This document shows positions 1 to 64,000 of a stretch of 64,000 bases of DNA, one piece after another. Under the pieces are notes generated by a model, which was given only the letters and a program-made list of their open reading frames with translations, searched no databases and had not been told where the DNA came from. The first letter of the stretch is position 1, and each line of letters opens with the position of its first letter. The DNA lies in NCBI GenBank assembly GCA_019747875.1, contig JAIEQI010000089.1:1-64000 (forward strand). The letters run 5' to 3'. Source of the stretch: Candidatus Obscuribacterales bacterium (GTDB taxonomy: Bacteria > Cyanobacteriota > Vampirovibrionia > Obscuribacterales > Obscuribacteraceae). Both the position numbers and the translations under genes were made by a program.

Positions 1-15
1 CTCCATACTACGAAT

Positions 16-55
16 CTTCGAAACTGGACACCGTGCTTCGAAACTAGACAGCGTG
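16..55. repeat. 20-bp tandem direct repeat, two copies
   Basis: Two adjacent 20-bp units (16-35 and 36-55) begin CTTCGAAACT and differ at only two positions. They lie just past the stop codon of the LanB gene and may continue a longer array that starts outside the window. Each unit contains TTCGAA, a short palindrome. No function can be assigned. Confidence 0.75.
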
Positions 56-61
56 CGCAAT

Positions 62-3000
62 TTATACTGCGCTTTCTACTAGTTTTTCGGCTTTGCTTTC
101 CTTTCGATTTACTCGGGATTCGTGACTGCGGGCAGCTAATGCACGAACCTTTCGTTCATCTAAAAGCTCAACACCTAAATAACGATTGCAATGCATATGC
201 ACAAAACTCGAGCAGATATGGGCAAATGAGAACGTTAACAAGCCCTGTTTCTCAAGGTTCCTGTATTCTTCGCCAACCTTTTGCAAGCGCTCTTTCCATA
301 TCCGCAAGGCTTCGCTTAGCTCTGCAATTACATCGACAGATTCATCATCCTCTGAATTTGTGCCATCAGCTCCGCGCGAACTTGCACCGGCAGCAGTGTC
401 ATAAGCGATAACGAAGAGTCGGTGCAAAGCATCCTTTTGATTACGATACTCCGTTCCCATCTCAGTTCTGGCTGGGGCGAATTTCTTGTACCATGCAGAC
501 TTTTCTTCGCCAACGAATCCAAGCGACTCCATCAAAAGGTCCACAGTCATTGAGCAAACATTATTGCGAACAAATGACCAGTTCTCGCAAGATTCCAACC
601 GCAACAAGTTCTGCACTAACTCGCTATCGGCGCTGAACAAGCGTTCTGCAACACCGATTGCTTCGTTGCCTCCGTATCTTTCAATTTCGCGATCATAGCT
701 GTCAATTACGAATTTTTGACAAAGTTGTTCGGTGAATAGTTGATCGCAGAGCTCCATTACCCGCGGGAGAACCTGGACACGAAGGAGATCCGCATTACCA
801 TTGAAGCGAATGCGCAAGTGCTGTTCTGGATCGGCGTAGCGGATGAAAAACCAAGAATCAATTAACTTGCCGTTCTTCAATTCATCTACCAGCGATTGGA
901 CGCTCTGAACTAAAATGTCCTCCTGCAAGCTCTTTCCGGCATACAGCTTGAAGTAAATCCAATCCTTCCCGGGAATACGAACACGATCTTCAGGCTCCAC
1001 ATCGGCAGTGAACAAAGGAAATGACTCAGCCTGTTTTTCCTCTGGCTTCTCGCTCAGAATGAATGAAGCAACAAGCTCAGATGCGTACTTACCTTCTGGA
1101 CCTTCGACCCAGAGTTGCTGTGGATCACAAAACGATTCCTGCAGGTTCAACGAACTTTGTTTTGTAGTGCAATATTCTCTCCGAAGCTCTTCGAGTTGCG
1201 CGTCGTCGTCCAGATCCAACAGAAGCAAATTATCAAAATCTCTCAACTGCACAAAACGCGGTACGAACCAGCGTTGGCGCCATTGGCTAATCCACGACTT
1301 GAATGCATCAGCTTTATTGAATTTCGTCTTCAAATCAGCATCAACATGAATAGTCCAGCGAGCCGGACTTAAAATAAACTTCTCAAATCGCAGCCGCGGT
1401 GTAAATGTCGCAGCACTAGCCGTCCCCCACGAGAATCGCCCACCGAAGCGCAAAGTCGCATCCTCGCAGACAGCCGTCAAGAAGCGAGCAATCTGCGTTT
1501 TGTAAGTCGGGTTTGCAAGACTCGGCGAATTAACAAGAACACGGGTGCCATGTTTTTTAGAACGTAGATAGAACCTGTCGTCCTTAATTCCAACTAGCAA
1601 ATCGTCCAGCGGAATAATTTCGCTATGGATTTCGTTTTCTGTTCCGGGCCATGAATCAATAACTATGTGATAAGGACGGACCAGCGGAACAGTGCTCACA
1701 TTGCCCAGTCGCAACATGCGAGCCATTGAGCTCAACTCGACGTTCATATATTCTGGAATTATTTTTTCTTCCGCAGCGATGACATCTTTGAGTGAACCTA
1801 TGGCCTTATCGCCAAGCATGTCAGCGAAACGCCCCAGGTTGCGCCCCGCGCCATTCACAACAGAACCATTCACAAATTGATAGTTGCCGTTGTCCATGTC
1901 TTCAAGTGAGTTTGCAATGATATCAACGAAAAGATCGCAAGACGTTGGATAAACGAAATCCTTCACGGGCGACATCAGTTTCGTCAGCGCAGTGGCGTCC
2001 ACAACGACTTCTAGCTTCTGATCGCGAATCGCTTCAGCGACGAACTCATCAATGATTCGTTGTTTACCATGATCAGTTTTTCCGGCAGCAGGACCAGCAA
2101 GATAGTCAGGGAAACCCAGTCCATAATCTTGATTGAGCAGTTCCAGAATTGGAACCTCGCGTCCCTCAAAGCGCCTCATGAAGCGCTCGCGGTACGAATT
2201 CAAAGCCGAGTCCTGCGGATTTTGCGGACTCAAGCGAATAAGAAGATCCGCGTATCTGGCAAGCTCATTTGCCAAATTCTTATTGAGTGAATTATGGGAA
2301 AGCTCAAGTTCCATGTCTGTCTGCAATCCAGAGTTAGAGATCTTGCCTTCCTTGAGCATTTCCCCGACTTTCTTGTTCAGCTCCGTATAAGTCTGCTCAG
2401 TAATTTCAATTTTTCCATTATTGAACGAGTGCAAAGTGTCAATTGCCTCTGCCATAGCGTCACGCAACTCAGTTTTCTCGGATGCATTCAGAACCTCAAG
2501 AAGGTCTTCCCCTGCGCGTGCATCGAAGGTGTTCGGGCGGAGATTCGTCAGCAGATAAGTATTCTCGACAAGATAGTCAATGAGCAAATGACTGTCTTCT
2601 TCGTCGATCTCGCCCGTGTCAACGAGAGCTTTCAGGACTTCGCCATATGAGATTGGTGTCTTGGTCAATTTCACAATCAGATCAACTTCAGCCGTGGATT
2701 CAATCCAGGATCCATCCACATCCTTCTCGTCAAGAACAGGCGCCTTCTCCAGGAGATACAGGCGATTGCCATAAGGGCGGACTGTTGGATTGAGCACTAA
2801 ATCAAGACGATTCAATAGCTCCTTCTCCAAACCGAAAGCAAGTTTTGCTACCAATTCCATATCAAGGCGGGAACGAGTTTTGTTACCCGAATCAGCAACC
2901 TTCAATTCGCTTTTCTCACCCCAGCGGCCGATCGCAACGCCTGAGTACAAGCCAAACGGTGTTGAGCGCGTCGACATCCGAATCAGAATGCGAAGCAACT

Positions 3001-3277
3001 TTCCAAGCAACTTCTCGTAGTCTTTTGCTGATTTCGCATCTTCCTTTGCGTTTTTCAGCGATCCATAAAATGATGGATTTCCTACAGCCAAGGCGCGTTC
3101 TATTCGCTTGTTACTCGATATCAGATCGCCGAGTTTGAGATCCGACTTCTTCATTCTTTCGGCGAGCGAATAATAATATTGAATAGGCAATGTCGGAGAA
3201 CGAAAAACAAAAAAGTCGAGAGGAGTAAATGAGTTCTTCTCTGGGAAAACTGTTTGCTTTTCGTTCTGCTTTTCCAT
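62..3277 (-). CDS. Class I lantibiotic dehydratase (LanB), full length
   Basis: Probable tRNA-dependent dehydratase of ribosomally made peptides: it would glutamylate Ser/Thr of a precursor peptide and then eliminate glutamate to give dehydroalanine/dehydrobutyrine, in the cytoplasm. The N-terminal glutamylation domain (Lant_dehydr_N) is recognised from FFVFRSPTLPI near the start and RMSTRSTPFGLYSG at about residues 98-111. The C-terminal elimination domain (SpaB_C/thiopeptide-type) runs from about residue 770, with DWIYFKLYAG and WFFIRYADPEQHLRIRF. The length of about 1071 aa is normal for a one-piece LanB. The start is set at ATG 3277 because AGGTGG lies 9 nt upstream; an in-frame ATG at 3331 has no such site. 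No precursor peptide, LanC cyclase or transporter is visible on the upstream side; the downstream side lies outside the window. The family call is firm, the substrate unknown. Confidence 0.9.
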   Translation of the reverse strand: MEKQNEKQTVFPEKNSFTPLDFFVFRSPTLPIQYYYSLAERMKKSDLKLGDLISSNKRIERALAVGNPSFYGSLKNAKEDAKSAKDYEKLLGKLLRILIRMSTRSTPFGLYSGVAIGRWGEKSELKVADSGNKTRSRLDMELVAKLAFGLEKELLNRLDLVLNPTVRPYGNRLYLLEKAPVLDEKDVDGSWIESTAEVDLIVKLTKTPISYGEVLKALVDTGEIDEEDSHLLIDYLVENTYLLTNLRPNTFDARAGEDLLEVLNASEKTELRDAMAEAIDTLHSFNNGKIEITEQTYTELNKKVGEMLKEGKISNSGLQTDMELELSHNSLNKNLANELARYADLLIRLSPQNPQDSALNSYRERFMRRFEGREVPILELLNQDYGLGFPDYLAGPAAGKTDHGKQRIIDEFVAEAIRDQKLEVVVDATALTKLMSPVKDFVYPTSCDLFVDIIANSLEDMDNGNYQFVNGSVVNGAGRNLGRFADMLGDKAIGSLKDVIAAEEKIIPEYMNVELSSMARMLRLGNVSTVPLVRPYHIVIDSWPGTENEIHSEIIPLDDLLVGIKDDRFYLRSKKHGTRVLVNSPSLANPTYKTQIARFLTAVCEDATLRFGGRFSWGTASAATFTPRLRFEKFILSPARWTIHVDADLKTKFNKADAFKSWISQWRQRWFVPRFVQLRDFDNLLLLDLDDDAQLEELRREYCTTKQSSLNLQESFCDPQQLWVEGPEGKYASELVASFILSEKPEEKQAESFPLFTADVEPEDRVRIPGKDWIYFKLYAGKSLQEDILVQSVQSLVDELKNGKLIDSWFFIRYADPEQHLRIRFNGNADLLRVQVLPRVMELCDQLFTEQLCQKFVIDSYDREIERYGGNEAIGVAERLFSADSELVQNLLRLESCENWSFVRNNVCSMTVDLLMESLGFVGEEKSAWYKKFAPARTEMGTEYRNQKDALHRLFVIAYDTAAGASSRGADGTNSEDDESVDVIAELSEALRIWKERLQKVGEEYRNLEKQGLLTFSFAHICSSFVHMHCNRYLGVELLDERKVRALAARSHESRVNRKESKAEKLVESAV

Positions 3278-3661
3278 TTTTTGATTCCACCTGGTGATTA
3301 ACCGATCGTTCCCGGCTAAATTGCAATCCAATCTGCTTAGAATCTGTTCTTTTGAAGAACGTATAGATCCTTATAAACGATACTATGACTAATTTGTAGG
3401 ACATTTGTGAGGAGTCGACGTTCGAGCCCTCAGAACCGGGTTTCGCTGTAACGTGATCAGAAACGCACTCCGCGAGCTTGCTTCGCGCCCGGGACCGGTT
3501 CGACCCCGGGAGCGCCGGCATCTTGCCGGCATCTTTAGTTCTTTAGGGGATCTTGTTGCACGGCTGGATCTTGTAGCACGGCGGCATCCTGCCGCTTCAA
3601 TCTTTTGAAGCGAACCTGTCAAATAGGGGGACTCCAACAGCTCAAGCGCTCAGCACTTGAA
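3278..3661. other. Intergenic region with GC-rich palindromes and tandem repeats
   Basis: The 384 bp upstream of LanB hold no convincing gene. There is a CCCGGG-flanked inverted repeat at about 3488-3511, a perfect 11-bp tandem repeat (GCCGGCATCTT) at 3514-3535, two 18-bp repeats (GGATCTTGTTGCACGGCT type) at 3548-3583, and a small palindrome GCGGCATCCTGCCGC at 3581-3595. Open frames on the minus strand here have neither good ribosome-binding sites nor recognisable products. Confidence 0.6.
3514..3595. repeat. Cluster of short tandem and palindromic repeats
   Basis: Units at 3514-3524 and 3525-3535 are identical 11-mers. Units at 3548-3565 and 3566-3583 are 18-mers with two mismatches, followed by the palindrome GCGGCATCCTGCCGC at 3581-3595. 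All carry the GGCATC/GGATC-TTG theme, which suggests a REP-like intergenic repeat family. Part of the theme (GCAAGC-ATGCC-GCTTGC) resembles the elements at 33991-34115, though they are not the same sequence. Confidence 0.6.
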
Positions 3662-4543
3662 CTAGAGCTTTTTACCATTTGCCTCAGCGGCCGTCTTCAG
3701 TGGCTGTTTGGCTGAGGATTGTGCTGCCGGCTGCGCTGAAACTTGCGCGGGAGGTTTTGCTGGTCCTGCAATCTGTGCAGCTGGTTTTGACGCGCCTGGA
3801 ACGATCGGTAACGAATTCAGGGAAATTTCTTCCGAGAATCCAATTTGCTTCAGGAGCGAATAAGCAGCCTCTCCGGTTGCAGTTTTCGGCTCGGCAACCA
3901 CAATATCAACCAGTGGTTGCAGCGCTTCAGGTTGACGGTTTTCGCGAATCAAGAACTCCGCCTTCAGCAGCATTGCCTGCCTTTTTAACTGCCCCAACTT
4001 CAAGGTCGATTGTTTCTCCACATCTGCTTGAGGCTTCATGGACTCGACCTTGGCAAAAGCGTTGTATATTTTCCAATGAGCATCAGCCATGTCGGCAAGC
4101 CAATCAAGGTAATCACCGATAGCATCTTGAAACTCTTTCGGTTTGGCAGTGACCATAATGTTACGTAGCTCTTCGAGCCGCACAGCTGCATTCTGGTAGT
4201 TGAGTGGCAGGCGGCGATAAGGCGAGTGCGGTGATTCGAGCGAGTGTCCCTGGGCACCTGGAATCGGCGCTGCCGGACCTGAAGCTTTCGGCGAACTTAC
4301 CGGAACGGCTGTTGGAAACGGCAGAGCACCGGGAGAAGGTGAACCGGCAGAAGACGGGTAAGCTGAAGGGGGCGCGTAAGTCGGACTTCCACCAGGTGAA
4401 GGCGCGCCTCCTGGAGACGGCGCTCCCTGCGCTAATAATTTGGAATCAGGCACACGCGCCGACTGCGCGAAACAAGGCATGAGCGCAAGAAGGAAGCAAA
4501 GTGGAGCCGATAGACTGAAAGCCGGTAAAATTGAACGTCTCAT
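3662..4543 (-). CDS. Secreted Pro/Ala-rich hypothetical protein
   Basis: A 293-aa protein with a clear signal peptide (basic MRR start, hydrophobic LPAFSLSAPLCFLLALMPCFA, cleavage near AQS). A Gly-Pro-Ser-rich low-complexity stretch follows (about residues 38-100, with repeated GAPSPGG), then a mostly helical middle (about 110-235) and a Lys/Ala/Pro-rich tail. The middle segment could be an alpha-helical repeat, but no family is recognised. The start is supported by GAGGG about 8 nt upstream of ATG 4543. It is divergent from the S55 peptidase gene, with about 200 bp of shared control region between them. Likely exported to the periplasm or cell surface; function unknown. Confidence 0.75.
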   Translation of the reverse strand: MRRSILPAFSLSAPLCFLLALMPCFAQSARVPDSKLLAQGAPSPGGAPSPGGSPTYAPPSAYPSSAGSPSPGALPFPTAVPVSSPKASGPAAPIPGAQGHSLESPHSPYRRLPLNYQNAAVRLEELRNIMVTAKPKEFQDAIGDYLDWLADMADAHWKIYNAFAKVESMKPQADVEKQSTLKLGQLKRQAMLLKAEFLIRENRQPEALQPLVDIVVAEPKTATGEAAYSLLKQIGFSEEISLNSLPIVPGASKPAAQIAGPAKPPAQVSAQPAAQSSAKQPLKTAAEANGKKL

Positions 4544-4680
4544 CTAATCCCTCAGGGGTTGGTACTTGACTAGCCACAGAACTACATATGGCGTGGTCAA
4601 TTCGGTCCATGATAAAACGAGTTCTGTTAACCTGTATGTGTAAGTTCATACGAGCTGCTTCACATTTTTCTAAGCAGATC

Positions 4681-4699
4681 GTTTCCGAAACTCGGAAAC
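4681..4699. promoter_or_regulatory. Perfect 19-bp inverted repeat, candidate operator
   Basis: GTTTCCGA at 4681-4688 and TCGGAAAC at 4692-4699 form a perfect dyad with 8-bp arms and a 3-bp centre. It lies 51 bp upstream of the TTG start at 4750, in the spacer between two divergent genes. The size and symmetry fit a dimeric repressor or activator site. It could also be a stem at the 5' end of the transcript. Confidence 0.45.
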
Positions 4700-4749
4700 T
4701 TGCATGCATTAGTACTTTAGATACTTTCAGCATATTCAGGAGCCTCCCC

Positions 4750-7700
4750 TTGTATCCATCGATGTCAGCTTCAGAGAGAAGCATAAAAAATGACTTCATC
4801 AGAACCGCCCAAAAAGTGCTGGTTCTGGGAATGTGCGTACTGCTTTCAGTAGGGACGGGGCTACCCAGCCTTGCCGCCGCTGACGCACCCGGCCCAGCAT
4901 TGGACGCTCCTTCAACAGAGTTACCCGTGCGTTCCTTTTTAGACACGACGGATCACAGCTTCGTTCACAAATATCTGCCAACCGGCTCGTACCTTGCAAC
5001 CAACGAGGTAAAGCCCGGCATGAAAGGGTACGGACTGTCGGTATTCCACGGAACCGCAATCGAGAAATTTGATTTCACCGTCATCGGCGTTCTGAAAAAG
5101 GTGATGTCCGGTCGCGACGCGATCTTGGTGAAACTCTCCGGTCCTGCGATGGAAAACAACAATGTGATCAGAGGCATGTCCGGAAGTCCCTGTTATGTAA
5201 ACGGCAAACTCATTGGCGCCGTATCGTTTGGATATGATTTTTCGAAGGAACCAATTGCTGGCGTAACGCCCATCGTCGAAATGCTCGACGGATTAGCCGG
5301 TGGAGATGAGCAAAAGACACCGATAGCCAAAGCTATTCAACGCGGTTTCAAGGTGCCCTTTAACGAGAGCGGTTTGCAAAACACTAGCTCAGGCGAACTG
5401 CACATGAGTCCTCTGGTATCGCCCGTGGCACTAGCCGGTTTCTCGCCGAATGCAGAGAAATTCTTGTCCAAGCAATTCAAAGATCTCGGCATGATGGTCA
5501 GCTCAGGATCATCAGGCGGGCTTTCCAGCTCGGGATTAAATGCTGCTGCTGCCGGACAAATCAAACCGGGATCAGCTGTGAGCGTTCTTCTCACATCAGG
5601 TGATTTCACAACTGTCGCTACCGGAACAACTACAGCCCGATTCGGAAATAAAGTGCTGGCGTTCGGACACCCATTCCTTTCAGCTGGTGCAATTGAATTT
5701 CCGATGGCAACAGCTGTGGTGCACCAGGTTCTGCCAAGCCTCTCCGTATCTTTCAAAATCGCATCGCCGATCGCCGAAGTTGGTTCATTCACGACGGACC
5801 GCCCCTGGTCATGCGGTGGTCAGATCGGCAAAGCATCAAAGATGATCCCGGCATCGTTTGAAGTCTTTGACGAAACAAGAAAAATTCAACGCAGCTTCAA
5901 CTGCAAAATTGTCGACCATCCGGACCTGACGCCGCAGTTGTTGGCTGCGACCACGATGTCCGCCGTCGAGGCAACCCACCAATATGCAGGTCCCTACGTT
6001 GCAAAAGTGGAAAGCAAACTTGAAGCGGAAGGGATCGATCCTCTCGTACGCCAGGATAAGTTCGGCTCCAATATCGCTCCGCACTCAGTTTTGGAAATGT
6101 TGATGTCGATGATGGGTGGAAGCTCTGTTGCTGGCTCGGTTTACAGAAACGCTTCCGCGATCGCAAACAACGACTTCCAAAAGGCTGCTATCAAATCATT
6201 CAAGATAAGAGTAACGCTTGAGGATGGACACAAAACGGCGAACATCGATCGCGTTTACGTCGAGAAGCCTTTTGCCGCACCGGGCGAACAAGTTAAAGTC
6301 ATGTGCGTCGTAAAGCCATACAACCAAGAACCTCGCACTGAAACTCTCAGTTTTCAAATTCCCAGAGATGCACCAGATGGCAATCTCGTACTTGGTGTTG
6401 CCGGTGGTGATCAGATCGACTACGTGCGCCATCGCATTGGATTGTCAGATCCAGAACCGGAATCGCTCAAACAGATCGCCGATGAAATAAGACGCGAAGG
6501 TCGCGGCGACGAGATCAATCTGGTTGTCGGACTCTGGGATCAAACGCTATTAATGAATGGAGTTAAGATTCCAGACCCGCCGAGCCATTGGGCAAAGGTT
6601 CTGTTCTCGAACCGGCACACACGTGGACCGCAGATCGTAAAAGGCGAACTTCAAACCAGGAAGCTAACCGATTACATGCTTTATGGCAGCCACATTCTTA
6701 CAGTTGAAGTACGCAGTCAGGACAAAGCGGCAGCCCGCTCAGCTCCTTCCAGCATGCCTAATTACACGGGCGGCGACGAGCCTGCGATGACTGATTTGGC
6801 AAGAAAGACGCTTGGCTCTTCAAACAACATAGGTCGATCGAACAATAGATCCGGCCAAACGGTCACAATACTTCCAGGCGGTCTGAGCGGAACAGTAGTC
6901 GTGCAATCCGGCAATGCTCAAGCATCTTCAAGCTCAACATCAAAAACCACCTCATCGAGCGGCTCCATATTTTCCTCAGCAGGAAAACTATATCCGCACA
7001 TGCGACTGCACCAAATATGGAGACAGGAGACCGAGGAAGATTTCCACAATGGAAAAACTGAAGGCACCACAATCGACAGCTGGGGACGCATCGGTCCCGG
7101 TCTAGATAACACTGACACGCAAACAGTCTCACCCGAGAATACAATTTGGGCAGGGGTATGGTCACAGGGAAGTTTCCACTTTGCCGCCGACAACAAGATT
7201 TGGAAGTGGCGTGGAGACGGCAGCAAGCCAGAGCTACTCACAGCACTCAGCACGACAATCGTGCCAGCGCTAGCGGCTGACTCTACAGGCACCATTTACG
7301 CGGCGGCTGTGCCCGGCGGAGGAGTCTATGCGATCTCCCCAAGTGGTGACGCTAAGCAAATCTACAAACCGGCCGAACCAGTTATTTCGGCACTCTGCAC
7401 TGACGATCACGACAATCTATATATAGGCGTTTCCGGCAAAGGGAAAGTTTATAAGCTGGACAAAAATCGTGTTGCGACGCCAGTCTTCGACACAGGTCAG
7501 GCGCATGTTACAGCACTCTTCTTTAGCCGAAACGATCACAAGCTATACATTGGAACATCAGAAAAAGGATCCGTGTTCAGCATTGACGAAAACGGCAAAC
7601 CTCACTCCATTTATCAATCACCTGACCATATTGTCACTGGTGTAGCTCGCACAAAAAATGGCGACTTGTATGTCTCAACAGCCTCACAAGGCAAGCTCGT

Positions 7701-9633
7701 TCGCGTTCTACCCTCAGGTGAACCACAATCATTAGCAAGCAGCGAAGCTTTCTACACGCTTTATTACGACGCTGATCGTGATGCGGTTTTCTCGGGAGAC
7801 GCAGAAGGCGACATTACGATGGCGGCAATCGACCCCGTCACAGAGCAGCCATATTTCATTCCTGTTTGCCACACAGAACAAGAAGCCGTTTTGGGATTAG
7901 CAACCAATGGAAAGCAATTGTTTGCTGGTAGCTCGAATTTGTCGCTATTGAAGTCGTTCAATTTGACGTCTTCGAAAACACCTTATTACGAATCAAAGGT
8001 AAAAGACGCAGGCCGGCTGGCAAATTGGGTTAGATTGCGCACCTCTGGTCCATTCACTGAATCAGATCGAACCGTCAATACGCACGTCAGGGTAGAAACA
8101 AGAACCGGCAACACCTCTATGGCGGATGCCACCTGGAGCCCCTGGTCAGCAGCTAACTTTGATGGCGAATCGTATTTACTCAGCTCACCTCCTGGTCGTT
8201 TCCTCCAATACAAATTAGTTTGGACGAATACGACCGACATAGTGGCAGCAAAACAATCCGGTCCACAAATTGGCCGCGTTGATGTAGTGTTCATGCCGAA
8301 GGATGTTGCCCCGCAGTTCTCAACAATTTCGTTAAAAGCAGCAAGCGCGGTCAGCGGCAAGCAAGATATTTCCATCACAAGCACCGATGGTGATGGCGAC
8401 AACATGCTTTGCACAATCGAGATCTCGGGTGATGCAGGTAAGACATGGGAACCATTGACGTCAGATTTGCGACCGAAGAATGCGAAGAAAGAATCTTCCG
8501 TCACCAAGGAAGCAACAAAGGACAGCAAGGATTCAAAGGATTCAAAGGATTCAAAGGATTCAAAGGACTCAAAGGACACTAGGGATTCGAAAGATTCGAA
8601 AGATTCGAAGGATTCGAAGGACTCCAAGGATTCGAAGGATTCGAAGGACTCGAAGGACTCAAAGGACTCGAAGGACTCGAAGGATTCGAAGGACTCCAAG
8701 GACACAAAGGATTCAAAAGATTCGAAGAGTTCAAAAGAAGCTTCCGGCGAATCTAAAGGTTCTAAAGACTCCAAGGATTCGAAGGGATCGAAAGATTCAA
8801 AAGGAACAACCGATTCTCGCGATTCCAAGTCACGTCGTTCTCGTTACGGCGGTCAAATTAGCGATAAGTCTCTGATTCTAGGAGTAATTCGCGAAAGCAG
8901 CCGTTCACGTTTCGGCGATGCTGAGAGCATTCAACTCGACGATCAGCCCGACAACAAAGGCGAGAATAAGGACGGAGACAACAAAGACGGAGACAACAAA
9001 GACAAGGATAAAGACTCCGCTTCCGACAAAGATTCAAAGGACGACGACAAAGACAAAAAGGATGGCGAGTCGGCGCCTGATCGCGATAACAAGAAGTCGG
9101 ATGATAAAGACGACAAGTCCGATGACAAGAAGAAGCCTAAGGCAAAAAATGCTCGCGGCACTTCCGTCAGCGCCAGCACAACTACAACTGGAAAGAATAG
9201 CGAAGGTACTTCAACAGAAACGTTCTCATACAACTGGGACACGAATAAACGCAAAGACGGCGCCTACATTCTGCGATTTATCGTTGACGACAGGCTCTCA
9301 AACCCTGAGGACCACCAACGAACAATCAACGTTCGAGCCGTAATGGTGGATAACACAGCTCCGGAAATTGAAACTATTGAATGCAAACGCCACGGCGACA
9401 AAGTAGAATGCAAGGTTCAAGCAAAGGATAAGCAAACTCCTATTGTGAACGCCATGTTTCGCTTTGATGAAGGTGAGTATTTTGCATTCGCCTCGACAAG
9501 CAACACGAGCGACGGATTGAACGGTACGCTCATTGCAAATTCAGTGCCCGTTCCCAAGGGCGCAAAGAAGATAGAGGTCAAGGTCAGTGACAGAGCAGGC
9601 AACACCGCCACCAAGTCAGCCACCATCAAATAA
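4750..9633 (+). CDS. Secreted S55 (SpoIVB-type) peptidase/beta-propeller protein with Ser-Lys-Asp repeat tract
   Basis: A giant exported protein (about 1627 aa). The start is set at TTG 4750 because AGGAG lies exactly 7 nt upstream; ATG 4762 would leave 19 nt. A signal peptide (LVLGMCVLLSVGTGLPSLAAA) follows. Next comes a SpoIVB peptidase S55-like domain (about residues 70-460), with the GMSGSP serine motif at about 142-147 and a FGHPF motif about 160 residues later. A region of repeated YxG/YIG-type blades (about 830-1060) looks like a beta-propeller of NHL/SMP-30 type. Residues 1255-1360 are almost pure Ser-Lys-Asp repeats, then a DNKDGD-type acidic stretch, and the end resembles an Ig-like or fibronectin-like domain (YNWDTNKRKDG). 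Known S55 proteins cleave sporulation proteins; here a surface or periplasmic protease/scaffold is more likely. The stop lies inside the next gene. Confidence 0.8.
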   Translation: MYPSMSASERSIKNDFIRTAQKVLVLGMCVLLSVGTGLPSLAAADAPGPALDAPSTELPVRSFLDTTDHSFVHKYLPTGSYLATNEVKPGMKGYGLSVFHGTAIEKFDFTVIGVLKKVMSGRDAILVKLSGPAMENNNVIRGMSGSPCYVNGKLIGAVSFGYDFSKEPIAGVTPIVEMLDGLAGGDEQKTPIAKAIQRGFKVPFNESGLQNTSSGELHMSPLVSPVALAGFSPNAEKFLSKQFKDLGMMVSSGSSGGLSSSGLNAAAAGQIKPGSAVSVLLTSGDFTTVATGTTTARFGNKVLAFGHPFLSAGAIEFPMATAVVHQVLPSLSVSFKIASPIAEVGSFTTDRPWSCGGQIGKASKMIPASFEVFDETRKIQRSFNCKIVDHPDLTPQLLAATTMSAVEATHQYAGPYVAKVESKLEAEGIDPLVRQDKFGSNIAPHSVLEMLMSMMGGSSVAGSVYRNASAIANNDFQKAAIKSFKIRVTLEDGHKTANIDRVYVEKPFAAPGEQVKVMCVVKPYNQEPRTETLSFQIPRDAPDGNLVLGVAGGDQIDYVRHRIGLSDPEPESLKQIADEIRREGRGDEINLVVGLWDQTLLMNGVKIPDPPSHWAKVLFSNRHTRGPQIVKGELQTRKLTDYMLYGSHILTVEVRSQDKAAARSAPSSMPNYTGGDEPAMTDLARKTLGSSNNIGRSNNRSGQTVTILPGGLSGTVVVQSGNAQASSSSTSKTTSSSGSIFSSAGKLYPHMRLHQIWRQETEEDFHNGKTEGTTIDSWGRIGPGLDNTDTQTVSPENTIWAGVWSQGSFHFAADNKIWKWRGDGSKPELLTALSTTIVPALAADSTGTIYAAAVPGGGVYAISPSGDAKQIYKPAEPVISALCTDDHDNLYIGVSGKGKVYKLDKNRVATPVFDTGQAHVTALFFSRNDHKLYIGTSEKGSVFSIDENGKPHSIYQSPDHIVTGVARTKNGDLYVSTASQGKLVRVLPSGEPQSLASSEAFYTLYYDADRDAVFSGDAEGDITMAAIDPVTEQPYFIPVCHTEQEAVLGLATNGKQLFAGSSNLSLLKSFNLTSSKTPYYESKVKDAGRLANWVRLRTSGPFTESDRTVNTHVRVETRTGNTSMADATWSPWSAANFDGESYLLSSPPGRFLQYKLVWTNTTDIVAAKQSGPQIGRVDVVFMPKDVAPQFSTISLKAASAVSGKQDISITSTDGDGDNMLCTIEISGDAGKTWEPLTSDLRPKNAKKESSVTKEATKDSKDSKDSKDSKDSKDSKDTRDSKDSKDSKDSKDSKDSKDSKDSKDSKDSKDSKDSKDSKDTKDSKDSKSSKEASGESKGSKDSKDSKGSKDSKGTTDSRDSKSRRSRYGGQISDKSLILGVIRESSRSRFGDAESIQLDDQPDNKGENKDGDNKDGDNKDKDKDSASDKDSKDDDKDKKDGESAPDRDNKKSDDKDDKSDDKKKPKAKNARGTSVSASTTTTGKNSEGTSTETFSYNWDTNKRKDGAYILRFIVDDRLSNPEDHQRTINVRAVMVDNTAPEIETIECKRHGDKVECKVQAKDKQTPIVNAMFRFDEGEYFAFASTSNTSDGLNGTLIANSVPVPKGAKKIEVKVSDRAGNTATKSATIK
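8520..8815 (+). repeat. Degenerate 9-bp tandem repeat (Ser-Lys-Asp codons)
   Basis: Some 30 tandem copies of a 9-bp unit (GATTCAAAG/GACTCGAAG variants) code for Asp-Ser-Lys inside the S55/propeller gene. Third-position variation (TCA/TCG/TCC, AAA/AAG) shows an older repeat held for its protein sequence. Blocks of identical units suggest recent slippage or unequal crossing-over. Confidence 0.85.
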
Positions 9634-11344
9634 ATCCCCCCAAGTTTCAAAGAAGGGGATTTTCAGAACCCGATCTCCGCAAAGCCTTATTGATGAGGCT
9701 TACCATGAGTCTCGGCTCATGAAAAAGACGCTGACTGCGTTTGACTTGATCTCGTTTGGGGTCGGCGCGACGATTGGCTCAGGAATTTTTGCTTTGACCG
9801 GTGCCGCCGCCGCCGGGCAATTGATGGAGGCCGGGGGGAAAGTTGCCAGTTTAATTGATACACCCATCATCAATTTGATAATGGGCGCGAGTCTGGGTCG
9901 GGAAGGCGCAGGACCTGCGGTTGTTATTTCCTTCATTATCGCGTCGATCGCGTGTGGACTAACTGCAATGTGCTACGCTGAGTTGTCGGCAATGATTCCT
10001 GTCTCTGGCTCAGCTTACACGTTTGCGTATGCAGCGTTAGGCGAAATCGTCGCCTGGATCATCGGATGGGATCTCGTTCTCGAATATGCTGTTGGCGACG
10101 TCGCTGTCGCTGTAAGTTGGTCGGAGCATTTCCTCCATTTTTGGCATGGACTAACGGGACAAGGACTACCGCTGTGGCTTTCGGTAGATATCAATACCGC
10201 CCACGCAAAGATCAAAGCCATCGCTGAACAGCCAAACCTGAACTTATATTCTGATCTTCATTTGCCGACCTTTATGGGGCAGGATATCGCCTTAAACATC
10301 CCGGCTTTCGTCATTGTTGCCCTTATCACCGTGCTTCTGGTGATTGGTGTCCAGGAAAGCGCCAAGATGAACTTAATGGCGGTAATAGTTAAAGTATCGA
10401 TCGTCGTTTTCTTTGTTCTCTACGGTGCATTCTTCATCAAACCTGAGAACTGGGTGCCCTTTATGCCACACGGGTGGCCTGCAGTTTTCGGGGCTGCTGC
10501 GATTGTATTTTTCAGTTTCATCGGATTTGACGCGGTTAGCGCTACAGCTGAGGAAACTAAGAATCCACAGAAAGACATGCCGATTGGAATGATTGGCAGC
10601 CTTATCATTTGCACGTTGCTTTACGTGTTAGTCTCGCTGGTGCTTACAGGAATATTGCCTTACAAAACATATGCAGGCGATGCGGCAGCAGTTTCTACCG
10701 CACTGCACGCAGTTGGGAATAACTGGGCTCACATAATTGTCTCTCTTGGAGCTTTGGCCGGTATGACTTCGGTTCTGCTTGTTTGCCAGCTTGCACAACC
10801 TAGAATTTTTATGGCGATGGCACGGGATGGCTTGCTACCGAAAAAACTCGGAGAACTTCATCCGAAGTATAGAACACCGTTGTGGCCGACCATCTTTACC
10901 GGCTTATTCGTCGCTATACCGGCACTGGGAATTGATATCAGCGCGGCGGCCGAACTAACAAGTATTGGCACTCTTGCAGCATTCATTTTGGTTTGCGGTG
11001 GAGTGATTATGCTGCGCAAGACCCATCCGGAAATGAATCGACCATTCAAATGTCCATGGTCTCCAACTCTTCCTATATTGGGAATTCTATCTTGCGTGTT
11101 TCTGATGATGAGCCTTCCTGTACTCACATGGATCCGCTTCGTTGGCTGGATGGGGATCGGCATGGTGATCTACCTGCTATACGGATATAGAAACAACAAC
11201 AAACGTTTTGCAGATATGGAACATCCAATTGCAGATGAGCCAGTCGCCACAGTTCAATCCGGTACCTTCCCAATTGAGCATCACACACCGCCTCCAGATG
11301 CGACAACAGACCCAGCAAAACCAAGCGATCCCGATTCAAAATAG
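9587..11344 (+). CDS. APC-family amino-acid permease (cationic amino-acid transporter type)
   Basis: Inner-membrane amino-acid transporter of 585 aa. The N-terminal signature RTRSPQSLIDEAYHESRLMK-KTLTAFDLI and the first-helix motif GVGATIGSGIFALTG are typical of the cationic amino-acid transporter branch of the APC superfamily. About 12 hydrophobic segments follow, with GFDAVSATAEETKNPQKDMP in the middle, also diagnostic. The C-terminal 50 residues are hydrophilic and Pro-rich. The start is GTG 9587 with GAGGT about 9 nt upstream, so the gene overlaps the end of the S55 gene by 47 nt and is probably co-transcribed with it. The substrate (Lys/Arg or other) cannot be read from sequence. Confidence 0.9.
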   Translation: MTEQATPPPSQPPSNKSPQVSKKGIFRTRSPQSLIDEAYHESRLMKKTLTAFDLISFGVGATIGSGIFALTGAAAAGQLMEAGGKVASLIDTPIINLIMGASLGREGAGPAVVISFIIASIACGLTAMCYAELSAMIPVSGSAYTFAYAALGEIVAWIIGWDLVLEYAVGDVAVAVSWSEHFLHFWHGLTGQGLPLWLSVDINTAHAKIKAIAEQPNLNLYSDLHLPTFMGQDIALNIPAFVIVALITVLLVIGVQESAKMNLMAVIVKVSIVVFFVLYGAFFIKPENWVPFMPHGWPAVFGAAAIVFFSFIGFDAVSATAEETKNPQKDMPIGMIGSLIICTLLYVLVSLVLTGILPYKTYAGDAAAVSTALHAVGNNWAHIIVSLGALAGMTSVLLVCQLAQPRIFMAMARDGLLPKKLGELHPKYRTPLWPTIFTGLFVAIPALGIDISAAAELTSIGTLAAFILVCGGVIMLRKTHPEMNRPFKCPWSPTLPILGILSCVFLMMSLPVLTWIRFVGWMGIGMVIYLLYGYRNNNKRFADMEHPIADEPVATVQSGTFPIEHHTPPPDATTDPAKPSDPDSK

Positions 11345-11355
11345 GAGCGATACCT

Positions 11356-12117
11356 GTGTCCACCGCAACGTACACCGCAGAAACAGAAATGGATATCTGC
11401 ACATTTCACTCACTGCAATTTGTTTTAAGCCATGTGCAGAAAGGACAGAAGCTGCTCGAAGTTGGATGCGGTAGTGGCGAACTTGCTCTTCAATTGGAGA
11501 AAGCGGGACTCCTAGTCACGGCAATAGACAAAGACGAGAATGCCAGCATGAGAGCGGCTGCCGAAGGTATTACAGTCCAGGAAGAAGACTTCTTTGAATA
11601 TTCAGCCGAGAAAGAATCATTTGATGTAATTTTGTTTTCGCGAGTTCTTCATCACATGCACCCGCTGGATGTCGCCCTTGAGAAAGTGCACACTCTTCTA
11701 AAACCGAATGGCATACTTCTTTTAGATGAGTTCGCCGTCGAAGGAATGGACGAGAAAAGTGCTACCTGGTTCTACGGTCTGAAGCAAGTACTTGCTGAAG
11801 CCGGAACCTATTCATGGAGTCTCGGCGAACAAAAAATCAAAGACAAGTTTGGAAAAGAAAGCGATCTCGAAATTTGGAAGCAACTGCATTTGGGAATGCA
11901 CAGTGTCATAGATTCAGAGACAATGCGCAAAGAGCTGGCAAAGAGATTTAAGCTTCAATCTGACAGCACGGTGCCATATCTCTACCGCTACTTCGCAGAC
12001 CGAAGATTCCGACTCAAAGATGAGTTAGTTCCGCGAGTATATGAATGGGAATGCAAATTGATCCAGCAGCAAGTCCTCAAACCCATTGGCTTTTACTGGC
12101 TCTACCATAAAGCTTGA
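11356..12117 (+). CDS. Class I SAM-dependent methyltransferase
   Basis: Soluble 253-aa methyltransferase with a Rossmann-type fold. Motif I is LLEVGCGSGELALQLEKAG, with the acidic end of strand 2 in VTAIDKDE. The post-motif VILFSRVLHHMHPLDVAL and LLKPNGILLLDEF are typical of the Methyltransf_11/25 group. The start is GTG 11356, with AGGAG 8 nt upstream and only 11 nt after the permease stop, so the genes form an operon. The C-terminal half (about 130-253) is helical and probably binds the acceptor. The substrate is unknown; neighbouring genes give no clear clue. Confidence 0.88.
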   Translation: MSTATYTAETEMDICTFHSLQFVLSHVQKGQKLLEVGCGSGELALQLEKAGLLVTAIDKDENASMRAAAEGITVQEEDFFEYSAEKESFDVILFSRVLHHMHPLDVALEKVHTLLKPNGILLLDEFAVEGMDEKSATWFYGLKQVLAEAGTYSWSLGEQKIKDKFGKESDLEIWKQLHLGMHSVIDSETMRKELAKRFKLQSDSTVPYLYRYFADRRFRLKDELVPRVYEWECKLIQQQVLKPIGFYWLYHKA

Positions 12118-12148
12118 GCACTCTTGAGCGTATGACCAAGGCATAGAA

Positions 12149-14248
12149 TTGACGTCAAAGTTTAGAAGTGGGCAGCAGGTGGAGTCAGTTAGTAAAAATC
12201 AAGCAGCGCGTCTATTCAGTGTTAGTTTACTAGTACTGTTTGCCGAGGTAGCTTGCATTCGCTGGTTTGGCGTCGAGCTGCTAGTGATGCGAGTTTTTCC
12301 AAATCTCACGCTCACTGCCATCCTCATCGGATTTTCTATCGGCTTGGCCACCAGCAAGGAGCAACTGCCGAAAACTAGCGTAATCCTGTTCTCGGTTCTC
12401 AGCACATTTGCATGTCTTGCTCTTTCTGACTTGCTTCACATAAATAGACTCAATTTAGGCACCACCCACGGTATCCTCATCTCTCTGAGTCTTATTGGAC
12501 TTCTCGTCGTTAACCTGACAATGATCTTTGTTAGTCTTGGTCGCGTTCTTGGTCGGGAATTTGCAAGCATCCCCGCACTGAAGGCATATGGTATCAATCT
12601 GGCTGGAAGCATTGTCGGCGTCTTGTTATTTGCATTGATCTCTTTCACATATAGCCCGCCCGCTGTATGGATTGTCATAATAACTGCCCTAACAAGATTC
12701 CTCTGTTCAAAAAAGTACATTCTGCCACTGGGGCTTGTTCTGGCATTGCTTGCAGCAGCTGTGGATAAGGACGTGACTTGGTCGCCGTATGGCAAAATCA
12801 AAATTGGCTCGTACGCCACGGACAATTGGACCGCGGAGGGTCCATTACCTGCGGATCCTTATGGACAAGATAAAGGCGGTGAGTCCGACTACTTCCTACT
12901 TATTAACGGAGAGTTCTTCCACAGCGGCAAACATTTCGATACCGTTAAAGAATCTACCTCAATACTCGAGCTGCCATATGTGCACGAGCCACATCCTGCC
13001 AATGTGCTCATCTTGGGTTCCGGCTCAGGCAACGACGTCCGCTATGCATTGCTGCATGATGCCAAACACGTAGACGCTGTTGAAATCAATCCCTTCATTG
13101 CGAAGTGCGGAGTAGAACGTCATCCGGATCGTCCATACAGGGATCCTCGTGTACACGTTGCCGTGGAAGATGCAAGAAGTTTTCTGCGCTATTCGAAGAA
13201 CAAATATGATCTCATTCAATTTGCCTACCTGGATCCCGGCCACATTCTACGAATGAGTTCTTTCCTTCGCTCAGACAATTTTGTGTACACTGTTGAGTCA
13301 CTGAAATCGGCGCTGTCGCTACTGAATCCCAACGGTGTTGTTTCGCTCACTTTCGCCACCGGTGGAAATGAGGGTGCAACGCGAAGATTGTACAAAACAA
13401 TTACTGACGCCAACGGCTCTCCTCCAATTTCTTATGTACAGGATCCAACCCCGCGACAATGGGGCTCATGCTTGTTCTTGTTCGGTCCGGGGGCCAAAGC
13501 TGTCGATCCAGCCATTATTAAAGGTATGAATCTGCGACCTTGGCCGGAACGCCCCGGCGAAGCACCCGACTCTCATGCCGCAACAGATGATTGGCCGTTC
13601 CTATACTTGGAATACAGTACCGCAGCGATAGTCTTGTACATCTTTGTTTTAATCAGCTCTGCGGCATTGCCAGTTCTGCTATTTCGCAAGTCGCTGACCT
13701 TCAACGTCAAACCGTTAGAGTTTCTGCCAATGTTTTTCCTTGGTCTGGCATTCATGTTGATGGAAACTAAAGCAATAACAAAGCTGTCCTTGCTTTTTGG
13801 AGCTACCTGGATTGTTAGCTCCGTCGTCATATTGACCATTCTTTGCCTGGCAGTTTTCGCGAACTGGATCGCTGATCGCTTTGGAGTCAAGAGAACATTT
13901 CCCGCATACTTGGGTTTGACCATCATGCTTTTGGTTGACTACCTTGTACAAGTTCCAACAACTTCAAGCATACCTCCACTGCTAATCTCATTTTCGTTCG
14001 CTCTCATAACATGCGCGCCTGTTTTCTTCGGTGGCATGATTTTTTCTACACTGCTCAACAAGACGGATAAGCCGGTAACTCTAATGTCCGCTAATGTTCT
14101 GGGAGTAGCGATGGGCGGACTAATGGAGAACTTGTGTGTCGTAACGGGGATCAAAAGTCTCTCACTGATTGCCCTGGTGCTGTACCTCTGCTCAGGATTA
14201 CCTCTCCTATATAGTCATTTTCAGCCTAAGTCTGAGACGCCATCATAG
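12149..14248 (+). CDS. Membrane protein with spermidine-synthase-like domain
   Basis: A 699-aa protein with about seven N-terminal membrane helices, a cytosolic spermidine/spermine-synthase-like domain (about residues 250-450) and about six C-terminal membrane helices. The domain shows ILGSGSGNDVRYAL (nucleotide-binding loop), AVEINPF (acidic end of strand 2) and a VAVEDARSFLR segment. Fused membrane proteins of this type are widespread, and many have not been shown to make polyamines. The start is taken as TTG 12149, with AAGG 7 nt upstream; GTG 12179 is an alternative. It follows the methyltransferase by 31 nt and ends at a strong terminator, so it closes the operon. Confidence 0.8.
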   Translation: MTSKFRSGQQVESVSKNQAARLFSVSLLVLFAEVACIRWFGVELLVMRVFPNLTLTAILIGFSIGLATSKEQLPKTSVILFSVLSTFACLALSDLLHINRLNLGTTHGILISLSLIGLLVVNLTMIFVSLGRVLGREFASIPALKAYGINLAGSIVGVLLFALISFTYSPPAVWIVIITALTRFLCSKKYILPLGLVLALLAAAVDKDVTWSPYGKIKIGSYATDNWTAEGPLPADPYGQDKGGESDYFLLINGEFFHSGKHFDTVKESTSILELPYVHEPHPANVLILGSGSGNDVRYALLHDAKHVDAVEINPFIAKCGVERHPDRPYRDPRVHVAVEDARSFLRYSKNKYDLIQFAYLDPGHILRMSSFLRSDNFVYTVESLKSALSLLNPNGVVSLTFATGGNEGATRRLYKTITDANGSPPISYVQDPTPRQWGSCLFLFGPGAKAVDPAIIKGMNLRPWPERPGEAPDSHAATDDWPFLYLEYSTAAIVLYIFVLISSAALPVLLFRKSLTFNVKPLEFLPMFFLGLAFMLMETKAITKLSLLFGATWIVSSVVILTILCLAVFANWIADRFGVKRTFPAYLGLTIMLLVDYLVQVPTTSSIPPLLISFSFALITCAPVFFGGMIFSTLLNKTDKPVTLMSANVLGVAMGGLMENLCVVTGIKSLSLIALVLYLCSGLPLLYSHFQPKSETPS

Positions 14249-14262
14249 TAAAAAAAGTGGCA

Positions 14263-14300
14263 AGGGAGGAGATACTCAGATCTCCTCCCTAAGCTTTTTC
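14263..14300. terminator. Bidirectional intrinsic terminator
   Basis: A perfect 11-bp stem (AGGGAGGAGAT at 14263-14273 with ATCTCCTCCCT at 14280-14290) with a 6-nt loop is followed on the plus strand by AAGCTTTTTCC. On the minus strand it is followed by a run of Ts (14250-14256 are A). It separates the convergent spermidine-synthase-like and hsp20 genes and can serve both. Confidence 0.9.
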
Positions 14301-14367
14301 CGCTAAATCAGTTCGAGCTAGACTCGATTGATTCAGGTAGATAATTCAAGCGCTTGCTTGTTTTATC

Positions 14368-14946
14368 TTACTTGACGGAAACTTCGTGCTTGCTGCTGAC
14401 GCGTGTTTTAGTGGTGTTCGGCATGTGGTTTTCTACCATGCCGGCGCTCACTGGAACGCGCAATGCAACTTCAACCTTCGGAATGCTGATGTACAGAATA
14501 CCGCGATCGAGACGTGCATCAATTTGCTCAGCAATGATTTCGGTGTCGAATTCAAATTGACGGAGCAAGTAGATTGACGGCAGTTCTTTCTGAAGAATGG
14601 TTGCTCTTTCTTCGAAAAGGGTTGGTACGCGCTTGGCGCAGATTGAGAGAACGTTCTCTTCAATCTTCAATTGAACATCATCGAGAACGACGCCCGGAAG
14701 AGCGACTTCGATAATGAATTGCTCATCGAGCTCGAGAACATCAGCTGGGGCTGTGCAGGTTTGTACGCCATGTGGCCAATTATTTGACCAGCTGTTCATT
14801 CCGGAAATACCGTGAAGCTGACGATGTTCCAATGTGTTGATTGGAAGATTGTAGCTCATTGGTCCGTAGCTCATTTGATGGCTGAGGCTAGGACGGATTG
14901 AAGTTCTGGTTTCCGGGAAACGGCGCACGAATCTGTTATAGAACAT
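14368..14946 (-). CDS. Small heat-shock protein, Hsp20 family
   Basis: ATP-independent holdase chaperone of 192 aa. The alpha-crystallin domain spans about residues 65-160 (DVLELDEQFIIEVALPGVVLDD, then LKIEENVLSICAKR and LDRGILYISIPKV). The N-terminal arm of about 60 residues (MFYNRFVRRFPETR) is Arg/Ser-rich as usual. A short tail follows with LRVPV, which may act as the I/V-x-I/V oligomerisation motif. The start is ATG 14946, with GGAGG 8 nt upstream; a longer upstream frame has no support. The ribosome-binding site is itself inside a short hairpin, which suggests temperature control of translation. Confidence 0.92.
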   Translation of the reverse strand: MFYNRFVRRFPETRTSIRPSLSHQMSYGPMSYNLPINTLEHRQLHGISGMNSWSNNWPHGVQTCTAPADVLELDEQFIIEVALPGVVLDDVQLKIEENVLSICAKRVPTLFEERATILQKELPSIYLLRQFEFDTEIIAEQIDARLDRGILYISIPKVEVALRVPVSAGMVENHMPNTTKTRVSSKHEVSVK

Positions 14947-14952
14947 TGATTG

Positions 14953-14986
14953 TTCCTCCAAGGAATTTACTTTGTCGAGACACAAA
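14953..14986 (-). promoter_or_regulatory. Candidate RNA thermometer over the hsp20 ribosome-binding site
   Basis: In the minus-strand leader, TTCCT-TGG-AGGAA (14965 down to 14953) folds into a 5-bp hairpin whose 3' arm is the core of the Shine-Dalgarno sequence GGAGGAA, 6 nt from ATG 14946. Just upstream, TTTGT-GTCTCG-ACAAA (14986 to 14971) forms a second weak hairpin. Short, weak hairpins masking the ribosome-binding site are known for small heat-shock genes (ROSE and fourU elements); this one matches neither consensus exactly. The structure is seen; the thermal switch is inferred. Confidence 0.45.
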
Positions 14987-15569
14987 CATCTTTCGCGCAC
15001 CACATACGGTGACTGCGCGGATTTATTTGATGCGTATCCAGGACTCCGATACGAATATATTAGCTTAAACGCTTTTCGTATTCGCAGGTATTCAACATTT
15101 GATCTTCTTTCTTCTTGACATGCGACCTGAACCCGCATGAATAGGCTTTTTCAGAGTCCTATATATAAGCAATTCGCTACGACGATCGCATACGCAAAAT
15201 ATATGCTTTTTGATTAAGTGGCAAATAGAAAAAGTCCACAGAAAGAGAACTGTTACACCCCTCCGACGAAATTGGATCACCCCATTAATCATCACGACTT
15301 TCTTGACCGATTTGTGTCTGTAGACTTGTGCATTTCAGACGAACTACTCGACCCATCAGACTGTGTCCTCAATTACGCATGTAGTTGCGAATTTGGATCA
15401 TCATGTGAATCGCAAACAACATTCAAACCAAGTTGCTGATCCCCAACAAGCTGTGGACAAAGTGCCGCAACACACAGCGAGGCATTGACCAGAAAGCGCA
15501 ATGGTATCCATTCTAGCGCCATGCGCACCCCCTACGGTCTCGGGGTATAATCCCGTCGGAGGGAATATC
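14987..15569. other. Intergenic region upstream of hsp20 and the first kinase
   Basis: The spacer between divergent genes is about 600 bp. On the hsp20 side, an inverted repeat ATACGAA (15049-15055) / TTCGTAT (15075-15081) could be a regulator site or transcript stem. AT-rich stretches near 15161-15205 (TATATATAAG, AAAATATATG) could hold promoters. An open frame at 15218-15439 has a GTG start without a ribosome-binding site and is not accepted. The kinase promoter elements lie at the right end. Confidence 0.5.
15546..15569 (+). promoter_or_regulatory. TATAAT plus Shine-Dalgarno module before kinase 1
   Basis: TATAAT at 15546-15551 is followed after 6 nt by GGAGGG (15558-15563) and after 6 more by the TTG start at 15570. 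The same order and near-identical spacing recur before the next kinase. If TATAAT is the -10 box, the transcript would begin almost at the ribosome-binding site. No good -35 box is seen at 17 bp. Confidence 0.5.
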
Positions 15570-17468
15570 TTGCCTGAGCCCAAAGCCGGAAGCATTTTCG
15601 ATAAACGATACCTGATCACCAGGGAACTCGGCGCTGGTGGCATGGGACTAGTCTTTCAAGCGACACAGGTTGACGCCAATCGCGAAGTTGCGTTGAAGAT
15701 GCTTCGGATCGCAGGAACCGATGAGGAGTCAAAAGCAAGATTCTTCCGCGAGTTCAAAGTTCTCTCTGAATTGAATCATCCCCACATCATGACAGTTTAT
15801 GGACTCGGCATTGATTCAAATTCAGATCCTTATGCGATCTGCGAATATCTCGAGGGCATGTCACTTCGAACTTATTTGGCTCAAGGAGCCTTGGACTGGA
15901 AGGAAGCAGCACGAATAAGTTCAGAGATCGCGGAGGCACTGCAATACGCTCACAAAAATGGCGTAGTCCATCGCGATCTCAAACCAGAAAACATTGTGCT
16001 AGTCAACAAGCCTTATTCCAACTATGTGAAACTCATTGATTTCGGGCTAGCACGCATTATTCAAGAAGGCGCTCAAAAGCTAACCGGTACCGGTCAACTA
16101 CTCGGCAGCCCTCTCTACATGAGCCCAGAGCAAACGCGGCAGGCAGCAGACAATCGCAGTGACATATATTCCCTGGGATGTATTTTTTTCGAGATGCTTT
16201 CCGGACAACAATTGTTTCCAGCAAATGAAGCCGCATCTGCAATATATTTGCATTCCAGCGAGAGTGCCACACATAGATTCGTCGCCATTTCGCAGCAAGT
16301 ACCGGCAAAATTGATGGATCTCCTGGCTGAAATGTTAGCGAAAGACCCAAACGATCGCTGCCAAAGCGCTCTCGCAATCAGCTCGAGATTGAAGAGTATC
16401 ATTGAGAATCCAGGGCAGTCTTTCAGCCATTCCAATAAGCAACCGAAAGCGATGAAGATTATGGTGGCTTTAAGCGCGATGCTTCTTGCAGCTTTGGTTC
16501 CGATCTCCGTTGCTGCTTTCATGCATCAACAGAAACGAAAACCTGTCTATATCGAATCAGCTCCAAAATCATTTCAAAACGAAATCAACGCTTTAGACAA
16601 AGAAATGGAGAAGTACCACCAGAAGCAAACTGAAGCCAACATCGTTGCGATTTCACATGAAGAGCACACAAAAAAGCTGTCGCATTGGCTAGAAAGACTT
16701 AAGCAGCTTGAGAATAAAGGGCGAAGAAATAAAGATAAATTTCGAGTCTATTGGCTCGAAAGCATCTGTTATAAGAAATTGAACGACTACGAAAAACAAA
16801 ATAAGTACCTATTGCTTTGCTTAGAACTAATTCCAAAGCGCAAAGATCAACGCTACGGAGAGGTGCCTGGTCTATTGTTTGGCTGCGCATTGGGCTGTAA
16901 AAACATGGGCAAGCTTCCTGAAGCGAAACGATATGCGCTGGCCGCGATCGACACCGCAAAAGAGTTGGACGAATGGATAGCTCAGGGAAATGTAGTCAAA
17001 GAAATGTTACCTTCGGGCACTAGACATATCTCCGGTTGGTCCGTCACCAGTTTTGGTATTGTTCCGACCCAGCTCTACCTAAACGAAGGCAATTTCAAAG
17101 ATGCAATGAAATTTGCTCAACCGATACACTTCGATGAATTGAAAGCCTTTCCACATACCCAAGCAGGCAACGCCTCTATTAGTGGAACGATATGCTACGC
17201 AGTTTGCTTGGCAAAATTGGGAAACAAAAAAGATGCAGTTAAGACAGTCGAGGATATCGTAAATAAGTTCAACCAGCCTGGCGACATTCCTGAAGATATC
17301 AGCAAACCGCACCAACAATTAGCTACAGCGGCGGACATCTTAAAGGTCTACGGAGAAGCATGTGATTGGTTTGATGAATACGAACCGACACTGGCACCAA
17401 AGTACAGAAAAAAAGCGGCTGAGTACGCAAAGTTCTACGGGCTCGAAGATTTCTGGGCAAAACAATAG
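15570..17468 (+). CDS. Hanks-type Ser/Thr protein kinase with C-terminal sensor region (copy 1)
   Basis: A membrane-anchored eukaryotic-like kinase of 632 aa. It shows the glycine loop GAGGMG (21-26), ATP-binding Lys43, catalytic HRDLKPEN with Asp136, DFG at 157-159 and the activation-loop end GSPLYMSPEQ. One membrane helix (about 296-316) separates the cytosolic kinase from an outer region of about 315 aa. That region is rich in helices with TPR-like character (YKKLNDYEKQNKYLLLC, GKLPEAKRYALAAID). The start is TTG 15570, fixed by GGAGGG 6 nt upstream and by exact agreement with copy 2; an ATG at 15501 lies before the probable promoter. Copy 2 follows 93 nt later. Likely senses an envelope or extracellular signal. 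Confidence 0.9.
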   Translation: MPEPKAGSIFDKRYLITRELGAGGMGLVFQATQVDANREVALKMLRIAGTDEESKARFFREFKVLSELNHPHIMTVYGLGIDSNSDPYAICEYLEGMSLRTYLAQGALDWKEAARISSEIAEALQYAHKNGVVHRDLKPENIVLVNKPYSNYVKLIDFGLARIIQEGAQKLTGTGQLLGSPLYMSPEQTRQAADNRSDIYSLGCIFFEMLSGQQLFPANEAASAIYLHSSESATHRFVAISQQVPAKLMDLLAEMLAKDPNDRCQSALAISSRLKSIIENPGQSFSHSNKQPKAMKIMVALSAMLLAALVPISVAAFMHQQKRKPVYIESAPKSFQNEINALDKEMEKYHQKQTEANIVAISHEEHTKKLSHWLERLKQLENKGRRNKDKFRVYWLESICYKKLNDYEKQNKYLLLCLELIPKRKDQRYGEVPGLLFGCALGCKNMGKLPEAKRYALAAIDTAKELDEWIAQGNVVKEMLPSGTRHISGWSVTSFGIVPTQLYLNEGNFKDAMKFAQPIHFDELKAFPHTQAGNASISGTICYAVCLAKLGNKKDAVKTVEDIVNKFNQPGDIPEDISKPHQQLATAADILKVYGEACDWFDEYEPTLAPKYRKKAAEYAKFYGLEDFWAKQ

Positions 17469-17536
17469 CGCTACCGTTTGAAACACGCTGATTCTCCTTT
17501 CAAGAACCTGCGCGTCGCCACCGCCGCTTGTGCTGT

Positions 17537-17561
17537 TATAATCCTCAACGGAGGGATCATT
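17537..17561 (+). promoter_or_regulatory. TATAAT plus Shine-Dalgarno module before kinase 2
   Basis: TATAAT (17537-17542) is followed after 7 nt by GGAGGG (17550-17555) and after 6 nt by TTG 17562, the same design as before kinase 1. The flanking bases differ, so the kept parts stand out. No clear -35 box is present. Confidence 0.5.
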
Positions 17562-19484
17562 TTGCCTGAACCCAAAGCCGGAAGCATCTTCGACAAGAGA
17601 TACCTGATCCTGAAGGAACTCGGGGCTGGCGGCATGGGACAAGTGTTCCACGCAAAACAGGTCGATGCTGAACGCGAAGTTGCACTAAAACTATTACGCG
17701 TATCGGTACAGGATGATGAATCCAAGACAAGATTTTTTCGAGAATTCAAAGTCCTTTCTGAATTGAATCATCCTCACATAATGACGGTCTACGGTCTTGC
17801 ATTAGGTCCGGACTCAACACCTTATGCCATCTGCGAATATTTGGAAGGAACATCACTACGCACTTTTCTGGACAACGGTGCACTATCGTGGAGAGCAGCC
17901 GCACAGATAACGATCGAGATCGCCGAAGCGTTGCACTATGCTCACACAAGTGGCATCGTTCATCGTGATTTAAAGCCGGAAAACATCATGTTAGTTAGCA
18001 AACCGCACTCCAACTATGTAAAGTTGATCGACTTTGGACTCTCGCGCATAGTCCAGGAAGGCTCGCAAAAGCTAACGGGAACAGGTCAGTTAATTGGCAG
18101 TCCGCTGTATATGAGTCCCGAGCAGTCGCGACAGGCAGCCGATCAGCGCAGCGACATTTATTCACTCGGCTGTATCCTATTTGAAATGCTTTCAGGACAG
18201 CAGCTCTTCCCTTCAGCTGAAGCTGTATCCGCTTTGTATATGCACTCGAATAAAAGCGCCACCAACAGATTTTGCAACATCGTTCAGCAAGTTCCAGAAC
18301 GACTCATGAATCTTTTGGCTGAGATGCTTGCAAAAGATCCCGCTGATCGATGTCAAAGCGCAGATGAAGTAGCAAACCGTTTAAGAAGAGTCCTCGATAC
18401 TCCAGGGGAATCTTTTAGTCAGTCTCACCAGAGCAAGATTCCGAATAGAACAAAGTCCCTTATCGCAGTTGGCTTGATCTTGACTGCTATTGCTATCCCT
18501 CTGCTGCTTGCCGGCTCGATCAAGCAACAGCACAAAAGGCCTCCCTCGTTAGTGGCAACACCAAAATCATTTGCGAAAGAGCTCGCCGCCATAGACACGG
18601 AAATGAATGACGCTCATACGGATCAAGTGGAAGCGATGGTGCTTGATGTGGATTCACTTCGAGCAGATAAGCAACAATACAAAGCCTGGCTTTGGAGGCT
18701 AAAGGAGCTGGAGCCCAAAGCAAGAAACAACAAAGAAAGGTATGCCGTATATTGGCTTGAGGCAATCTGTTATTCAGAGCTCCGTGATTGGCCAAACAGA
18801 ATAAAATACCTCAAACTCTGTCTTGACCAAATTCCAAAGAACCAGGACAAAAAATACACCGAGAAGCCTGGCATTTTAGGTTTAATTGCAATGGCTTTCT
18901 ATAATCTGAATAATATCCCCGAGGCAAGACGATATGCTCTTGCAGCGGACAAGGAGTCCAAAGAATTTGGAAAGTGGCTAGACAATGGAAACGAGATCAC
19001 TCAATTAGCGCCATCGACATTAAAACAATCAGCAGGATGGTTAGTGCCGCAAGCAACTAGCATACTTGCAGAGATGTACTTCGGCGAAGGAAATTATGAG
19101 GAAGCCAGCAAGTATGCTTCCAGAATGCACGATTTGGAACTTACTGGTTTTCCATTTGACGGACCAGGCAATGCCACAATTAATTCAACATTGATTTACG
19201 CTAGCTGTCTTGCAAAAATGGGGAAGAGAGCCAAAGCCATAAAGGTAGTTGAGCATTCAATCGGCAAGTTCAATAAGCCTGGGGAAATTCCAGAATCGAT
19301 TAGACCAAACAACAAAAAAGCGACGGCGGCAAATATCCTCAACCTCTACGGCGAAGTGTGTAATTGGCTTGATGAATATGAGCCTAAGCTGGCTCTAAAA
19401 TATCGGGCACAGGCTGCCGAATACGCAAAGTTCTACCACCTGGAAAGCTATTGGGCACAGCGACAGAAACCCAACCCTGCCTAG
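17562..19484 (+). CDS. Hanks-type Ser/Thr protein kinase with C-terminal sensor region (copy 2)
   Basis: Paralogue of the preceding kinase, 640 aa, with the same residue numbering for the active site: GAGGMG 21-26, Lys43, HRDLKPEN with Asp136 and Asp157 of DFG. A membrane helix lies at about 300-320 (IAVGLILTAIAIPLLLAG). The outer region has the same helical TPR-like layout (FYNLNNIPEARRYALAAD, KMGKRAKAIKVVE) and both copies end in an AEYAKFYxLE segment. The kinase halves are closely similar, while the outer halves have diverged much more, as expected if the copies sense different signals. The start is TTG 17562 (GGAGGG 6 nt upstream). The pair arose by tandem duplication. Confidence 0.9.
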   Translation: MPEPKAGSIFDKRYLILKELGAGGMGQVFHAKQVDAEREVALKLLRVSVQDDESKTRFFREFKVLSELNHPHIMTVYGLALGPDSTPYAICEYLEGTSLRTFLDNGALSWRAAAQITIEIAEALHYAHTSGIVHRDLKPENIMLVSKPHSNYVKLIDFGLSRIVQEGSQKLTGTGQLIGSPLYMSPEQSRQAADQRSDIYSLGCILFEMLSGQQLFPSAEAVSALYMHSNKSATNRFCNIVQQVPERLMNLLAEMLAKDPADRCQSADEVANRLRRVLDTPGESFSQSHQSKIPNRTKSLIAVGLILTAIAIPLLLAGSIKQQHKRPPSLVATPKSFAKELAAIDTEMNDAHTDQVEAMVLDVDSLRADKQQYKAWLWRLKELEPKARNNKERYAVYWLEAICYSELRDWPNRIKYLKLCLDQIPKNQDKKYTEKPGILGLIAMAFYNLNNIPEARRYALAADKESKEFGKWLDNGNEITQLAPSTLKQSAGWLVPQATSILAEMYFGEGNYEEASKYASRMHDLELTGFPFDGPGNATINSTLIYASCLAKMGKRAKAIKVVEHSIGKFNKPGEIPESIRPNNKKATAANILNLYGEVCNWLDEYEPKLALKYRAQAAEYAKFYHLESYWAQRQKPNPA

Positions 19485-19697
19485 GTTTTGACAATCACAA
19501 ACGCTATAATCAAAGAACGACTCCAGTGGCATTGATACTTCTGGAGAACCCAGCACCAATCAAAGCCATTCCCGTTATCAAGCGAAAAGAACCGGCTTCC
19601 AATAAACAAAACATCAGCTAAAATGACAGCGTGATTCGCAAGTGAACGCAGCCGAGACATAGATTTCCGGACTACCTGTTCGATATAAAGAGGAAGC

Positions 19698-20372
19698 ATG
19701 GCAAAGATTCTCGTTGTTGATGATGACGCAGTTCTTTGCCTTAACGTTGCGGAGTTTCTCAAAGGCGCAGGTCATAAGTGCGACCTTAGCCATGATGCCG
19801 AAGAAGCATCGCAAATGCTAGAGCGCTTCCAATATGACATAGTCTTGATGGATTGGGAGCTGCCTGACGGGTCGGGTGTGCAAACCATCAAAAAATTCAG
19901 GGCTAATAACGGCGTGACACCAATACTGATGCTCACCGGAAGGTCCGCAATAGAAGATAAGGAGCAAGGGCTAGATGCGGGCGCAGATGATTACCTGACA
20001 AAACCATTTCACATGAAAGAATTAGTTGCCAGAATAAAGGCACTCTTGCGCCGCCCCCCGATGGTACCAGGGGACGAATTGCGAGTTGGTGAACTCCTCA
20101 TGAAACCCGAGAAGCGCCAAGTTTTTCTAAGCGGAGTGGAAGTAAGTCTACGCAACATAGAATTTTCAGTGTTGGAATTTTTTATGCGCAATCCGGGCAA
20201 AGTTTTCAAACCGGAAAAAATCATTGAACGTGTTTGGGAATCTACAACTGATGTTAGTGTGCACGCGGTTTATTCCTGCATCAAGCGACTGAAGCAAGCT
20301 TTGGATAAACAAGGGAAAGAATCAATTTTCAGAAACATTCCCGGACAAGGATACGAGCTCGTTGAAAAGTGA
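19698..20372 (+). CDS. OmpR/PhoB-type response regulator
   Basis: A two-component DNA-binding regulator of 224 aa. The receiver domain (1-120) has the acidic pair in VDDDAV, phospho-acceptor Asp52 (VLMDWELPD) and Lys102 (LTKPF). The C-terminal winged helix (about 128-224) shows RNIEFSVLEFFMRNPGKVF, WESTTDVSVHAVYSCIKRLKQAL and GYELV, typical of the OmpR/PhoB group. The start is ATG 19698 with AGAGGA 3 nt upstream, a short but usable spacing. The last 11 nt overlap the histidine-kinase gene, so the two are translated as a pair. Confidence 0.95.
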   Translation: MAKILVVDDDAVLCLNVAEFLKGAGHKCDLSHDAEEASQMLERFQYDIVLMDWELPDGSGVQTIKKFRANNGVTPILMLTGRSAIEDKEQGLDAGADDYLTKPFHMKELVARIKALLRRPPMVPGDELRVGELLMKPEKRQVFLSGVEVSLRNIEFSVLEFFMRNPGKVFKPEKIIERVWESTTDVSVHAVYSCIKRLKQALDKQGKESIFRNIPGQGYELVEK

Positions 20373-22053
20373 TTTTCCGATCCTCATCAGTATTCTGACT
20401 ACTTTATTGATTGTCTGTGGCTTCATTGTAGCCAATAGTGGAGGCGCAAACACCAATATTGTTTTGCTGCTGCTCGGATTGTGCGGGTTAATCGCAAACT
20501 TCCAGATTAGAAGCTATTTTGCTCTACGAAAAGGTATAGATCAGCTTACAAACAACGCGCAGCGGCTTCGAGAGGGGCAAACGCTGCAGCTGGAAAAAGC
20601 GCCACCAATTTTGGAAGAATTGGATCACTCAATGCGCCAGATCAAAATAGACTTCAATGAACTGAGCCGAAGAGAACAGTCAGTAATCTCACAAGCACTT
20701 GACGTAATTTGCACCATCGGACCGGATCAGAATTTCGAGAGCGTAAACCCGGCAAGCAAAAAGATTCTCGGCTATGAACCTGCGGAACTTGTCGGAAAAC
20801 AATTCACAGAAATCATTCTTCCTGAAGACAGAGAAAATAGCCTGAATGCTTCGCTCGGTGCCGCACGCAGCGTTGACGTGCTCAACTTCGAGAACAGAGT
20901 TGTACGCAAAAACGGATCTGTTATTAACATGTTGTGGTCCGCGCATTGGTCGGCTGCTGAGAAAAAGCTCTTTTGTGTCGCGCACGACATTACGGCCAGG
21001 AAGGATGCAGAGCGTTTGCTTGCCGAAAGCGAAGCACGCATCAGGCAAATCATCGAGATCCTTCCTGTCGGTTTGTTGATTTCGAACGAGCTGGGAATAG
21101 TCGAATCCGCCAACCAAACATTACTAAACCTCTCATCGATGAGTTCTGCCGATTTTGTCGGCAAGCACCTGCATACGCTTATGCCCGAGCTATTGAATAG
21201 TCCGGCACCGCCCGAATACAGCAAGCTAATTGGCACTCTTACCGACAGCAGGATCAAATTGAGAACCGGTGAATTCATCAACGTACAAGTATCCGCGAGC
21301 AAATTGATCTTGGGTTCTTACTCGTGTTATTTAATCGCGATTGTCGATACAAGTGAAAAGGAAAAACTTGAGCAAGTAAAACGCGAGTTCTTCGCAATGG
21401 TCAATCATGATCTACGGGCGCCCCTGACCTCGCTTCTCTCGGTCTTCGACGTTCTGTCAGAAGGCGGACTGGGGCCTCTGACAGAATATGGAAACGAAGT
21501 TATCCAACGCAATGCAGGGGAAGTTGGACGCTTGATCAAACTTGTCGATGAATTACTTGATATTGAAAAAATGAAAGCAGGAAAGTTCGAAATAGAAGCG
21601 GAACTTTCAGATGTTGATTACATTTGTTTGGCTTCGATGGCGGCAGTTCAACATCTGGCACTTCGCCACAAAATCTCGATCCAATACACCCCAACTTCTC
21701 ACTTTGTTTACGCTGACAAATCGCTATTGATTCGCGTGCTGGTGAATTTATTGTCGAACGCAGTAAAATTCTCGCCACCTCATTCGGAAGTTATAGTGGC
21801 CGTCAGCGAAAAAAGCGACCATACTCATTTCGAGGTGAAGGATAACGGACCGGGCGTTCCAGAAGAATATCGCGAGCTGATATTTGAACAATACAAACAA
21901 GTTCCGGGTAGCGATGAGAAAAAACGCGGCACCGGATTAGGATTGCCGATCTGTAAGATGATCGTTGAACAACATGGTGGACGCATATGGCTGGCATCAG
22001 AAGCCCGAAAAGGCTCAAGCTTCCAATTCACGATCCCAAATAAGCAGGACTAA
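20362..22053 (+). CDS. PAS-domain sensor histidine kinase
   Basis: Membrane-bound partner of the preceding regulator, 563 aa. Two N-terminal membrane helices (residues about 5-48) with almost no loop between them are followed by a coiled segment. Two PAS domains come next (about 110-215 and 225-330: GYEPAELVGKQF and SSADFVGKH). The HisKA helix carries phospho-acceptor His349 in VNHDLRAPL, and the ATPase domain has an N box (LLSNAVKFS), a G1 box (DNGPGVP) and a G2 box (GTGLGLPICK). With so little outside the membrane, it probably senses an intracellular or membrane signal. The start is TTG 20362, overlapping the regulator by 11 nt. It ends just before a hairpin and a terminator. Confidence 0.94.
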   Translation: MKSDFPILISILTTLLIVCGFIVANSGGANTNIVLLLLGLCGLIANFQIRSYFALRKGIDQLTNNAQRLREGQTLQLEKAPPILEELDHSMRQIKIDFNELSRREQSVISQALDVICTIGPDQNFESVNPASKKILGYEPAELVGKQFTEIILPEDRENSLNASLGAARSVDVLNFENRVVRKNGSVINMLWSAHWSAAEKKLFCVAHDITARKDAERLLAESEARIRQIIEILPVGLLISNELGIVESANQTLLNLSSMSSADFVGKHLHTLMPELLNSPAPPEYSKLIGTLTDSRIKLRTGEFINVQVSASKLILGSYSCYLIAIVDTSEKEKLEQVKREFFAMVNHDLRAPLTSLLSVFDVLSEGGLGPLTEYGNEVIQRNAGEVGRLIKLVDELLDIEKMKAGKFEIEAELSDVDYICLASMAAVQHLALRHKISIQYTPTSHFVYADKSLLIRVLVNLLSNAVKFSPPHSEVIVAVSEKSDHTHFEVKDNGPGVPEEYRELIFEQYKQVPGSDEKKRGTGLGLPICKMIVEQHGGRIWLASEARKGSSFQFTIPNKQD

Positions 22054-22087
22054 GGAGTTGAGAGGGGCGATAGCCCAGCGAAACTCC
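22054..22087 (+). other. Nested hairpin directly after the histidine-kinase stop
   Basis: GGAGTT (22054-22059) pairs with AACTCC (22082-22087) around an inner hairpin GGGC-GATA-GCCC (22065-22076), leaving internal loops GAGAG and AGCGA. The inner hairpin and the following AG match a hairpin at 28345-28358 (GGGC-GACA-GCCC-AG), where the outer stem differs in sequence but not in form. This could be a small conserved RNA element or part of the 3' end of the transcript. Confidence 0.4.
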
Positions 22088-22098
22088 AGAGCGTCTAC

Positions 22099-22136
22099 AA
22101 AAAAAAGAGGAGGCGTTCTACCAATGCCTCCTCTTT
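22099..22136. terminator. Intrinsic terminator, strongest on the minus strand
   Basis: A perfect 11-bp stem (AAAGAGGAGGC 22104-22114 with GCCTCCTCTTT 22126-22136) and an 11-nt loop. On the minus strand it is followed by a run of Ts (A-run at 22099-22106), so it ends the small Pro-Ile-tail gene. On the plus strand it lies after the histidine kinase with only a short T run. Confidence 0.88.
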
Positions 22137-22155
22137 CGTGCTGTGAATGCTTTTC

Positions 22156-22536
22156 TTATCGACGATGACCATGGTCATGTCCGCGACGCGGAATTGGAAT
22201 TGGAATCGGAATCGGAATTGGGATCGGAATTGGGAATGGTCCACCACGGCCAGGTCCGGGGAAGCCGCCGTCACAGAACGATGGAATCGTTCCTGCGTGA
22301 TATGAACGTTGAGGACCTCTGCGCAGATCCTGAATTTTTATATCACCCCAATTAGTCTCATATACATCAAGTCTTCTATTGGGTCCGGCCATCCACTCGG
22401 CTCTATTGATCAGCGCTCTCGTATCGCACGGTCTGTTGTATATCTCTTGCCGGATAACGTTTATCGCATCGTGGACATCGCCATAACTCAAATCTGTGGC
22501 AAGTCGCCGCGCATTATATTCAAATCTCGGATCCAT
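22156..22536 (-). CDS. Small hypothetical protein with Pro-Ile dipeptide tail
   Basis: A 126-aa protein. The N-terminal 80 residues are hydrophilic and probably folded (FEYNARRLATDLSYGDVHDAINVIRQEI), the middle is Gly-rich (GGFPGPGRGGPF) and then comes a run of eight Pro-Ile repeats ending in RRGHDHGHRR. There is no signal peptide. The start is ATG 22536 with GGAGG 8 nt upstream; the longer frame from 22566 has no such site. A rigid PI rod with a His/Arg tail could bind metal, nucleic acid or another protein. No family is recognised. Confidence 0.65.
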   Translation of the reverse strand: MDPRFEYNARRLATDLSYGDVHDAINVIRQEIYNRPCDTRALINRAEWMAGPNRRLDVYETNWGDIKIQDLRRGPQRSYHAGTIPSFCDGGFPGPGRGGPFPIPIPIPIPIPIPIPRRGHDHGHRR

Positions 22537-22790
22537 GGGGGGAACCTCCACACCGTAGCAAACCAAACCGCGCTCGGACTACGCAACCAACGAGTCCAAC
22601 CGAATCTTAAATCAGAGAGCATTAGAGTCAATGCGGGAATCACTAATGAGCTATGCGGGCGAAATTACAGCGATCACATCTGAGATGCAAGCATGAATAG
22701 CGATAAGTGTTCGCGGCTGTTGCACTGAGACTAAATTAAGTCTCATAGTAAGGATGCGCAGAAAGCTCTCTTACTTCTCGGACTTAAGCA

Positions 22791-23558
22791 TTAAGGCGTG
22801 TTCTTGGGGGCTTTTTTTCCGGCCATTTTTGTTTTGGACAATGCCTTCACGCGCGCCTCTATTCGATCATTCTTGCGCTCTAGTTCCTGTACTAAAAGCT
22901 TCGCATCTTCAAGTTCACTCTCGGCATCTGCAGCTTCCTTCTTGCAATTTTGCAACTCACGACGGCTGACCACGCCCTCTGCATATAGTGAATCGAATGA
23001 TAATGCACGTTTTTGTTTCTCAGCCAGCAATTCGTTTTGCGCAGTCAGATTATTTCGAGCTTTGCTGAGATCCCGGCTCGTCTTGCTTTGGAGCTCTTTG
23101 AGATCTGGACCGCTCATGTATTCGATAAGTTCACCACCAAGTACAACGGTTGGAACCATGCCGGGTCCAGTTAACGTCGGGACGACCGGTGGAGGTGGTG
23201 GCACAAATGATGAGCGACTAATAGATGACGAGCGAGACTTCGATTTTGCAACGGCCGGTTTTGTCGATTTGTCATCCTTTGCCACTTTGGAACCAGCTTC
23301 TGCCTTATCACCTTTGGCAGAATTAGCAGGGTTAGATTTCAACCCGGAATCTGGACTAGCGGACTTGGCCCCTTTGCCACCGGCTGTAGAAACCTGAGCC
23401 GGAGCAGCGGTAGATGCTTGGGATTTAGCAGCAGTTTGGACTTTTTGAGCAGCGGGAGCTTTAGCATCCTTGGCAGTTTCAGCGACGCAAACCAGCGGCG
23501 CTACAATCGGCGCCAGCATAATGAATGAAATACTACTTATCTGCTTCAAGTCAAACAC
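22791..23558 (-). CDS. Secreted coiled-coil hypothetical protein
   Basis: A 255-aa protein with an N-terminal signal peptide (SFIMLAPIVAPLVCVAETA) and an Ala/Lys/Ser-rich linker of about 90 residues. A Pro patch (PPPPPVVPTLTGPG) leads into a C-terminal coiled coil (about residues 165-245), with LQSKTSRDLSKARNNLTAQN and ELEDAKLLVQELERKNDRIE. The piece SLYAEGVVSRREL resembles the hairpin tip of membrane-fusion (HlyD/outer-membrane-factor-associated) proteins, but the rest of that family is absent. The start is taken as GTG 23558; no strong ribosome-binding site is seen, so it is uncertain. Divergent from the ymdB-like gene. Confidence 0.65.
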   Translation of the reverse strand: MFDLKQISSISFIMLAPIVAPLVCVAETAKDAKAPAAQKVQTAAKSQASTAAPAQVSTAGGKGAKSASPDSGLKSNPANSAKGDKAEAGSKVAKDDKSTKPAVAKSKSRSSSISRSSFVPPPPPVVPTLTGPGMVPTVVLGGELIEYMSGPDLKELQSKTSRDLSKARNNLTAQNELLAEKQKRALSFDSLYAEGVVSRRELQNCKKEAADAESELEDAKLLVQELERKNDRIEARVKALSKTKMAGKKAPKNTP

Positions 23559-23632
23559 GGCAAATCTTCAGATTAGGAAAGAAATTGAGCTTCCGGATTC
23601 GGATAAACCTCATTGTACGGTATGCTTGAGCA

Positions 23633-24424
23633 ATGAGTGAGACATTAACTATTCTATTTTTCGGCGATGTCATCGGGAAGCCTGGCAGAAGGGCGCTCTG
23701 CACTTACTTGAAGACAAAAAAGCCCGACGCTGATCTTGTTATCGCAAATGTTGAAAACGCAGCACATGGCTTCGGCGTGCAAGAGCAGCATATCAATGAG
23801 CTAATCGATGCCGGTGTGAATGTTTTCAGTGGCGGTAATCATACTTTTGATCGCCGCGAAATTTTCGATTTCATCGATGATTATCCAAATATCCTGCGTC
23901 CAGCAAACTATCCAGAAGGTACGCCTGGTAAAGGATACGTCGTCGTTGACTGCGCAGGCACCAAAGTTGGAATCATCAACCTTCATGGACGCGTATTTAT
24001 GGAACCATTGCGCTCACCGTTCTTAATTGCAGACGAAATTCTAAAAACAATCGAGAACGAGACCAACATAATTTTTGTAGACATACACGCTGAAGCGACT
24101 GCGGAGAAGCAGGCAGTTGGATGGTACCTGGATGGACGAGTTTCAGCGGTGGTCGGCACACACACCCACGTTCAAACTGCTGACGAGCGAATTCTGCCAA
24201 ATGGCACTGGTTATTTGACGGATGCCGGCGCGTGCGGACCAATGAACAGCGTTATTGGAATGAACTTCGACGGAGTATTTCGCCGCATGGTTCAGCAACT
24301 TCCCTCTCGTTTTGAAGTCGCCGAGGGTAGAGCTGCGGTCTGCGGCGTCATGGTGAAAATAAACAAAGAGACCGGCAAAGCCGAAAGCGTCGAAAGAATT
24401 CGTTTCGAGGAAGCGGAAAAATGA
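23633..24424 (+). CDS. ymdB: YmdB-family metallophosphoesterase
   Basis: A 263-aa cytosolic phosphoesterase of the TIGR00282 (YmdB) family, with a two-metal active site. Motifs seen are FFGDVIGKPGR (Asp metal ligand), NVENAAHGFG, GGNHTFDR (most members have W in place of F), DIHAEATAEK and VVGTHTHVQTADE, in the order expected. Members hydrolyse 2',3'-cyclic nucleotides in vitro and affect RNA turnover and biofilm decisions in Bacillus. The stop overlaps the start of the PHP gene by 4 nt (ATGA), so the two are coupled and perhaps act in one nucleotide or RNA-turnover pathway. Confidence 0.93.
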   Translation: MSETLTILFFGDVIGKPGRRALCTYLKTKKPDADLVIANVENAAHGFGVQEQHINELIDAGVNVFSGGNHTFDRREIFDFIDDYPNILRPANYPEGTPGKGYVVVDCAGTKVGIINLHGRVFMEPLRSPFLIADEILKTIENETNIIFVDIHAEATAEKQAVGWYLDGRVSAVVGTHTHVQTADERILPNGTGYLTDAGACGPMNSVIGMNFDGVFRRMVQQLPSRFEVAEGRAAVCGVMVKINKETGKAESVERIRFEEAEK

Positions 24425-25269
24425 GTGCTGATCTGCATCTGCACACTCATCACTCAGACGGAAACTGGACGACGGAAGAGCTCATAAATCGGGCATGTGA
24501 GCTCGGTTTAGAGACCATAGCGATTACAGATCATGACACTACCGCTGCCCTGGCAGAAGGTCACAGTTATGCAGAAGGCAAACTGAGACTGATCGATGGT
24601 ATAGAGTTTAATACCACTATCAAACGAGCTAATGGCAAAACGAAGGACGTTCATATTTTAGGTTACTTCATTAATAAGGATGATGTCGCGATCAAAGAAA
24701 TGATACAGAGACAGCAATTCGCCCGAAGGAAACAGGTGGAAGATACAGTCGCTATTTTCAACGGCAAAGGATATGAGTTGACTTTCGATGATGTCGCACG
24801 GCAAGCCGGCAAGGGATCTATTGGTCGCCCACATATTTGCAAAGCCATGATGGCGGCTGGAATAGTTAACGACGCATCAAAAGCATACCGAATGCTTATG
24901 AACTATGACTCGGAGTTTCGGGTCGAACGCGAATCGATATCTCCGCATGATGCTATTGCTGCGATAAGCCACGCCGGTGGAATTTCTTCCCTGGCGCATC
25001 CTGGAAAAGATAAAGAGATTGAACCCCTTGTTGCTGAACTAGCATCAAACGGTCTAAATGCTATTGAAGCTTTCCACAGAAGCCATACTCTTTCCATGGT
25101 CAAAAAATACCAGAAGCTTGCCCGCAAGCTAGATCTTTTGATTACAGGAGGGTCCGACTGTCATGGGCCTTTTGAAGGTTTTCCAGGATCAATTGGAACG
25201 ATTCGCCTGACACCAGATATAGTGCGAGCGCTGGAATCGTTTATTTCAAAAAATTGCTGCGCGGTTTGA
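24421..25269 (+). CDS. PHP-domain phosphoesterase (RNase AM/TrpH type)
   Basis: A 282-aa metal-dependent phosphatase. The PHP motifs are DLHLHTHHSDG (metal ligands), AITDHDT, the insertion around GRPHICKAM, SLAHPGK and ITGGSDCHG near the C-terminus. The family includes 5'-3' RNA exonuclease RNase AM and the 3',5'-nucleoside bisphosphate phosphatases. It is coupled to the ymdB-like gene by an ATGA overlap, so a linked job in RNA or nucleotide turnover is a fair inference. Length and motif order are typical. Confidence 0.92.
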   Translation: MSADLHLHTHHSDGNWTTEELINRACELGLETIAITDHDTTAALAEGHSYAEGKLRLIDGIEFNTTIKRANGKTKDVHILGYFINKDDVAIKEMIQRQQFARRKQVEDTVAIFNGKGYELTFDDVARQAGKGSIGRPHICKAMMAAGIVNDASKAYRMLMNYDSEFRVERESISPHDAIAAISHAGGISSLAHPGKDKEIEPLVAELASNGLNAIEAFHRSHTLSMVKKYQKLARKLDLLITGGSDCHGPFEGFPGSIGTIRLTPDIVRALESFISKNCCAV

Positions 25270-25276
25270 TTCCCGT

Positions 25277-25321
25277 GTGAGTTCAACGTGAGTTCGCGCG
25301 TGAGTTCTACGTGAGTTTAAT
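25277..25321. repeat. Four tandem GTGAGTT units of 11-12 bp
   Basis: GTGAGTTCAAC, GTGAGTTCGCGC, GTGAGTTCTAC and GTGAGTTTAAT follow one another at 25277-25321, just past the PHP stop. The kept core is GTGAGTT, repeated about once per helical turn, which would put the sites on one face of the DNA. The array is too short and too regular in its spacing to be a CRISPR. Confidence 0.7.
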
Positions 25322-25528
25322 GCCAGAAGAATGGCTTGTAATCAGGGACTTCGACACTTGACATTATGCGATTTCGCAATTACTATGTTCATGCTTCGGT
25401 TCGTTTCCTGAAGTAATCGATCAAATTACTAAAAGAATAATTGAACTTGATGGCCGTTCGGCGGCTCATTTGCACACACTGTTTACCTGAGGGTTAACAG
25501 CGATCCCTTCTGTTCGGAGATAGTAAAG

Positions 25529-26965
25529 ATGGCAGAAAACGACAACGACGTCATTGATAGAAGCAGTGAATCGAGAGATTCCTCGCCTGCAGGTAGCGAC
25601 TCACTCAGAAGCGAAGCTGCAAACGATCCACAATCAAACTCTCGCATTGAGGAAATGCAATCATCGCGCGGAAGTCTGCCCAGTGAATTCAACAACAATC
25701 TCAGCCTGACTGACAGCAATGGCGGTGACACTCGCAGTTCGGCTCCACAAGCAGCTGACGGCTCACCAAATAGAACGCCGAACGAAGGTCCAGATAGACC
25801 GCAACCCACATTCAAGGATGGTCATGGGGAAGAAAAAGGACAGCAACTAACTCCGAACGAAGGTCCGGACAGACAGAAACCAACTTTAAAAGACGGAGGA
25901 GCAGAAAGCCCAGACAAACCCAAGGATGAGCAAGAGTCACTAAAAGATAAACCCAATCCAACACCACCGGACTCACAAGATGCGTCTTCGTTCTCCCATG
26001 GTCCTAACGAACAAAAGCAAGAACTAGACAATAGAAATAACGATAGGAATACAGATAAACGAAGGCCTGTTGAAGACGGTCCGCAAGGACCGGGTACAGG
26101 AGATCCAGGACAATACAACGGAGACCCAGTTCCGCCTGACGAAGGGCAGGAAGAAGAACGATATCCACCCAGCGGCGAACAACAAAATGACGGCATAGCT
26201 TGGACACCCCCCAAGGACGATCCTCGGGACAAGGAAGTGAAGCCACCAGTTGATCGTATTCCGAATGGAGAACCACCCAACGGCGACCAACATAAAGACG
26301 GAATAGCTTGGACACCACCCAAGGATGATCCCCGAGACAAGGAAGGAAAGCCAGCCGGCAACGAATACGATGAGCCAAGTTCAAAGGACAGCATCTGGAA
26401 TCCGCCTCCAGCGGATCGTAGACCAACAGAAGGACAACCAGTCGGCCGTGACGCTGAGCCAAGCGGACCCTCTGGCCCTGTCTTGCGCCCTGGTACGCCT
26501 GATGCGCCAACGGAAGGATTGCCAGTTGGCGGTGACTCCAAACCCGGTGATTCCTCTGACTCCGTTTGGCGCCCTCCTTCTCCTGATGCGCCAACGGAAG
26601 GACAGCCATCTGGCGGTGACTCCAAACCCGAGTTAACAGACGGAGACTTTCTATGGCGCCCACAGCCAACTAAAACAGAGCCTACGATAGGCATAAATGT
26701 AGGAGGTTACCCAACACCGAGAGATTCCAACGGTTCAACAGATCCAAGCAGGCCTCCGCATCAACCAGAATCAACTGAAGGAGCATCAAAACCCTCCGAA
26801 GACTACGAAGCACAAAAGTACAACCATCTAGACACAAGAAACAAGAATGAACGGGTAGAAACACAAAGAGATCGCGCCAATCCACCCGACGACAATCATG
26901 GGAAACAAATCAATCCGCGCAGAATTCCTGATGATGTGGTCTACTTCAACAAACCAAAGAGGTAG
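25529..26965 (+). CDS. Large disordered Pro/Asp/Gly-rich repeat protein
   Basis: A 478-aa very hydrophilic protein with no membrane segment and no signal peptide. Three repeat types can be seen: NEGPDR-PTxKDG units (about residues 85-130), two copies of DGIAWTPPKDDPRDKE (about 220-275), and about four units of some 30 aa with a WRPP...DAPTEGLPVGGDSKPG core (about 288-400). The whole looks intrinsically disordered. GGAGA about 8 nt before ATG 25529 supports the start. Function unknown; the regularity of Trp in the repeats suggests binding to a partner, not a random linker. Low-complexity tails elsewhere in the window show a similar taste for Ser/Asp/Lys/Pro. Confidence 0.7.
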   Translation: MAENDNDVIDRSSESRDSSPAGSDSLRSEAANDPQSNSRIEEMQSSRGSLPSEFNNNLSLTDSNGGDTRSSAPQAADGSPNRTPNEGPDRPQPTFKDGHGEEKGQQLTPNEGPDRQKPTLKDGGAESPDKPKDEQESLKDKPNPTPPDSQDASSFSHGPNEQKQELDNRNNDRNTDKRRPVEDGPQGPGTGDPGQYNGDPVPPDEGQEEERYPPSGEQQNDGIAWTPPKDDPRDKEVKPPVDRIPNGEPPNGDQHKDGIAWTPPKDDPRDKEGKPAGNEYDEPSSKDSIWNPPPADRRPTEGQPVGRDAEPSGPSGPVLRPGTPDAPTEGLPVGGDSKPGDSSDSVWRPPSPDAPTEGQPSGGDSKPELTDGDFLWRPQPTKTEPTIGINVGGYPTPRDSNGSTDPSRPPHQPESTEGASKPSEDYEAQKYNHLDTRNKNERVETQRDRANPPDDNHGKQINPRRIPDDVVYFNKPKR

Positions 26966-27093
26966 CAGTGCATCGCTCCCAGAAGGGGGGATCGTTAATT
27001 GACTGAACTGCGCTCAATACAGGAACATATGGATGGAGCGGCGCATTGCGTCGCTTCTACCTATTGTAGACTTGGTTTAGTCTCACTAGGGGG

Positions 27094-27107
27094 ATCTTCG
27101 TGAAGAT
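27094..27107. other. Short perfect palindrome between convergent genes
   Basis: ATCTTC-GT-GAAGAT lies in the 163-bp space between the converging disordered-protein and thioredoxin-like genes. The stem is short and lacks a T run, so a terminator role is only possible. Nothing else is seen in this spacer. Confidence 0.3.
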
Positions 27108-27128
27108 AGGATCCGTAGCAATGGAGAC

Positions 27129-27587
27129 TTACTGCAAGCACTTCTCTAACTGCGCAGCAATTCCATCCGATTCACCCAGGTGAGTCCAAAAAGTGCGACC
27201 TTGCTTGTCGATCACAACTTGCTGCGGAATATATCCCTGGTAGTAAGCTTTGATCAATTGCTTGGTATCAGCACCACTTGGGTGATCAACATCAACGATG
27301 ATAAATTTGATTTGGTCTTTGTACTTCTTGTACAAATCAACAATTCGACGCGATTGCCGATTGGAATTTAGATCGCCGGAGGCAGCAAAGAAAATCAAGT
27401 TGATTTTTCCCGATTCGATTTTCATGTCATCCAGATGATCCGCTAATATCGGAAAACCTTTGTCGAGATCGTGTACAAATGAAATACCTGGCCGCAAACG
27501 CAAATTGTCGGCTCCGAAGCAAGTTTGCAATACAAAGCATTGCACCAGGAGACTGACCGCTAGCGACCTATTCAAAAGGCGATACAT
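27129..27587 (-). CDS. Secreted thioredoxin-fold protein without a CXXC motif
   Basis: A 152-aa exported protein with a signal peptide (RSLAVSLLVQCFVLQTCFGA, cleavage after CFGA). The rest fits a thioredoxin-like fold: INLIFFAASGD where the active-site loop would be, IKFIIVDVDHP for strand 3, and GYIPQQVVIDKQGRTFW with the cis-Pro-type turn. The CXXC redox pair is missing, so it is probably not an oxidoreductase. The gene begins one base after the stop of the upstream small gene (TGATATG), so they are co-translated. Role unknown, perhaps a binding or chaperone domain in the periplasm. Confidence 0.75.
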   Translation of the reverse strand: MYRLLNRSLAVSLLVQCFVLQTCFGADNLRLRPGISFVHDLDKGFPILADHLDDMKIESGKINLIFFAASGDLNSNRQSRRIVDLYKKYKDQIKFIIVDVDHPSGADTKQLIKAYYQGYIPQQVVIDKQGRTFWTHLGESDGIAAQLEKCLQ

Positions 27588-27588
27588 A

Positions 27589-27948
27589 TCATTCCTGTGG
27601 AGACGACTTCTTCACAAAATCACTTGCTTTAACGCAGTGCACCCAACGCGACCATTTTTGTTGCTCATAACTCATAGCATACTCGTACAAGGAATTAAGG
27701 AGCCGAGCGCCACTCTTGGATAGGGGCTGAAATGTGTAGCGCGTACCGGTGCTCTCATCTAAATAGCCTTCTGATTCCGGTGTGGAGGTATCGTAGCGCT
27801 CCAAGCTGATCTCATGCCTAATGACTCTGTCTACATTATTTTGTGCCGGAAAGGTAAGTCGTTCCCAGAGCCACCGCAATAGAATCGAGTGAGCCGGTAA
27901 ATTCGGATCAGCCGCTTGCAAGTATTTGGCGAAAGCCTCGAGAATCAC
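27589..27948 (-). CDS. Hypothetical protein, 119 aa
   Basis: A small soluble protein with no signal peptide. The sequence (FAKYLQAADPNLPAHSILLRWLWERLTF, then YEYAMSYEQQKWSRWVHCVKASDF) looks folded and mainly helical but matches no family I know. The start is GTG 27948, with AGG about 10 nt upstream. It is the first gene of a two-gene unit with the thioredoxin-like protein, which begins one base after its stop. The close coupling suggests the two act together. Confidence 0.6.
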   Translation of the reverse strand: MILEAFAKYLQAADPNLPAHSILLRWLWERLTFPAQNNVDRVIRHEISLERYDTSTPESEGYLDESTGTRYTFQPLSKSGARLLNSLYEYAMSYEQQKWSRWVHCVKASDFVKKSSPQE

Positions 27949-28188
27949 TTCAGAACTACCTGTATTGTTTCTGCTGAATCTGGCAGACAGAGGGACCGTA
28001 TCAGATTAAAAAGCGCTTAGTCCAGCCTTCTTCAAGCTTAAGGCATGGATCCCGATCCAGGCAATATACCGACAGCTAAAGCCTCTTGATTAGTGACGGC
28101 TCTGCATCTAATAGATATTTAAACTAAACAATCTATGGCAGCCACGTCTGGGGCGGTACCGGGCATATAGTAAAATGTTAGGCAAGGT
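27949..28188. other. Spacer between divergent genes, no gene seen
   Basis: The left part of the 454-bp gap shows no open frame with a start site. TAAAAT at about 28171-28176 could be a -10 box for the leader that follows, but no matching -35 is clear. Confidence 0.4.
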
Positions 28189-28402
28189 TTCTGGGACTTC
28201 AGAGCTTCGGCTCCAACCAGAGAAGTGGCTCAGAGGATGCAATTTCTCAACGGCATGTGAAGTGGAGAGCTGATTTCAGCAGGACCTCCTCGAAATTAAG
28301 AGAGAAGTTTTTACTTCAATTTACGCATAAGCGAAGGGTAAGACGGGCGACAGCCCAGGCAACCTTCGAAGCGTTAAATCTTCCGGGGCGCAATCGTCCG
28401 GA
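28189..28402 (+). promoter_or_regulatory. Multi-hairpin 5' leader before the radical SAM gene
   Basis: Four or five consecutive stems can be drawn. TTCTGG/CCAGAG encloses GAGC-TTCG-GCTC (28189-28222). GGAG/CTCC encloses GCTG-ATTT-CAGC (28264-28289). GAAGT-TTTT-ACTTC lies at 28304-28317. A three-tier stem follows: ACGC/GCGT, CGAAGG/CCTTCG and GGGC-GACA-GCCC (28323-28374). TTCCGG/CCGGAA (28381-28403) reaches the start codon. GCTC at 228-231 can also pair with GAGC at 202-205, giving an alternative fold. This looks like a regulatory leader. It does not match the cobalamin, SAM, FMN or T-box consensus I know, so its signal is unknown. Confidence 0.45.
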
Positions 28403-31252
28403 ATGATGAGACAAGTACCGTCAGGAAAGATTTGTGGGAGCAAGACCATAAACCACTCAGTTGAGACTCTGCCAGGCACTAATGCCAAGGCAGATAGCAA
28501 GCTAGCGCTTAATCCGGAGCAGTTGAGTCAAGTACTCAATAACGATTTGCTTCTCCGCGTCAATCGTCCCGGGCAATATCTCGGGAACGAATGGCGAGCC
28601 TCGCGAAAAAAATTCGAAGAGGCCTATGTTCATCTTTGCCTTGTTTTCCCAGATTTATATGAACTTGGAATGTCCAATTTTGGACAGCGCATTCTTTATC
28701 AGATAATCAACTTGTCCGAAGGTCTCATGTGCGATCGCAGTTACGCACCGGCTTTTGACATGCAGGATCTGATCAAGGAAAGAGGAATAGCTCACTGGGC
28801 TTGGGAAAGTAGAATGCCGCTGAAGAGCTTTGAGCTGCTCGGTTTCTCTTTGCAATACGAACTCACTTACACAAACGTACTAAACATCTTGGAATTGGCT
28901 GATATTCCTTTGATGGCTAATGAACGTGACACACTATTTCCATTGATTTTCGGTGGCGGTCCGTCTTCAGTAAATCCGGAACCGCTGGCTAATTTTATGG
29001 ACTTTTATATTATCGGAGACGGCGAACAAGCCCTCATCGACATAATGGAATCAGTCAATTCTTTCAAGCGCGAGCTGGGTATTGCGGACAACGATTTTGC
29101 ATTCAAAGGAACGAGGGAAGACCGTGCACGCCTCCTCAGACAACTCGCGACAGTCAGCGGAGTGTATGTCCCGAGCCTGTACAAGCAAGTAGAAAACACG
29201 CATCCTGTCAAACCAATTGAAGAAGGAATCAGGGAGCGAGTTCTTCGGCAAACGATGCCTCTAACCGATAGCAATCAACCGACAGCCGGTCTTGTTCCTT
29301 ATTTGTCTTTGGTTCATGACCGCCAGGTATTAGAAGTTCGCCGAGGTTGCGACCGCGGCTGCCGCTTCTGCCAACCGGGCTACACTTTCCTGCCGGTGCG
29401 TGAGCGTTCGGCAGAAGATCTAGTGCGCTTGAGCAAGGAAGCAATCGCAAAGAGCGGCTACGAAGAATATTCGATGTTGTCACTTTGCGTAAGCGATTAC
29501 ACAAGCTTGCATGAATCTGTTCGTGCGCTGAACCGAGTGCACTCAGGACAACGGACATCGATGTCATTCCCATCGCAACGCGCCGACAGGATGAATTTGG
29601 ACATTGCCGAGGAATTGAAGGCGGTGCGCAAGTCGGGAATTACACTTGCGCCCGAAGCAGGAACAGAACGCCTTCGTGCTGTGATTAACAAAGGTTTGAA
29701 TCACGATCAAATAATAAGCGCTATTGAATCGGCATACATATCCGGGTGGTCCTCAGTCAAACTCTATTACATGATTGGTTTGCCGACAGAGCGAGATGAA
29801 GACCTGGACGGTATCATCAACACTTTGAAAGAAGCAAGCGCAGTCTGCCGGAAGATAAGGCAAAGCAATCCCGAGAAGTACAAACGCGGTATTGAATTCA
29901 CATGCACGATTTCAAACTTTGTTCCAAAGCCTTTCACGCCATTCCAGTGGTTTGGTCAAGATAAGCCGGAAGAATTCAAACGCAAGCAAGAGTATTTGCG
30001 CACGCGCTTGAGAGAATCAGGAATGCGCAATGTCACGTTGAATTGCACGGAGCCGCACATAAGCATGCTCGAGGCAGTTATATCTCGCGGTGATCGAAGC
30101 ACCGGCGATCTTATTTTGAACGTATTCAAGCGAGGGTGCATCTTCGATGCGTGGGACGAGCACTTCAAACCCGAAGTATGGAAAGAAGAGGCAGAAAAGT
30201 TAGGGCAATCATTGCTGGAACAAGCATGCGCTGATCGTCCGGTCGGTTCAAAGCAACCTTGGGATGTTGTTCACGTCGGGCTAGTTGATTGGTGGCTCGT
30301 CAAAGAATGGGAAAAGGCGATCGCGGTAAAGGAAACTGCTCCCTGTACCGAAAACACTTGTCACGCATGCGGAGTCTGCACTGAGCTTGATACTGTTCAC
30401 CAATTGGCAGCTCCCAAAATTGAAGTAATGAAAAAGAATCCCTTCGTAAAAGAACTGGCTGCACACGTCGACAGCGCTGATGATGTGCACCCTTCATTGT
30501 TCTTTGAAAAGGCACCGGAGCAACCGAATAATACTGCAGTTTCAAGAATCAGACTCGAATTCACAAAGAAGGCTGACTTCCGTTTCATTTCGCATTTGGA
30601 TCTGCAACACCTGATCATCAGGGCAGCAAGAAGAGCTCAGCTACCTCTGGCTTACACGGAAGGTTTCAACCCAAGCCCCAAAATTTCTATCGCACAGTCA
30701 TTGCCGATGTTTGCCGAAGGCGAAGCCGAACTAGCAGACATCGAGTTTTGCGAAAACTGCGATCCACAAACAGTCAAAGAAAAGCTCAATTTGGAATTGC
30801 CGGAAGATATTCAGATATCAAAAGCAAAATCCGCAATTGTTGCTGCCCCGTCGCTGCCAACTTACGTTGGACGAGCAACATATAAAACAATACTTCGTCC
30901 CGGGTCAGACCCGATCGATGAAGCACACTTGAAAGCAAAGATTTTAGAACTGCTTGCTTTGGACGAAATTATTATCGAACAACAAGTAGCAGAGAAACCG
31001 GGCAAGCGCAAAGGCCGGCATAAGACGGACACTGCGCAAGTCAAAGTGAAAAATATCAGACCACACATCTTTAACCTGGCAGTGTCGAACAGTGAGCCAC
31101 TCACGATCGAATTCTGCATAGCGCACGGATCGAAAATGCATATAAAGCCAACGGATGTCCTGACGCTTCTATCTGCAGACTCGAACTGGCACATCATTCG
31201 CACCGGACTCCTTACCGAGGATGGACGCGAAATTTTTGAAGCGAGCACATAG
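28403..31252 (+). CDS. B12-binding-like radical SAM protein fused to DUF2344
   Basis: A 949-aa fusion. The N-terminal part is a TIGR03960-family radical SAM protein: NRPGQYLGNEW, FPDLYELGMSNFGQRILY and IFGGGPSSVNPEPLANFMD are typical. The radical SAM cluster motif is RRGCDRGCRFCQPG (Cys-x3-Cys-x2-Cys), at about residues 313-327. Extra cysteines near residue 650 (CTENTCHACGVC) may bind a second cluster. The C-terminal part (about 710-945) is DUF2344 (TIGR03936), with TKKADFRFISHLDLQHL. The pair is often next to RNase E/G genes, as here, which suggests a role linked to RNA or ribosome work, but the reaction is not known. ATG 28403 has no strong ribosome-binding site and sits in a hairpin arm; ATG 28406 is possible. 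Confidence 0.9.
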   Translation: MMRQVPSGKICGSKTINHSVETLPGTNAKADSKLALNPEQLSQVLNNDLLLRVNRPGQYLGNEWRASRKKFEEAYVHLCLVFPDLYELGMSNFGQRILYQIINLSEGLMCDRSYAPAFDMQDLIKERGIAHWAWESRMPLKSFELLGFSLQYELTYTNVLNILELADIPLMANERDTLFPLIFGGGPSSVNPEPLANFMDFYIIGDGEQALIDIMESVNSFKRELGIADNDFAFKGTREDRARLLRQLATVSGVYVPSLYKQVENTHPVKPIEEGIRERVLRQTMPLTDSNQPTAGLVPYLSLVHDRQVLEVRRGCDRGCRFCQPGYTFLPVRERSAEDLVRLSKEAIAKSGYEEYSMLSLCVSDYTSLHESVRALNRVHSGQRTSMSFPSQRADRMNLDIAEELKAVRKSGITLAPEAGTERLRAVINKGLNHDQIISAIESAYISGWSSVKLYYMIGLPTERDEDLDGIINTLKEASAVCRKIRQSNPEKYKRGIEFTCTISNFVPKPFTPFQWFGQDKPEEFKRKQEYLRTRLRESGMRNVTLNCTEPHISMLEAVISRGDRSTGDLILNVFKRGCIFDAWDEHFKPEVWKEEAEKLGQSLLEQACADRPVGSKQPWDVVHVGLVDWWLVKEWEKAIAVKETAPCTENTCHACGVCTELDTVHQLAAPKIEVMKKNPFVKELAAHVDSADDVHPSLFFEKAPEQPNNTAVSRIRLEFTKKADFRFISHLDLQHLIIRAARRAQLPLAYTEGFNPSPKISIAQSLPMFAEGEAELADIEFCENCDPQTVKEKLNLELPEDIQISKAKSAIVAAPSLPTYVGRATYKTILRPGSDPIDEAHLKAKILELLALDEIIIEQQVAEKPGKRKGRHKTDTAQVKVKNIRPHIFNLAVSNSEPLTIEFCIAHGSKMHIKPTDVLTLLSADSNWHIIRTGLLTEDGREIFEAST

Positions 31253-31302
31253 AAGAGCATGCTTAAAACAAACAAGTTCAAAAAAAGTACGAAATTGAGG
31301 AA

Positions 31303-31320
31303 CGCGGGCAAGAGCCTGCG
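31303..31320 (+). other. GC-rich hairpin in the leader of the RNase E/G gene
   Basis: CGCGGGC-AAGA-GCCTGCG makes a 7-bp stem (one G-T pair) about 40 nt before the RNase E/G start. RNase E messages are known to be self-regulated through 5' leader structure in other bacteria; a similar role here is only a guess. Confidence 0.35.
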
Positions 31321-31362
31321 CAGCCTGATTCTCGCCTATTAAGGAGCACCAACGGTATTGCT

Positions 31363-33702
31363 ATGAAAAAGTCACTAATAATTTCTGAAGCAGACAACAT
31401 CGCAGCACTCATGGAGAACGATCGCGTTGTCGAATTTTTCGTCAACCGCGGCGAACTCCTCCTGGGTGATATTTACGTAGCGATTGTCGAAAACATACTT
31501 CCCGGCATCGATGCCGCTTTCGTCAATCTCGGCAAAGACAAGATGGGTTTCCTTCACGCCAATGATATTCCCGGTGAAGGAGCTTTGAGAGAACGTCTTG
31601 TTCCGAAGCAAAAATTGCTGGTTCAAATTACAAAAGAACCAACGGGTCATAAAGGTCCACGGGTGTCCACCGCAATCAGCCTTCCAGGACGTTTCCTGGT
31701 TCTCGTTCCTGAAGAGCGCGGAATTTCTATTTCTCGTCGCATTAGCGAATCGAAAGAACGGGCACGATTGAAATCGGTAGTCACATTGATGAAACCGCCA
31801 GGTGTAGGCGTCATTATCAGAACGGAAGCAAAAGGACAAAACGAAGCTTCACTCTTCGAAGATTTCGAGCAGCTTTGGGATCGTTGGCAAACAATCGTCT
31901 CTGAGGGCGAAGCATCAATCGGACCGAAACTCGTTTATCGTGACCAGGATCTTCTGTATCGTGTCATTCGTGATGCTTACAGCACAGACGTAACTGAAAT
32001 TATCTGCGACACCCAAGATGGTCAACGTCGGGCCTCAGACTTTATGTCCGGCTGGGCCGGACGCACGACCAAAGTTCTGCAACATTCCGGCGATGAGCCT
32101 CTGCTCATTTCCAAGGGAATCGACAAAGACATAGAAACAGTGCTATCTGATCGCGCCGACCTACCTTCTGGAGGTCACCTGAACATTCAACCGACAGAAG
32201 CGCTTACTGTTATCGACGTTAACTCGGGTCGATTTACAAGTTCAAGAACACAAGCCGAAACAGTCAGAAAAACAAACATTGAAGCAGCCCAAGAAATTCC
32301 GCGCCAATTGCGCCTGCGCAACATCGGCGGCATGGTAATAGTCGACTTTATCGATATGGAAAGCCGTCGCGATCAACAGCAGGTTCTTGAAGTGTTCAAC
32401 CGAGCATTAGAAGATGACCGAGCCAAACCACAAGTTGGTCAGATGTCAGACCTCGGTCTTGTCGAACTAACAAGACGAAGACAGGGACAGAGCTTGCGAG
32501 AACTCTTTGCAGAGACCTGCCCGCATTGCTCAGGAACCGGTGCCATGCCGACTTTAACCCTGGGTAGCGGCGAGAACAAGCGAGTCATCTCATTACCGAA
32601 CAGAGACGAAGATGCCCTCAAAGGCAAAGGCAATATGAAGGGGCGCGGTCAAGCCAACAAGGGGCAACTACGCGCAGTTTCCGCAACTGGTCAGCGATTA
32701 CAGCCAACAGTTCAAGATTTTGAGCCGGCAAGCGAAGAAGGTGTTGAGGAAGAAATCGCAGAAGTTCCGGAAGAGATTCTGGAGCAAATGCCAGATGAGT
32801 TGCTCGAATCACCGAACCCTATATCAGATCGCGGAGCCAGAAAAGGCTACCCATTGGCAGATGAAGATGAAGGCGAGGAAGAGGAGAATGCTTCCTCCAG
32901 CCAGCCGACAGCAAGCTATAACAATCGCACTGCTACGAGTCCTCAAAGGGCCTCATCTTATCCAAGTTTGAAAACGCAAACGAACTTCGACGAAGATGAA
33001 GATGAAGGAGATGATGACGAGGAAGAAGACGAATTCAGCGCTGAAACAACTACATCGATTTCCATTTCAGATCTCGAAGACGAAGAGGACGAAGACGATG
33101 AAGATGCTGATGAAATAGCCTTTGCAGAACCAGCAGTCGAAGTGCAGGTGGAGGAGCCCACCGTAACAGTTGAAGCAACACCGCTTCCCGAAAGCGATTT
33201 TGAAACAGAGGTTGATCCCATTACCGGTATCTATCGCCTAAAGCCAAAAGACAAAACAGAGTTTTCGACGGAAGCAAGCGAAGAGCAACATTACGAAGGA
33301 ACGCAGATCCATGCGGATGAATATTCATCCGAAACAACTGAAGTTCTAAATACTCCAATCACAGCGGCACATGGCGATCTCGATAACGCTGATGATGCAG
33401 CTACTCAGCTTGAGTTGCCTTTCGATCAATATGCTGAAACAACTCCGGAGCAATTTATGGAAAGTCAGCAGATCGAAACGTACAACGAAGAGACGAATCA
33501 TCAACATGAGACTTACTCCCATGAGCACAGCCATACTCATGGAGATCATGAGCACAGCCATGAACACTCACATGAACATGGACATACACATGATCATGAA
33601 CACGCTCACGATCACTCTCATGGATCCGGCGATTCTAATTCAGAGGAAAGCAACGAGCCAACTCGCGTTGAACACAGCTTTAATCGTCCAGACAACGAAT
33701 AA
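31363..33702 (+). CDS. RNase E/G-family ribonuclease with acidic and His-rich C-terminal tail
   Basis: Endoribonuclease for RNA processing and decay, 779 aa. The N-terminal half holds the S1 domain (about 38-115) and the catalytic core, with Asp285 and Asn287 in VIDVNSGRF and Asp328 in DFIDM. The zinc-link motif CPHCSGTG lies at 386-393. The last 370 residues are not catalytic: a very acidic stretch (about 500-600, runs of Glu/Asp) and then about 50 residues of HEHSHTHGDHEHSHEH-type repeats (about 711-760). In other species the tail is a disordered scaffold for partners; the His tract should bind metal ions. AAGGAG lies 16 nt upstream of ATG 31363, further than usual, but the N-terminus MKKSLIISE fits the family. 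Confidence 0.92.
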   Translation: MKKSLIISEADNIAALMENDRVVEFFVNRGELLLGDIYVAIVENILPGIDAAFVNLGKDKMGFLHANDIPGEGALRERLVPKQKLLVQITKEPTGHKGPRVSTAISLPGRFLVLVPEERGISISRRISESKERARLKSVVTLMKPPGVGVIIRTEAKGQNEASLFEDFEQLWDRWQTIVSEGEASIGPKLVYRDQDLLYRVIRDAYSTDVTEIICDTQDGQRRASDFMSGWAGRTTKVLQHSGDEPLLISKGIDKDIETVLSDRADLPSGGHLNIQPTEALTVIDVNSGRFTSSRTQAETVRKTNIEAAQEIPRQLRLRNIGGMVIVDFIDMESRRDQQQVLEVFNRALEDDRAKPQVGQMSDLGLVELTRRRQGQSLRELFAETCPHCSGTGAMPTLTLGSGENKRVISLPNRDEDALKGKGNMKGRGQANKGQLRAVSATGQRLQPTVQDFEPASEEGVEEEIAEVPEEILEQMPDELLESPNPISDRGARKGYPLADEDEGEEEENASSSQPTASYNNRTATSPQRASSYPSLKTQTNFDEDEDEGDDDEEEDEFSAETTTSISISDLEDEEDEDDEDADEIAFAEPAVEVQVEEPTVTVEATPLPESDFETEVDPITGIYRLKPKDKTEFSTEASEEQHYEGTQIHADEYSSETTEVLNTPITAAHGDLDNADDAATQLELPFDQYAETTPEQFMESQQIETYNEETNHQHETYSHEHSHTHGDHEHSHEHSHEHGHTHDHEHAHDHSHGSGDSNSEESNEPTRVEHSFNRPDNE

Positions 33703-33801
33703 GCAACCCAAGCGCAGCTAAGAAGAGAAGGCATCCTAATCGATCTTGCTTGCGTTCAATTTCGAGCAGGTAGTAAAGGGTAGTAAGGCGGATATTTCTG
33801 C

Positions 33802-33830
33802 TTGACACACATACGCACGTATGGTATATT
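33802..33830 (+). promoter_or_regulatory. Strong sigma-70-type promoter with extended -10
   Basis: TTGACA (33802-33807), a 17-bp spacer and TATATT (33825-33830), with TGG just upstream of the -10 box as an extended element. This is the best promoter seen in the window. No protein gene with a good start follows closely on this strand. Transcription would start at about 33837. Confidence 0.75.
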
Positions 33831-33971
33831 ATTTATATTGAATTGGTCGGTTGTACGGCTCAAATAATCGTGGCGTTGCCTGATTATCGCCAGAGTGTAC
33901 ACCGAGCGGAGTGTGCGGGCCCGCCGCTCCGCCCGGAGGTGTGCTCACTGTCGATACATGAGGCAACTTAG

Positions 33972-34103
33972 ATGAGCTGGATTTCGTCAAGATCTGCAGC
34001 AGCTGGCAAGCATGCCGCTTGCTGGTCCGCGCTTCACACCGGCAGCGCCGCCGCTAAATTAGTGAGAGGATCTGCAGCAGTTTGCAAGCATGCCGCTTGC
34101 TGA
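33972..34103 (+). CDS. Possible 43-residue small protein (uncertain)
   Basis: An ATG at 33972 with GAGG 8 nt upstream opens a 43-codon frame within the promoter-driven region. The peptide is rich in Ser, Ala, His, Lys and Cys, and repeats SAA-x2-KHAAC twice because the two 47-bp DNA repeats sit in the same frame (78 bp apart). It could be a real small protein, but the repeats are palindromic and may simply be intergenic elements that happen to stay open. No family is recognised. Confidence 0.2.
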   Translation: MSWISSRSAAAGKHAACWSALHTGSAAAKLVRGSAAVCKHAAC

Positions 34104-34115
34104 TCCGCGCGTCAC
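33991..34115. repeat. Two 47-bp palindromic repeats
   Basis: Copies at 33991-34037 and 34069-34115 both begin GATCTGCAGCAG, share the centre GCAAGCATGCCGCTTGC and end in CCGCGC-TCAC, with about six differences. Each can fold through GCAAGC/GCTTGC. Paired palindromic units of this size look like a REP-type intergenic element. Confidence 0.75.
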
Positions 34116-34132
34116 CAGGCAGAGCAGTGCTT

Positions 34133-35140
34133 TTACTTTGGCATATACATGCTGAGGCTCAGGCCGAGACGGACAGGCGGAGCATAGCGTTCCGGCGGAA
34201 GTACGGATGCATCAACACTTGCTTGCGGATTTTGTTGGAGTAGGTTGCGAACCGCATTTATATCTTTGACAAATTGTTGATCTTCGACAAAAAATGCGCC
34301 AACAAAATTACCGGTATGAATGAACGTAAAAATGCAGCCCGCGACAGCGATGCAAGCAGTTTGTTTGTTGCCTGTGAACCAATTGAAGATGTAGTCGAAA
34401 TAATCGGGAGCATTCCAATCATCGGATCTTTGAATAGGTTCCCCTAAAAACAAAGCCGCGATCGACAGCGCAAGCTCATCAGGCAACCAATATCTGAGCA
34501 TGCGTGTACCAGGGGTATGGCAATCAGCAAGGGTCATCTGCAAGGAGTTTTCGATCGATAACGGATCTTTTTGTCGCTCGCTGCTATAAAGGCACCCTAC
34601 AGCGCGCCCTTTGTACAAAACAACTACGCCTCTAGATTTCTTGTCATTGCAAGTGGTTTTGATACACCCAGTGCGCATACCACCTTCCATATCTGTGACC
34701 AGCCAGAGTAAATCTTCGACTTGCTCAATCCGCGTTTCGAATGGCTCACTAAGTGGTGGCAAAATAAGATCGGTGGCGCGCCTGCTATGCTTCACCGGCT
34801 GTGGTGGCGGCACAAATTGTTGCTGCAACTGTTGTGCCGATGGAACCACGCTACCGTCAAGTCCTTGAGCAGCAATTTCCTGCCAATTCGTTTTTGATTG
34901 TGAAAGGTCTGCCTTTCGATCTTTGCTTGCAGACGCCAATGGAGAGAATTCAAGCTGTCGCCCTACAACTCTTGATATCCGCACAAGAACATCCGTTCCG
35001 AGTTTCATCTGATCATCAGTACTCAAAAATCCTTTGTAGTTATCTTTCACAATAACTACCTCGTACCCTTTGGGCACAGGTTTGATTATTTTGACAGTGA
35101 CTGTCTGTCCGGCTTTGTAATTATGGTTCCAAGGAGACAT
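34133..35140 (-). CDS. Hypothetical protein with N-terminal S1-like domain (paralogue 2)
   Basis: A 335-aa soluble protein. The first 70 residues (YKAGQTVTVKIIKPVPKGYE, KDNYKGFLSTDD, LGTDVLVRISRVVGRQLEF) look like an OB-fold of S1 type, as in RNA-binding proteins. A short Gln/Pro linker leads to a C-terminal domain (about 115-335) of unknown family, with LLWLVTDMEGGMRTGCIK, VVLYKGRAVGCLY and a conserved end LGLSLSMYMPK. It starts 8 nt after the stop of the similar upstream gene, without its own clear ribosome-binding site, so it is probably translated by coupling. Function unknown; RNA binding is an inference from the OB-like part alone. Confidence 0.7.
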   Translation of the reverse strand: MSPWNHNYKAGQTVTVKIIKPVPKGYEVVIVKDNYKGFLSTDDQMKLGTDVLVRISRVVGRQLEFSPLASASKDRKADLSQSKTNWQEIAAQGLDGSVVPSAQQLQQQFVPPPQPVKHSRRATDLILPPLSEPFETRIEQVEDLLWLVTDMEGGMRTGCIKTTCNDKKSRGVVVLYKGRAVGCLYSSERQKDPLSIENSLQMTLADCHTPGTRMLRYWLPDELALSIAALFLGEPIQRSDDWNAPDYFDYIFNWFTGNKQTACIAVAGCIFTFIHTGNFVGAFFVEDQQFVKDINAVRNLLQQNPQASVDASVLPPERYAPPVRLGLSLSMYMPK

Positions 35141-35148
35141 TGCTACAT

Positions 35149-36351
35149 CTACGTTTTCGGCATGTTCATGCTGAGACTAAAACCAAGCCGAACAGATGCT
35201 GATGTAAGTTCGGGCGGCAGAATCGAAGCTTCTACCCTTGCCGACTTATCCTGCGCAATCATGTTGTACACGAAATTGATGTCTCTGGAAAATTCCTGAG
35301 ACTCTACATAAAACGCTCCGACAAAAGCTCCGCGATGAATGAAAGCCAGCAGTGTTCCAGACGCTTCATACACAGAATAGGCAAGACATGCGGTTTGCTG
35401 TTTTTGCGCAAACCAGTTCATGATGTAATCCATGTAGGATCGCGCATCAAGATCGTCAGTTCTTTCTACAGGATAGCCCAAGAAAAGAGCTGACATAGCC
35501 AGCGTGACTTCCTCAGGTAATCCGTACATCACTAATTGGGTGTTCGGCGTCTGGCAGTCCGATAACATCATTTGCAGTGAGCTTTCGGTAGGCAATGGAT
35601 CTGTCATGCCTTTGTTGCCATAGATGCAACCTACTGCTCTTCCGCGATAAAGCAGAACTGCTGATCGCGATTTGCGTCCTTCGCAAAATGCTTTTACACA
35701 TCCGGTTCTCATTCCACCTTCGAGATCTGTTATCAGCCACAGAAGATCATCGCTTTGACCAATGTTCATCTTGTTGGGCTGCTGGTTCTTATCCAGAGGC
35801 GGCAAAATCAGGTCGATGGCTCTCCGCAAGCGGAAGTTGAAAGGCTTGTTTTCGGCATAGACTTTGAATGCTAAGTCCGGCTCACTGAGCTGTCCTTGAG
35901 CTTGATACGCTCCTGATTGAGCGCCGTAAGCGCCTGACTGAGCTCCAGCTTGTCCTTGTTGCGCTCCTGGAGCGGCATTGTATTGCCCAGATTGCCCACC
36001 ATAACCAGGTCCGTAGGCGCCGGACTGGATAGGATCATAAGAGTGAGCCCCGCTTGCAGCCAGCTGCTGCCAATCAGGTGTTTGCTGTTTCGTCTGAGGC
36101 TTGGAGGCTGCAGCGTTTTGATTACCTCCCAATGTGCGAGAGGAAAGCAAGATGCGGTTGTTATGGACACATACATACTGGGCCAGAACTTCCTCACCAA
36201 TCTTGAGCTTGGCTTCAGTCGGCAAAAAACCTGGCAAATTATCCTTGGGGATTAGCACCGCATAGCCGCCAGGTTCAGCCTGAACGACTTTACAGGCAAC
36301 AGTCTGCCCAGCTTTGTAGCCCGTAACTTGCCAAGGATTAACCCGTTTCAT
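35149..36351 (-). CDS. Hypothetical protein with N-terminal S1-like domain (paralogue 1)
   Basis: A 400-aa protein built like its downstream neighbour: an S1-like OB segment (YKAGQTVACKVVQAEPGGYA, KDNLPGFLPTEAKLKIGEEVL), then a longer linker rich in Gly, Gln and Ala (SGAYGAQSGAYQAQ-type repeats, about residues 100-155), then the shared C-terminal domain (LLWLITDLEGGMRTGCVK, VLLYRGRAVGCIY, SLSMNMPK). The two form a tandem duplication. The start is ATG 36351, with AGG 5 nt upstream. The strict sharing of the GGMRTGC segment suggests a binding or catalytic site. No known domain name can be given. Confidence 0.75.
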   Translation of the reverse strand: MKRVNPWQVTGYKAGQTVACKVVQAEPGGYAVLIPKDNLPGFLPTEAKLKIGEEVLAQYVCVHNNRILLSSRTLGGNQNAAASKPQTKQQTPDWQQLAASGAHSYDPIQSGAYGPGYGGQSGQYNAAPGAQQGQAGAQSGAYGAQSGAYQAQGQLSEPDLAFKVYAENKPFNFRLRRAIDLILPPLDKNQQPNKMNIGQSDDLLWLITDLEGGMRTGCVKAFCEGRKSRSAVLLYRGRAVGCIYGNKGMTDPLPTESSLQMMLSDCQTPNTQLVMYGLPEEVTLAMSALFLGYPVERTDDLDARSYMDYIMNWFAQKQQTACLAYSVYEASGTLLAFIHRGAFVGAFYVESQEFSRDINFVYNMIAQDKSARVEASILPPELTSASVRLGFSLSMNMPKT

Positions 36352-36456
36352 TTTGCCTGAAAGCGCCCGTCCAGAAGAGAAAACCCTCTATTAAATACCT
36401 CGACTAACCCTAACTCGAAACGTCGAGAAACAACAATGTTGCCGGTATTTCTACCA

Positions 36457-36756
36457 TCATACATGAAAAATCTTCTTCAAAAAGCCCTTAATGCCTCTTG
36501 AATCCTTGCTTTTATGCTTTTTAGAGTCACTGCGATCGTTTCGCTCGATGTTAACCGAAACGACATCACTTTCAGTTGTACAACTGCCTTTGTTGCTGGC
36601 TGCTTTTGCGGCACTATGACAGCTAATGCATGCACCTGTGCAAGATGCGTCGATTTCAAGGAATGTGCCACAGCGAGAGCAACTCACCTGAGTTTGAGAA
36701 GGCGAAGCCGTCAAAGGGCAGGAACATTGCGGGCAAATTAGTTTGTCGAAAGCCAT
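36457..36756 (-). CDS. Small zinc-ribbon protein
   Basis: A 99-aa cytosolic protein with an N-terminal zinc ribbon (Cys8, Cys11, Cys26, Cys29: CPQC...CSRC). A second Cys patch follows (CTGACISCHS), then a Lys/Ser-rich tail ending in GIKGFLKKIFHV, which may be an amphipathic helix. It is the third gene of the fur-feoA unit and begins one base after the feoA-like stop (TAATATG). CISCH fits the heme-binding pattern CXXCH, but without a signal peptide cytochrome function is unlikely. A metal-handling or regulatory job tied to Fur is plausible. Confidence 0.7.
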   Translation of the reverse strand: MAFDKLICPQCSCPLTASPSQTQVSCSRCGTFLEIDASCTGACISCHSAAKAASNKGSCTTESDVVSVNIERNDRSDSKKHKSKDSRGIKGFLKKIFHV

Positions 36757-36757
36757 A

Positions 36758-36985
36758 TTATTCGTTGCCCTTGATTCTCACTTCAATATTTTTAGCGATT
36801 TCTCGGCCGATGGCAATCTCCATCTGATTTCTTGCCACAATCACCGGTCCACCTCGAATGTTTTTCTGAACTTCGATCTCTGCACCACAATCAATACCGA
36901 ATCTAAGTGCTTGCAGACTGATCTCATCGTCACCAGTTTCGACCACGATCAGCACTGCTCCGTCTTTTGCATCAGCCAGTGTCAT
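36758..36985 (-). CDS. feoA: FeoA-domain protein
   Basis: A 75-aa SH3-like FeoA domain. The pattern MTLADAKDGAVLIVV, LRFGIDCGAEIEVQKNIRGGPVIVA and AIGREIAKNIEV is typical. FeoA assists the ferrous iron transporter FeoB, but free-standing FeoA domains are also found near iron regulators; no feoB is seen in this window. The start is ATG 36985, which overlaps the fur stop as ATGA. The longer frame from 37036 would overlap fur by 55 nt and is less likely. Co-translation with fur strongly supports a joint role in iron (or other metal) balance. Confidence 0.82.
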   Translation of the reverse strand: MTLADAKDGAVLIVVETGDDEISLQALRFGIDCGAEIEVQKNIRGGPVIVARNQMEIAIGREIAKNIEVRIKGNE

Positions 36986-37491
36986 CGGTTTGTTGGTCGC
37001 CCGGTTTTTCGTTTTTGCTCGCGGCAATTTGGACACATGCCAAAGATTTTGAACTGTGCGTCAATCACATCAAAGTTATATCGTGAGCCGATTTTTTGCC
37101 CAGCCTCTTCCAGGAAATGATCTTCAAACTCAAGAGTCGTATTGCAGCCCAAGCAGATAATGTGTTGATGTGGCACATTGTCCTGTTTCAGCTCATAGTG
37201 CTTGTGACCCTCTGCAAAATCCAATTCGCGAAGCAAGCCGAGTTGCGAAAGTAACTTTAGCGTTCTATAGGTCGTCGCCAGACTGACATTCGAGCCCCGC
37301 TCTTTCAAAATACTGTAAAGCTCTTCAGCTGAAAGATGCGTGCCATGCTCTTGCTCACGGAAGATAGCCAGGATGGTCTCCCTTTGAGCCGTTATGCGAT
37401 GCCCTTTTTTCCGAAGGCTGTCGAAGACCGTCTCTGATTTCTCAGCACGGCGCTTTGTATCCTTCTCGTCGCTCTTACTTTTGCCCGGCAA
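36982..37491 (-). CDS. fur: Fur-family metal-responsive repressor
   Basis: A 169-aa transcription factor. The N-terminal winged helix (about 20-100) contains HRITAQRETILAIFRE and SLATTYRTLKLLSQLGLL, and the dimerisation domain carries HQHIICLGC and, near the end, CPNC, the structural zinc site. Metal ligands of the Fur type (HKHYE, HQHI) are in place, so Fur is likelier than Zur or PerR, though the choice is not certain from sequence. The gene heads a unit with feoA and a zinc ribbon. I see no clear Fur box in the 180 bp upstream. Confidence 0.93.
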   Translation of the reverse strand: MPGKSKSDEKDTKRRAEKSETVFDSLRKKGHRITAQRETILAIFREQEHGTHLSAEELYSILKERGSNVSLATTYRTLKLLSQLGLLRELDFAEGHKHYELKQDNVPHQHIICLGCNTTLEFEDHFLEEAGQKIGSRYNFDVIDAQFKIFGMCPNCREQKRKTGRPTNR

Positions 37492-37677
37492 AAAACGTCC
37501 TCAATCAAGCAACCATTTTAGCGGCTAATTCGTTAAATTTCAGAACCGGCAGCAGGTCCGGCTCCCAAAAATTGCTCTCATTCTCAATTTACCAGACCAG
37601 GCCGCTGACTGGAAGTTAGATGCAGAAGCAAAGGCAAAAGATGATAGAAACGAAAGGGCAGAATTATGATATTTGCA

Positions 37678-40593
37678 TTATCTGACGGCTGCCCTATCTT
37701 TCAGAACGTTTTGCAGGAAGTGTCCGGTGAATGAGGCTGGAACCGCAGCCACCTGCTCAGGCGTTCCAGTTGCAACAACCGTCCCGCCACCATCCCCGCC
37801 TTCAGGACCAAGATCGATTATCCAGTCGGCTTGTTTGATGACATCGAGATTATGCTCAATGATCACAACCGTGTTACCGGTGTCGACCAAGGTGTTGAGC
37901 ACACTCAGCAATTTATCCACGTCCGAGAAAGAAAGACCGGTTGTCGGCTCGTCCAGAATATAGAGAGTGCGGCCGGTTGAACGCTTGGATAGCTGCTCAG
38001 CAAGCTTGACTCGCTGAGCTTCACCGCCGGAGATCGTCGTGGCTGGCTGTCCGAGTTTTATGTAGTCGAGACCGACTTCCTTCAAGGTTTTCAACTTGGT
38101 TTCCGCTTTGGGGATGCTGTTGAAGAACTCGAGAGCTTCCTCAACTGTCATTTCCAAGACATCGGCAATGGACTTGCCTTTGAATTTAACTTCCAATGTT
38201 TCTCTGTTATATCTTGCGCCTTTGCACACGTCGCAGGTAACAAACACTGAAGGCAGGAAATTCATTTCGATTTCGTTCATACCTTCACCGCGGCAAGCTT
38301 CACAGCGTCCGCCTTTGACGTTGAACGAGAATCGTCCAGGCTGATAGCCACGTGCTTTAGCCTCGTTCGTCATCGAAAAGACTTCGCGGATAACGTCAAA
38401 TAGCCCTGTGTATGTCGCCGGGTTTGAGCGGGGAGTTCTTCCGATTGGTGATTGATCGATGTCGATCACCTTATCCAGTTCTTCCCAACCTTTGACCGAG
38501 CCGAGCCCACTTGGACTTGCAACGGTACCATGCAACGCATGTCTCATGAATGTGTACAGCAGGTCGTTGACCAAACTGCTCTTTCCGGATCCGCTGACTC
38601 CGGTGATGGCAACAAACTTGCCGAGCGGAATCTCAACATCGATGTGTTTGAGATTATTCAAATGAGCATCCTTCAAAACCAGTTTGGATTTATTTCCATT
38701 GCGACGTTTTGCCGGAACTGGAATCTTCTTGCGTCCAGACAAGTAAGCTCCAGTCAGAGAATCTGGCGCCGCACAAACGTCAGCCAAATCACCTTCAGCG
38801 ACCAATTTGCCACCATGAACACCGGCACCAGGACCAATATCAATGATCCAATCAGATGCAGCAATTGTATCTTCGTCGTGTTCCACTACAATCAGCGTGT
38901 TGCCGAGGTCCCGCAAGCGCTTTAGCGTGGCGATCAATCGATTGTTATCACGTTGGTGCAGTCCGATCGATGGTTCATCAAGTACATAAAGTACACCTGA
39001 CAGTCCGGATCCAATTTGCGTGGCGAGCCTGATGCGTTGGGCTTCGCCACCGGACAAAGTGGAGGCTCGGCGTTCAAGAGTCAAATACTGCAATCCTACA
39101 TCAACGAGGAAACGCAGACGCGCTTCAACCTCACGCAAGACTTGATGCGCGATTGTTCGCTCACGCTCGGTGAGTTGCTCCGGCAATCCCAATGCTGCTT
39201 TCAGAGAGGACATGATCGGCAAGCGGCAGAACTCGGCAATCGATAGTCCGCCGACTTTAACGGCCAGGGCTTCCGGTTTCAACCTTGCTCCGCGACAAGC
39301 AGCGCAAGGCATTTCCTTCATGTAGTTCTCGATTTCGGCTCGTGTCTTCTCCGACTGCGATTCCTCATGCCTGCGCTTGAGGTTGTTGATGACGCCCTCG
39401 AATGGCTTCTTGTACTCCCAAGTTTCGCGCCCATCATACGAGTCATGAACAAGTTTGATTTTGTCTTCACCTGTTCCGTACAACACGATATCGCGGTGGG
39501 CCTTCGAAAGCTTCTCAAATGGCGTATCCATGCTGAACTTGAAGTGTTTGGCGACAGAGCCGAGTATTTGCTCGTAATATGAATTGCTCGTCTTTGCCCA
39601 TGGATAAACTGCGCCCTCAGCCAAACTCTTTTTGGGATCGGGAATGATCAGACTTGGATCGATTTCAAATGTGCACCCAAGTCCGTGGCAGTCCTCGCAG
39701 GCTCCATAGGGGCTGTTAAAGCTGAATGTACGCGGAGCAATTTCTGCAAAACTCAAATTGCAAACTGCACAAGCAAATTTTTCAGAAAATAAAAGTTCGC
39801 GATCTTTCGATTTATCATCCGACATGACATGAACTAGTACATTCGACTTGCCCCAGTTCAGACCTAACGAAATGCTGTCTGCCAGCCGTGATTGAATACT
39901 TGCTTTGACGACGAGTCGGTCGATGACAAGTTCAATGCTGTGCTTTTTGTTTTTGTCCAACTTGATTTCATCTTCAAGAAGAAGAATCTCGCCATCAACA
40001 CGAACACGCGCAAATCCTTCCTTACGCAAATCCGTAAAGAGAGACTGATACTCGCCTTTTCGCCCAACGACAAGCGGAGCCATAACCTGAATTTTGCTAC
40101 CTTCAGGTAAGGAAAGAACCTGGTCGACGATTTGATCTATAGTTTGCGGATTGATTCGCTGGCTGCACTGAGGACAATGCGGGATACCGATACGAGCGTA
40201 AAGAAGTCTTAGATAGTCATAGATCTCCGTCACAGTGCCGACGGTAGAACGCGGATTATGGCTGGTCGATTTCTGGTCGATAGAAATTGCCGGACTCAAA
40301 CCTTCAATAGCATCGACGTCGGGCTTGTCCAACTGCCCGAGGAATTGACGCGCATATGCAGAGAGAGACTCTACGTAACGACGCTGTCCTTCAGCAAAGA
40401 TTGTGTCGAAAGCAAGCGAAGATTTTCCCGATCCACTTACTCCGGTGATCACCACTAACTGATTGCGAGGGATATTGACGCTCAGATTTTTGAGGTTATG
40501 TTGTCTAGCTCCGCGCACCACAATTGCGTCTTTGTTCCTTGCGATGCTTTTGTCCAGAGTCACGGAAATACCTGCGCTTTTTGTTGTTACCAT
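37678..40593 (-). CDS. uvrA: UvrABC excinuclease subunit A
   Basis: Damage-recognition ATPase of nucleotide excision repair, 971 aa, near the usual 940-960. It has two ABC modules with Walker [15 protein letters not shown] (about 53-66) and [15 protein letters not shown] (about 660). The ABC signatures are [16 protein letters not shown] and [15 protein letters not shown]. Zinc fingers are at [14 protein letters not shown] and [17 protein letters not shown]. The start ATG 40593 has AGGA 6 nt upstream. The upstream 139 bp show no clear LexA (GAAC-N4-GTTC) site, so SOS control is not evident. Confidence 0.98.
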
Positions 40594-40732
40594 TGTGAAT
40601 CCTGAATGATCTGAAAGCTTTTGCGGTCGAATTAGTGAATCGGCCGACTTTGATATATACGTTGGACAATCCGTCAGCCGTTACGAACGCGCCTCGGGAC
40701 AAATTGCCACAATCAATTATACAAGTGTAATT

Positions 40733-41992
40733 TCAATGGACCAGAACATTCATAAAGACTTGAACAATTCCGAGCCAGAAGCCAATGAAGGTACCAAGCC
40801 AGGTGAGCCATTTCAGCTCTGAATGACAGATTCGCTGCACGAGCTGTTCAAGTTGTTGTGGGGAAAACTGTTCGATTTTGTTGGCAATCATGCCATAAGT
40901 GCCGAGTTTCGGAATGGCTTGCTCCAGCAAGGATCCAAGCTCTCGTTTCAAGTAGTTGTACATAAAGCCGGAGATTTCCCGTTTTATGCGATCGAGCCAA
41001 TCCTTGGGTATCGATTTTGGATTGAATCGAATTATCGCCGCTTGCACTGTGCCAATAGCTTCACCTTGGATTCGTTCGACACCGTTAATCAGGTCATTGC
41101 GATGTTCCTTTAAGAAAGCTTCAATAAACGTAACGGCACTGGAGCGCAAGTTCGAAATACTCTGCAACGGCATGGAGCGCATGTCGAAACTCATTATTCT
41201 GTGTGCAATTTGGTCACGAATTTCGAACCTATTGATCAAATCAGTTATGACTTTGTTTGCCTTTTCAGGCTCCTTTTCCATAAACCGACGAGTTTCATTA
41301 CAAACGTTCTTTACGTTGATAAGACGCGCAAGAAGTTTGATCGGACCCGTCGCATGAGCTTGAATCGAATCATCCAACGCGCCAATGTTTTGGGGAGTCA
41401 GAAGATTGATTAATGCAGTCCGAATTTGAGCGGTGTTAACTATGTTTTCCATTATGCGATCTGCAAATTCTTGCGATTGCTCTTTAGAAATGCGGATGTT
41501 CATCACTACGTGATCGAACAACTTTTCCACTATGCTGGCAACGCGGCGATCAGACCCTTTTTCCACTGCATCAACAATCGAAACGACGTACTGCTGCAGC
41601 AGGGCTGGACTCAATTCCGAAATATCGCGAGCCAGTCGATGCAGCTTGTCGGTGTCTCTGAACTCCCTGAGAATTGCATCAACAAACTTATCGACCGCCA
41701 AATAAATATTTTGCTCGGTGACTAGCGTCTCCACCTGGCGCTTTACGTCTTCCGTCGTAAGGAGCGTGTCGGTGATTGTCCCGGCGACTGCTTGAGCGAG
41801 CTTATTGCGTCGTTTCGGGAAGATGCCCGGAGTGCAAGGTATCTGCCAGTTTGTAAAAGGCACAAACCAGGCTTCGTAGGGTCGGAAAAGCGCAGCAATT
41901 GCCATTGCAGTGGCAATGTAACCATGAAACGCGTAAAACACGGGTGGAAAAATGTACTTAACGACTATGGTTGTGACGGCTGCTATTTCCAC
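40733..41992 (-). CDS. DUF445-family membrane protein
   Basis: A 419-aa protein with hydrophobic segments at both ends (about 1-35 and 395-417) and a long helical middle. The N-terminal stretch ALFRPYEAWFVPFTNWQIPCTPGIFPKRRNKLAQAVAGTI is the hallmark of the DUF445 family. The middle probably forms a coiled-coil bundle anchored at both ends in the cytoplasmic membrane. Function is unknown in the family. The start is GTG 41992 with AAGG 8 nt upstream; GAAGG-TTT-CCTTC (42005 to 41993) can fold over this ribosome-binding site. Confidence 0.88.
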   Translation of the reverse strand: MEIAAVTTIVVKYIFPPVFYAFHGYIATAMAIAALFRPYEAWFVPFTNWQIPCTPGIFPKRRNKLAQAVAGTITDTLLTTEDVKRQVETLVTEQNIYLAVDKFVDAILREFRDTDKLHRLARDISELSPALLQQYVVSIVDAVEKGSDRRVASIVEKLFDHVVMNIRISKEQSQEFADRIMENIVNTAQIRTALINLLTPQNIGALDDSIQAHATGPIKLLARLINVKNVCNETRRFMEKEPEKANKVITDLINRFEIRDQIAHRIMSFDMRSMPLQSISNLRSSAVTFIEAFLKEHRNDLINGVERIQGEAIGTVQAAIIRFNPKSIPKDWLDRIKREISGFMYNYLKRELGSLLEQAIPKLGTYGMIANKIEQFSPQQLEQLVQRICHSELKWLTWLGTFIGFWLGIVQVFMNVLVH

Positions 41993-42229
41993 GAAGGAAA
42001 CCTTCCCAGCGAAACAGGCTGTTGTTCTTTGGTGTCTAATTCAATGATGGAACGAATCTTTCCGACTGTGTTTAAAAACAGATAACACAAATATATCAAA
42101 GTCAGTTAATCACAATCATGTCAATAAGATCGTAAACTATGCTGACATTTAGTCTAATGAGGCGTGCGGTCGCCCTATAAAGCTTTCTCACCCAGTTTTT
42201 TGCCGGGGAGAGCACCTGGAAAGGTAACT

Positions 42230-43249
42230 ATGAAAAGGATACACAGCCCTCAGGGTCTTAAATTCAATAGAATCAAGATTTCTTTGTTACTTTCGAGCCT
42301 TGTCTTGACAAGTGCATTGTCAACTTCAATGGTCGGACAAGCCCTTCCCTTTATGAAGGCTGCCGATCGCGACGATAATCCACTTGCTGCACCAGATGTA
42401 ATACCAAAAGTCAAACTGACAAAAGAGCAGCAAGCAAGCTATGACGCCGCGATCAAGAATGGTCAAACTTATTTGCAGCAGCAGAGCATGGACATGGCTA
42501 AGCTCTGTTTTCAGCAAGCTCTTCAACTAGACGGCAACAGCGTTCCAGCGCATATTGGCATGGGAGTTTGCCTCAGCAACGAGAAAGATCTAGGTCCGGC
42601 AGAGTTTGAACTCACAGAAGCATTGCGCGTTCAACCGAATAACACAGAAGCACGATTTCTGCTCGGTCAACTTATGATGAAAGAAAATCATTGGAACGAG
42701 GCAGGCGGCCAATTTTTGCAGATATTGAAGTTCGAGCCTCGCAATAACGCTGCTCGTGGAAATCTGGCGGTCTGCTTACAGCAACTGGGACAGATAGACA
42801 ATGCTATCGGACAGTACGATTATATTCTTAGGGAGAATCCTAAGTCTGCCGACGCAGCTTACAACCTTGGCGCGGCGTATGAATTAAAGAAAAACATTGA
42901 AACCGCCATTGTGTACTACAAGAAAGCAATTCAAATCGATCCTAAGTATTACAATGCCTATTGTTCGATCGCCAAGTGCCTTGTCGGCAAGAAGATGTAC
43001 ACCGACGGCTTGACACTGCTCAAGCACGCATCGGAAATGAACCCAAAGAACTACTACGGGTTCCTTGTGTATGGCTACATCTACGAACAGATGGGTCCTA
43101 AGTACAAGAAGTTGGCCATTGAGAGCTACACGAGGGCAGTAGCACTAAATCCAAATGATTGGGACGCCAAACGCTCACTTCAGCGCGTGCTGGAAAAGGG
43201 ACACGAAAAGGAACTGGCTGAATTGAAGAGACTGCAAATGCCTCAGTAG
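42230..43249 (+). CDS. Secreted TPR-repeat protein
   Basis: A 339-aa exported protein with a signal peptide (KISLLLSSLVLTSALSTSMVGQA). About six TPR motifs follow: YLQQQSMDMAKLCFQQALQLDG, LGPAEFELTEALRVQPNN, WNEAGGQFLQILKFEPRN, IDNAIGQYDYILRENPKS, IETAIVYYKKAIQIDPKY and a last pair up to residue 330. TPR arrays hold protein partners; no enzyme domain is present. The start is ATG 42230 with AAGG 5 nt upstream; a longer frame from 42164 is not supported. A similar gene follows, with hairpins between them. Confidence 0.88.
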   Translation: MKRIHSPQGLKFNRIKISLLLSSLVLTSALSTSMVGQALPFMKAADRDDNPLAAPDVIPKVKLTKEQQASYDAAIKNGQTYLQQQSMDMAKLCFQQALQLDGNSVPAHIGMGVCLSNEKDLGPAEFELTEALRVQPNNTEARFLLGQLMMKENHWNEAGGQFLQILKFEPRNNAARGNLAVCLQQLGQIDNAIGQYDYILRENPKSADAAYNLGAAYELKKNIETAIVYYKKAIQIDPKYYNAYCSIAKCLVGKKMYTDGLTLLKHASEMNPKNYYGFLVYGYIYEQMGPKYKKLAIESYTRAVALNPNDWDAKRSLQRVLEKGHEKELAELKRLQMPQ

Positions 43250-43258
43250 AATTCGGTG

Positions 43259-43322
43259 CCTGTGATACGAGGAACGGGCGCTAGGGCTCCTCAGGTCCGA
43301 GTGCAAGCAAGACGTGCACTTT
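43259..43322 (+). terminator. Two hairpins after the first TPR gene
   Basis: CCT...GAGGA pairs with TCCTC...AGG (43259-43295), and AGTGC pairs with GCACT (43300-43304/43316-43320), followed by TTTAAG. Together they may end the first TPR message, though the T run is short. Confidence 0.4.
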
Positions 43323-43496
43323 AAGCTATTAATCGAATAGTTCGTGATTTTGTCTGTAGAACAGGTAGATAATCTCGCCGGTAGAACTTATCTATTGATG
43401 ACATTTCTACATTTTCCTTCAGGCTTCGTCAGAGGCGGGACAAGATCTGCGATAAAGATCTACAATGGCATCGACCTTTCATTAAGAGGATGGGAT

Positions 43497-44318
43497 ATGA
43501 AGACCGGAAATTTGGCGCTTTTGGCAATCGTTTCGTCTTTGGCTCTTAGCGGGCCTGCACTTGCAGCCAGTGACCAAGACAAAGAAGACATTCAAAACAC
43601 GATTATTCGCTATCAAGCTGCCATCGGGATCAACCCAAAAAATCCCGACACACACCTCAAGTTAGGTGATGCGTACATGATGTCCGGCAACACCACAGCA
43701 GCGATTAAAGAATACACAACCACTATGGAATTGGCGCCAGGAGAAGGCGAAGCAGCTTTCAAACTGGGTCGGGCCTATATGCTCCAAAAGAACATAGACA
43801 AAGCACTAACGGCCTATGCCGAAGCCTCGAAGCGCGAACCGAATAATGCCGAGTATCACATTCGACTCGGTCAATTGCTGTGCCGCAAACAAAGAGATGA
43901 TGAAGCCATAGAGCATTTCCGTCAGGCAGTCAAAGCTCAAGCAAACAACGCTGTTGCTCACAGAGAACTAGGAGCAGCGCTAGGTTTGAAGGGCGATATG
44001 AATGCGCAAATTCAAGAAGAGCAAAAAGCGATCGAGATCAATCCCAAAGATGCTGATGCTCACTACTATTTGGGCTATGCTTATTTGAACCAAGAGAAAT
44101 TGACCGAAGCAGAAAAGGAGTTGCAGAAGGCTGTAGAGCTTGACCCTCGTTACGCTATGGCTTATCACATGCTGGCCGTAGTCAAAGCCGCACAAAACAA
44201 CTTCGATTCGGCTATCAAAGACGAAGAGCAGGCTATTGCATTAGAGCCAGCAAACCAAGGATTCAAGAATTCGCTTAAGAAGCTCCAATCTAATCGAGCT
44301 GGAAAAGGCGGCAAATAA
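43497..44318 (+). CDS. Secreted TPR-repeat protein
   Basis: A 273-aa exported protein. The signal peptide is MKTGNLALLAIVSSLALSGP-ALAA with a clear Ala-x-Ala site. At least six TPR units follow: AIGINPKNPDTHLKLGDAYM, TTAAIKEYTTTMELAPGEGE, IDKALTAYAEASKREPNNAE, DDEAIEHFRQAVKAQANN, NAQIQEEQKAIEINPKDAD and LTEAEKELQKAVELDPRY. The start is ATG 43497 with GAGGA 6 nt upstream; the longer frame from 43344 lacks a signal peptide and a ribosome-binding site. Probably a periplasmic scaffold like its neighbour. Confidence 0.88.
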   Translation: MKTGNLALLAIVSSLALSGPALAASDQDKEDIQNTIIRYQAAIGINPKNPDTHLKLGDAYMMSGNTTAAIKEYTTTMELAPGEGEAAFKLGRAYMLQKNIDKALTAYAEASKREPNNAEYHIRLGQLLCRKQRDDEAIEHFRQAVKAQANNAVAHRELGAALGLKGDMNAQIQEEQKAIEINPKDADAHYYLGYAYLNQEKLTEAEKELQKAVELDPRYAMAYHMLAVVKAAQNNFDSAIKDEEQAIALEPANQGFKNSLKKLQSNRAGKGGK

Positions 44319-44601
44319 CGATCTGGTTACAATTGATCTTTTCTAATATCACCGCTGCCATGAGCGATCACCTGAAGGCAGCCAAGATACTGACTAGATA
44401 TGCAAACGAAATGCTGCTGGCTATTTGACTAGCAGATTCTTAACAACCCAAGCCGTTACTTCTATTGCAAATGACTGCATAAGGCCATACGATTAGGCAG
44501 TGAAGGACTCAGGGAAGGTTTTGAGTTCGCGCTATGATGGCTGATCTTAGCCTCTGTGCACATTTTTTCAGCGGAATTTATTTTTGATGAGGTCTTAAAC
44601 C

Positions 44602-45726
44602 GTGGCGGATAAGAACGACAAGTCCAGAGAAATCAGCAAAGCCAACATAAAAGTAGTTGGTGTTGGCGGCGCCGGATCCAACGCGGTCAATCGAATGATC
44701 GCTGCCGGACTAAACGGAATCGAGTTCTGGGCATGCAACACAGACGCGCAGGCACTTGAGTTGTCCTCCGCAAAAAACAGAATTCAAATCGGAACGAAAC
44801 TGACCCGAGGTCTCGGAGCCGGCGGTAATCCGACAATCGGCGAAAAAGCTGCCGAAGAAAGTCGCGAAGAAATATCAGCAGCTCTTTCTGGCGCTGATAT
44901 GGTCTTTATCGCAGCAGGTATGGGCGGTGGCACCGGCACTGGTGCAGCACCAATCGTCGCTGAAATCGCAAAAGATATGGGTGCATTGACAGTCGGCGTC
45001 GTGACAAAGCCATTCCTCTTCGAAGGAAAGCGTCGCGGCAACCAAGCTGAAAGCGGTATCGAACAAGTTAAAGCTCGTGTCGATACGCTCATCACAATCC
45101 CAAACCAGCGCTTGCTGGAAGTTGTCGATCACAGAGCTTCAATGCAAGATGCATTCGTTGAAGCCGACAAAGTTTTGATGCAAGGTGTTCAAGCAATCTC
45201 CGACATCATCACCGTGCCCGGTTTGATCAACGTCGACTTTGCAGACGTCAAAGCGATTATGCAGACAGCAGGCTCCGCTTTGATGGGCGTCGGCCGCGCA
45301 ACTGGCGAAGGCAGAGCAATGGAAGCTGCACGCAATGCAATCAACAGCCCTCTGCTCGAAACAACCATCGACGGTGCTTCCGGAGTCATCTTCACCGTAA
45401 CAGGTGGACCAGACCTGACGCTGCATGAAGTTCAAGAAGCTGCAAACGTCGTCTACTCCAGCGTATCTGATGAAGCCAATATCATATTTGGTGCCATCAT
45501 CGACGAACGCGTCCACGGTGAAGTATTGATCACCGTCATCGCAACGGGGTTCGACATGATTGCTCAAGCTAACAACAAGCCACGCAATACACAAGCTGCA
45601 ACACCGAAGAAAGAAGCCGAAAAAGCCGAAGCTTCAACAACTGGTGCAAAGCAAGGCGAATTCAAGAAACTCGCTAGCGATATTCTGGACATTCCAGAAT
45701 TCCTCCGCGCACGCGGCGGTAAATAA
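44602..45726 (+). CDS. ftsZ: Cell-division protein FtsZ
   Basis: Tubulin-like GTPase that forms the division ring, 374 aa. Seen are the first nucleotide loop [16 protein letters not shown] (about 18-33), the tubulin signature [12 protein letters not shown] (about 112-123), the T7 loop [10 protein letters not shown] and the C-terminal peptide [15 protein letters not shown] that binds FtsA/ZipA-like anchors. A Gln/Ala/Lys linker of about 40 residues joins core and tail. The start is GTG 44602, with GAGGT about 8 nt upstream. Unlike in most bacteria, no ftsA, ftsQ or mur cluster is next to it; the upstream neighbours are TPR proteins. Two hairpins and a terminator follow. Confidence 0.98.
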
Positions 45727-45733
45727 GCTTTTT

Positions 45734-45808
45734 ACAGGACGCTCGCAAATCGAGCCCTGTGAATAAAGAATCGGCGTCCTCCTCCATTCGAGGGGGACGT
45801 TGTCTTTT
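45734..45808 (+). terminator. Hairpin plus intrinsic terminator after ftsZ
   Basis: ACAGG-ac-GCTCG pairs with CGAGC-CCTGT (45734-45760). A second stem, CGTCCTCC (45775-45782) with GGGGGACG (45792-45799), has one G-T pair and a 9-nt loop. It is followed by TTGTCTTTT, a standard terminator. Confidence 0.8.
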
Positions 45809-46307
45809 GGCAAAAGCCTCATCAGGTTTTTGGTCCACTGCTTCCAGACACATGCAATGGCCCCAGCATCCGAGGGCGAGCCTATTTAACGGAATGAGTC
45901 CTTGCTCAATCTTGCGTGTTTAGAATCCAAGAATCCAAATTGAGAACACCGCGCGAATCTTAGAAGAAGTAGGTTTCCTTTAGTCCCAAAAGGGAAGTCA
46001 TCTGTTTAGAAGAAGAGAGCAGGCAAAGATAGATTGACGGGCCCTTGTTTAGGTGAAAGATCTTTCCCATCAACAATAGACTACCTTCTTTTGGAACGCG
46101 CCGGAAAACGCTTGCTCTACACGCATTTCCTGTGAACAACTTATCCAGGCAGGGCGGTTGTCATGGTCCAAGATGTTTCACGTCAACCCTATAGGACCAA
46201 AAACCATTCCTTCTAGGGCGAGTGCATTTCTTTGATTGACAGGCGGCGACTCAGCGCAACAGGCTGAACACAGCACGACGCTTCTTACCTTAAACACTGA
46301 GGAGTCC
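45809..46307. other. Gap of about 500 bp with no gene seen
   Basis: Between the ftsZ terminator and the acetyltransferase stop codon, no frame with a good start is found on either strand. There is a GGTCC/GGACC pair (about 46167-46196) that could close a loop, and the direct repeat GAATCCAA at about 45922-45938. A non-coding RNA is possible but not shown. Confidence 0.4.
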
Positions 46308-46787
46308 TCAAGAACCGGATGAACAGGAAGCTGACTGCGCTGTCATCGTCCAGAATGTCCCATCAGCTTCTTGTGTGAATCCCAGTTTCTTGAGAATCAA
46401 TGGATCGATTCGCTTCAGATCTTCACCACGCTCTGAAACTCCGGCACGAACTTGTTTGTATTCCATGTTGCCAGCGAAAAAGAGCATCGTTTTCACAAGC
46501 GCACGTGCAGCTCCACGTTTTCTTGCTCCTGGAGTTACAGCAAGTCGCATTATCTCCAGTGTATTTTCATCCTTCTCATTGCGGCGAGCAGCCAGGACAC
46601 CAATTATTTGTCCGTCACGCTCGGCTACTATGCAGAGTCCGTCATACCAGAAGTAGTTATGCTCAACATTCTTGAGATCACTGTCTCGCCCCTCGATATC
46701 GGCAGTTGCACCATTCTCTTCCATAGCCTGGAAGATGATCGTCCGAATTATCGGTTCGTCTTGTTTGTTGGCGGCGCGTATCTGCAT
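46308..46787 (-). CDS. GNAT-family N-acetyltransferase
   Basis: A 159-aa acetyl-CoA-dependent transferase. The acetyl-CoA loop is LAVTPGARKRGAARALV (about 87-103), preceded by the beta strand CIVAERDGQIIGVLAARR and followed by KKLGFTQEADGTFWTM, in the usual order for the fold. The substrate cannot be told. ATG 46787 has no clear ribosome-binding site, and a 13-bp repeat array lies about 80 bp upstream. The last residues (SASCSSGS) are probably a short free tail. Confidence 0.82.
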   Translation of the reverse strand: MQIRAANKQDEPIIRTIIFQAMEENGATADIEGRDSDLKNVEHNYFWYDGLCIVAERDGQIIGVLAARRNEKDENTLEIMRLAVTPGARKRGAARALVKTMLFFAGNMEYKQVRAGVSERGEDLKRIDPLILKKLGFTQEADGTFWTMTAQSASCSSGS

Positions 46788-46864
46788 TGAGCGATTGAAA
46801 ATGAGTCTTTTGTAGGGGTATCGGCGTTAACTTTTTTGGAATAGGTTTTTTGGAGTAGTATTTT

Positions 46865-46903
46865 TTTTGGAAGGGGCTTTTGGAAGGGGCTTTTGGAAGG
46901 GGC
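46865..46903. repeat. Three perfect 13-bp tandem repeats
   Basis: TTTTGGAAGGGGC occurs three times without change at 46865-46877, 46878-46890 and 46891-46903, and a partial copy (TTTTCGAAAG) follows. The T-rich stretch before it holds looser copies of the same theme (GGTTTTTTGGAG, GTATTTTTTTTGG). It sits between the pyrophosphatase and acetyltransferase genes. It is not CRISPR-like (no spacers). Confidence 0.9.
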
Positions 46904-47016
46904 TTTTCGAAAGAAACTTTGTAGAAGGTATCTCGCTTGACGTCCCCATAATGAGAATCGCGCAACCTGACTTTATGCATTGCACTCAGCCAAGTTGCGC
47001 GATTACCTCATTGGAA

Positions 47017-49092
47017 TTATTTGACCAGATATGCCACCAGCAGAAGGGCAACGATGTTCAAGATCTTGATCATCGGATTGATAGCTGGACCGGCAGTGTC
47101 TTTGTAAGGATCGCCGACCGTGTCTCCAGTAACTGCAGCTTTGTGTGCTTCAGAACCTTTGCCACCATGGTGGCCTTCTTCGATGTACTTTTTGGCGTTA
47201 TCCCAAGCGCCACCGCCGGAGGTCATCGAGATTGCAACGAAGAGCCCAGTGATGATCGAGCCTACAAGCACGCCACCCAGAATCTTCGCCGCAGCAAATT
47301 CACCAGGAAGTGCGGCATTCAGCCAGAAAGCACCAAGAGCGGCGATGATTACCGGAGTAAGAACCGGAAGCAGGGCGGGAACAACCATCTTGCTGATGGC
47401 GGCCTTGGTTACGATATCCACGCAGGAACCGTAGTCAGGCTTGGCTGTTCCTTCCATAATCCCAGGGATAGCTTTGAACTGGCGACGAACTTCTTCCACA
47501 ACCATACCGCCGGCTGCTCCGACCGCTTCCATCGCCAGGGCCGCAAACAGGAAGGGAATTAGACCGCCGAGGAAAAGACCAGCAAGTACATAAGGATTGT
47601 CCAGCTGGAAGTTGAGATTCTTCGTATCCAGCCCAGCTTTTGTTGCATAGGCTGTCAATTCTTGGGTGTAAGAAGAGAAAAGCACAATTGCAGCTAGACC
47701 CGCCGAACCAATTGCGTATCCCTTGGTCACAGCTTTGGTGGTATTACCCACAGCATCAAGTGGATCTGTGACTGCGCGAACTTCTTTAGGAAGCTCAGAC
47801 ATTTCAGCGATACCACCGGCGTTGTCCGTAATCGGTCCATAAGAGTCGATGGCGACAATGATACCGGCCATACTCAACATCGACATAGCGGCTAGCGCTA
47901 CGCCAAAGATTCCGCAAAGTGAGAATGAAACAAGAATACCAATGATGATCACGATTACTGGCAGTGCTGTCGACTTCATTGATACAGCCAAACCAGCGAT
48001 GATGTTTGTAGCGTGTCCTGTTTCTGAAGCCTTGGCGATGTAGCGTACTGGACCATAGGCTGTCGAGGTGTAGTATTCCGTGATCCATACAATCGCCGCT
48101 GTCACTACCAGTCCAACCAGAGACGCCAACCACAAGTTCATTGTACTGTAGGGCAAACCACCCATCATTTGATCGGTGACCCAATAGAACGCTCCGGCAG
48201 CAAGAACGCCGGCGACAATCAAGCCCTTGTAGAGCGCACCCATAATGCCAGTGTCGTTCTTACCAAGACCGACACACATTGAGCCAATAATTGAAGCGAT
48301 GATCGAAACACCGCCAAGCATTAATGGATAGAGAAGAATGTTTCCATTGCCGCCAGTAATTTGCTCGGCAAAAACGATTTTGGCAAGCAGCATTGTTGCT
48401 ACCGCGGTAACTGCATAAGTCTCGAACAAGTCGGCAGCCATCCCGGCGCAATCGCCGACGTTGTCCCCGACGTTATCAGCTATAACGGCTGGATTTCTCG
48501 GATCGTCTTCTGGAATCCCTGCTTCAACTTTACCTACAAGGTCTGCACCAACGTCAGCAGCTTTTGTATATATACCGCCGCCAAGTCTGGCAAAAACTGA
48601 AATCAAACTTGCTCCGAAGCCCAGTCCAATTAAGGCGTCAACATTCTTAGTTAGTAAGTAGAACGCTGATACCCCCAACAATCCCAAACCGACTACAAGC
48701 AGACCGGTCACCGAGCCGCCCCGAAAAGCAACTCCCAGAGCTTTAGCTAAGCCATCTCTGGCCGCTTCTGCAGTTCTGACATTGGCGCGAACTGAAACAA
48801 ACATCCCGACGAATCCGGCTAGTGCACTGAATATGGCACCGACTGCAAATCCGAGTGCGCTATACATGCCGAGCGCCGCCCAAATGATGCCGAACAGGAC
48901 TACCCCTACAACGGCAACTGAAGTATATTGCCGCTTCATGTAGGCGTCAGCGCCTTCTTGGATCGCCGACGCGATCTGTTGCATACGCTCGTTGCCTGCA
49001 GGCAGTTTTAGAATCCAGCCACCTGCCAGTGCACCATACAAGATAGCTCCAGCCGCGCACCCAATTGGCGCATATTGGAAGACCATATCCAT
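47017..49092 (-). CDS. hppA: Membrane-bound proton-translocating pyrophosphatase, K+-independent type
   Basis: Ion-pumping inorganic pyrophosphatase of 691 aa with about 16 membrane helices. The catalytic loop [20 protein letters not shown] and [15 protein letters not shown] bind Mg-pyrophosphate, and a second DNAGG site lies later. The segment [17 protein letters not shown] has Lys at the position that separates K+-independent (Lys) from K+-dependent (Ala) members, so an H+ pump that needs no K+ is predicted. The start is ATG 49092, with AAGGAG 10 nt upstream; the longer frame from 49164 is not supported. It would save energy by turning pyrophosphate into a membrane potential. Confidence 0.96.
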
Positions 49093-49193
49093 TAGCAGCA
49101 AACTCCTTCCGAATTTTCCCCGAGACGCAGAGCGCCTTCCCTTCCAAATCGCACGTGATACCACATACGGTTTTATCCGACACTGATACGAGC

Positions 49194-49397
49194 ATGGAAA
49201 TGCAGCTCTCCAGGGAACACTCCTGGCGCGCTGTAAGTCAACTGAATCAGTACGTCAAACGTCTAGAAGAGTATCAGATCAGGGGAAAAGCTTCTGCCGA
49301 AGATTTTTTAACTACTTCTTCCTTGCAGAAATCTCTGCGAAAAACTGAATTCAAGTGCAGTTTTTCAGTGCCTGTACAGCTTTTGAGAACGTGTTAG
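49194..49397 (+). CDS. Possible 67-aa small protein (uncertain)
   Basis: An open frame between hppA and the amidase gene. The sequence from ATG 49194 is hydrophilic and plausibly helical ([20 protein letters not shown]) with ordinary codon use, but there is no good ribosome-binding site and no family. The space of 337 bp would otherwise be empty of genes. Confidence 0.25.
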
Positions 49398-49429
49398 AAT
49401 GGGGCACGCCGGAAGGTTAAGGTGGATTC

Positions 49430-52375
<2,946 letters not shown>

Positions 52376-52381
52376 GTTCAA

Positions 52382-53341
52382 TTGAACGACAATGCAAGCA
52401 ATGAACGAATAAAGAGGGTCGGACTTTTCGACTCTGGTGTCGGCGGACTCTCTATACTTCGTTTCTTGGAGAAGCAGGCCGCCGCGTTGGGAGTGCCAGT
52501 AAAGTTCGTGTACTTTGCAGACACAGCACGCTGTCCCTATGGGAACAGGAGTTCGGAAGAAATCCGTCGATTTGTAGAAGAGATTGTCTCTTTCCTGGAT
52601 TCGTCCTGCGTCGATCGAATAGTGATGGCATGCAATACCTCTGCGGCGGTCGCAGCCCATCGAGCAAGGGAAATATCATCGGTGCCGGTGCACGATTTGA
52701 TTTTTCCTACAGCCAAATTCGTAGCCAATAAATACAAACGCGTCGGTGTCGTCGCCACTAGCACTACCTGTCAAAAGCGTGCATTCTCCAGCGCGATAAC
52801 TCAAGTGAATCCAGATTGCCGGGTAATTGAGATTCCAGCACCAGACCTCGTTCCGCTGGTCGAGTCCGGCAAACTTGAAGGACCAGAAGTCGAAGCAACC
52901 ATCAAGAAGTACGTTGAACAATTGGAAACATTCAACGCTGATTCCTTGATTTTTGGATGTACGCATTTCCCCTTTTTGGAAGCAGCATTCAAGAAGCTTA
53001 TTCCTAATATCTCGTTTGTCGATCCGGCTGTTCATTTGAGCATGGAACTTCTCGGGTCTAACTCTAGCTCTGCTGAAACAAAAGCACCTTCCAATCTGAA
53101 CTTTAAGAAGAACGTTTATTTCACTACTGGGTCTGCAGATGCGTTTTCAACCGCTGCCGAACATTGCCTTGCTCTGACAGCGGGTACTTTATCTGAATCA
53201 ATCTGCGGGATGGCACTCGAACAAATCGAGTCCTTCCAACTCAAGCCCATTCCCGAGATCACAAAAACTGGTTCACACTCAGTACTCTTAGATTCGAGTG
53301 TGTCGACCCATATCCCAAGCGCCGCACCATCGAGCTTCTAG
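52382..53341 (+). CDS. murI: Glutamate racemase
   Basis: Makes D-glutamate for peptidoglycan, 319 aa. The catalytic cysteines are Cys84 (MACNTSAAV) and Cys193 (GCTHFPFLE). The N-terminal signature GLFDSGVGGLSIL and CPYGNRS complete the pattern. The C-terminal 80 residues go beyond the usual 265-aa length, with a Ser/Pro-rich end (SSVSTHIPSAAPSSF) that has no known role. The start is TTG 52382, directly after the amidase gene, so two peptidoglycan genes are translated in series. Confidence 0.95.
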   Translation: MNDNASNERIKRVGLFDSGVGGLSILRFLEKQAAALGVPVKFVYFADTARCPYGNRSSEEIRRFVEEIVSFLDSSCVDRIVMACNTSAAVAAHRAREISSVPVHDLIFPTAKFVANKYKRVGVVATSTTCQKRAFSSAITQVNPDCRVIEIPAPDLVPLVESGKLEGPEVEATIKKYVEQLETFNADSLIFGCTHFPFLEAAFKKLIPNISFVDPAVHLSMELLGSNSSSAETKAPSNLNFKKNVYFTTGSADAFSTAAEHCLALTAGTLSESICGMALEQIESFQLKPIPEITKTGSHSVLLDSSVSTHIPSAAPSSF

Positions 53342-53504
53342 GACGACTTGGAGTAAGACAATATAGTAGATGCGCGGTCCTCGAAATGATGATCGAAGGC
53401 TACTTGCAGCCACGTTTCTCCTCATCTAATATGGTTCGCATCGCCTGCACCACATATGGTGATATGCGCGAGATGCCGATTGTATATGCCGAGGGGTACT
53501 GCAA

Positions 53505-54182
53505 ATGCAGCTCAATCTTTTGGGACAGCCTGATTCCACAGAGGGAGGAGAACTTTCAGCAAATCTGGCAATTAAGGTTACAGAAAAGGTGCATCCATTG
53601 AGTTTCGCTTCGTTGAATGAAGCTCGAGATTTTGCAATGCAATGTACGCGTTGCAGTCTCTGCAGTTCTCGCAACAAAGTGGTCTTTTCAAGAGGAAATC
53701 CAGAAAGCCGCCTAATGATAATCGGCGAGGGCCCCGGGCAGTTTGAGGACCAAACTGGATTACCCTTCGTTGGTAAAGCTGGACAACTCCTTGACAAAAT
53801 TTTAGAAGCGGCAGGTCTCGATAAAGAAAAAGATGTTTATATATGCAATGTCGTGAAGTGTCGTCCTCCCGGAAACCGGGTCCCCACACCGGAAGAAGTC
53901 GAATCATGCAGCCCATTTTTGCGTACACAAATAGAGCTAATTAAACCAAAACTTATTATGCTTGCCGGATCTACGGCTGTTCAATCCGTTTTGAAAACAA
54001 AAAACGCGATAAGTAGACTGCGAGGGAAGTGGTTCGATTACGAATCTGGTGCTAGAGTAATGCCTGTCTTTCATCCTTCTTACCTGCTTAGAAATGACTC
54101 ACGTGAAGTGGGCAGTCCGAAATGGCTGATGTGGCAGGACATCAAAGAAGTAAAAAGAGCACTCGATGAAATTGTGAGTTGA
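53505..54182 (+). CDS. Type 4 (iron-sulfur) uracil-DNA glycosylase
   Basis: Removes uracil from DNA, 225 aa. The 4Fe-4S ligands expected in the family are Cys47, Cys50, Cys119 and Cys135 (CTRC, KCRPPGNR, ESC). The active-site loop is GEGPGQFEDQTGLPFVG and the second loop is HPSYLLRN. Motif order matches the UDG family 4/5 group. The start is ATG 53505 with GAGGGG 8 nt upstream. It follows murI by 163 bp, so it may have its own promoter, and a small gene follows 27 nt later. Confidence 0.93.
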   Translation: MQLNLLGQPDSTEGGELSANLAIKVTEKVHPLSFASLNEARDFAMQCTRCSLCSSRNKVVFSRGNPESRLMIIGEGPGQFEDQTGLPFVGKAGQLLDKILEAAGLDKEKDVYICNVVKCRPPGNRVPTPEEVESCSPFLRTQIELIKPKLIMLAGSTAVQSVLKTKNAISRLRGKWFDYESGARVMPVFHPSYLLRNDSREVGSPKWLMWQDIKEVKRALDEIVS

Positions 54183-54209
54183 TAAACTCGAAAGTTCTAG
54201 AGGTTGGAA

Positions 54210-54509
54210 ATGGGAAGAAAAATCGAATCCTTCTTTAATGAGATCCTTGATGGGGAACTTAAAGAAGCTGTATACAACGACTTCGGCAAAGCAGTGCTGC
54301 GCCTTCCTAATCAAGGCATGGGTGAAGTGCGCGAAGAAGTCTTCGTCTATTTTTCTGCATTAGCTATGCAACAAATCAATGCGCTTGCCGCCAAATACGG
54401 TATTGATGATCCGCAAGCATTGAATGAGTTGTATCAACTTTCCCGCGCAAATTTTATTCAAGGATTTCGCATCGGACAAACGATGGGATCCAAGTGGACA
54501 GCAAGCTAA
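54210..54509 (+). CDS. Hypothetical protein, 99 aa
   Basis: A small soluble, mainly helical protein (RKIESFFNEILDGELKEAVYNDF, EVFVYFSALAMQQINALAAKYG, ANFIQGFRIGQTMG). No family is recognised. The start is ATG 54210 with AGAGG 6 nt upstream; TTG 54204 would be too close to it. It follows the uracil-DNA glycosylase by 27 nt and is probably in the same message, but no shared job is evident. Confidence 0.65.
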   Translation: MGRKIESFFNEILDGELKEAVYNDFGKAVLRLPNQGMGEVREEVFVYFSALAMQQINALAAKYGIDDPQALNELYQLSRANFIQGFRIGQTMGSKWTAS

Positions 54510-54646
54510 TCTGAAGCTTTAAGCAGTTTGTTTGGCAGTCATTCTCAACTGAGAAGGCGGCAAGATAGATATCGGTCCCTCGGAATCGAACCAGCTTGAG
54601 ACGACTTCAGAACGCACACGGACTGGCACCTACAACTAGCACGGTG

Positions 54647-56080
54647 CTACCAGCTTCCGCCTCCGTCGCCTCCTCCAAAATCTCCGCCGCCGGAATCGCC
54701 TCCGCCCGAATCACCCCAACCTGAATCGCCGCCGGAATCACCCCAGCTACTTCCGCCAGAGTCGTTCCCCCAACTTCCTCCGCCGTCCCCGTAGGAATTG
54801 TTGCTTGTGTTGTAGCTGAGGTGATCGCTATTACGCTGCATCTGGTCCATTTCGTAGTTCATCCTGTCCATGCGATTCTCAAGTTCCATCTGATTCCACA
54901 TGACCATCCAATTAGACAAACTTTGCCAGGGATCTGTATAAACAACTGGCTGGTAATAGGTTGGTTCATAAGACCAGGTAGGACGTCGAAAACGCTCCTC
55001 CTTGGAATGCCGCCGGATCTCTGCGTACTCTCTATTCTTCTCTTCTGTTTCTTTGTCTTTATCTTTTTGAACCGCGAGTTCAGCTTCACGCTCAAATCTT
55101 AAAGCCACCGCTTCCGGTGACTCACTTATCTTTGCAGTACCGCCAGTAGCGGCATTAACAGCTGAAAGCAGCTTATCCGATTCAGGTTCAAGCACATCCA
55201 CCATCTTTTGAATCTTGCGCAACTGATCATAAGATTCGCTCAAGCTGCCTTTCTTTTTCATGGTTTCCAATTTGCTTTGCGTGGCACTTAAAGCACCAAC
55301 CCGATTGAAGAAATTAGCTACATCCTTTGCCAGATCAGCACTTTCGCTGGGATTCAAAAACTCTGATGCCTGACCGATTGCATCTGCGCGTTCATATAAA
55401 GTCGCTAAACGCAACTTCAGTTCATCAAAAAGTTTTTGGCTCTGGTTACTTTGTCGCGTCTTCTGTGACTTCAAGACCCAAATCACAACGATGATTCCTA
55501 ACACCAGGATTAGCACGATGTTTATTTGAATCGTGCTAGCAGAGGAATTCTTATCACTTGCGTGATCTGGAGGAACCTTCATTGATGAAACATGATCACG
55601 TTGATTGGTTGTTTCTAGGGAAGATGTAGAGGATGCACTTTTACTCTCAGCGACCTTGGCTTGCACTCCAGCCAATGTATTTTGAATTGCTTCGGAAAGT
55701 TCACCCCGCTTCATGTGAGGGACGAACTGATCTTTGATCAAGAGTGAAATGAAGCTGGAATCCACTCCCTGCCCTTGAAGCGAATTTCCAGATAGGCCTC
55801 TTACGTGTTTGCCTTTAAGGTCCACTACCAAAATGAAGCGCTCACCATTTACATGCCATTTTTGCGCCAGCGCTCTGCAGAAGCTATCAAAGGAAGACAT
55901 CGAGCCTGTGGAAAAATCCGAAGGCAAGATAACAACTTTAGCTTTGAAATTTAGAGATTGAATGTAGGACTCAAGCTCACGATCCGACTTTTGATCAATA
56001 CGTCCACTGTAATCCACCACATGCTCACGAGGAGCCGTTGGGCTCAGAAAAGGAGCCGTATCTAAAATATCTCTCGCCAT
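54647..56080 (-). CDS. TPM-domain membrane protein with Gly/Asp/Trp-rich tail
   Basis: A 477-aa protein. The N-terminal TPM domain (about 20-150: VDYSGRIDQKSDRELESYIQ, AKVVILPSDFS, ERFILVVDLKGKHVRG) belongs to a family with weak phosphatase activity and a role in photosystem II repair in plants; in bacteria it is mostly uncharacterised. A single membrane helix follows (about 190-210, INIVLILVLGIIVVIWVL), then a coiled-coil region (about 215-340). The C-terminus is built from GGDSGWGDSGGG-type repeats ending in GGGSW, as is usual in this family. The start is ATG 56080, with AAGG about 10 nt upstream. There is no N-terminal signal peptide, so the TPM domain's side of the membrane is unclear. 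Confidence 0.82.
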   Translation of the reverse strand: MARDILDTAPFLSPTAPREHVVDYSGRIDQKSDRELESYIQSLNFKAKVVILPSDFSTGSMSSFDSFCRALAQKWHVNGERFILVVDLKGKHVRGLSGNSLQGQGVDSSFISLLIKDQFVPHMKRGELSEAIQNTLAGVQAKVAESKSASSTSSLETTNQRDHVSSMKVPPDHASDKNSSASTIQINIVLILVLGIIVVIWVLKSQKTRQSNQSQKLFDELKLRLATLYERADAIGQASEFLNPSESADLAKDVANFFNRVGALSATQSKLETMKKKGSLSESYDQLRKIQKMVDVLEPESDKLLSAVNAATGGTAKISESPEAVALRFEREAELAVQKDKDKETEEKNREYAEIRRHSKEERFRRPTWSYEPTYYQPVVYTDPWQSLSNWMVMWNQMELENRMDRMNYEMDQMQRNSDHLSYNTSNNSYGDGGGSWGNDSGGSSWGDSGGDSGWGDSGGGDSGGGDFGGGDGGGSW

Positions 56081-56214
56081 GACCTGCACACCTTCCTGAT
56101 GCGAGCGAACTGCTTGCAGATAAGTCTAGCAGGGAAATGGTGAAGCAAAAAGGAATGAATTCAGAGGGTGACGCATAGCGCCGCCCTCCTAGCACACACG
56201 AGTATTCAGATAAC

Positions 56215-56682
56215 TCATTCCGTCTTAAATGTAGAGGTCGCACTCAGATGGAACGCATCTCCAAGATTTAAAACATCGAACTGAGGAAAGGGTGGAAGAC
56301 CGTACTCGCCGCCCTTGTAATGTACAGTAACAGTACAAGTGATTGGATCACCGGTGCCTTCTATTTCAGCGGTGTCAAACTGTCCTGAGTCAACCAAAAT
56401 GCCTGCTGTACGAATGTTGTCGTAAACATATTGGTCCTGGCTGTCTCGGTTTGACATTCCTGGATCATCTAGATACTTCAGCGCTATTTCCCGAGCGGCT
56501 TGCCTGGCGGCCTGGTTTAACACAGAGTTAATTGCATAAGCTTGAGCGCCTTGCGCAACAGCAAACAAAATCAAGAACAGAACGGGAACCAGTACAAGCA
56601 TAGATGCAGCGGTCTCAGCGATTACTGCTCCCTTGGCTCGGATCCCTCGCCTCACATATTTTCTGCCTACTTGAATTTTCAT
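56215..56682 (-). CDS. TadE-like pilus-assembly protein (copy B)
   Basis: A 155-aa protein with a basic start, a segment GAVIAETAASMLVLVPVLFLILFAVAQGAQA that resembles a prepilin-type helix with Glu at about +5, and then a 100-aa domain with QAARQAAREIALKYLDD. This is the TadE pattern: a pseudopilin of Tad (Flp) pilus machines, held in the inner membrane. Its sister TadE gene lies two genes upstream in the same unit; both share QAARQAA and end in a short beta-rich part (VTVHYKGGEYGLPPFPQFD). It follows the TadG-like gene by 21 nt. Confidence 0.85.
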   Translation of the reverse strand: MKIQVGRKYVRRGIRAKGAVIAETAASMLVLVPVLFLILFAVAQGAQAYAINSVLNQAARQAAREIALKYLDDPGMSNRDSQDQYVYDNIRTAGILVDSGQFDTAEIEGTGDPITCTVTVHYKGGEYGLPPFPQFDVLNLGDAFHLSATSTFKTE

Positions 56683-56703
56683 TAGTTAGTGTACTCAATC
56701 CTA

Positions 56704-58101
56704 TTACATGTTGGACAGAAGTCGAACGGTGCTCGGTGAAAAATTCTGTAGGGCTGTGTCCCAGCTAGCATCACCGGTTGGAGGAATGTCACCTTTTCGT
56801 CCAAGAATTGGAGCTTTTAGAAGAGTTACCTCGACAGTTTCAACGACACCACCACTTTGATTGGTTACAACATTATCAACTTTAACGGCAATCCATCCGA
56901 TGATTGGTCGTTCTTGATTGAACGGAGGCGTCCCGCTCATAACAGGCAGATAAATGATTGGCTTATCTTGCAATGCTTGAAGGCGATCACCTTCTGCCAA
57001 AGATTTCTGACCAGCCACACCGTTGATAAGGCTGATCGGATCTCCAATCTTCACTGAGGGAACCATGTTAGGCACGGGTGCAGCCAGACCGAGCTGCTGG
57101 TCAATTACATCATTCAACCAGTTGGCATTAGGGTTGGGCTTAGTGAAAGATGTGAAAGCACCATTCTTTACTTGTTGGGAGTTGATGTAAATGTAGAACT
57201 TATCCCCAACATTGGTGTCTTTGAGCGCTTTTGTTGAAACTGTTGTGCCGCTCGGGGTAGTCGTAGTGGAAGCGGAAGTGCTGGTCGTCGATGTTGAACC
57301 AGTATTTGTTGTGGTTCCGCTCGTGGTGGTGCCGCTTGTGGTTGTTGTTGTGCTCGTGCTGGGGCTCTTGCCGTTTCCTTTTCCGTTACCATTACTGCCT
57401 GAGTCAGCTGTACTGGTAGTGCCACTGCTTGAGCTACCGCCGCCATTGTTCCCTTTTCCGTTTCCATTATTGCCTGAGTCAGCAGTAGTTGTAGTTCCAG
57501 TCGTTGTAGTCGTAGTACCGCCAGTAGTATTGCTATCATTTGACGGTGATGAAGGTCCATTCCCGTTTCCATCGAAAGGTACCGCGTCAATGCTTACTGC
57601 TAGAGGAAACAGCACATTGGAGTTGACTTGAAACGTTGTCTGTGAGGCTTCAGCGCGGGAAACTGTTGTAATAGTATCGGTTGGATGTCCGATTAACGAA
57701 CCTAACCAATTCGAAATTGGTTTATTAGCAGTGACCGTCACAATTCCAATGGTGTTCTCACCGCCCATCTCGACATCAACATCCACTGTTGAGCCGTTTC
57801 CATCTGTTGCTACCAATGATCCATCGGCCTTATTCTGGGCGGCGGTTTGAGTAGCATAGTAAGAAGCGGCACCTTGCGTGTCAGGATCCGTCAAAGCTCG
57901 TGCACCTGCCAAAGCCGCGGCATCCGTTGCTGTTTGAAGTTCAGTTCTCACTGATACGTTGTGAGTCACGTCTGTAGCGATTGCACCGACCGCAAGTATT
58001 CCTAGAAGAAAAACCGAAGCAATAACTGCGGCAGCACTGCCGCTCATATTGCGTTGATCGCGGCGGCCACGCGGCGATTTGAGCTTGATTGCCTTATTCA
58101 T
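56704..58101 (-). CDS. TadG-like protein with Ser/Thr/Gly-rich linker
   Basis: A 465-aa protein with an N-terminal membrane helix (AAAVIASVFLLGILAVGAIATDV) and the TadG-type start VRTELQTATDAAALAGARALTD. A domain of about 100 residues follows, then a low-complexity linker (about 180-300) of Gly, Asn, Ser and Thr (NGNGKGNNGGG, TTTTTTS runs), and a folded C-terminal domain with GWIAVKVDNVV. TadG is the third pseudopilin-like part of Tad systems; the usual von Willebrand domain is not evident. It lies between two TadE-like genes with gaps of 11 and 21 nt. The linker may be a mimic of glycosylated surface stalks. Confidence 0.78.
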   Translation of the reverse strand: MNKAIKLKSPRGRRDQRNMSGSAAAVIASVFLLGILAVGAIATDVTHNVSVRTELQTATDAAALAGARALTDPDTQGAASYYATQTAAQNKADGSLVATDGNGSTVDVDVEMGGENTIGIVTVTANKPISNWLGSLIGHPTDTITTVSRAEASQTTFQVNSNVLFPLAVSIDAVPFDGNGNGPSSPSNDSNTTGGTTTTTTGTTTTADSGNNGNGKGNNGGGSSSSGTTSTADSGSNGNGKGNGKSPSTSTTTTTSGTTTSGTTTNTGSTSTTSTSASTTTTPSGTTVSTKALKDTNVGDKFYIYINSQQVKNGAFTSFTKPNPNANWLNDVIDQQLGLAAPVPNMVPSVKIGDPISLINGVAGQKSLAEGDRLQALQDKPIIYLPVMSGTPPFNQERPIIGWIAVKVDNVVTNQSGGVVETVEVTLLKAPILGRKGDIPPTGDASWDTALQNFSPSTVRLLSNM

Positions 58102-58112
58102 TGGGAGTACCC

Positions 58113-58556
58113 TTAGTTATTTAGCGAGTAAGTTGCCGACGCCTGAAGCGGGAAGTTAGCTCCAATATTGAGCGGATCGAACGTAGGGAATGCAGGCAGT
58201 CCATGCTGCCCGCTTTGATAATGCACAGTCACCGTTACGTTGCCGGGGGTAGTAGAAAGGTCGAAAACAGCAGTGTCGAACTGCTGACTGGCATTAATCA
58301 CGTTGGTCTTGCGTATGCCGTTATACACGAGTGCGTCTTGTGAACTGCGGCTAGACGCAACGTAGGGAGTTTTTTCGTAGGCGACAGACATGTCGTAAGC
58401 TGCTTGCCTGGCAGCTTGCGAAAGGTCTTGGCGCAGAGAGAATGCTTGAGATACTTCGACGAAGGCCATGAAGCAACCGACGATCAGAGGAATCATCAAC
58501 GACATTGAGCCAACAGTTTCCGCTAAAGTGAATCCTTCAGCTCTCTTGCTTCGCAT
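58113..58556 (-). CDS. TadE-like pilus-assembly protein (copy A)
   Basis: A 147-aa pseudopilin-like protein and first gene of the TadE-TadG-TadE unit. The N-terminal RAEGFTLAETVGSMSLMIPLIVGCFMAF has a type IV prepilin-like pattern (Gly-Phe-Thr-Leu-x-Glu), and QAARQAAYDMSV follows the helix, as in copy B. The start is ATG 58556 with AAGGA just upstream. No ATPase (TadA), RcpA or TadZ gene is in the window, so the rest of the machine must be elsewhere. Confidence 0.85.
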   Translation of the reverse strand: MRSKRAEGFTLAETVGSMSLMIPLIVGCFMAFVEVSQAFSLRQDLSQAARQAAYDMSVAYEKTPYVASSRSSQDALVYNGIRKTNVINASQQFDTAVFDLSTTPGNVTVTVHYQSGQHGLPAFPTFDPLNIGANFPLQASATYSLNN

Positions 58557-58728
58557 TTTCCTTACTCCATCCTACAAAAATTCCTGTCTTCACTTCCATT
58601 TTCCCGCAGACGTTTCCAACAAAACAATTGGAAGAATCGACCAATCCAAGTACTGGGGAGACTTTCACCTGTAAGGTAAGCCTCCCGAGTTCGTTAACGC
58701 ACAACTCGCTATTAATAGGATGGAAAAA

Positions 58729-60336
58729 TCAGTTCGACTTTTCGGCTTGGAGCCCTTTTTCCTTCGACGTCTTCACCGGTTCCTTAACAGAAGATTCCTT
58801 AAGAGTAGATTTCTTGCCGGATGCAGGCTCCGATGACCTGGCATTGTCCTCTAAGGAATCTCCCTCTTGCGATGAGGGTGAACCAGGCAGTAACTTGGAC
58901 ACATAAGCGAGCCCGCCTGAAACTATAAAGACACAAACTATGAGAATTAGACTTACGACCATTAATCCACTGGTCCGAGTCCAGACTCGTCCTCCCTGGA
59001 TCATGGCGTTGCGGGTGCGCTGGCTAAACCCCTTCGAAGAAAGCGGCGCTTCCGGCTTCATTTCTTGGTATTTTGGCAAACTGAACTCGCCCTTAGCGGC
59101 TCTTATCTTGCTGTAATCACCCTTAGAAGCCAGACTTCGTCCACAGGACAAGCATAGGGCTAATCCTTCTTCAGTGGGAGCATTGCAATGGGGGCAATTG
59201 AGGAAGAGATAAACAGCGTTCTTGTCGCTTGTCTCATTTCTATCATTACTACTTTCTGCCTTCTCAACAGGCGCATCGCCATGAAGGAAAGATTGAATTC
59301 CAGAGACAATCCCTTTCTTTTCAGAGCGCCGCGCCTCCGTCTCATCAGCTCCGGAGAGTTCACGCAAGACATCTTTCCTGGTCTCCACAAACTCGTTAGC
59401 TCTAGGAGCATCAAGACCAACACGATGACGCAAGGCCAGACCTCGTTTCGAATCCTTTCCGACCGCTTCCTCAAGATCAGCGGCAAATTCACGAGCGCTC
59501 TGATATCGCTTCTCAGGCCGCTTCTCCATGGCCTTCAAAATTACTTGTGAAATAGACTCTAGCGTGGAAGTGTTTGTATCAAGATCTTTTAGCACTTTGG
59601 GCTGACCCGATACGTGGCATTCGATAATTTCCATTGCCGAACGCGCTTGATATGGCAAGCGCCCGGACAGAGCTTCAAACAGACAAATGGCTAATGAATA
59701 CAAATCGCTGCGCGGGTCCGCCTCTTTCATTGAACACTGCTCGGGGCTCATATATGGCGGACTGCCTACAATCTGTTGTGAGGCATCGCTTCCCATCATG
59801 CCGGCGATCCCGAAATCGAGTACAAAGACCCAGTCTTCTTGTTCGCCTTTCTGGCTAAGCATTATGTTCTCGGGTTTCATGTCTCGATGAACAATACCGG
59901 AATCATGAGCAAATGCCAGAGCCTCAAACACCTGTTGAAAAATGAAATTCGCACGAGCCAGACTCAAAGGTCCTTGTTGCTTGAGCAAATCCCGAAAGTT
60001 AGTCCCTTCTAGAAGTTCCATAACCAGGTAGGGGACGCCGCCCTCACTAACACCAAAGTCATAAACCATAACGGTGTGAGGATGGCGCACGCGTGAGACA
60101 GCCTGAGCTTCGGATTGAAATCGCTTTATCGTGTCCCTGTCTATTACACGACTGACATGCAAGGTTTTTATGGCGACGAAGCGATCAATGTCGGCCTGGT
60201 GTGCTTTATAGACAACACCCATCCCTCCCCTTCCTAATACGGAGAGGATTTCATAACGTCCGCCAAGCTTTTGACCGATGAGAGGGTCCTTCTCTACCTT
60301 CAGGACAATCTCATCATCATCCATGAGCTCATTCAT
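58729..60336 (-). CDS. Hanks-type Ser/Thr kinase with zinc ribbon
   Basis: A 535-aa kinase. It shows the glycine loop GRGGMG (35-40), Lys57, HRDMKPEN with Asp152, DFG at 174-176 and the activation-loop end GSPPYMSPEQ. After the kinase domain (about 28-292) comes a linker with a four-cysteine zinc ribbon (Cys381, Cys384, Cys395, Cys398: CPHC...CLSC). A membrane helix follows at about 457-479 and a short Ser/Lys-rich end. It differs from the tandem pair at 15.6-19.5 kb in having no large outer sensor, so its signal may be cytosolic or come through partners. It lies downstream of hemW, with a spacer holding a TCTCTAA/TTAGAGA hairpin (60369-60392). Confidence 0.9.
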   Translation of the reverse strand: MNELMDDDEIVLKVEKDPLIGQKLGGRYEILSVLGRGGMGVVYKAHQADIDRFVAIKTLHVSRVIDRDTIKRFQSEAQAVSRVRHPHTVMVYDFGVSEGGVPYLVMELLEGTNFRDLLKQQGPLSLARANFIFQQVFEALAFAHDSGIVHRDMKPENIMLSQKGEQEDWVFVLDFGIAGMMGSDASQQIVGSPPYMSPEQCSMKEADPRSDLYSLAICLFEALSGRLPYQARSAMEIIECHVSGQPKVLKDLDTNTSTLESISQVILKAMEKRPEKRYQSAREFAADLEEAVGKDSKRGLALRHRVGLDAPRANEFVETRKDVLRELSGADETEARRSEKKGIVSGIQSFLHGDAPVEKAESSNDRNETSDKNAVYLFLNCPHCNAPTEEGLALCLSCGRSLASKGDYSKIRAAKGEFSLPKYQEMKPEAPLSSKGFSQRTRNAMIQGGRVWTRTSGLMVVSLILIVCVFIVSGGLAYVSKLLPGSPSSQEGDSLEDNARSSEPASGKKSTLKESSVKEPVKTSKEKGLQAEKSN

Positions 60337-60444
60337 TTCGAGAGCTTAACCACCCAGCTTGCCCGCATTCTCTAAATACCCTAAATTAGAGAGAATTAAA
60401 CTAAGTACAAAGACAGCAAAGCTCGCTCCGGTGTGGCTCGAAGA

Positions 60445-61566
60445 CTAAATCAACTCGCTCAAAACAGAGTTGCTCATTAGAACACCTTTTTGAGTTAAGC
60501 GTAGCTTCTGATCTGCAATCTCGACGAAGCCGCCGTCTTGTAGCTTTTCCAATTCACTGGCCCTCGACTGTGTGAGGTCGACTCCAAAATCTCGCTGAAA
60601 AATTTTCAAATCGAGCCCCTGTCGCAGCCGCATTCCCAGAAAGATTGCTTCCTTCATCTTGGTTTGCTCGTCAATTGATTCGCTGGTTTCATCAAGCAAA
60701 TAATCCCGCATATATCGTCTTAAGGAACGGAAATTAGAGCTTCGAGTCCCTCTGTAGTAGCGATGCGCACTGACGCCGAAAGCCAGGTATTCTTCGTTTT
60801 TCCAGTAAGTGAGGTTATGTTTACTTTCATATCCCGCTTTTGCGAAATTGGCGATCTCATACTGGAAGAGCCCAGCATCTGAACATTTCTGCACCAAAGT
60901 CTCATACATCAGAACAAATGTATCTTCATCTGGATACACGTCTGACTCTCTTGGATATCGAATCAGAAGGGGACTATTTTCCGCTATGGTCAAACCATAA
61001 GCCGATATATGCTCGGGCTCAAGGGCAAGCAAATCATCCAATGTCTGCCGCCAACTTTCCAGCGTTTGCTCCGGTAGCCCATACATCAAATCGAGCGCGA
61101 TATTTGTGAATCCCCCCGCTCGAGCTGTTGCAAAGCCGGCCCGCGCCTGTTCACGCGTGTGTCCGCGGCTGAGAGCAATTAGCTCCTTGTCATTGAGTGA
61201 TTCGATCCCTATTGAAATTCTTTTGATACCAAAACTCTGCCATTGTTTGCACTTCTCGACGGTGATCGTCTGCGGAGTAGTCTCCAAACACAATTCAGCG
61301 TCTTTCTCCAATCCAGTCTCGTTATCTAAAGATGCGATAATGGCGCCAAGTTGTTTCGGATCGACATAACCGGGAGTACCACCGCCAAAAAACACGGTCT
61401 GCAATTTGTGGTTATTTGGCTGCTCTTTGAGCCTTCCTTCGATTTCGCTTATCACAGTTTTCGTATACTGATCGGACAAATCGTCTAGCCCAGCAAAGGC
61501 TGCAAAATCGCAAAAGTCACATTTATGAGCACAAAATGGTATATGTATGTATGCTGATTTCGCCAT
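60445..61566 (-). CDS. hemW: Radical SAM heme chaperone HemW
   Basis: A 373-aa radical SAM protein. The cluster cysteines are Cys12, Cys16 and Cys19 (HIPFCAHKCDFCDF), with the GGGTPGYVD motif and a C-terminal HemN_C-type domain (about 300-373). The size and the C-terminal part match HemW (formerly grouped with coproporphyrinogen oxidase HemN), which carries heme to target proteins. True HemN has further N-terminal residues that are absent here. No heme or cytochrome gene is next to it. Confidence 0.9.
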   Translation of the reverse strand: MAKSAYIHIPFCAHKCDFCDFAAFAGLDDLSDQYTKTVISEIEGRLKEQPNNHKLQTVFFGGGTPGYVDPKQLGAIIASLDNETGLEKDAELCLETTPQTITVEKCKQWQSFGIKRISIGIESLNDKELIALSRGHTREQARAGFATARAGGFTNIALDLMYGLPEQTLESWRQTLDDLLALEPEHISAYGLTIAENSPLLIRYPRESDVYPDEDTFVLMYETLVQKCSDAGLFQYEIANFAKAGYESKHNLTYWKNEEYLAFGVSAHRYYRGTRSSNFRSLRRYMRDYLLDETSESIDEQTKMKEAIFLGMRLRQGLDLKIFQRDFGVDLTQSRASELEKLQDGGFVEIADQKLRLTQKGVLMSNSVLSELI

Positions 61567-61606
61567 GAATAGACTTTCTTGTTAAGCGCCCGAGGTACTC
61601 ACTATC

Positions 61607-62821
61607 ATGCAGTGTAAACGACAGAGCGTCGGCATATATGCGATCGCTATCAGTCTGACTTTATCATGTTTCTTCGGGCTCCCCAAGTTGAATGCAAGAG
61701 ATATAAACTTCGTCCCTGCAGCCTTAGCAAAAACTGGCAAGCCAAGCAGTGTAACTCCTGCAAGCCAAACAAAAAATGCCAGAAGAGAAGAGAATGTAAA
61801 ACCTGAAAAAGAGAGCCCTACAAAAATAAAAGTGGAGAATCAGGACGAGCTTTCACAGTGGACGAGTCCCAAGTCGAAAGACTTAGAAAAAGGTTCAAGC
61901 ATATTACCCAAGAAACCTGGCACCACAGCCAATACCACAAAGGAAGAGGAGTATGTAAAACTTCTTTCCATGGATCACAGCCCTACGGATCTCAAAGCCC
62001 TTGGGGAAAGCATTGTGAAAATTCGGAAGCAAGTTACTGATCATCCCCAAGATCCATTTTTGCGATTTAAATTAGGCACGCACTTGTATCTTGTCGGAGA
62101 TCTGGAAGGTGCAGCCGGTGAATTGAGCAATTCAATAAACATCAACCCATCCTCGGCCAGTGCCAGAGCTCAACTTGGTAAAGTGCTTGAGCTTGGTGGC
62201 AAACATATGGATGCTCTACAGCAATTCAGGCGTGCTGTGGAAATTTCGCCCAATTCACCCGAGGTGCATTTTTTATTTGGCGAATCACTCATGCATGGCG
62301 GCAATGTTCAAGAAGCAGTCAATGAATATAGGCGATCTATAGCCCTTCAACCAAGTGCTGATGCATTAGCCGGTCTCTCAGAGGGACTATTTGCCAGCGG
62401 AGACATACATGGTGCGCTAGAAGCCTCTCGGCATGCAGTATCACTAGATTCCACACTAGCCCGAGCGCAAGTAGCCCTAACAAATGCTTTGCTTAAGTCA
62501 GGCGACAAAATTTCCGCGCTGAGAACAGCAAGGCAGTCAATGCTTTTGAGTCCCAATTCCCCAGATAGCCATTTAGCTCTTGGCAGATGCCTTTTTGCAA
62601 CCGGTGATCAAAGCACTGCAGTGGAAGAATTTAAGCAAGCCGTAGCACTTGATCCACTTAACCCGAGTGCCCGAAACGATCTCGGCTATGCACTCTATGG
62701 ACGCGGCGAAATAGTGCCGGCAGTAACCGAATTCAGGTTGGCGCTGAGACTGAACCCTCGCTTTGTCGAGGCCAGAAATAATCTGGAAGTGGCGATTCAT
62801 AGACTCTATAGCGGGAAATGA
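61607..62821 (+). CDS. Secreted TPR-repeat protein
   Basis: A 404-aa exported protein with a signal peptide (VGIYAIAISLTLSCFFGLPKLNA). A Lys/Glu/Ser-rich linker runs to about residue 120. An array of about seven TPR units follows (LEGAAGELSNSININPSS, HMDALQQFRRAVEISPNSPE, VQEAVNEYRRSIALQPS, IHGALEASRHAVSLDS, ISALRTARQSMLLSPNSP, STAVEEFKQAVALDPLNPS, IVPAVTEFRLALRLNPRF). It precedes the secretin by 230 bp, so it could help that machine, as TPR pilotins do, but this is inference. Confidence 0.85.
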   Translation: MQCKRQSVGIYAIAISLTLSCFFGLPKLNARDINFVPAALAKTGKPSSVTPASQTKNARREENVKPEKESPTKIKVENQDELSQWTSPKSKDLEKGSSILPKKPGTTANTTKEEEYVKLLSMDHSPTDLKALGESIVKIRKQVTDHPQDPFLRFKLGTHLYLVGDLEGAAGELSNSININPSSASARAQLGKVLELGGKHMDALQQFRRAVEISPNSPEVHFLFGESLMHGGNVQEAVNEYRRSIALQPSADALAGLSEGLFASGDIHGALEASRHAVSLDSTLARAQVALTNALLKSGDKISALRTARQSMLLSPNSPDSHLALGRCLFATGDQSTAVEEFKQAVALDPLNPSARNDLGYALYGRGEIVPAVTEFRLALRLNPRFVEARNNLEVAIHRLYSGK

Positions 62822-62946
62822 CAACTGACACCATAGACGGTGCGAATATCCGGCGTCGCATAAATAGACATATTTGCAACCTTAGTAACTATGCGAATCC
62901 GCGTCGCAGAAAGAAAAAGAAACAAATCATCCTGATTGCAATTTAG
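62818..62946 (+). CDS. Possible 42-aa basic small protein (uncertain)
   Basis: ATG 62818 overlaps the TPR stop codon as ATGA, with GGGAA close upstream. The 42 codons give a basic peptide with PRRRKKKK near the end and a hydrophobic finish (IILIAI). The overlap is suggestive, but the ribosome-binding site is poor and no family is recognised; it may be chance. Confidence 0.22.
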   Translation: MTTDTIDGANIRRRINRHICNLSNYANPRRRKKKKQIILIAI

Positions 62947-62963
62947 GCTGAAGCGTGTACAAT
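62936..62963 (+). promoter_or_regulatory. Possible promoter for the secretin gene
   Basis: TTGCAA (62936-62941), a 16-bp spacer and TACAAT (62958-62963) give a moderate sigma-70-type promoter about 90 bp before the secretin start. Confidence 0.4.
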
Positions 62964-63050
62964 AAAGCGGTCTTATAGTGTTTACGATTTACCATTCAAC
63001 GAGCTTCTTAGCATCATCAAATTGGCAGCTAAATGAAGAAAGGACAAGCG

Positions 63051-64000
63051 ATGAAACGCCTAGCGCAAGGCGCACGTGCTACTAAATTGGTCACCACTTT
63101 ACTAGCAGCGTCCCTCTTTATATCCCCCATGGCATGGGCACAAGATCAGTCAGCTTCAAATGCAACTGATGGTGCTGGTCAAGAGCAGAGTTCCTCTGGA
63201 AAGGGCTCTCTCAATTTCACACCAGAAGCAGCACCGACGGCAGAAGATACGACAAAGATCGCAGATGCATCCACATCAGAGACTGAGTCCACGCCCGCCA
63301 CAGAGGACGGTACTGCCGTAGCTCAAAGCACAGGCGGATCGACTGTCAAGCGGCTGGATCCTGCTTATAAGCAGTTGCCGACCACAATGGGTCAAGTTGA
63401 CGTAAGGCGTAATTTCAAGCTGTTTGCGAAAGAAGAACTAATTCACAATTTGAGCTTTCGTGACACTCCAATCAAGGAAGTTATTGCTGAGCTTGCAAAG
63501 CGTGGAAATCTAAACATCCTTCTTGATAACTCTGTTTTCGGTAAGGTCACTGGTGACTTACACGATGTGACACTGAACGAAGCAATGGACAGCATTCTTG
63601 CAGCAACAGGCTTGCAGTACCGCGTTCTTGACAACAACACGGTGATAGTAGGATCTCCTAACGCACTTGGTGCACGCGGGCTCAATAGAACGAAAGCAAA
63701 AGTATTCAAACTGAGCTACATACCGCCATTCGATGTGGCAAACATATTAAGTGTTTCGGTGTTCAACAGAGGATTCATTCCAGATTTCACTACCGCATTT
63801 AAGTCAAAAACTCAAACTGCAAGTGCTGAGAATCCGAAGAGCCAAGAAGAAACCAGAGAAGATAGCAAACAAGCGGGAATCGGCGAGGGCGGTGCTCAAA
63901 AAAACATTGAGAAACGCACCAGCTCTACAAACACAGTCGAATCAAAATCCGATGAAGATGCTGGCTCTGACTATTCGTTCAGCACACGTATAGATCAACA
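63051..64000 (+). CDS. Secretin (PilQ/GspD type), N-terminal part, cut by the window end
   Basis: About 316 codons stay open to the end of the window. A signal peptide (LVTTLLAASLFISPMAWA) leads to a Ser/Thr/Glu-rich linker and then a secretin N0/STN-like domain (about 134-205: SFRDTPIKEVIAELAKRGNL, GDLHDVTLNEAMDSILAATG). The next domain begins at VFKLSYIPPFDVANIL, broken by a Lys/Glu/Ser-rich insert (about 250-305). This fits outer-membrane secretins of type IV pili or type II secretion; the pore domain would lie beyond 64000. The start is ATG 63051 with AAAGGA 6 nt upstream; ATG 63033 is in frame but has no such site. It may work with the Tad-like proteins or the TPR protein upstream. Confidence 0.85.
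   Translation, partial: MKRLAQGARATKLVTTLLAASLFISPMAWAQDQSASNATDGAGQEQSSSGKGSLNFTPEAAPTAEDTTKIADASTSETESTPATEDGTAVAQSTGGSTVKRLDPAYKQLPTTMGQVDVRRNFKLFAKEELIHNLSFRDTPIKEVIAELAKRGNLNILLDNSVFGKVTGDLHDVTLNEAMDSILAATGLQYRVLDNNTVIVGSPNALGARGLNRTKAKVFKLSYIPPFDVANILSVSVFNRGFIPDFTTAFKSKTQTASAENPKSQEETREDSKQAGIGEGGAQKNIEKRTSSTNTVESKSDEDAGSDYSFSTRIDQ

What the first reader, a model, noticed from the sequence alone, without database searches (positions are those of the whole stretch)
33802..34130. Best promoter in the window has no gene: candidate new structured RNA
TTGACA-N17-TATATT with an extended -10 drives a region that folds into a bulged long stem enclosing a perfect hairpin, then a GC-rich stem, then two palindromic repeats. 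It matches no RNA class I can recall, and it points at the end of the convergent S1-like gene, so antisense action is also possible.
Basis: partly seen in the sequence, partly recalled or inferred. Interest (0 to 1): 0.7.

Follow-up and report, generated by a model that had tools for sequence, protein, structure and literature searches.

The report
LexA-controlled (SOS) structured small RNA
A strong promoter with no gene behind it carries the binding site of LexA, the DNA-damage repressor, and drives a strongly folded small RNA present in three copies in this uncultured, apparently Obscuribacterales-like bacterium, so the RNA is probably switched on when DNA is damaged.

Summary
From the -35 box to about 33,970, the segment recurs at two other places in the same genome (87-90% and 81-83% identity, unrelated flanks), so it is a three-copy unit made of promoter plus ~130-nt RNA. 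The long stem folds far better than shuffles in all three copies (z about -5 to -7), and no Rfam family matches. It is not the genome's 6S RNA, for which a better candidate lies elsewhere. The 47-nt repeats after 33,990 are not part of the unit. The same palindrome type lies before lexA in 18 of 19 family/order genomes checked, and before imuA-imuB, dnaE2-like, ssb and ribonucleotide-reductase genes. The RNA is therefore most likely SOS-induced. Three of at least seven recognisable LexA-type promoters of this genome drive it. A different genus has an unrelated structured RNA with covariation behind the same promoter type. The most likely role is a trans-acting RNA regulator of the SOS response. 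No target was found, and conserved antisense action is not supported. Transcription and LexA binding are inferred, not measured.

The parts
33802..33807 (+). -35 box TTGACA
   Evidence: exact consensus, identical in all three genomic copies
33810..33823 (+). LexA (SOS) box CATACGCACGTATG, perfect palindrome CATAC-N4-GTATG filling the -35/-10 spacer
   Evidence: only ATAC-N4-GTAT site in the 64-kb window (0.065 CATAC-N4-GTATG expected); same site type before lexA in 18 of 19 family/order genomes
33822..33830 (+). extended -10: TGG TATATT
   Evidence: sequence
33837..33970 (+). predicted structured small RNA, start about 33837, conserved 3' limit about 33967-33980
   Evidence: conserved with copies at G000:C216 and G000:C111; fold z -4.0
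33852..33868 (+). invariant, mostly unpaired segment TGTACGGCTCAAATAAT (candidate pairing site, inferred)
   Evidence: identical in all three copies; no excess of complementary sites in the genome
33864..33887 (+). alternative small hairpin (ATAATCG/CGATTAT-type stem enclosing GGC-GCC), mutually exclusive with the long stem
   Evidence: -8.0, -8.0 and -5.2 kcal/mol in the three copies
33875..33967 (+). long bulged stem, starting GTTGCC and closing GGCAAC
   Evidence: folds in all three copies, z -5.2, -7.2, -5.2; one compensatory T-A/C-G change
33904..33932 (+). invariant terminal hairpin GAGCGGAGTGTGCGGGCCCGCCGCTCCGC
   Evidence: identical in all three copies; absent from viral contigs
33991..34037 (+). 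47-nt repeat copy 1, outside the conserved unit
34069..34115 (+). 47-nt repeat copy 2, outside the conserved unit
34133..35140 (-). convergent S1-like gene, context only
   Evidence: no Pfam match

Best explanation
The segment is one of three copies of a free-standing small-RNA gene under LexA control. In undamaged cells LexA sits on CATACGCACGTATG, between and touching the -35 and -10 elements, and blocks a near-consensus promoter. After DNA damage, RecA-stimulated LexA self-cleavage frees the promoter and a ~130-nt RNA with a protected, strongly folded 3' stem accumulates from three loci. Most likely it then acts in trans, through its invariant unpaired 5' segment (UGUACGGCUCAAAUAAU) and/or its hairpin loop, to tune other mRNAs during the SOS response, as the LexA-controlled sRNA DinR does in Klebsiella. 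Shown here by sequence: the three-copy unit, the fold, the LexA-type operator. Inferred: transcription, LexA binding, induction, base-pairing action and target.
For: (1) Three genomic copies conserved from the -35 box to the end of the stem, flanks unrelated. (2) Stem fold z -5.2, -7.2, -5.2 in the three copies; stem kept with indels and one compensatory change. (3) Operator: ATAC-N4-GTAT lies just upstream of lexA in 18 of 19 full-length lexA loci of the family and order, including this genome's lexA (TATACTTACGTATG), usually the only such site in the 2.9-3.7-kb locus. (4) The promoter pattern TTGACACNCNTACNNNNGTATGGTA with up to 2 mismatches gives hits in 23 of 50 family genomes, none for the reversed control; their downstream genes are mostly SOS genes: imuA-like, dnaE2-like, umuDC-like, ribonucleotide reductase. 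(5) In this genome CATAC-N4-GTATG precedes imuA-imuB (RecA-like plus IMS domain), ssb, and the ribonucleotide-reductase small subunit. (6) This LexA has HTH and S24 peptidase domains and keeps the cleavage-site and Ser/Lys motifs by eye. (7) Genus g37 has an unrelated two-copy structured RNA behind the same promoter type, with covariation beyond shuffles.
Against: No expression data exist. Only three copies, 81-90% identical, so covariation in the window RNA itself is one pair and does not beat shuffles (167/500). The RNA was found in no other genome of the class (289 searched), so conservation rests on paralogs. No intrinsic terminator in the window copy. No target: near-complements of the invariant segment are no more frequent than the control, and duplex energies with own SOS leaders are within background. 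recA itself mostly lacks the box. The C111 copy has a degenerate operator half-site and a weaker -10.
Confidence: 0.66

Rival explanations
1. A 5' leader (UTR) of SOS-induced mRNAs, not an independent sRNA: the fold regulates a downstream gene in cis, and the window copy is an orphan that lost its gene.
For: Two copies are followed on the same strand by genes 265-290 nt further on. LexA-box promoters before imuA and ribonucleotide reductase in this family often have leaders of 160-290 nt.
Against: The downstream genes of the two copies are unrelated, of no recognised family, and 265-290 nt beyond the conserved part; the C216 gene has promoter-like sites of its own; the window copy has a convergent gene instead. 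The RNA does not resemble this genome's imuA leader.
Confidence: 0.15
2. A type I toxin-antitoxin mRNA: the LexA-controlled transcript encodes a small toxic peptide, as tisB, dinQ or symE do, and the fold controls its translation.
For: LexA control plus a long structured 5' region is typical of tisB/dinQ (from knowledge; PMC3567139, PMC8145889). A GTG-started frame (VALPDYR...) begins at the same place in all three copies.
Against: No ribosome site before it; the frame is broken by a 1-nt indel in the window copy and its C-terminus is not conserved; no conserved hydrophobic peptide; no antisense RNA promoter recognised.
Confidence: 0.08
3. An antisense regulator of the convergent S1-like gene.
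For: The transcript points at the 3' end of that gene, and no intrinsic terminator is seen before it.
Against: The conserved unit stops about 160 nt short; the other two copies do not face such a gene; the site is empty in the same genus (G002, L116; L014).
Confidence: 0.04
4. A small mobile or repeated DNA element (MITE-like) that happens to carry an SOS promoter.
For: Three dispersed copies in one species, absent from relatives.
Against: No terminal inverted repeats (it starts at the -35 box and ends at the stem), very low copy number, no transposase seen in the fetched flanks, and promoter, operator and stem are all conserved.
Confidence: 0.05

Closest known systems
DinR sRNA of Klebsiella pneumoniae (PMC10907235)
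   Same: LexA-controlled, damage-induced non-coding RNA of similar size (157 nt), acting in trans during SOS
   Different: [quoted passage not shown] here the RNA has its own LexA-type promoter, comes in three copies and is folded into one long stem; no sequence relation is known
IstR-2/tisB, symE/SymR and dinQ/agr of E. coli
   Same: LexA-controlled loci involving small RNAs (from knowledge; PMC1891008, PMC3567139)
   Different: those are toxin-antitoxin loci with a peptide or protein; no peptide gene is conserved here
6S RNA (RF00013)
   Same: long bulged stem, stand-alone gene
   Different: no match to RF00013 in the window; the genome's own best 6S candidate is at G000:C144:28978-29181
Genus g37 SOS RNA (G063-G065), found here
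   Same: same LexA-box promoter, about 165 nt from -35 to end, two copies per genome
   Different: different sequence and a two-domain fold; no cross-match of the two covariance models

Membership tests
LexA (SOS) regulon of this bacterial family | operator of the same form as in the lexA promoter | tested here: met
   CATAC-N4-GTATG against TATACTTACGTATG before lexA, 18 of 19 loci
LexA (SOS) regulon of this bacterial family | operator overlaps the core promoter | tested here: met
   33810-33823 fills the -35/-10 spacer
LexA (SOS) regulon of this bacterial family | LexA binding and induction by DNA damage | not testable with these tools
   needs EMSA and transcriptomics
stand-alone structured ncRNA gene | own promoter, no conserved reading frame | tested here: met
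stand-alone structured ncRNA gene | fold more stable than shuffled sequence in all copies | tested here: met
   z -5.2, -7.2, -5.2
stand-alone structured ncRNA gene | covariation supporting the fold | tested here: inconclusive
   one compensatory pair among three copies, not above shuffles
stand-alone structured ncRNA gene | terminator or defined 3' end | tested here: inconclusive
   no intrinsic terminator in the window copy; a weak terminator-like site in the C216 copy
6S RNA RF00013 | covariance-model match | tested here: not met
   own 6S candidate elsewhere
type I toxin-antitoxin | conserved small hydrophobic peptide with ribosome site | tested here: not met
trans-acting base-pairing sRNA | complementary target mRNA | tested here: inconclusive
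   no excess over control

The most novel reading that the evidence does not exclude
Obscuribacteraceae use dedicated, free-standing, multi-copy, fast-evolving structured RNAs as direct members of the LexA regulon. Unrelated RNAs in different genera sit behind the same operator-promoter, a non-coding arm of the SOS response.
Probability: 0.45. Interest if true: 0.75.

Novelty: new variant of a known kind. Interest (0 to 1): 0.58.

Why it matters
RNAs placed directly under LexA are rare: the 2024 Klebsiella study reports that, toxin-antitoxin RNAs aside, it found no directly LexA-regulated sRNA other than DinR (PMC10907235). Here LexA-box promoters drive structured RNAs in two genera of a non-photosynthetic, deep-branching cyanobacterial group, with three copies in one genome. 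That makes the question whether SOS has a dedicated RNA arm testable. The work also yields a well-supported LexA-box consensus (CATAC-N4-GTATG) for this family; a limited search of the open-access library returned no paper on it.

Tried and rejected
Rfam at gathering and permissive thresholds: nothing real. 6S RNA: own candidate elsewhere. Covariance model R1 of the three copies in 40 relatives and 289 class genomes: only the own genome. Hairpin core in viral contigs: none. Same place in relatives: S1-like loci of other genomes have no such RNA there. Small ORFs: no ribosome site, frame broken between copies. Target search with the invariant segment: 10 non-self hits against 14 for the control; none clearly at a gene start. 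The imuA leader of this genome contains ATTTGAGC, complementary to 8 nt of the segment, but its duplex energy is ordinary. R2 (genus g37 RNA) hit in G050, E 0.001, has no LexA box and looks like chance. recA promoters mostly lack the box.

Full report
CHECKING THE OBSERVATION. The promoter is as described: TTGACA (33802-33807), a 17-nt spacer, TATATT (33825-33830), with TG one base upstream of the -10. It is the only 11-of-12 match in the 19 kb scanned around it. Downstream on that strand there is no gene; the next gene, 34133-35140, is convergent. The long bulged stem is real: 33872-33967 folds at -52.4 kcal/mol with z -5.2 and no shuffle as good, and 33837-33970 has z -4.0.

THE UNIT. Using 33780-34140 as a DNA query against 30 genomes gives matches only in the window's own genome, but three of them: the window, G000:C216:52751-52943 (87% identity) and G000:C111:10466-10638 (81%); with the C216 unit as query the window copy is 90% and C111 83%. 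Alignment shows conservation running from the -35 box (or about 14 nt before it) to the close of the long stem near 33967-33980, then stopping; flanking genes are unrelated. Two blocks are identical in all copies: TGTACGGCTCAAATAAT (33852-33868), predicted mostly unpaired, and the terminal hairpin GAGCGGAGTGTGCGGGCCCGCCGCTCCGC (33904-33932). The three stems have z -5.2, -7.2 and -5.2. One pair shows a compensatory change (T-A to C-G), but with three sequences this does not exceed shuffles. The unit is therefore promoter plus one ~130-nt RNA, not promoter plus 294 nt.

THE OPERATOR. Between the two promoter boxes lies CATACGCACGTATG, a perfect palindrome CATAC-N4-GTATG. A search for the promoter with this palindrome (up to 2 mismatches) in 50 genomes of the family gave hits in 23, and none with the reversed control pattern. 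Reading the genes behind the hits showed mostly SOS genes by sequence: imuA-like (RecA-like) followed by imuB-like, dnaE2-like (PHP plus polymerase III alpha), umuD/umuC-like, and ribonucleotide reductase. This suggested LexA. The test was to look at lexA itself. TIGR00498 found lexA across the relatives. In 18 of 19 full-length lexA loci of the family and order, one ATAC-N4-GTAT site lies just upstream of the gene, and it is usually the only one in the 2.9-3.7-kb locus; the 19th (L072) has a near-miss. In this genome it is TATACTTACGTATG, overlapping the lexA -10 box. In the own genome, exact CATAC-N4-GTATG occurs 8 times (about 8.6 expected by base composition, 2 for the control pattern), so the count alone proves nothing, but the positions do: the window RNA, the C216 RNA, imuA-imuB (RecA-like and IMS domains by Pfam), ssb, and a ribonucleotide-reductase small chain conserved with its box in G001; the other three lie inside reading frames without a promoter. 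The C111 copy has a one-letter variant (CCTACATATGTATG). The own LexA protein has HTH and S24 peptidase domains and, by eye, the cleavage-site and Ser/Lys motifs. I conclude that CATAC-N4-GTATG is the LexA box of this family and that the window RNA is a LexA-regulon member. recA itself mostly lacks a recognisable box, which is a limit of the picture but not uncommon in bacteria (knowledge).

A PARALLEL CASE. In genus g37 (G063-G065) the same promoter type drives another RNA, two copies per genome, about 165 nt from -35 to the end of conservation, 70-95% alike among six sequences. Its two-domain fold has 99.5% of cells paired, three pairs with changes on both sides, and covariation score and paired cells above all 500 shuffles; single members fold with z about -6. 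It lies upstream of a YhcG-family nuclease gene and imuA. It does not match the window RNA's model, nor the reverse. So LexA-box promoters drive at least two unrelated structured RNAs in this family.

WHAT IT IS NOT. No Rfam family matches. The genome's 6S-like candidate is elsewhere, G000:C144 (41.6 bits, below the cut-off but recurrent in relatives). No conserved peptide: the shared GTG frame has no ribosome site and is shifted by a 1-nt indel in the window copy. Antisense to the S1-like gene cannot be the conserved role, because only this copy faces that gene, and the S1-like loci checked in other genomes, including same-genus G002, have no RNA there. A MITE is unlikely: no terminal inverted repeats and only three copies. 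A cis-acting leader is the most serious rival, because some SOS genes here have 160-290-nt leaders, but the genes after the other two copies are unrelated and distant, and one has promoter-like sites of its own.

HOW IT MOST LIKELY WORKS. Shown by sequence: an operator filling the spacer of a near-consensus promoter, hence repression by occlusion is expected; three gene copies; a stable 3' stem; an invariant unpaired 5' stretch. Inferred: on DNA damage LexA is cleaved, the RNA rises from three loci, and it acts in trans by pairing. An alternative small hairpin (33864-33887) excludes the long stem and may form first during transcription. No target could be named: near-complements of the invariant stretch in the genome do not exceed the control, and pairing energies with own SOS leaders are within background.

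NOVELTY. LexA-controlled RNAs are known as toxin-antitoxin partners and as DinR, which is processed from dinI mRNA and represses ftsZ (PMC10907235); [quoted passage not shown] A free-standing, multi-copy, LexA-repressed structured RNA, with an unrelated counterpart in another genus, is a new variant of that kind. A few searches of the open-access library found no report of it or of this LexA box; absence from that library is weak evidence. Organism: contig L014, which matches the same-genus genome G002, is labelled Candidatus Obscuribacterales; the window genome itself is unnamed.

Noticed in passing
family-wide; own loci L059, L083, L086, L088: CATAC-N4-GTATG appears to be the LexA box of Obscuribacteraceae, before lexA, imuA-imuB, dnaE2-like, umuDC-like, ssb and ribonucleotide-reductase genes; recA mostly lacks it.
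   Followed up: yes
G063:C256, G064:C5/C12, G065:C92 (L021, L026, L048, L050, L057): A second, unrelated LexA-box-driven structured RNA with covariation, two copies per genome, near a YhcG nuclease gene and imuA.
   Followed up: partly
L032, L033, L039, L040, L053, L086: imuA genes of this family often have LexA-box promoters with 160-290-nt leaders that may be structured; possible cis regulation.
   Followed up: no
G000:C144:28978-29181 (L009): Candidate 6S RNA below Rfam's cut-off but recurrent in 18 of 30 genomes searched; 6S of this group seems under-modelled in Rfam.
   Followed up: no
window 34133-36351 (-): Tandem pair of related S1-like genes after RNase E/G with no Pfam match; same-genus G002 has a single such gene at this place.
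   Followed up: partly
window 33991-34037 and 34069-34115: Two 47-nt repeats with palindromic cores next to the convergent gene; not found elsewhere in the genome at high identity.
   Followed up: partly
window 32958-33221 and 33500-33640: Acidic Asp/Glu tract and His-rich tail (SHEHSHEHGHTHDHEH) at the C-terminus of the RNase E/G gene.
   Followed up: no
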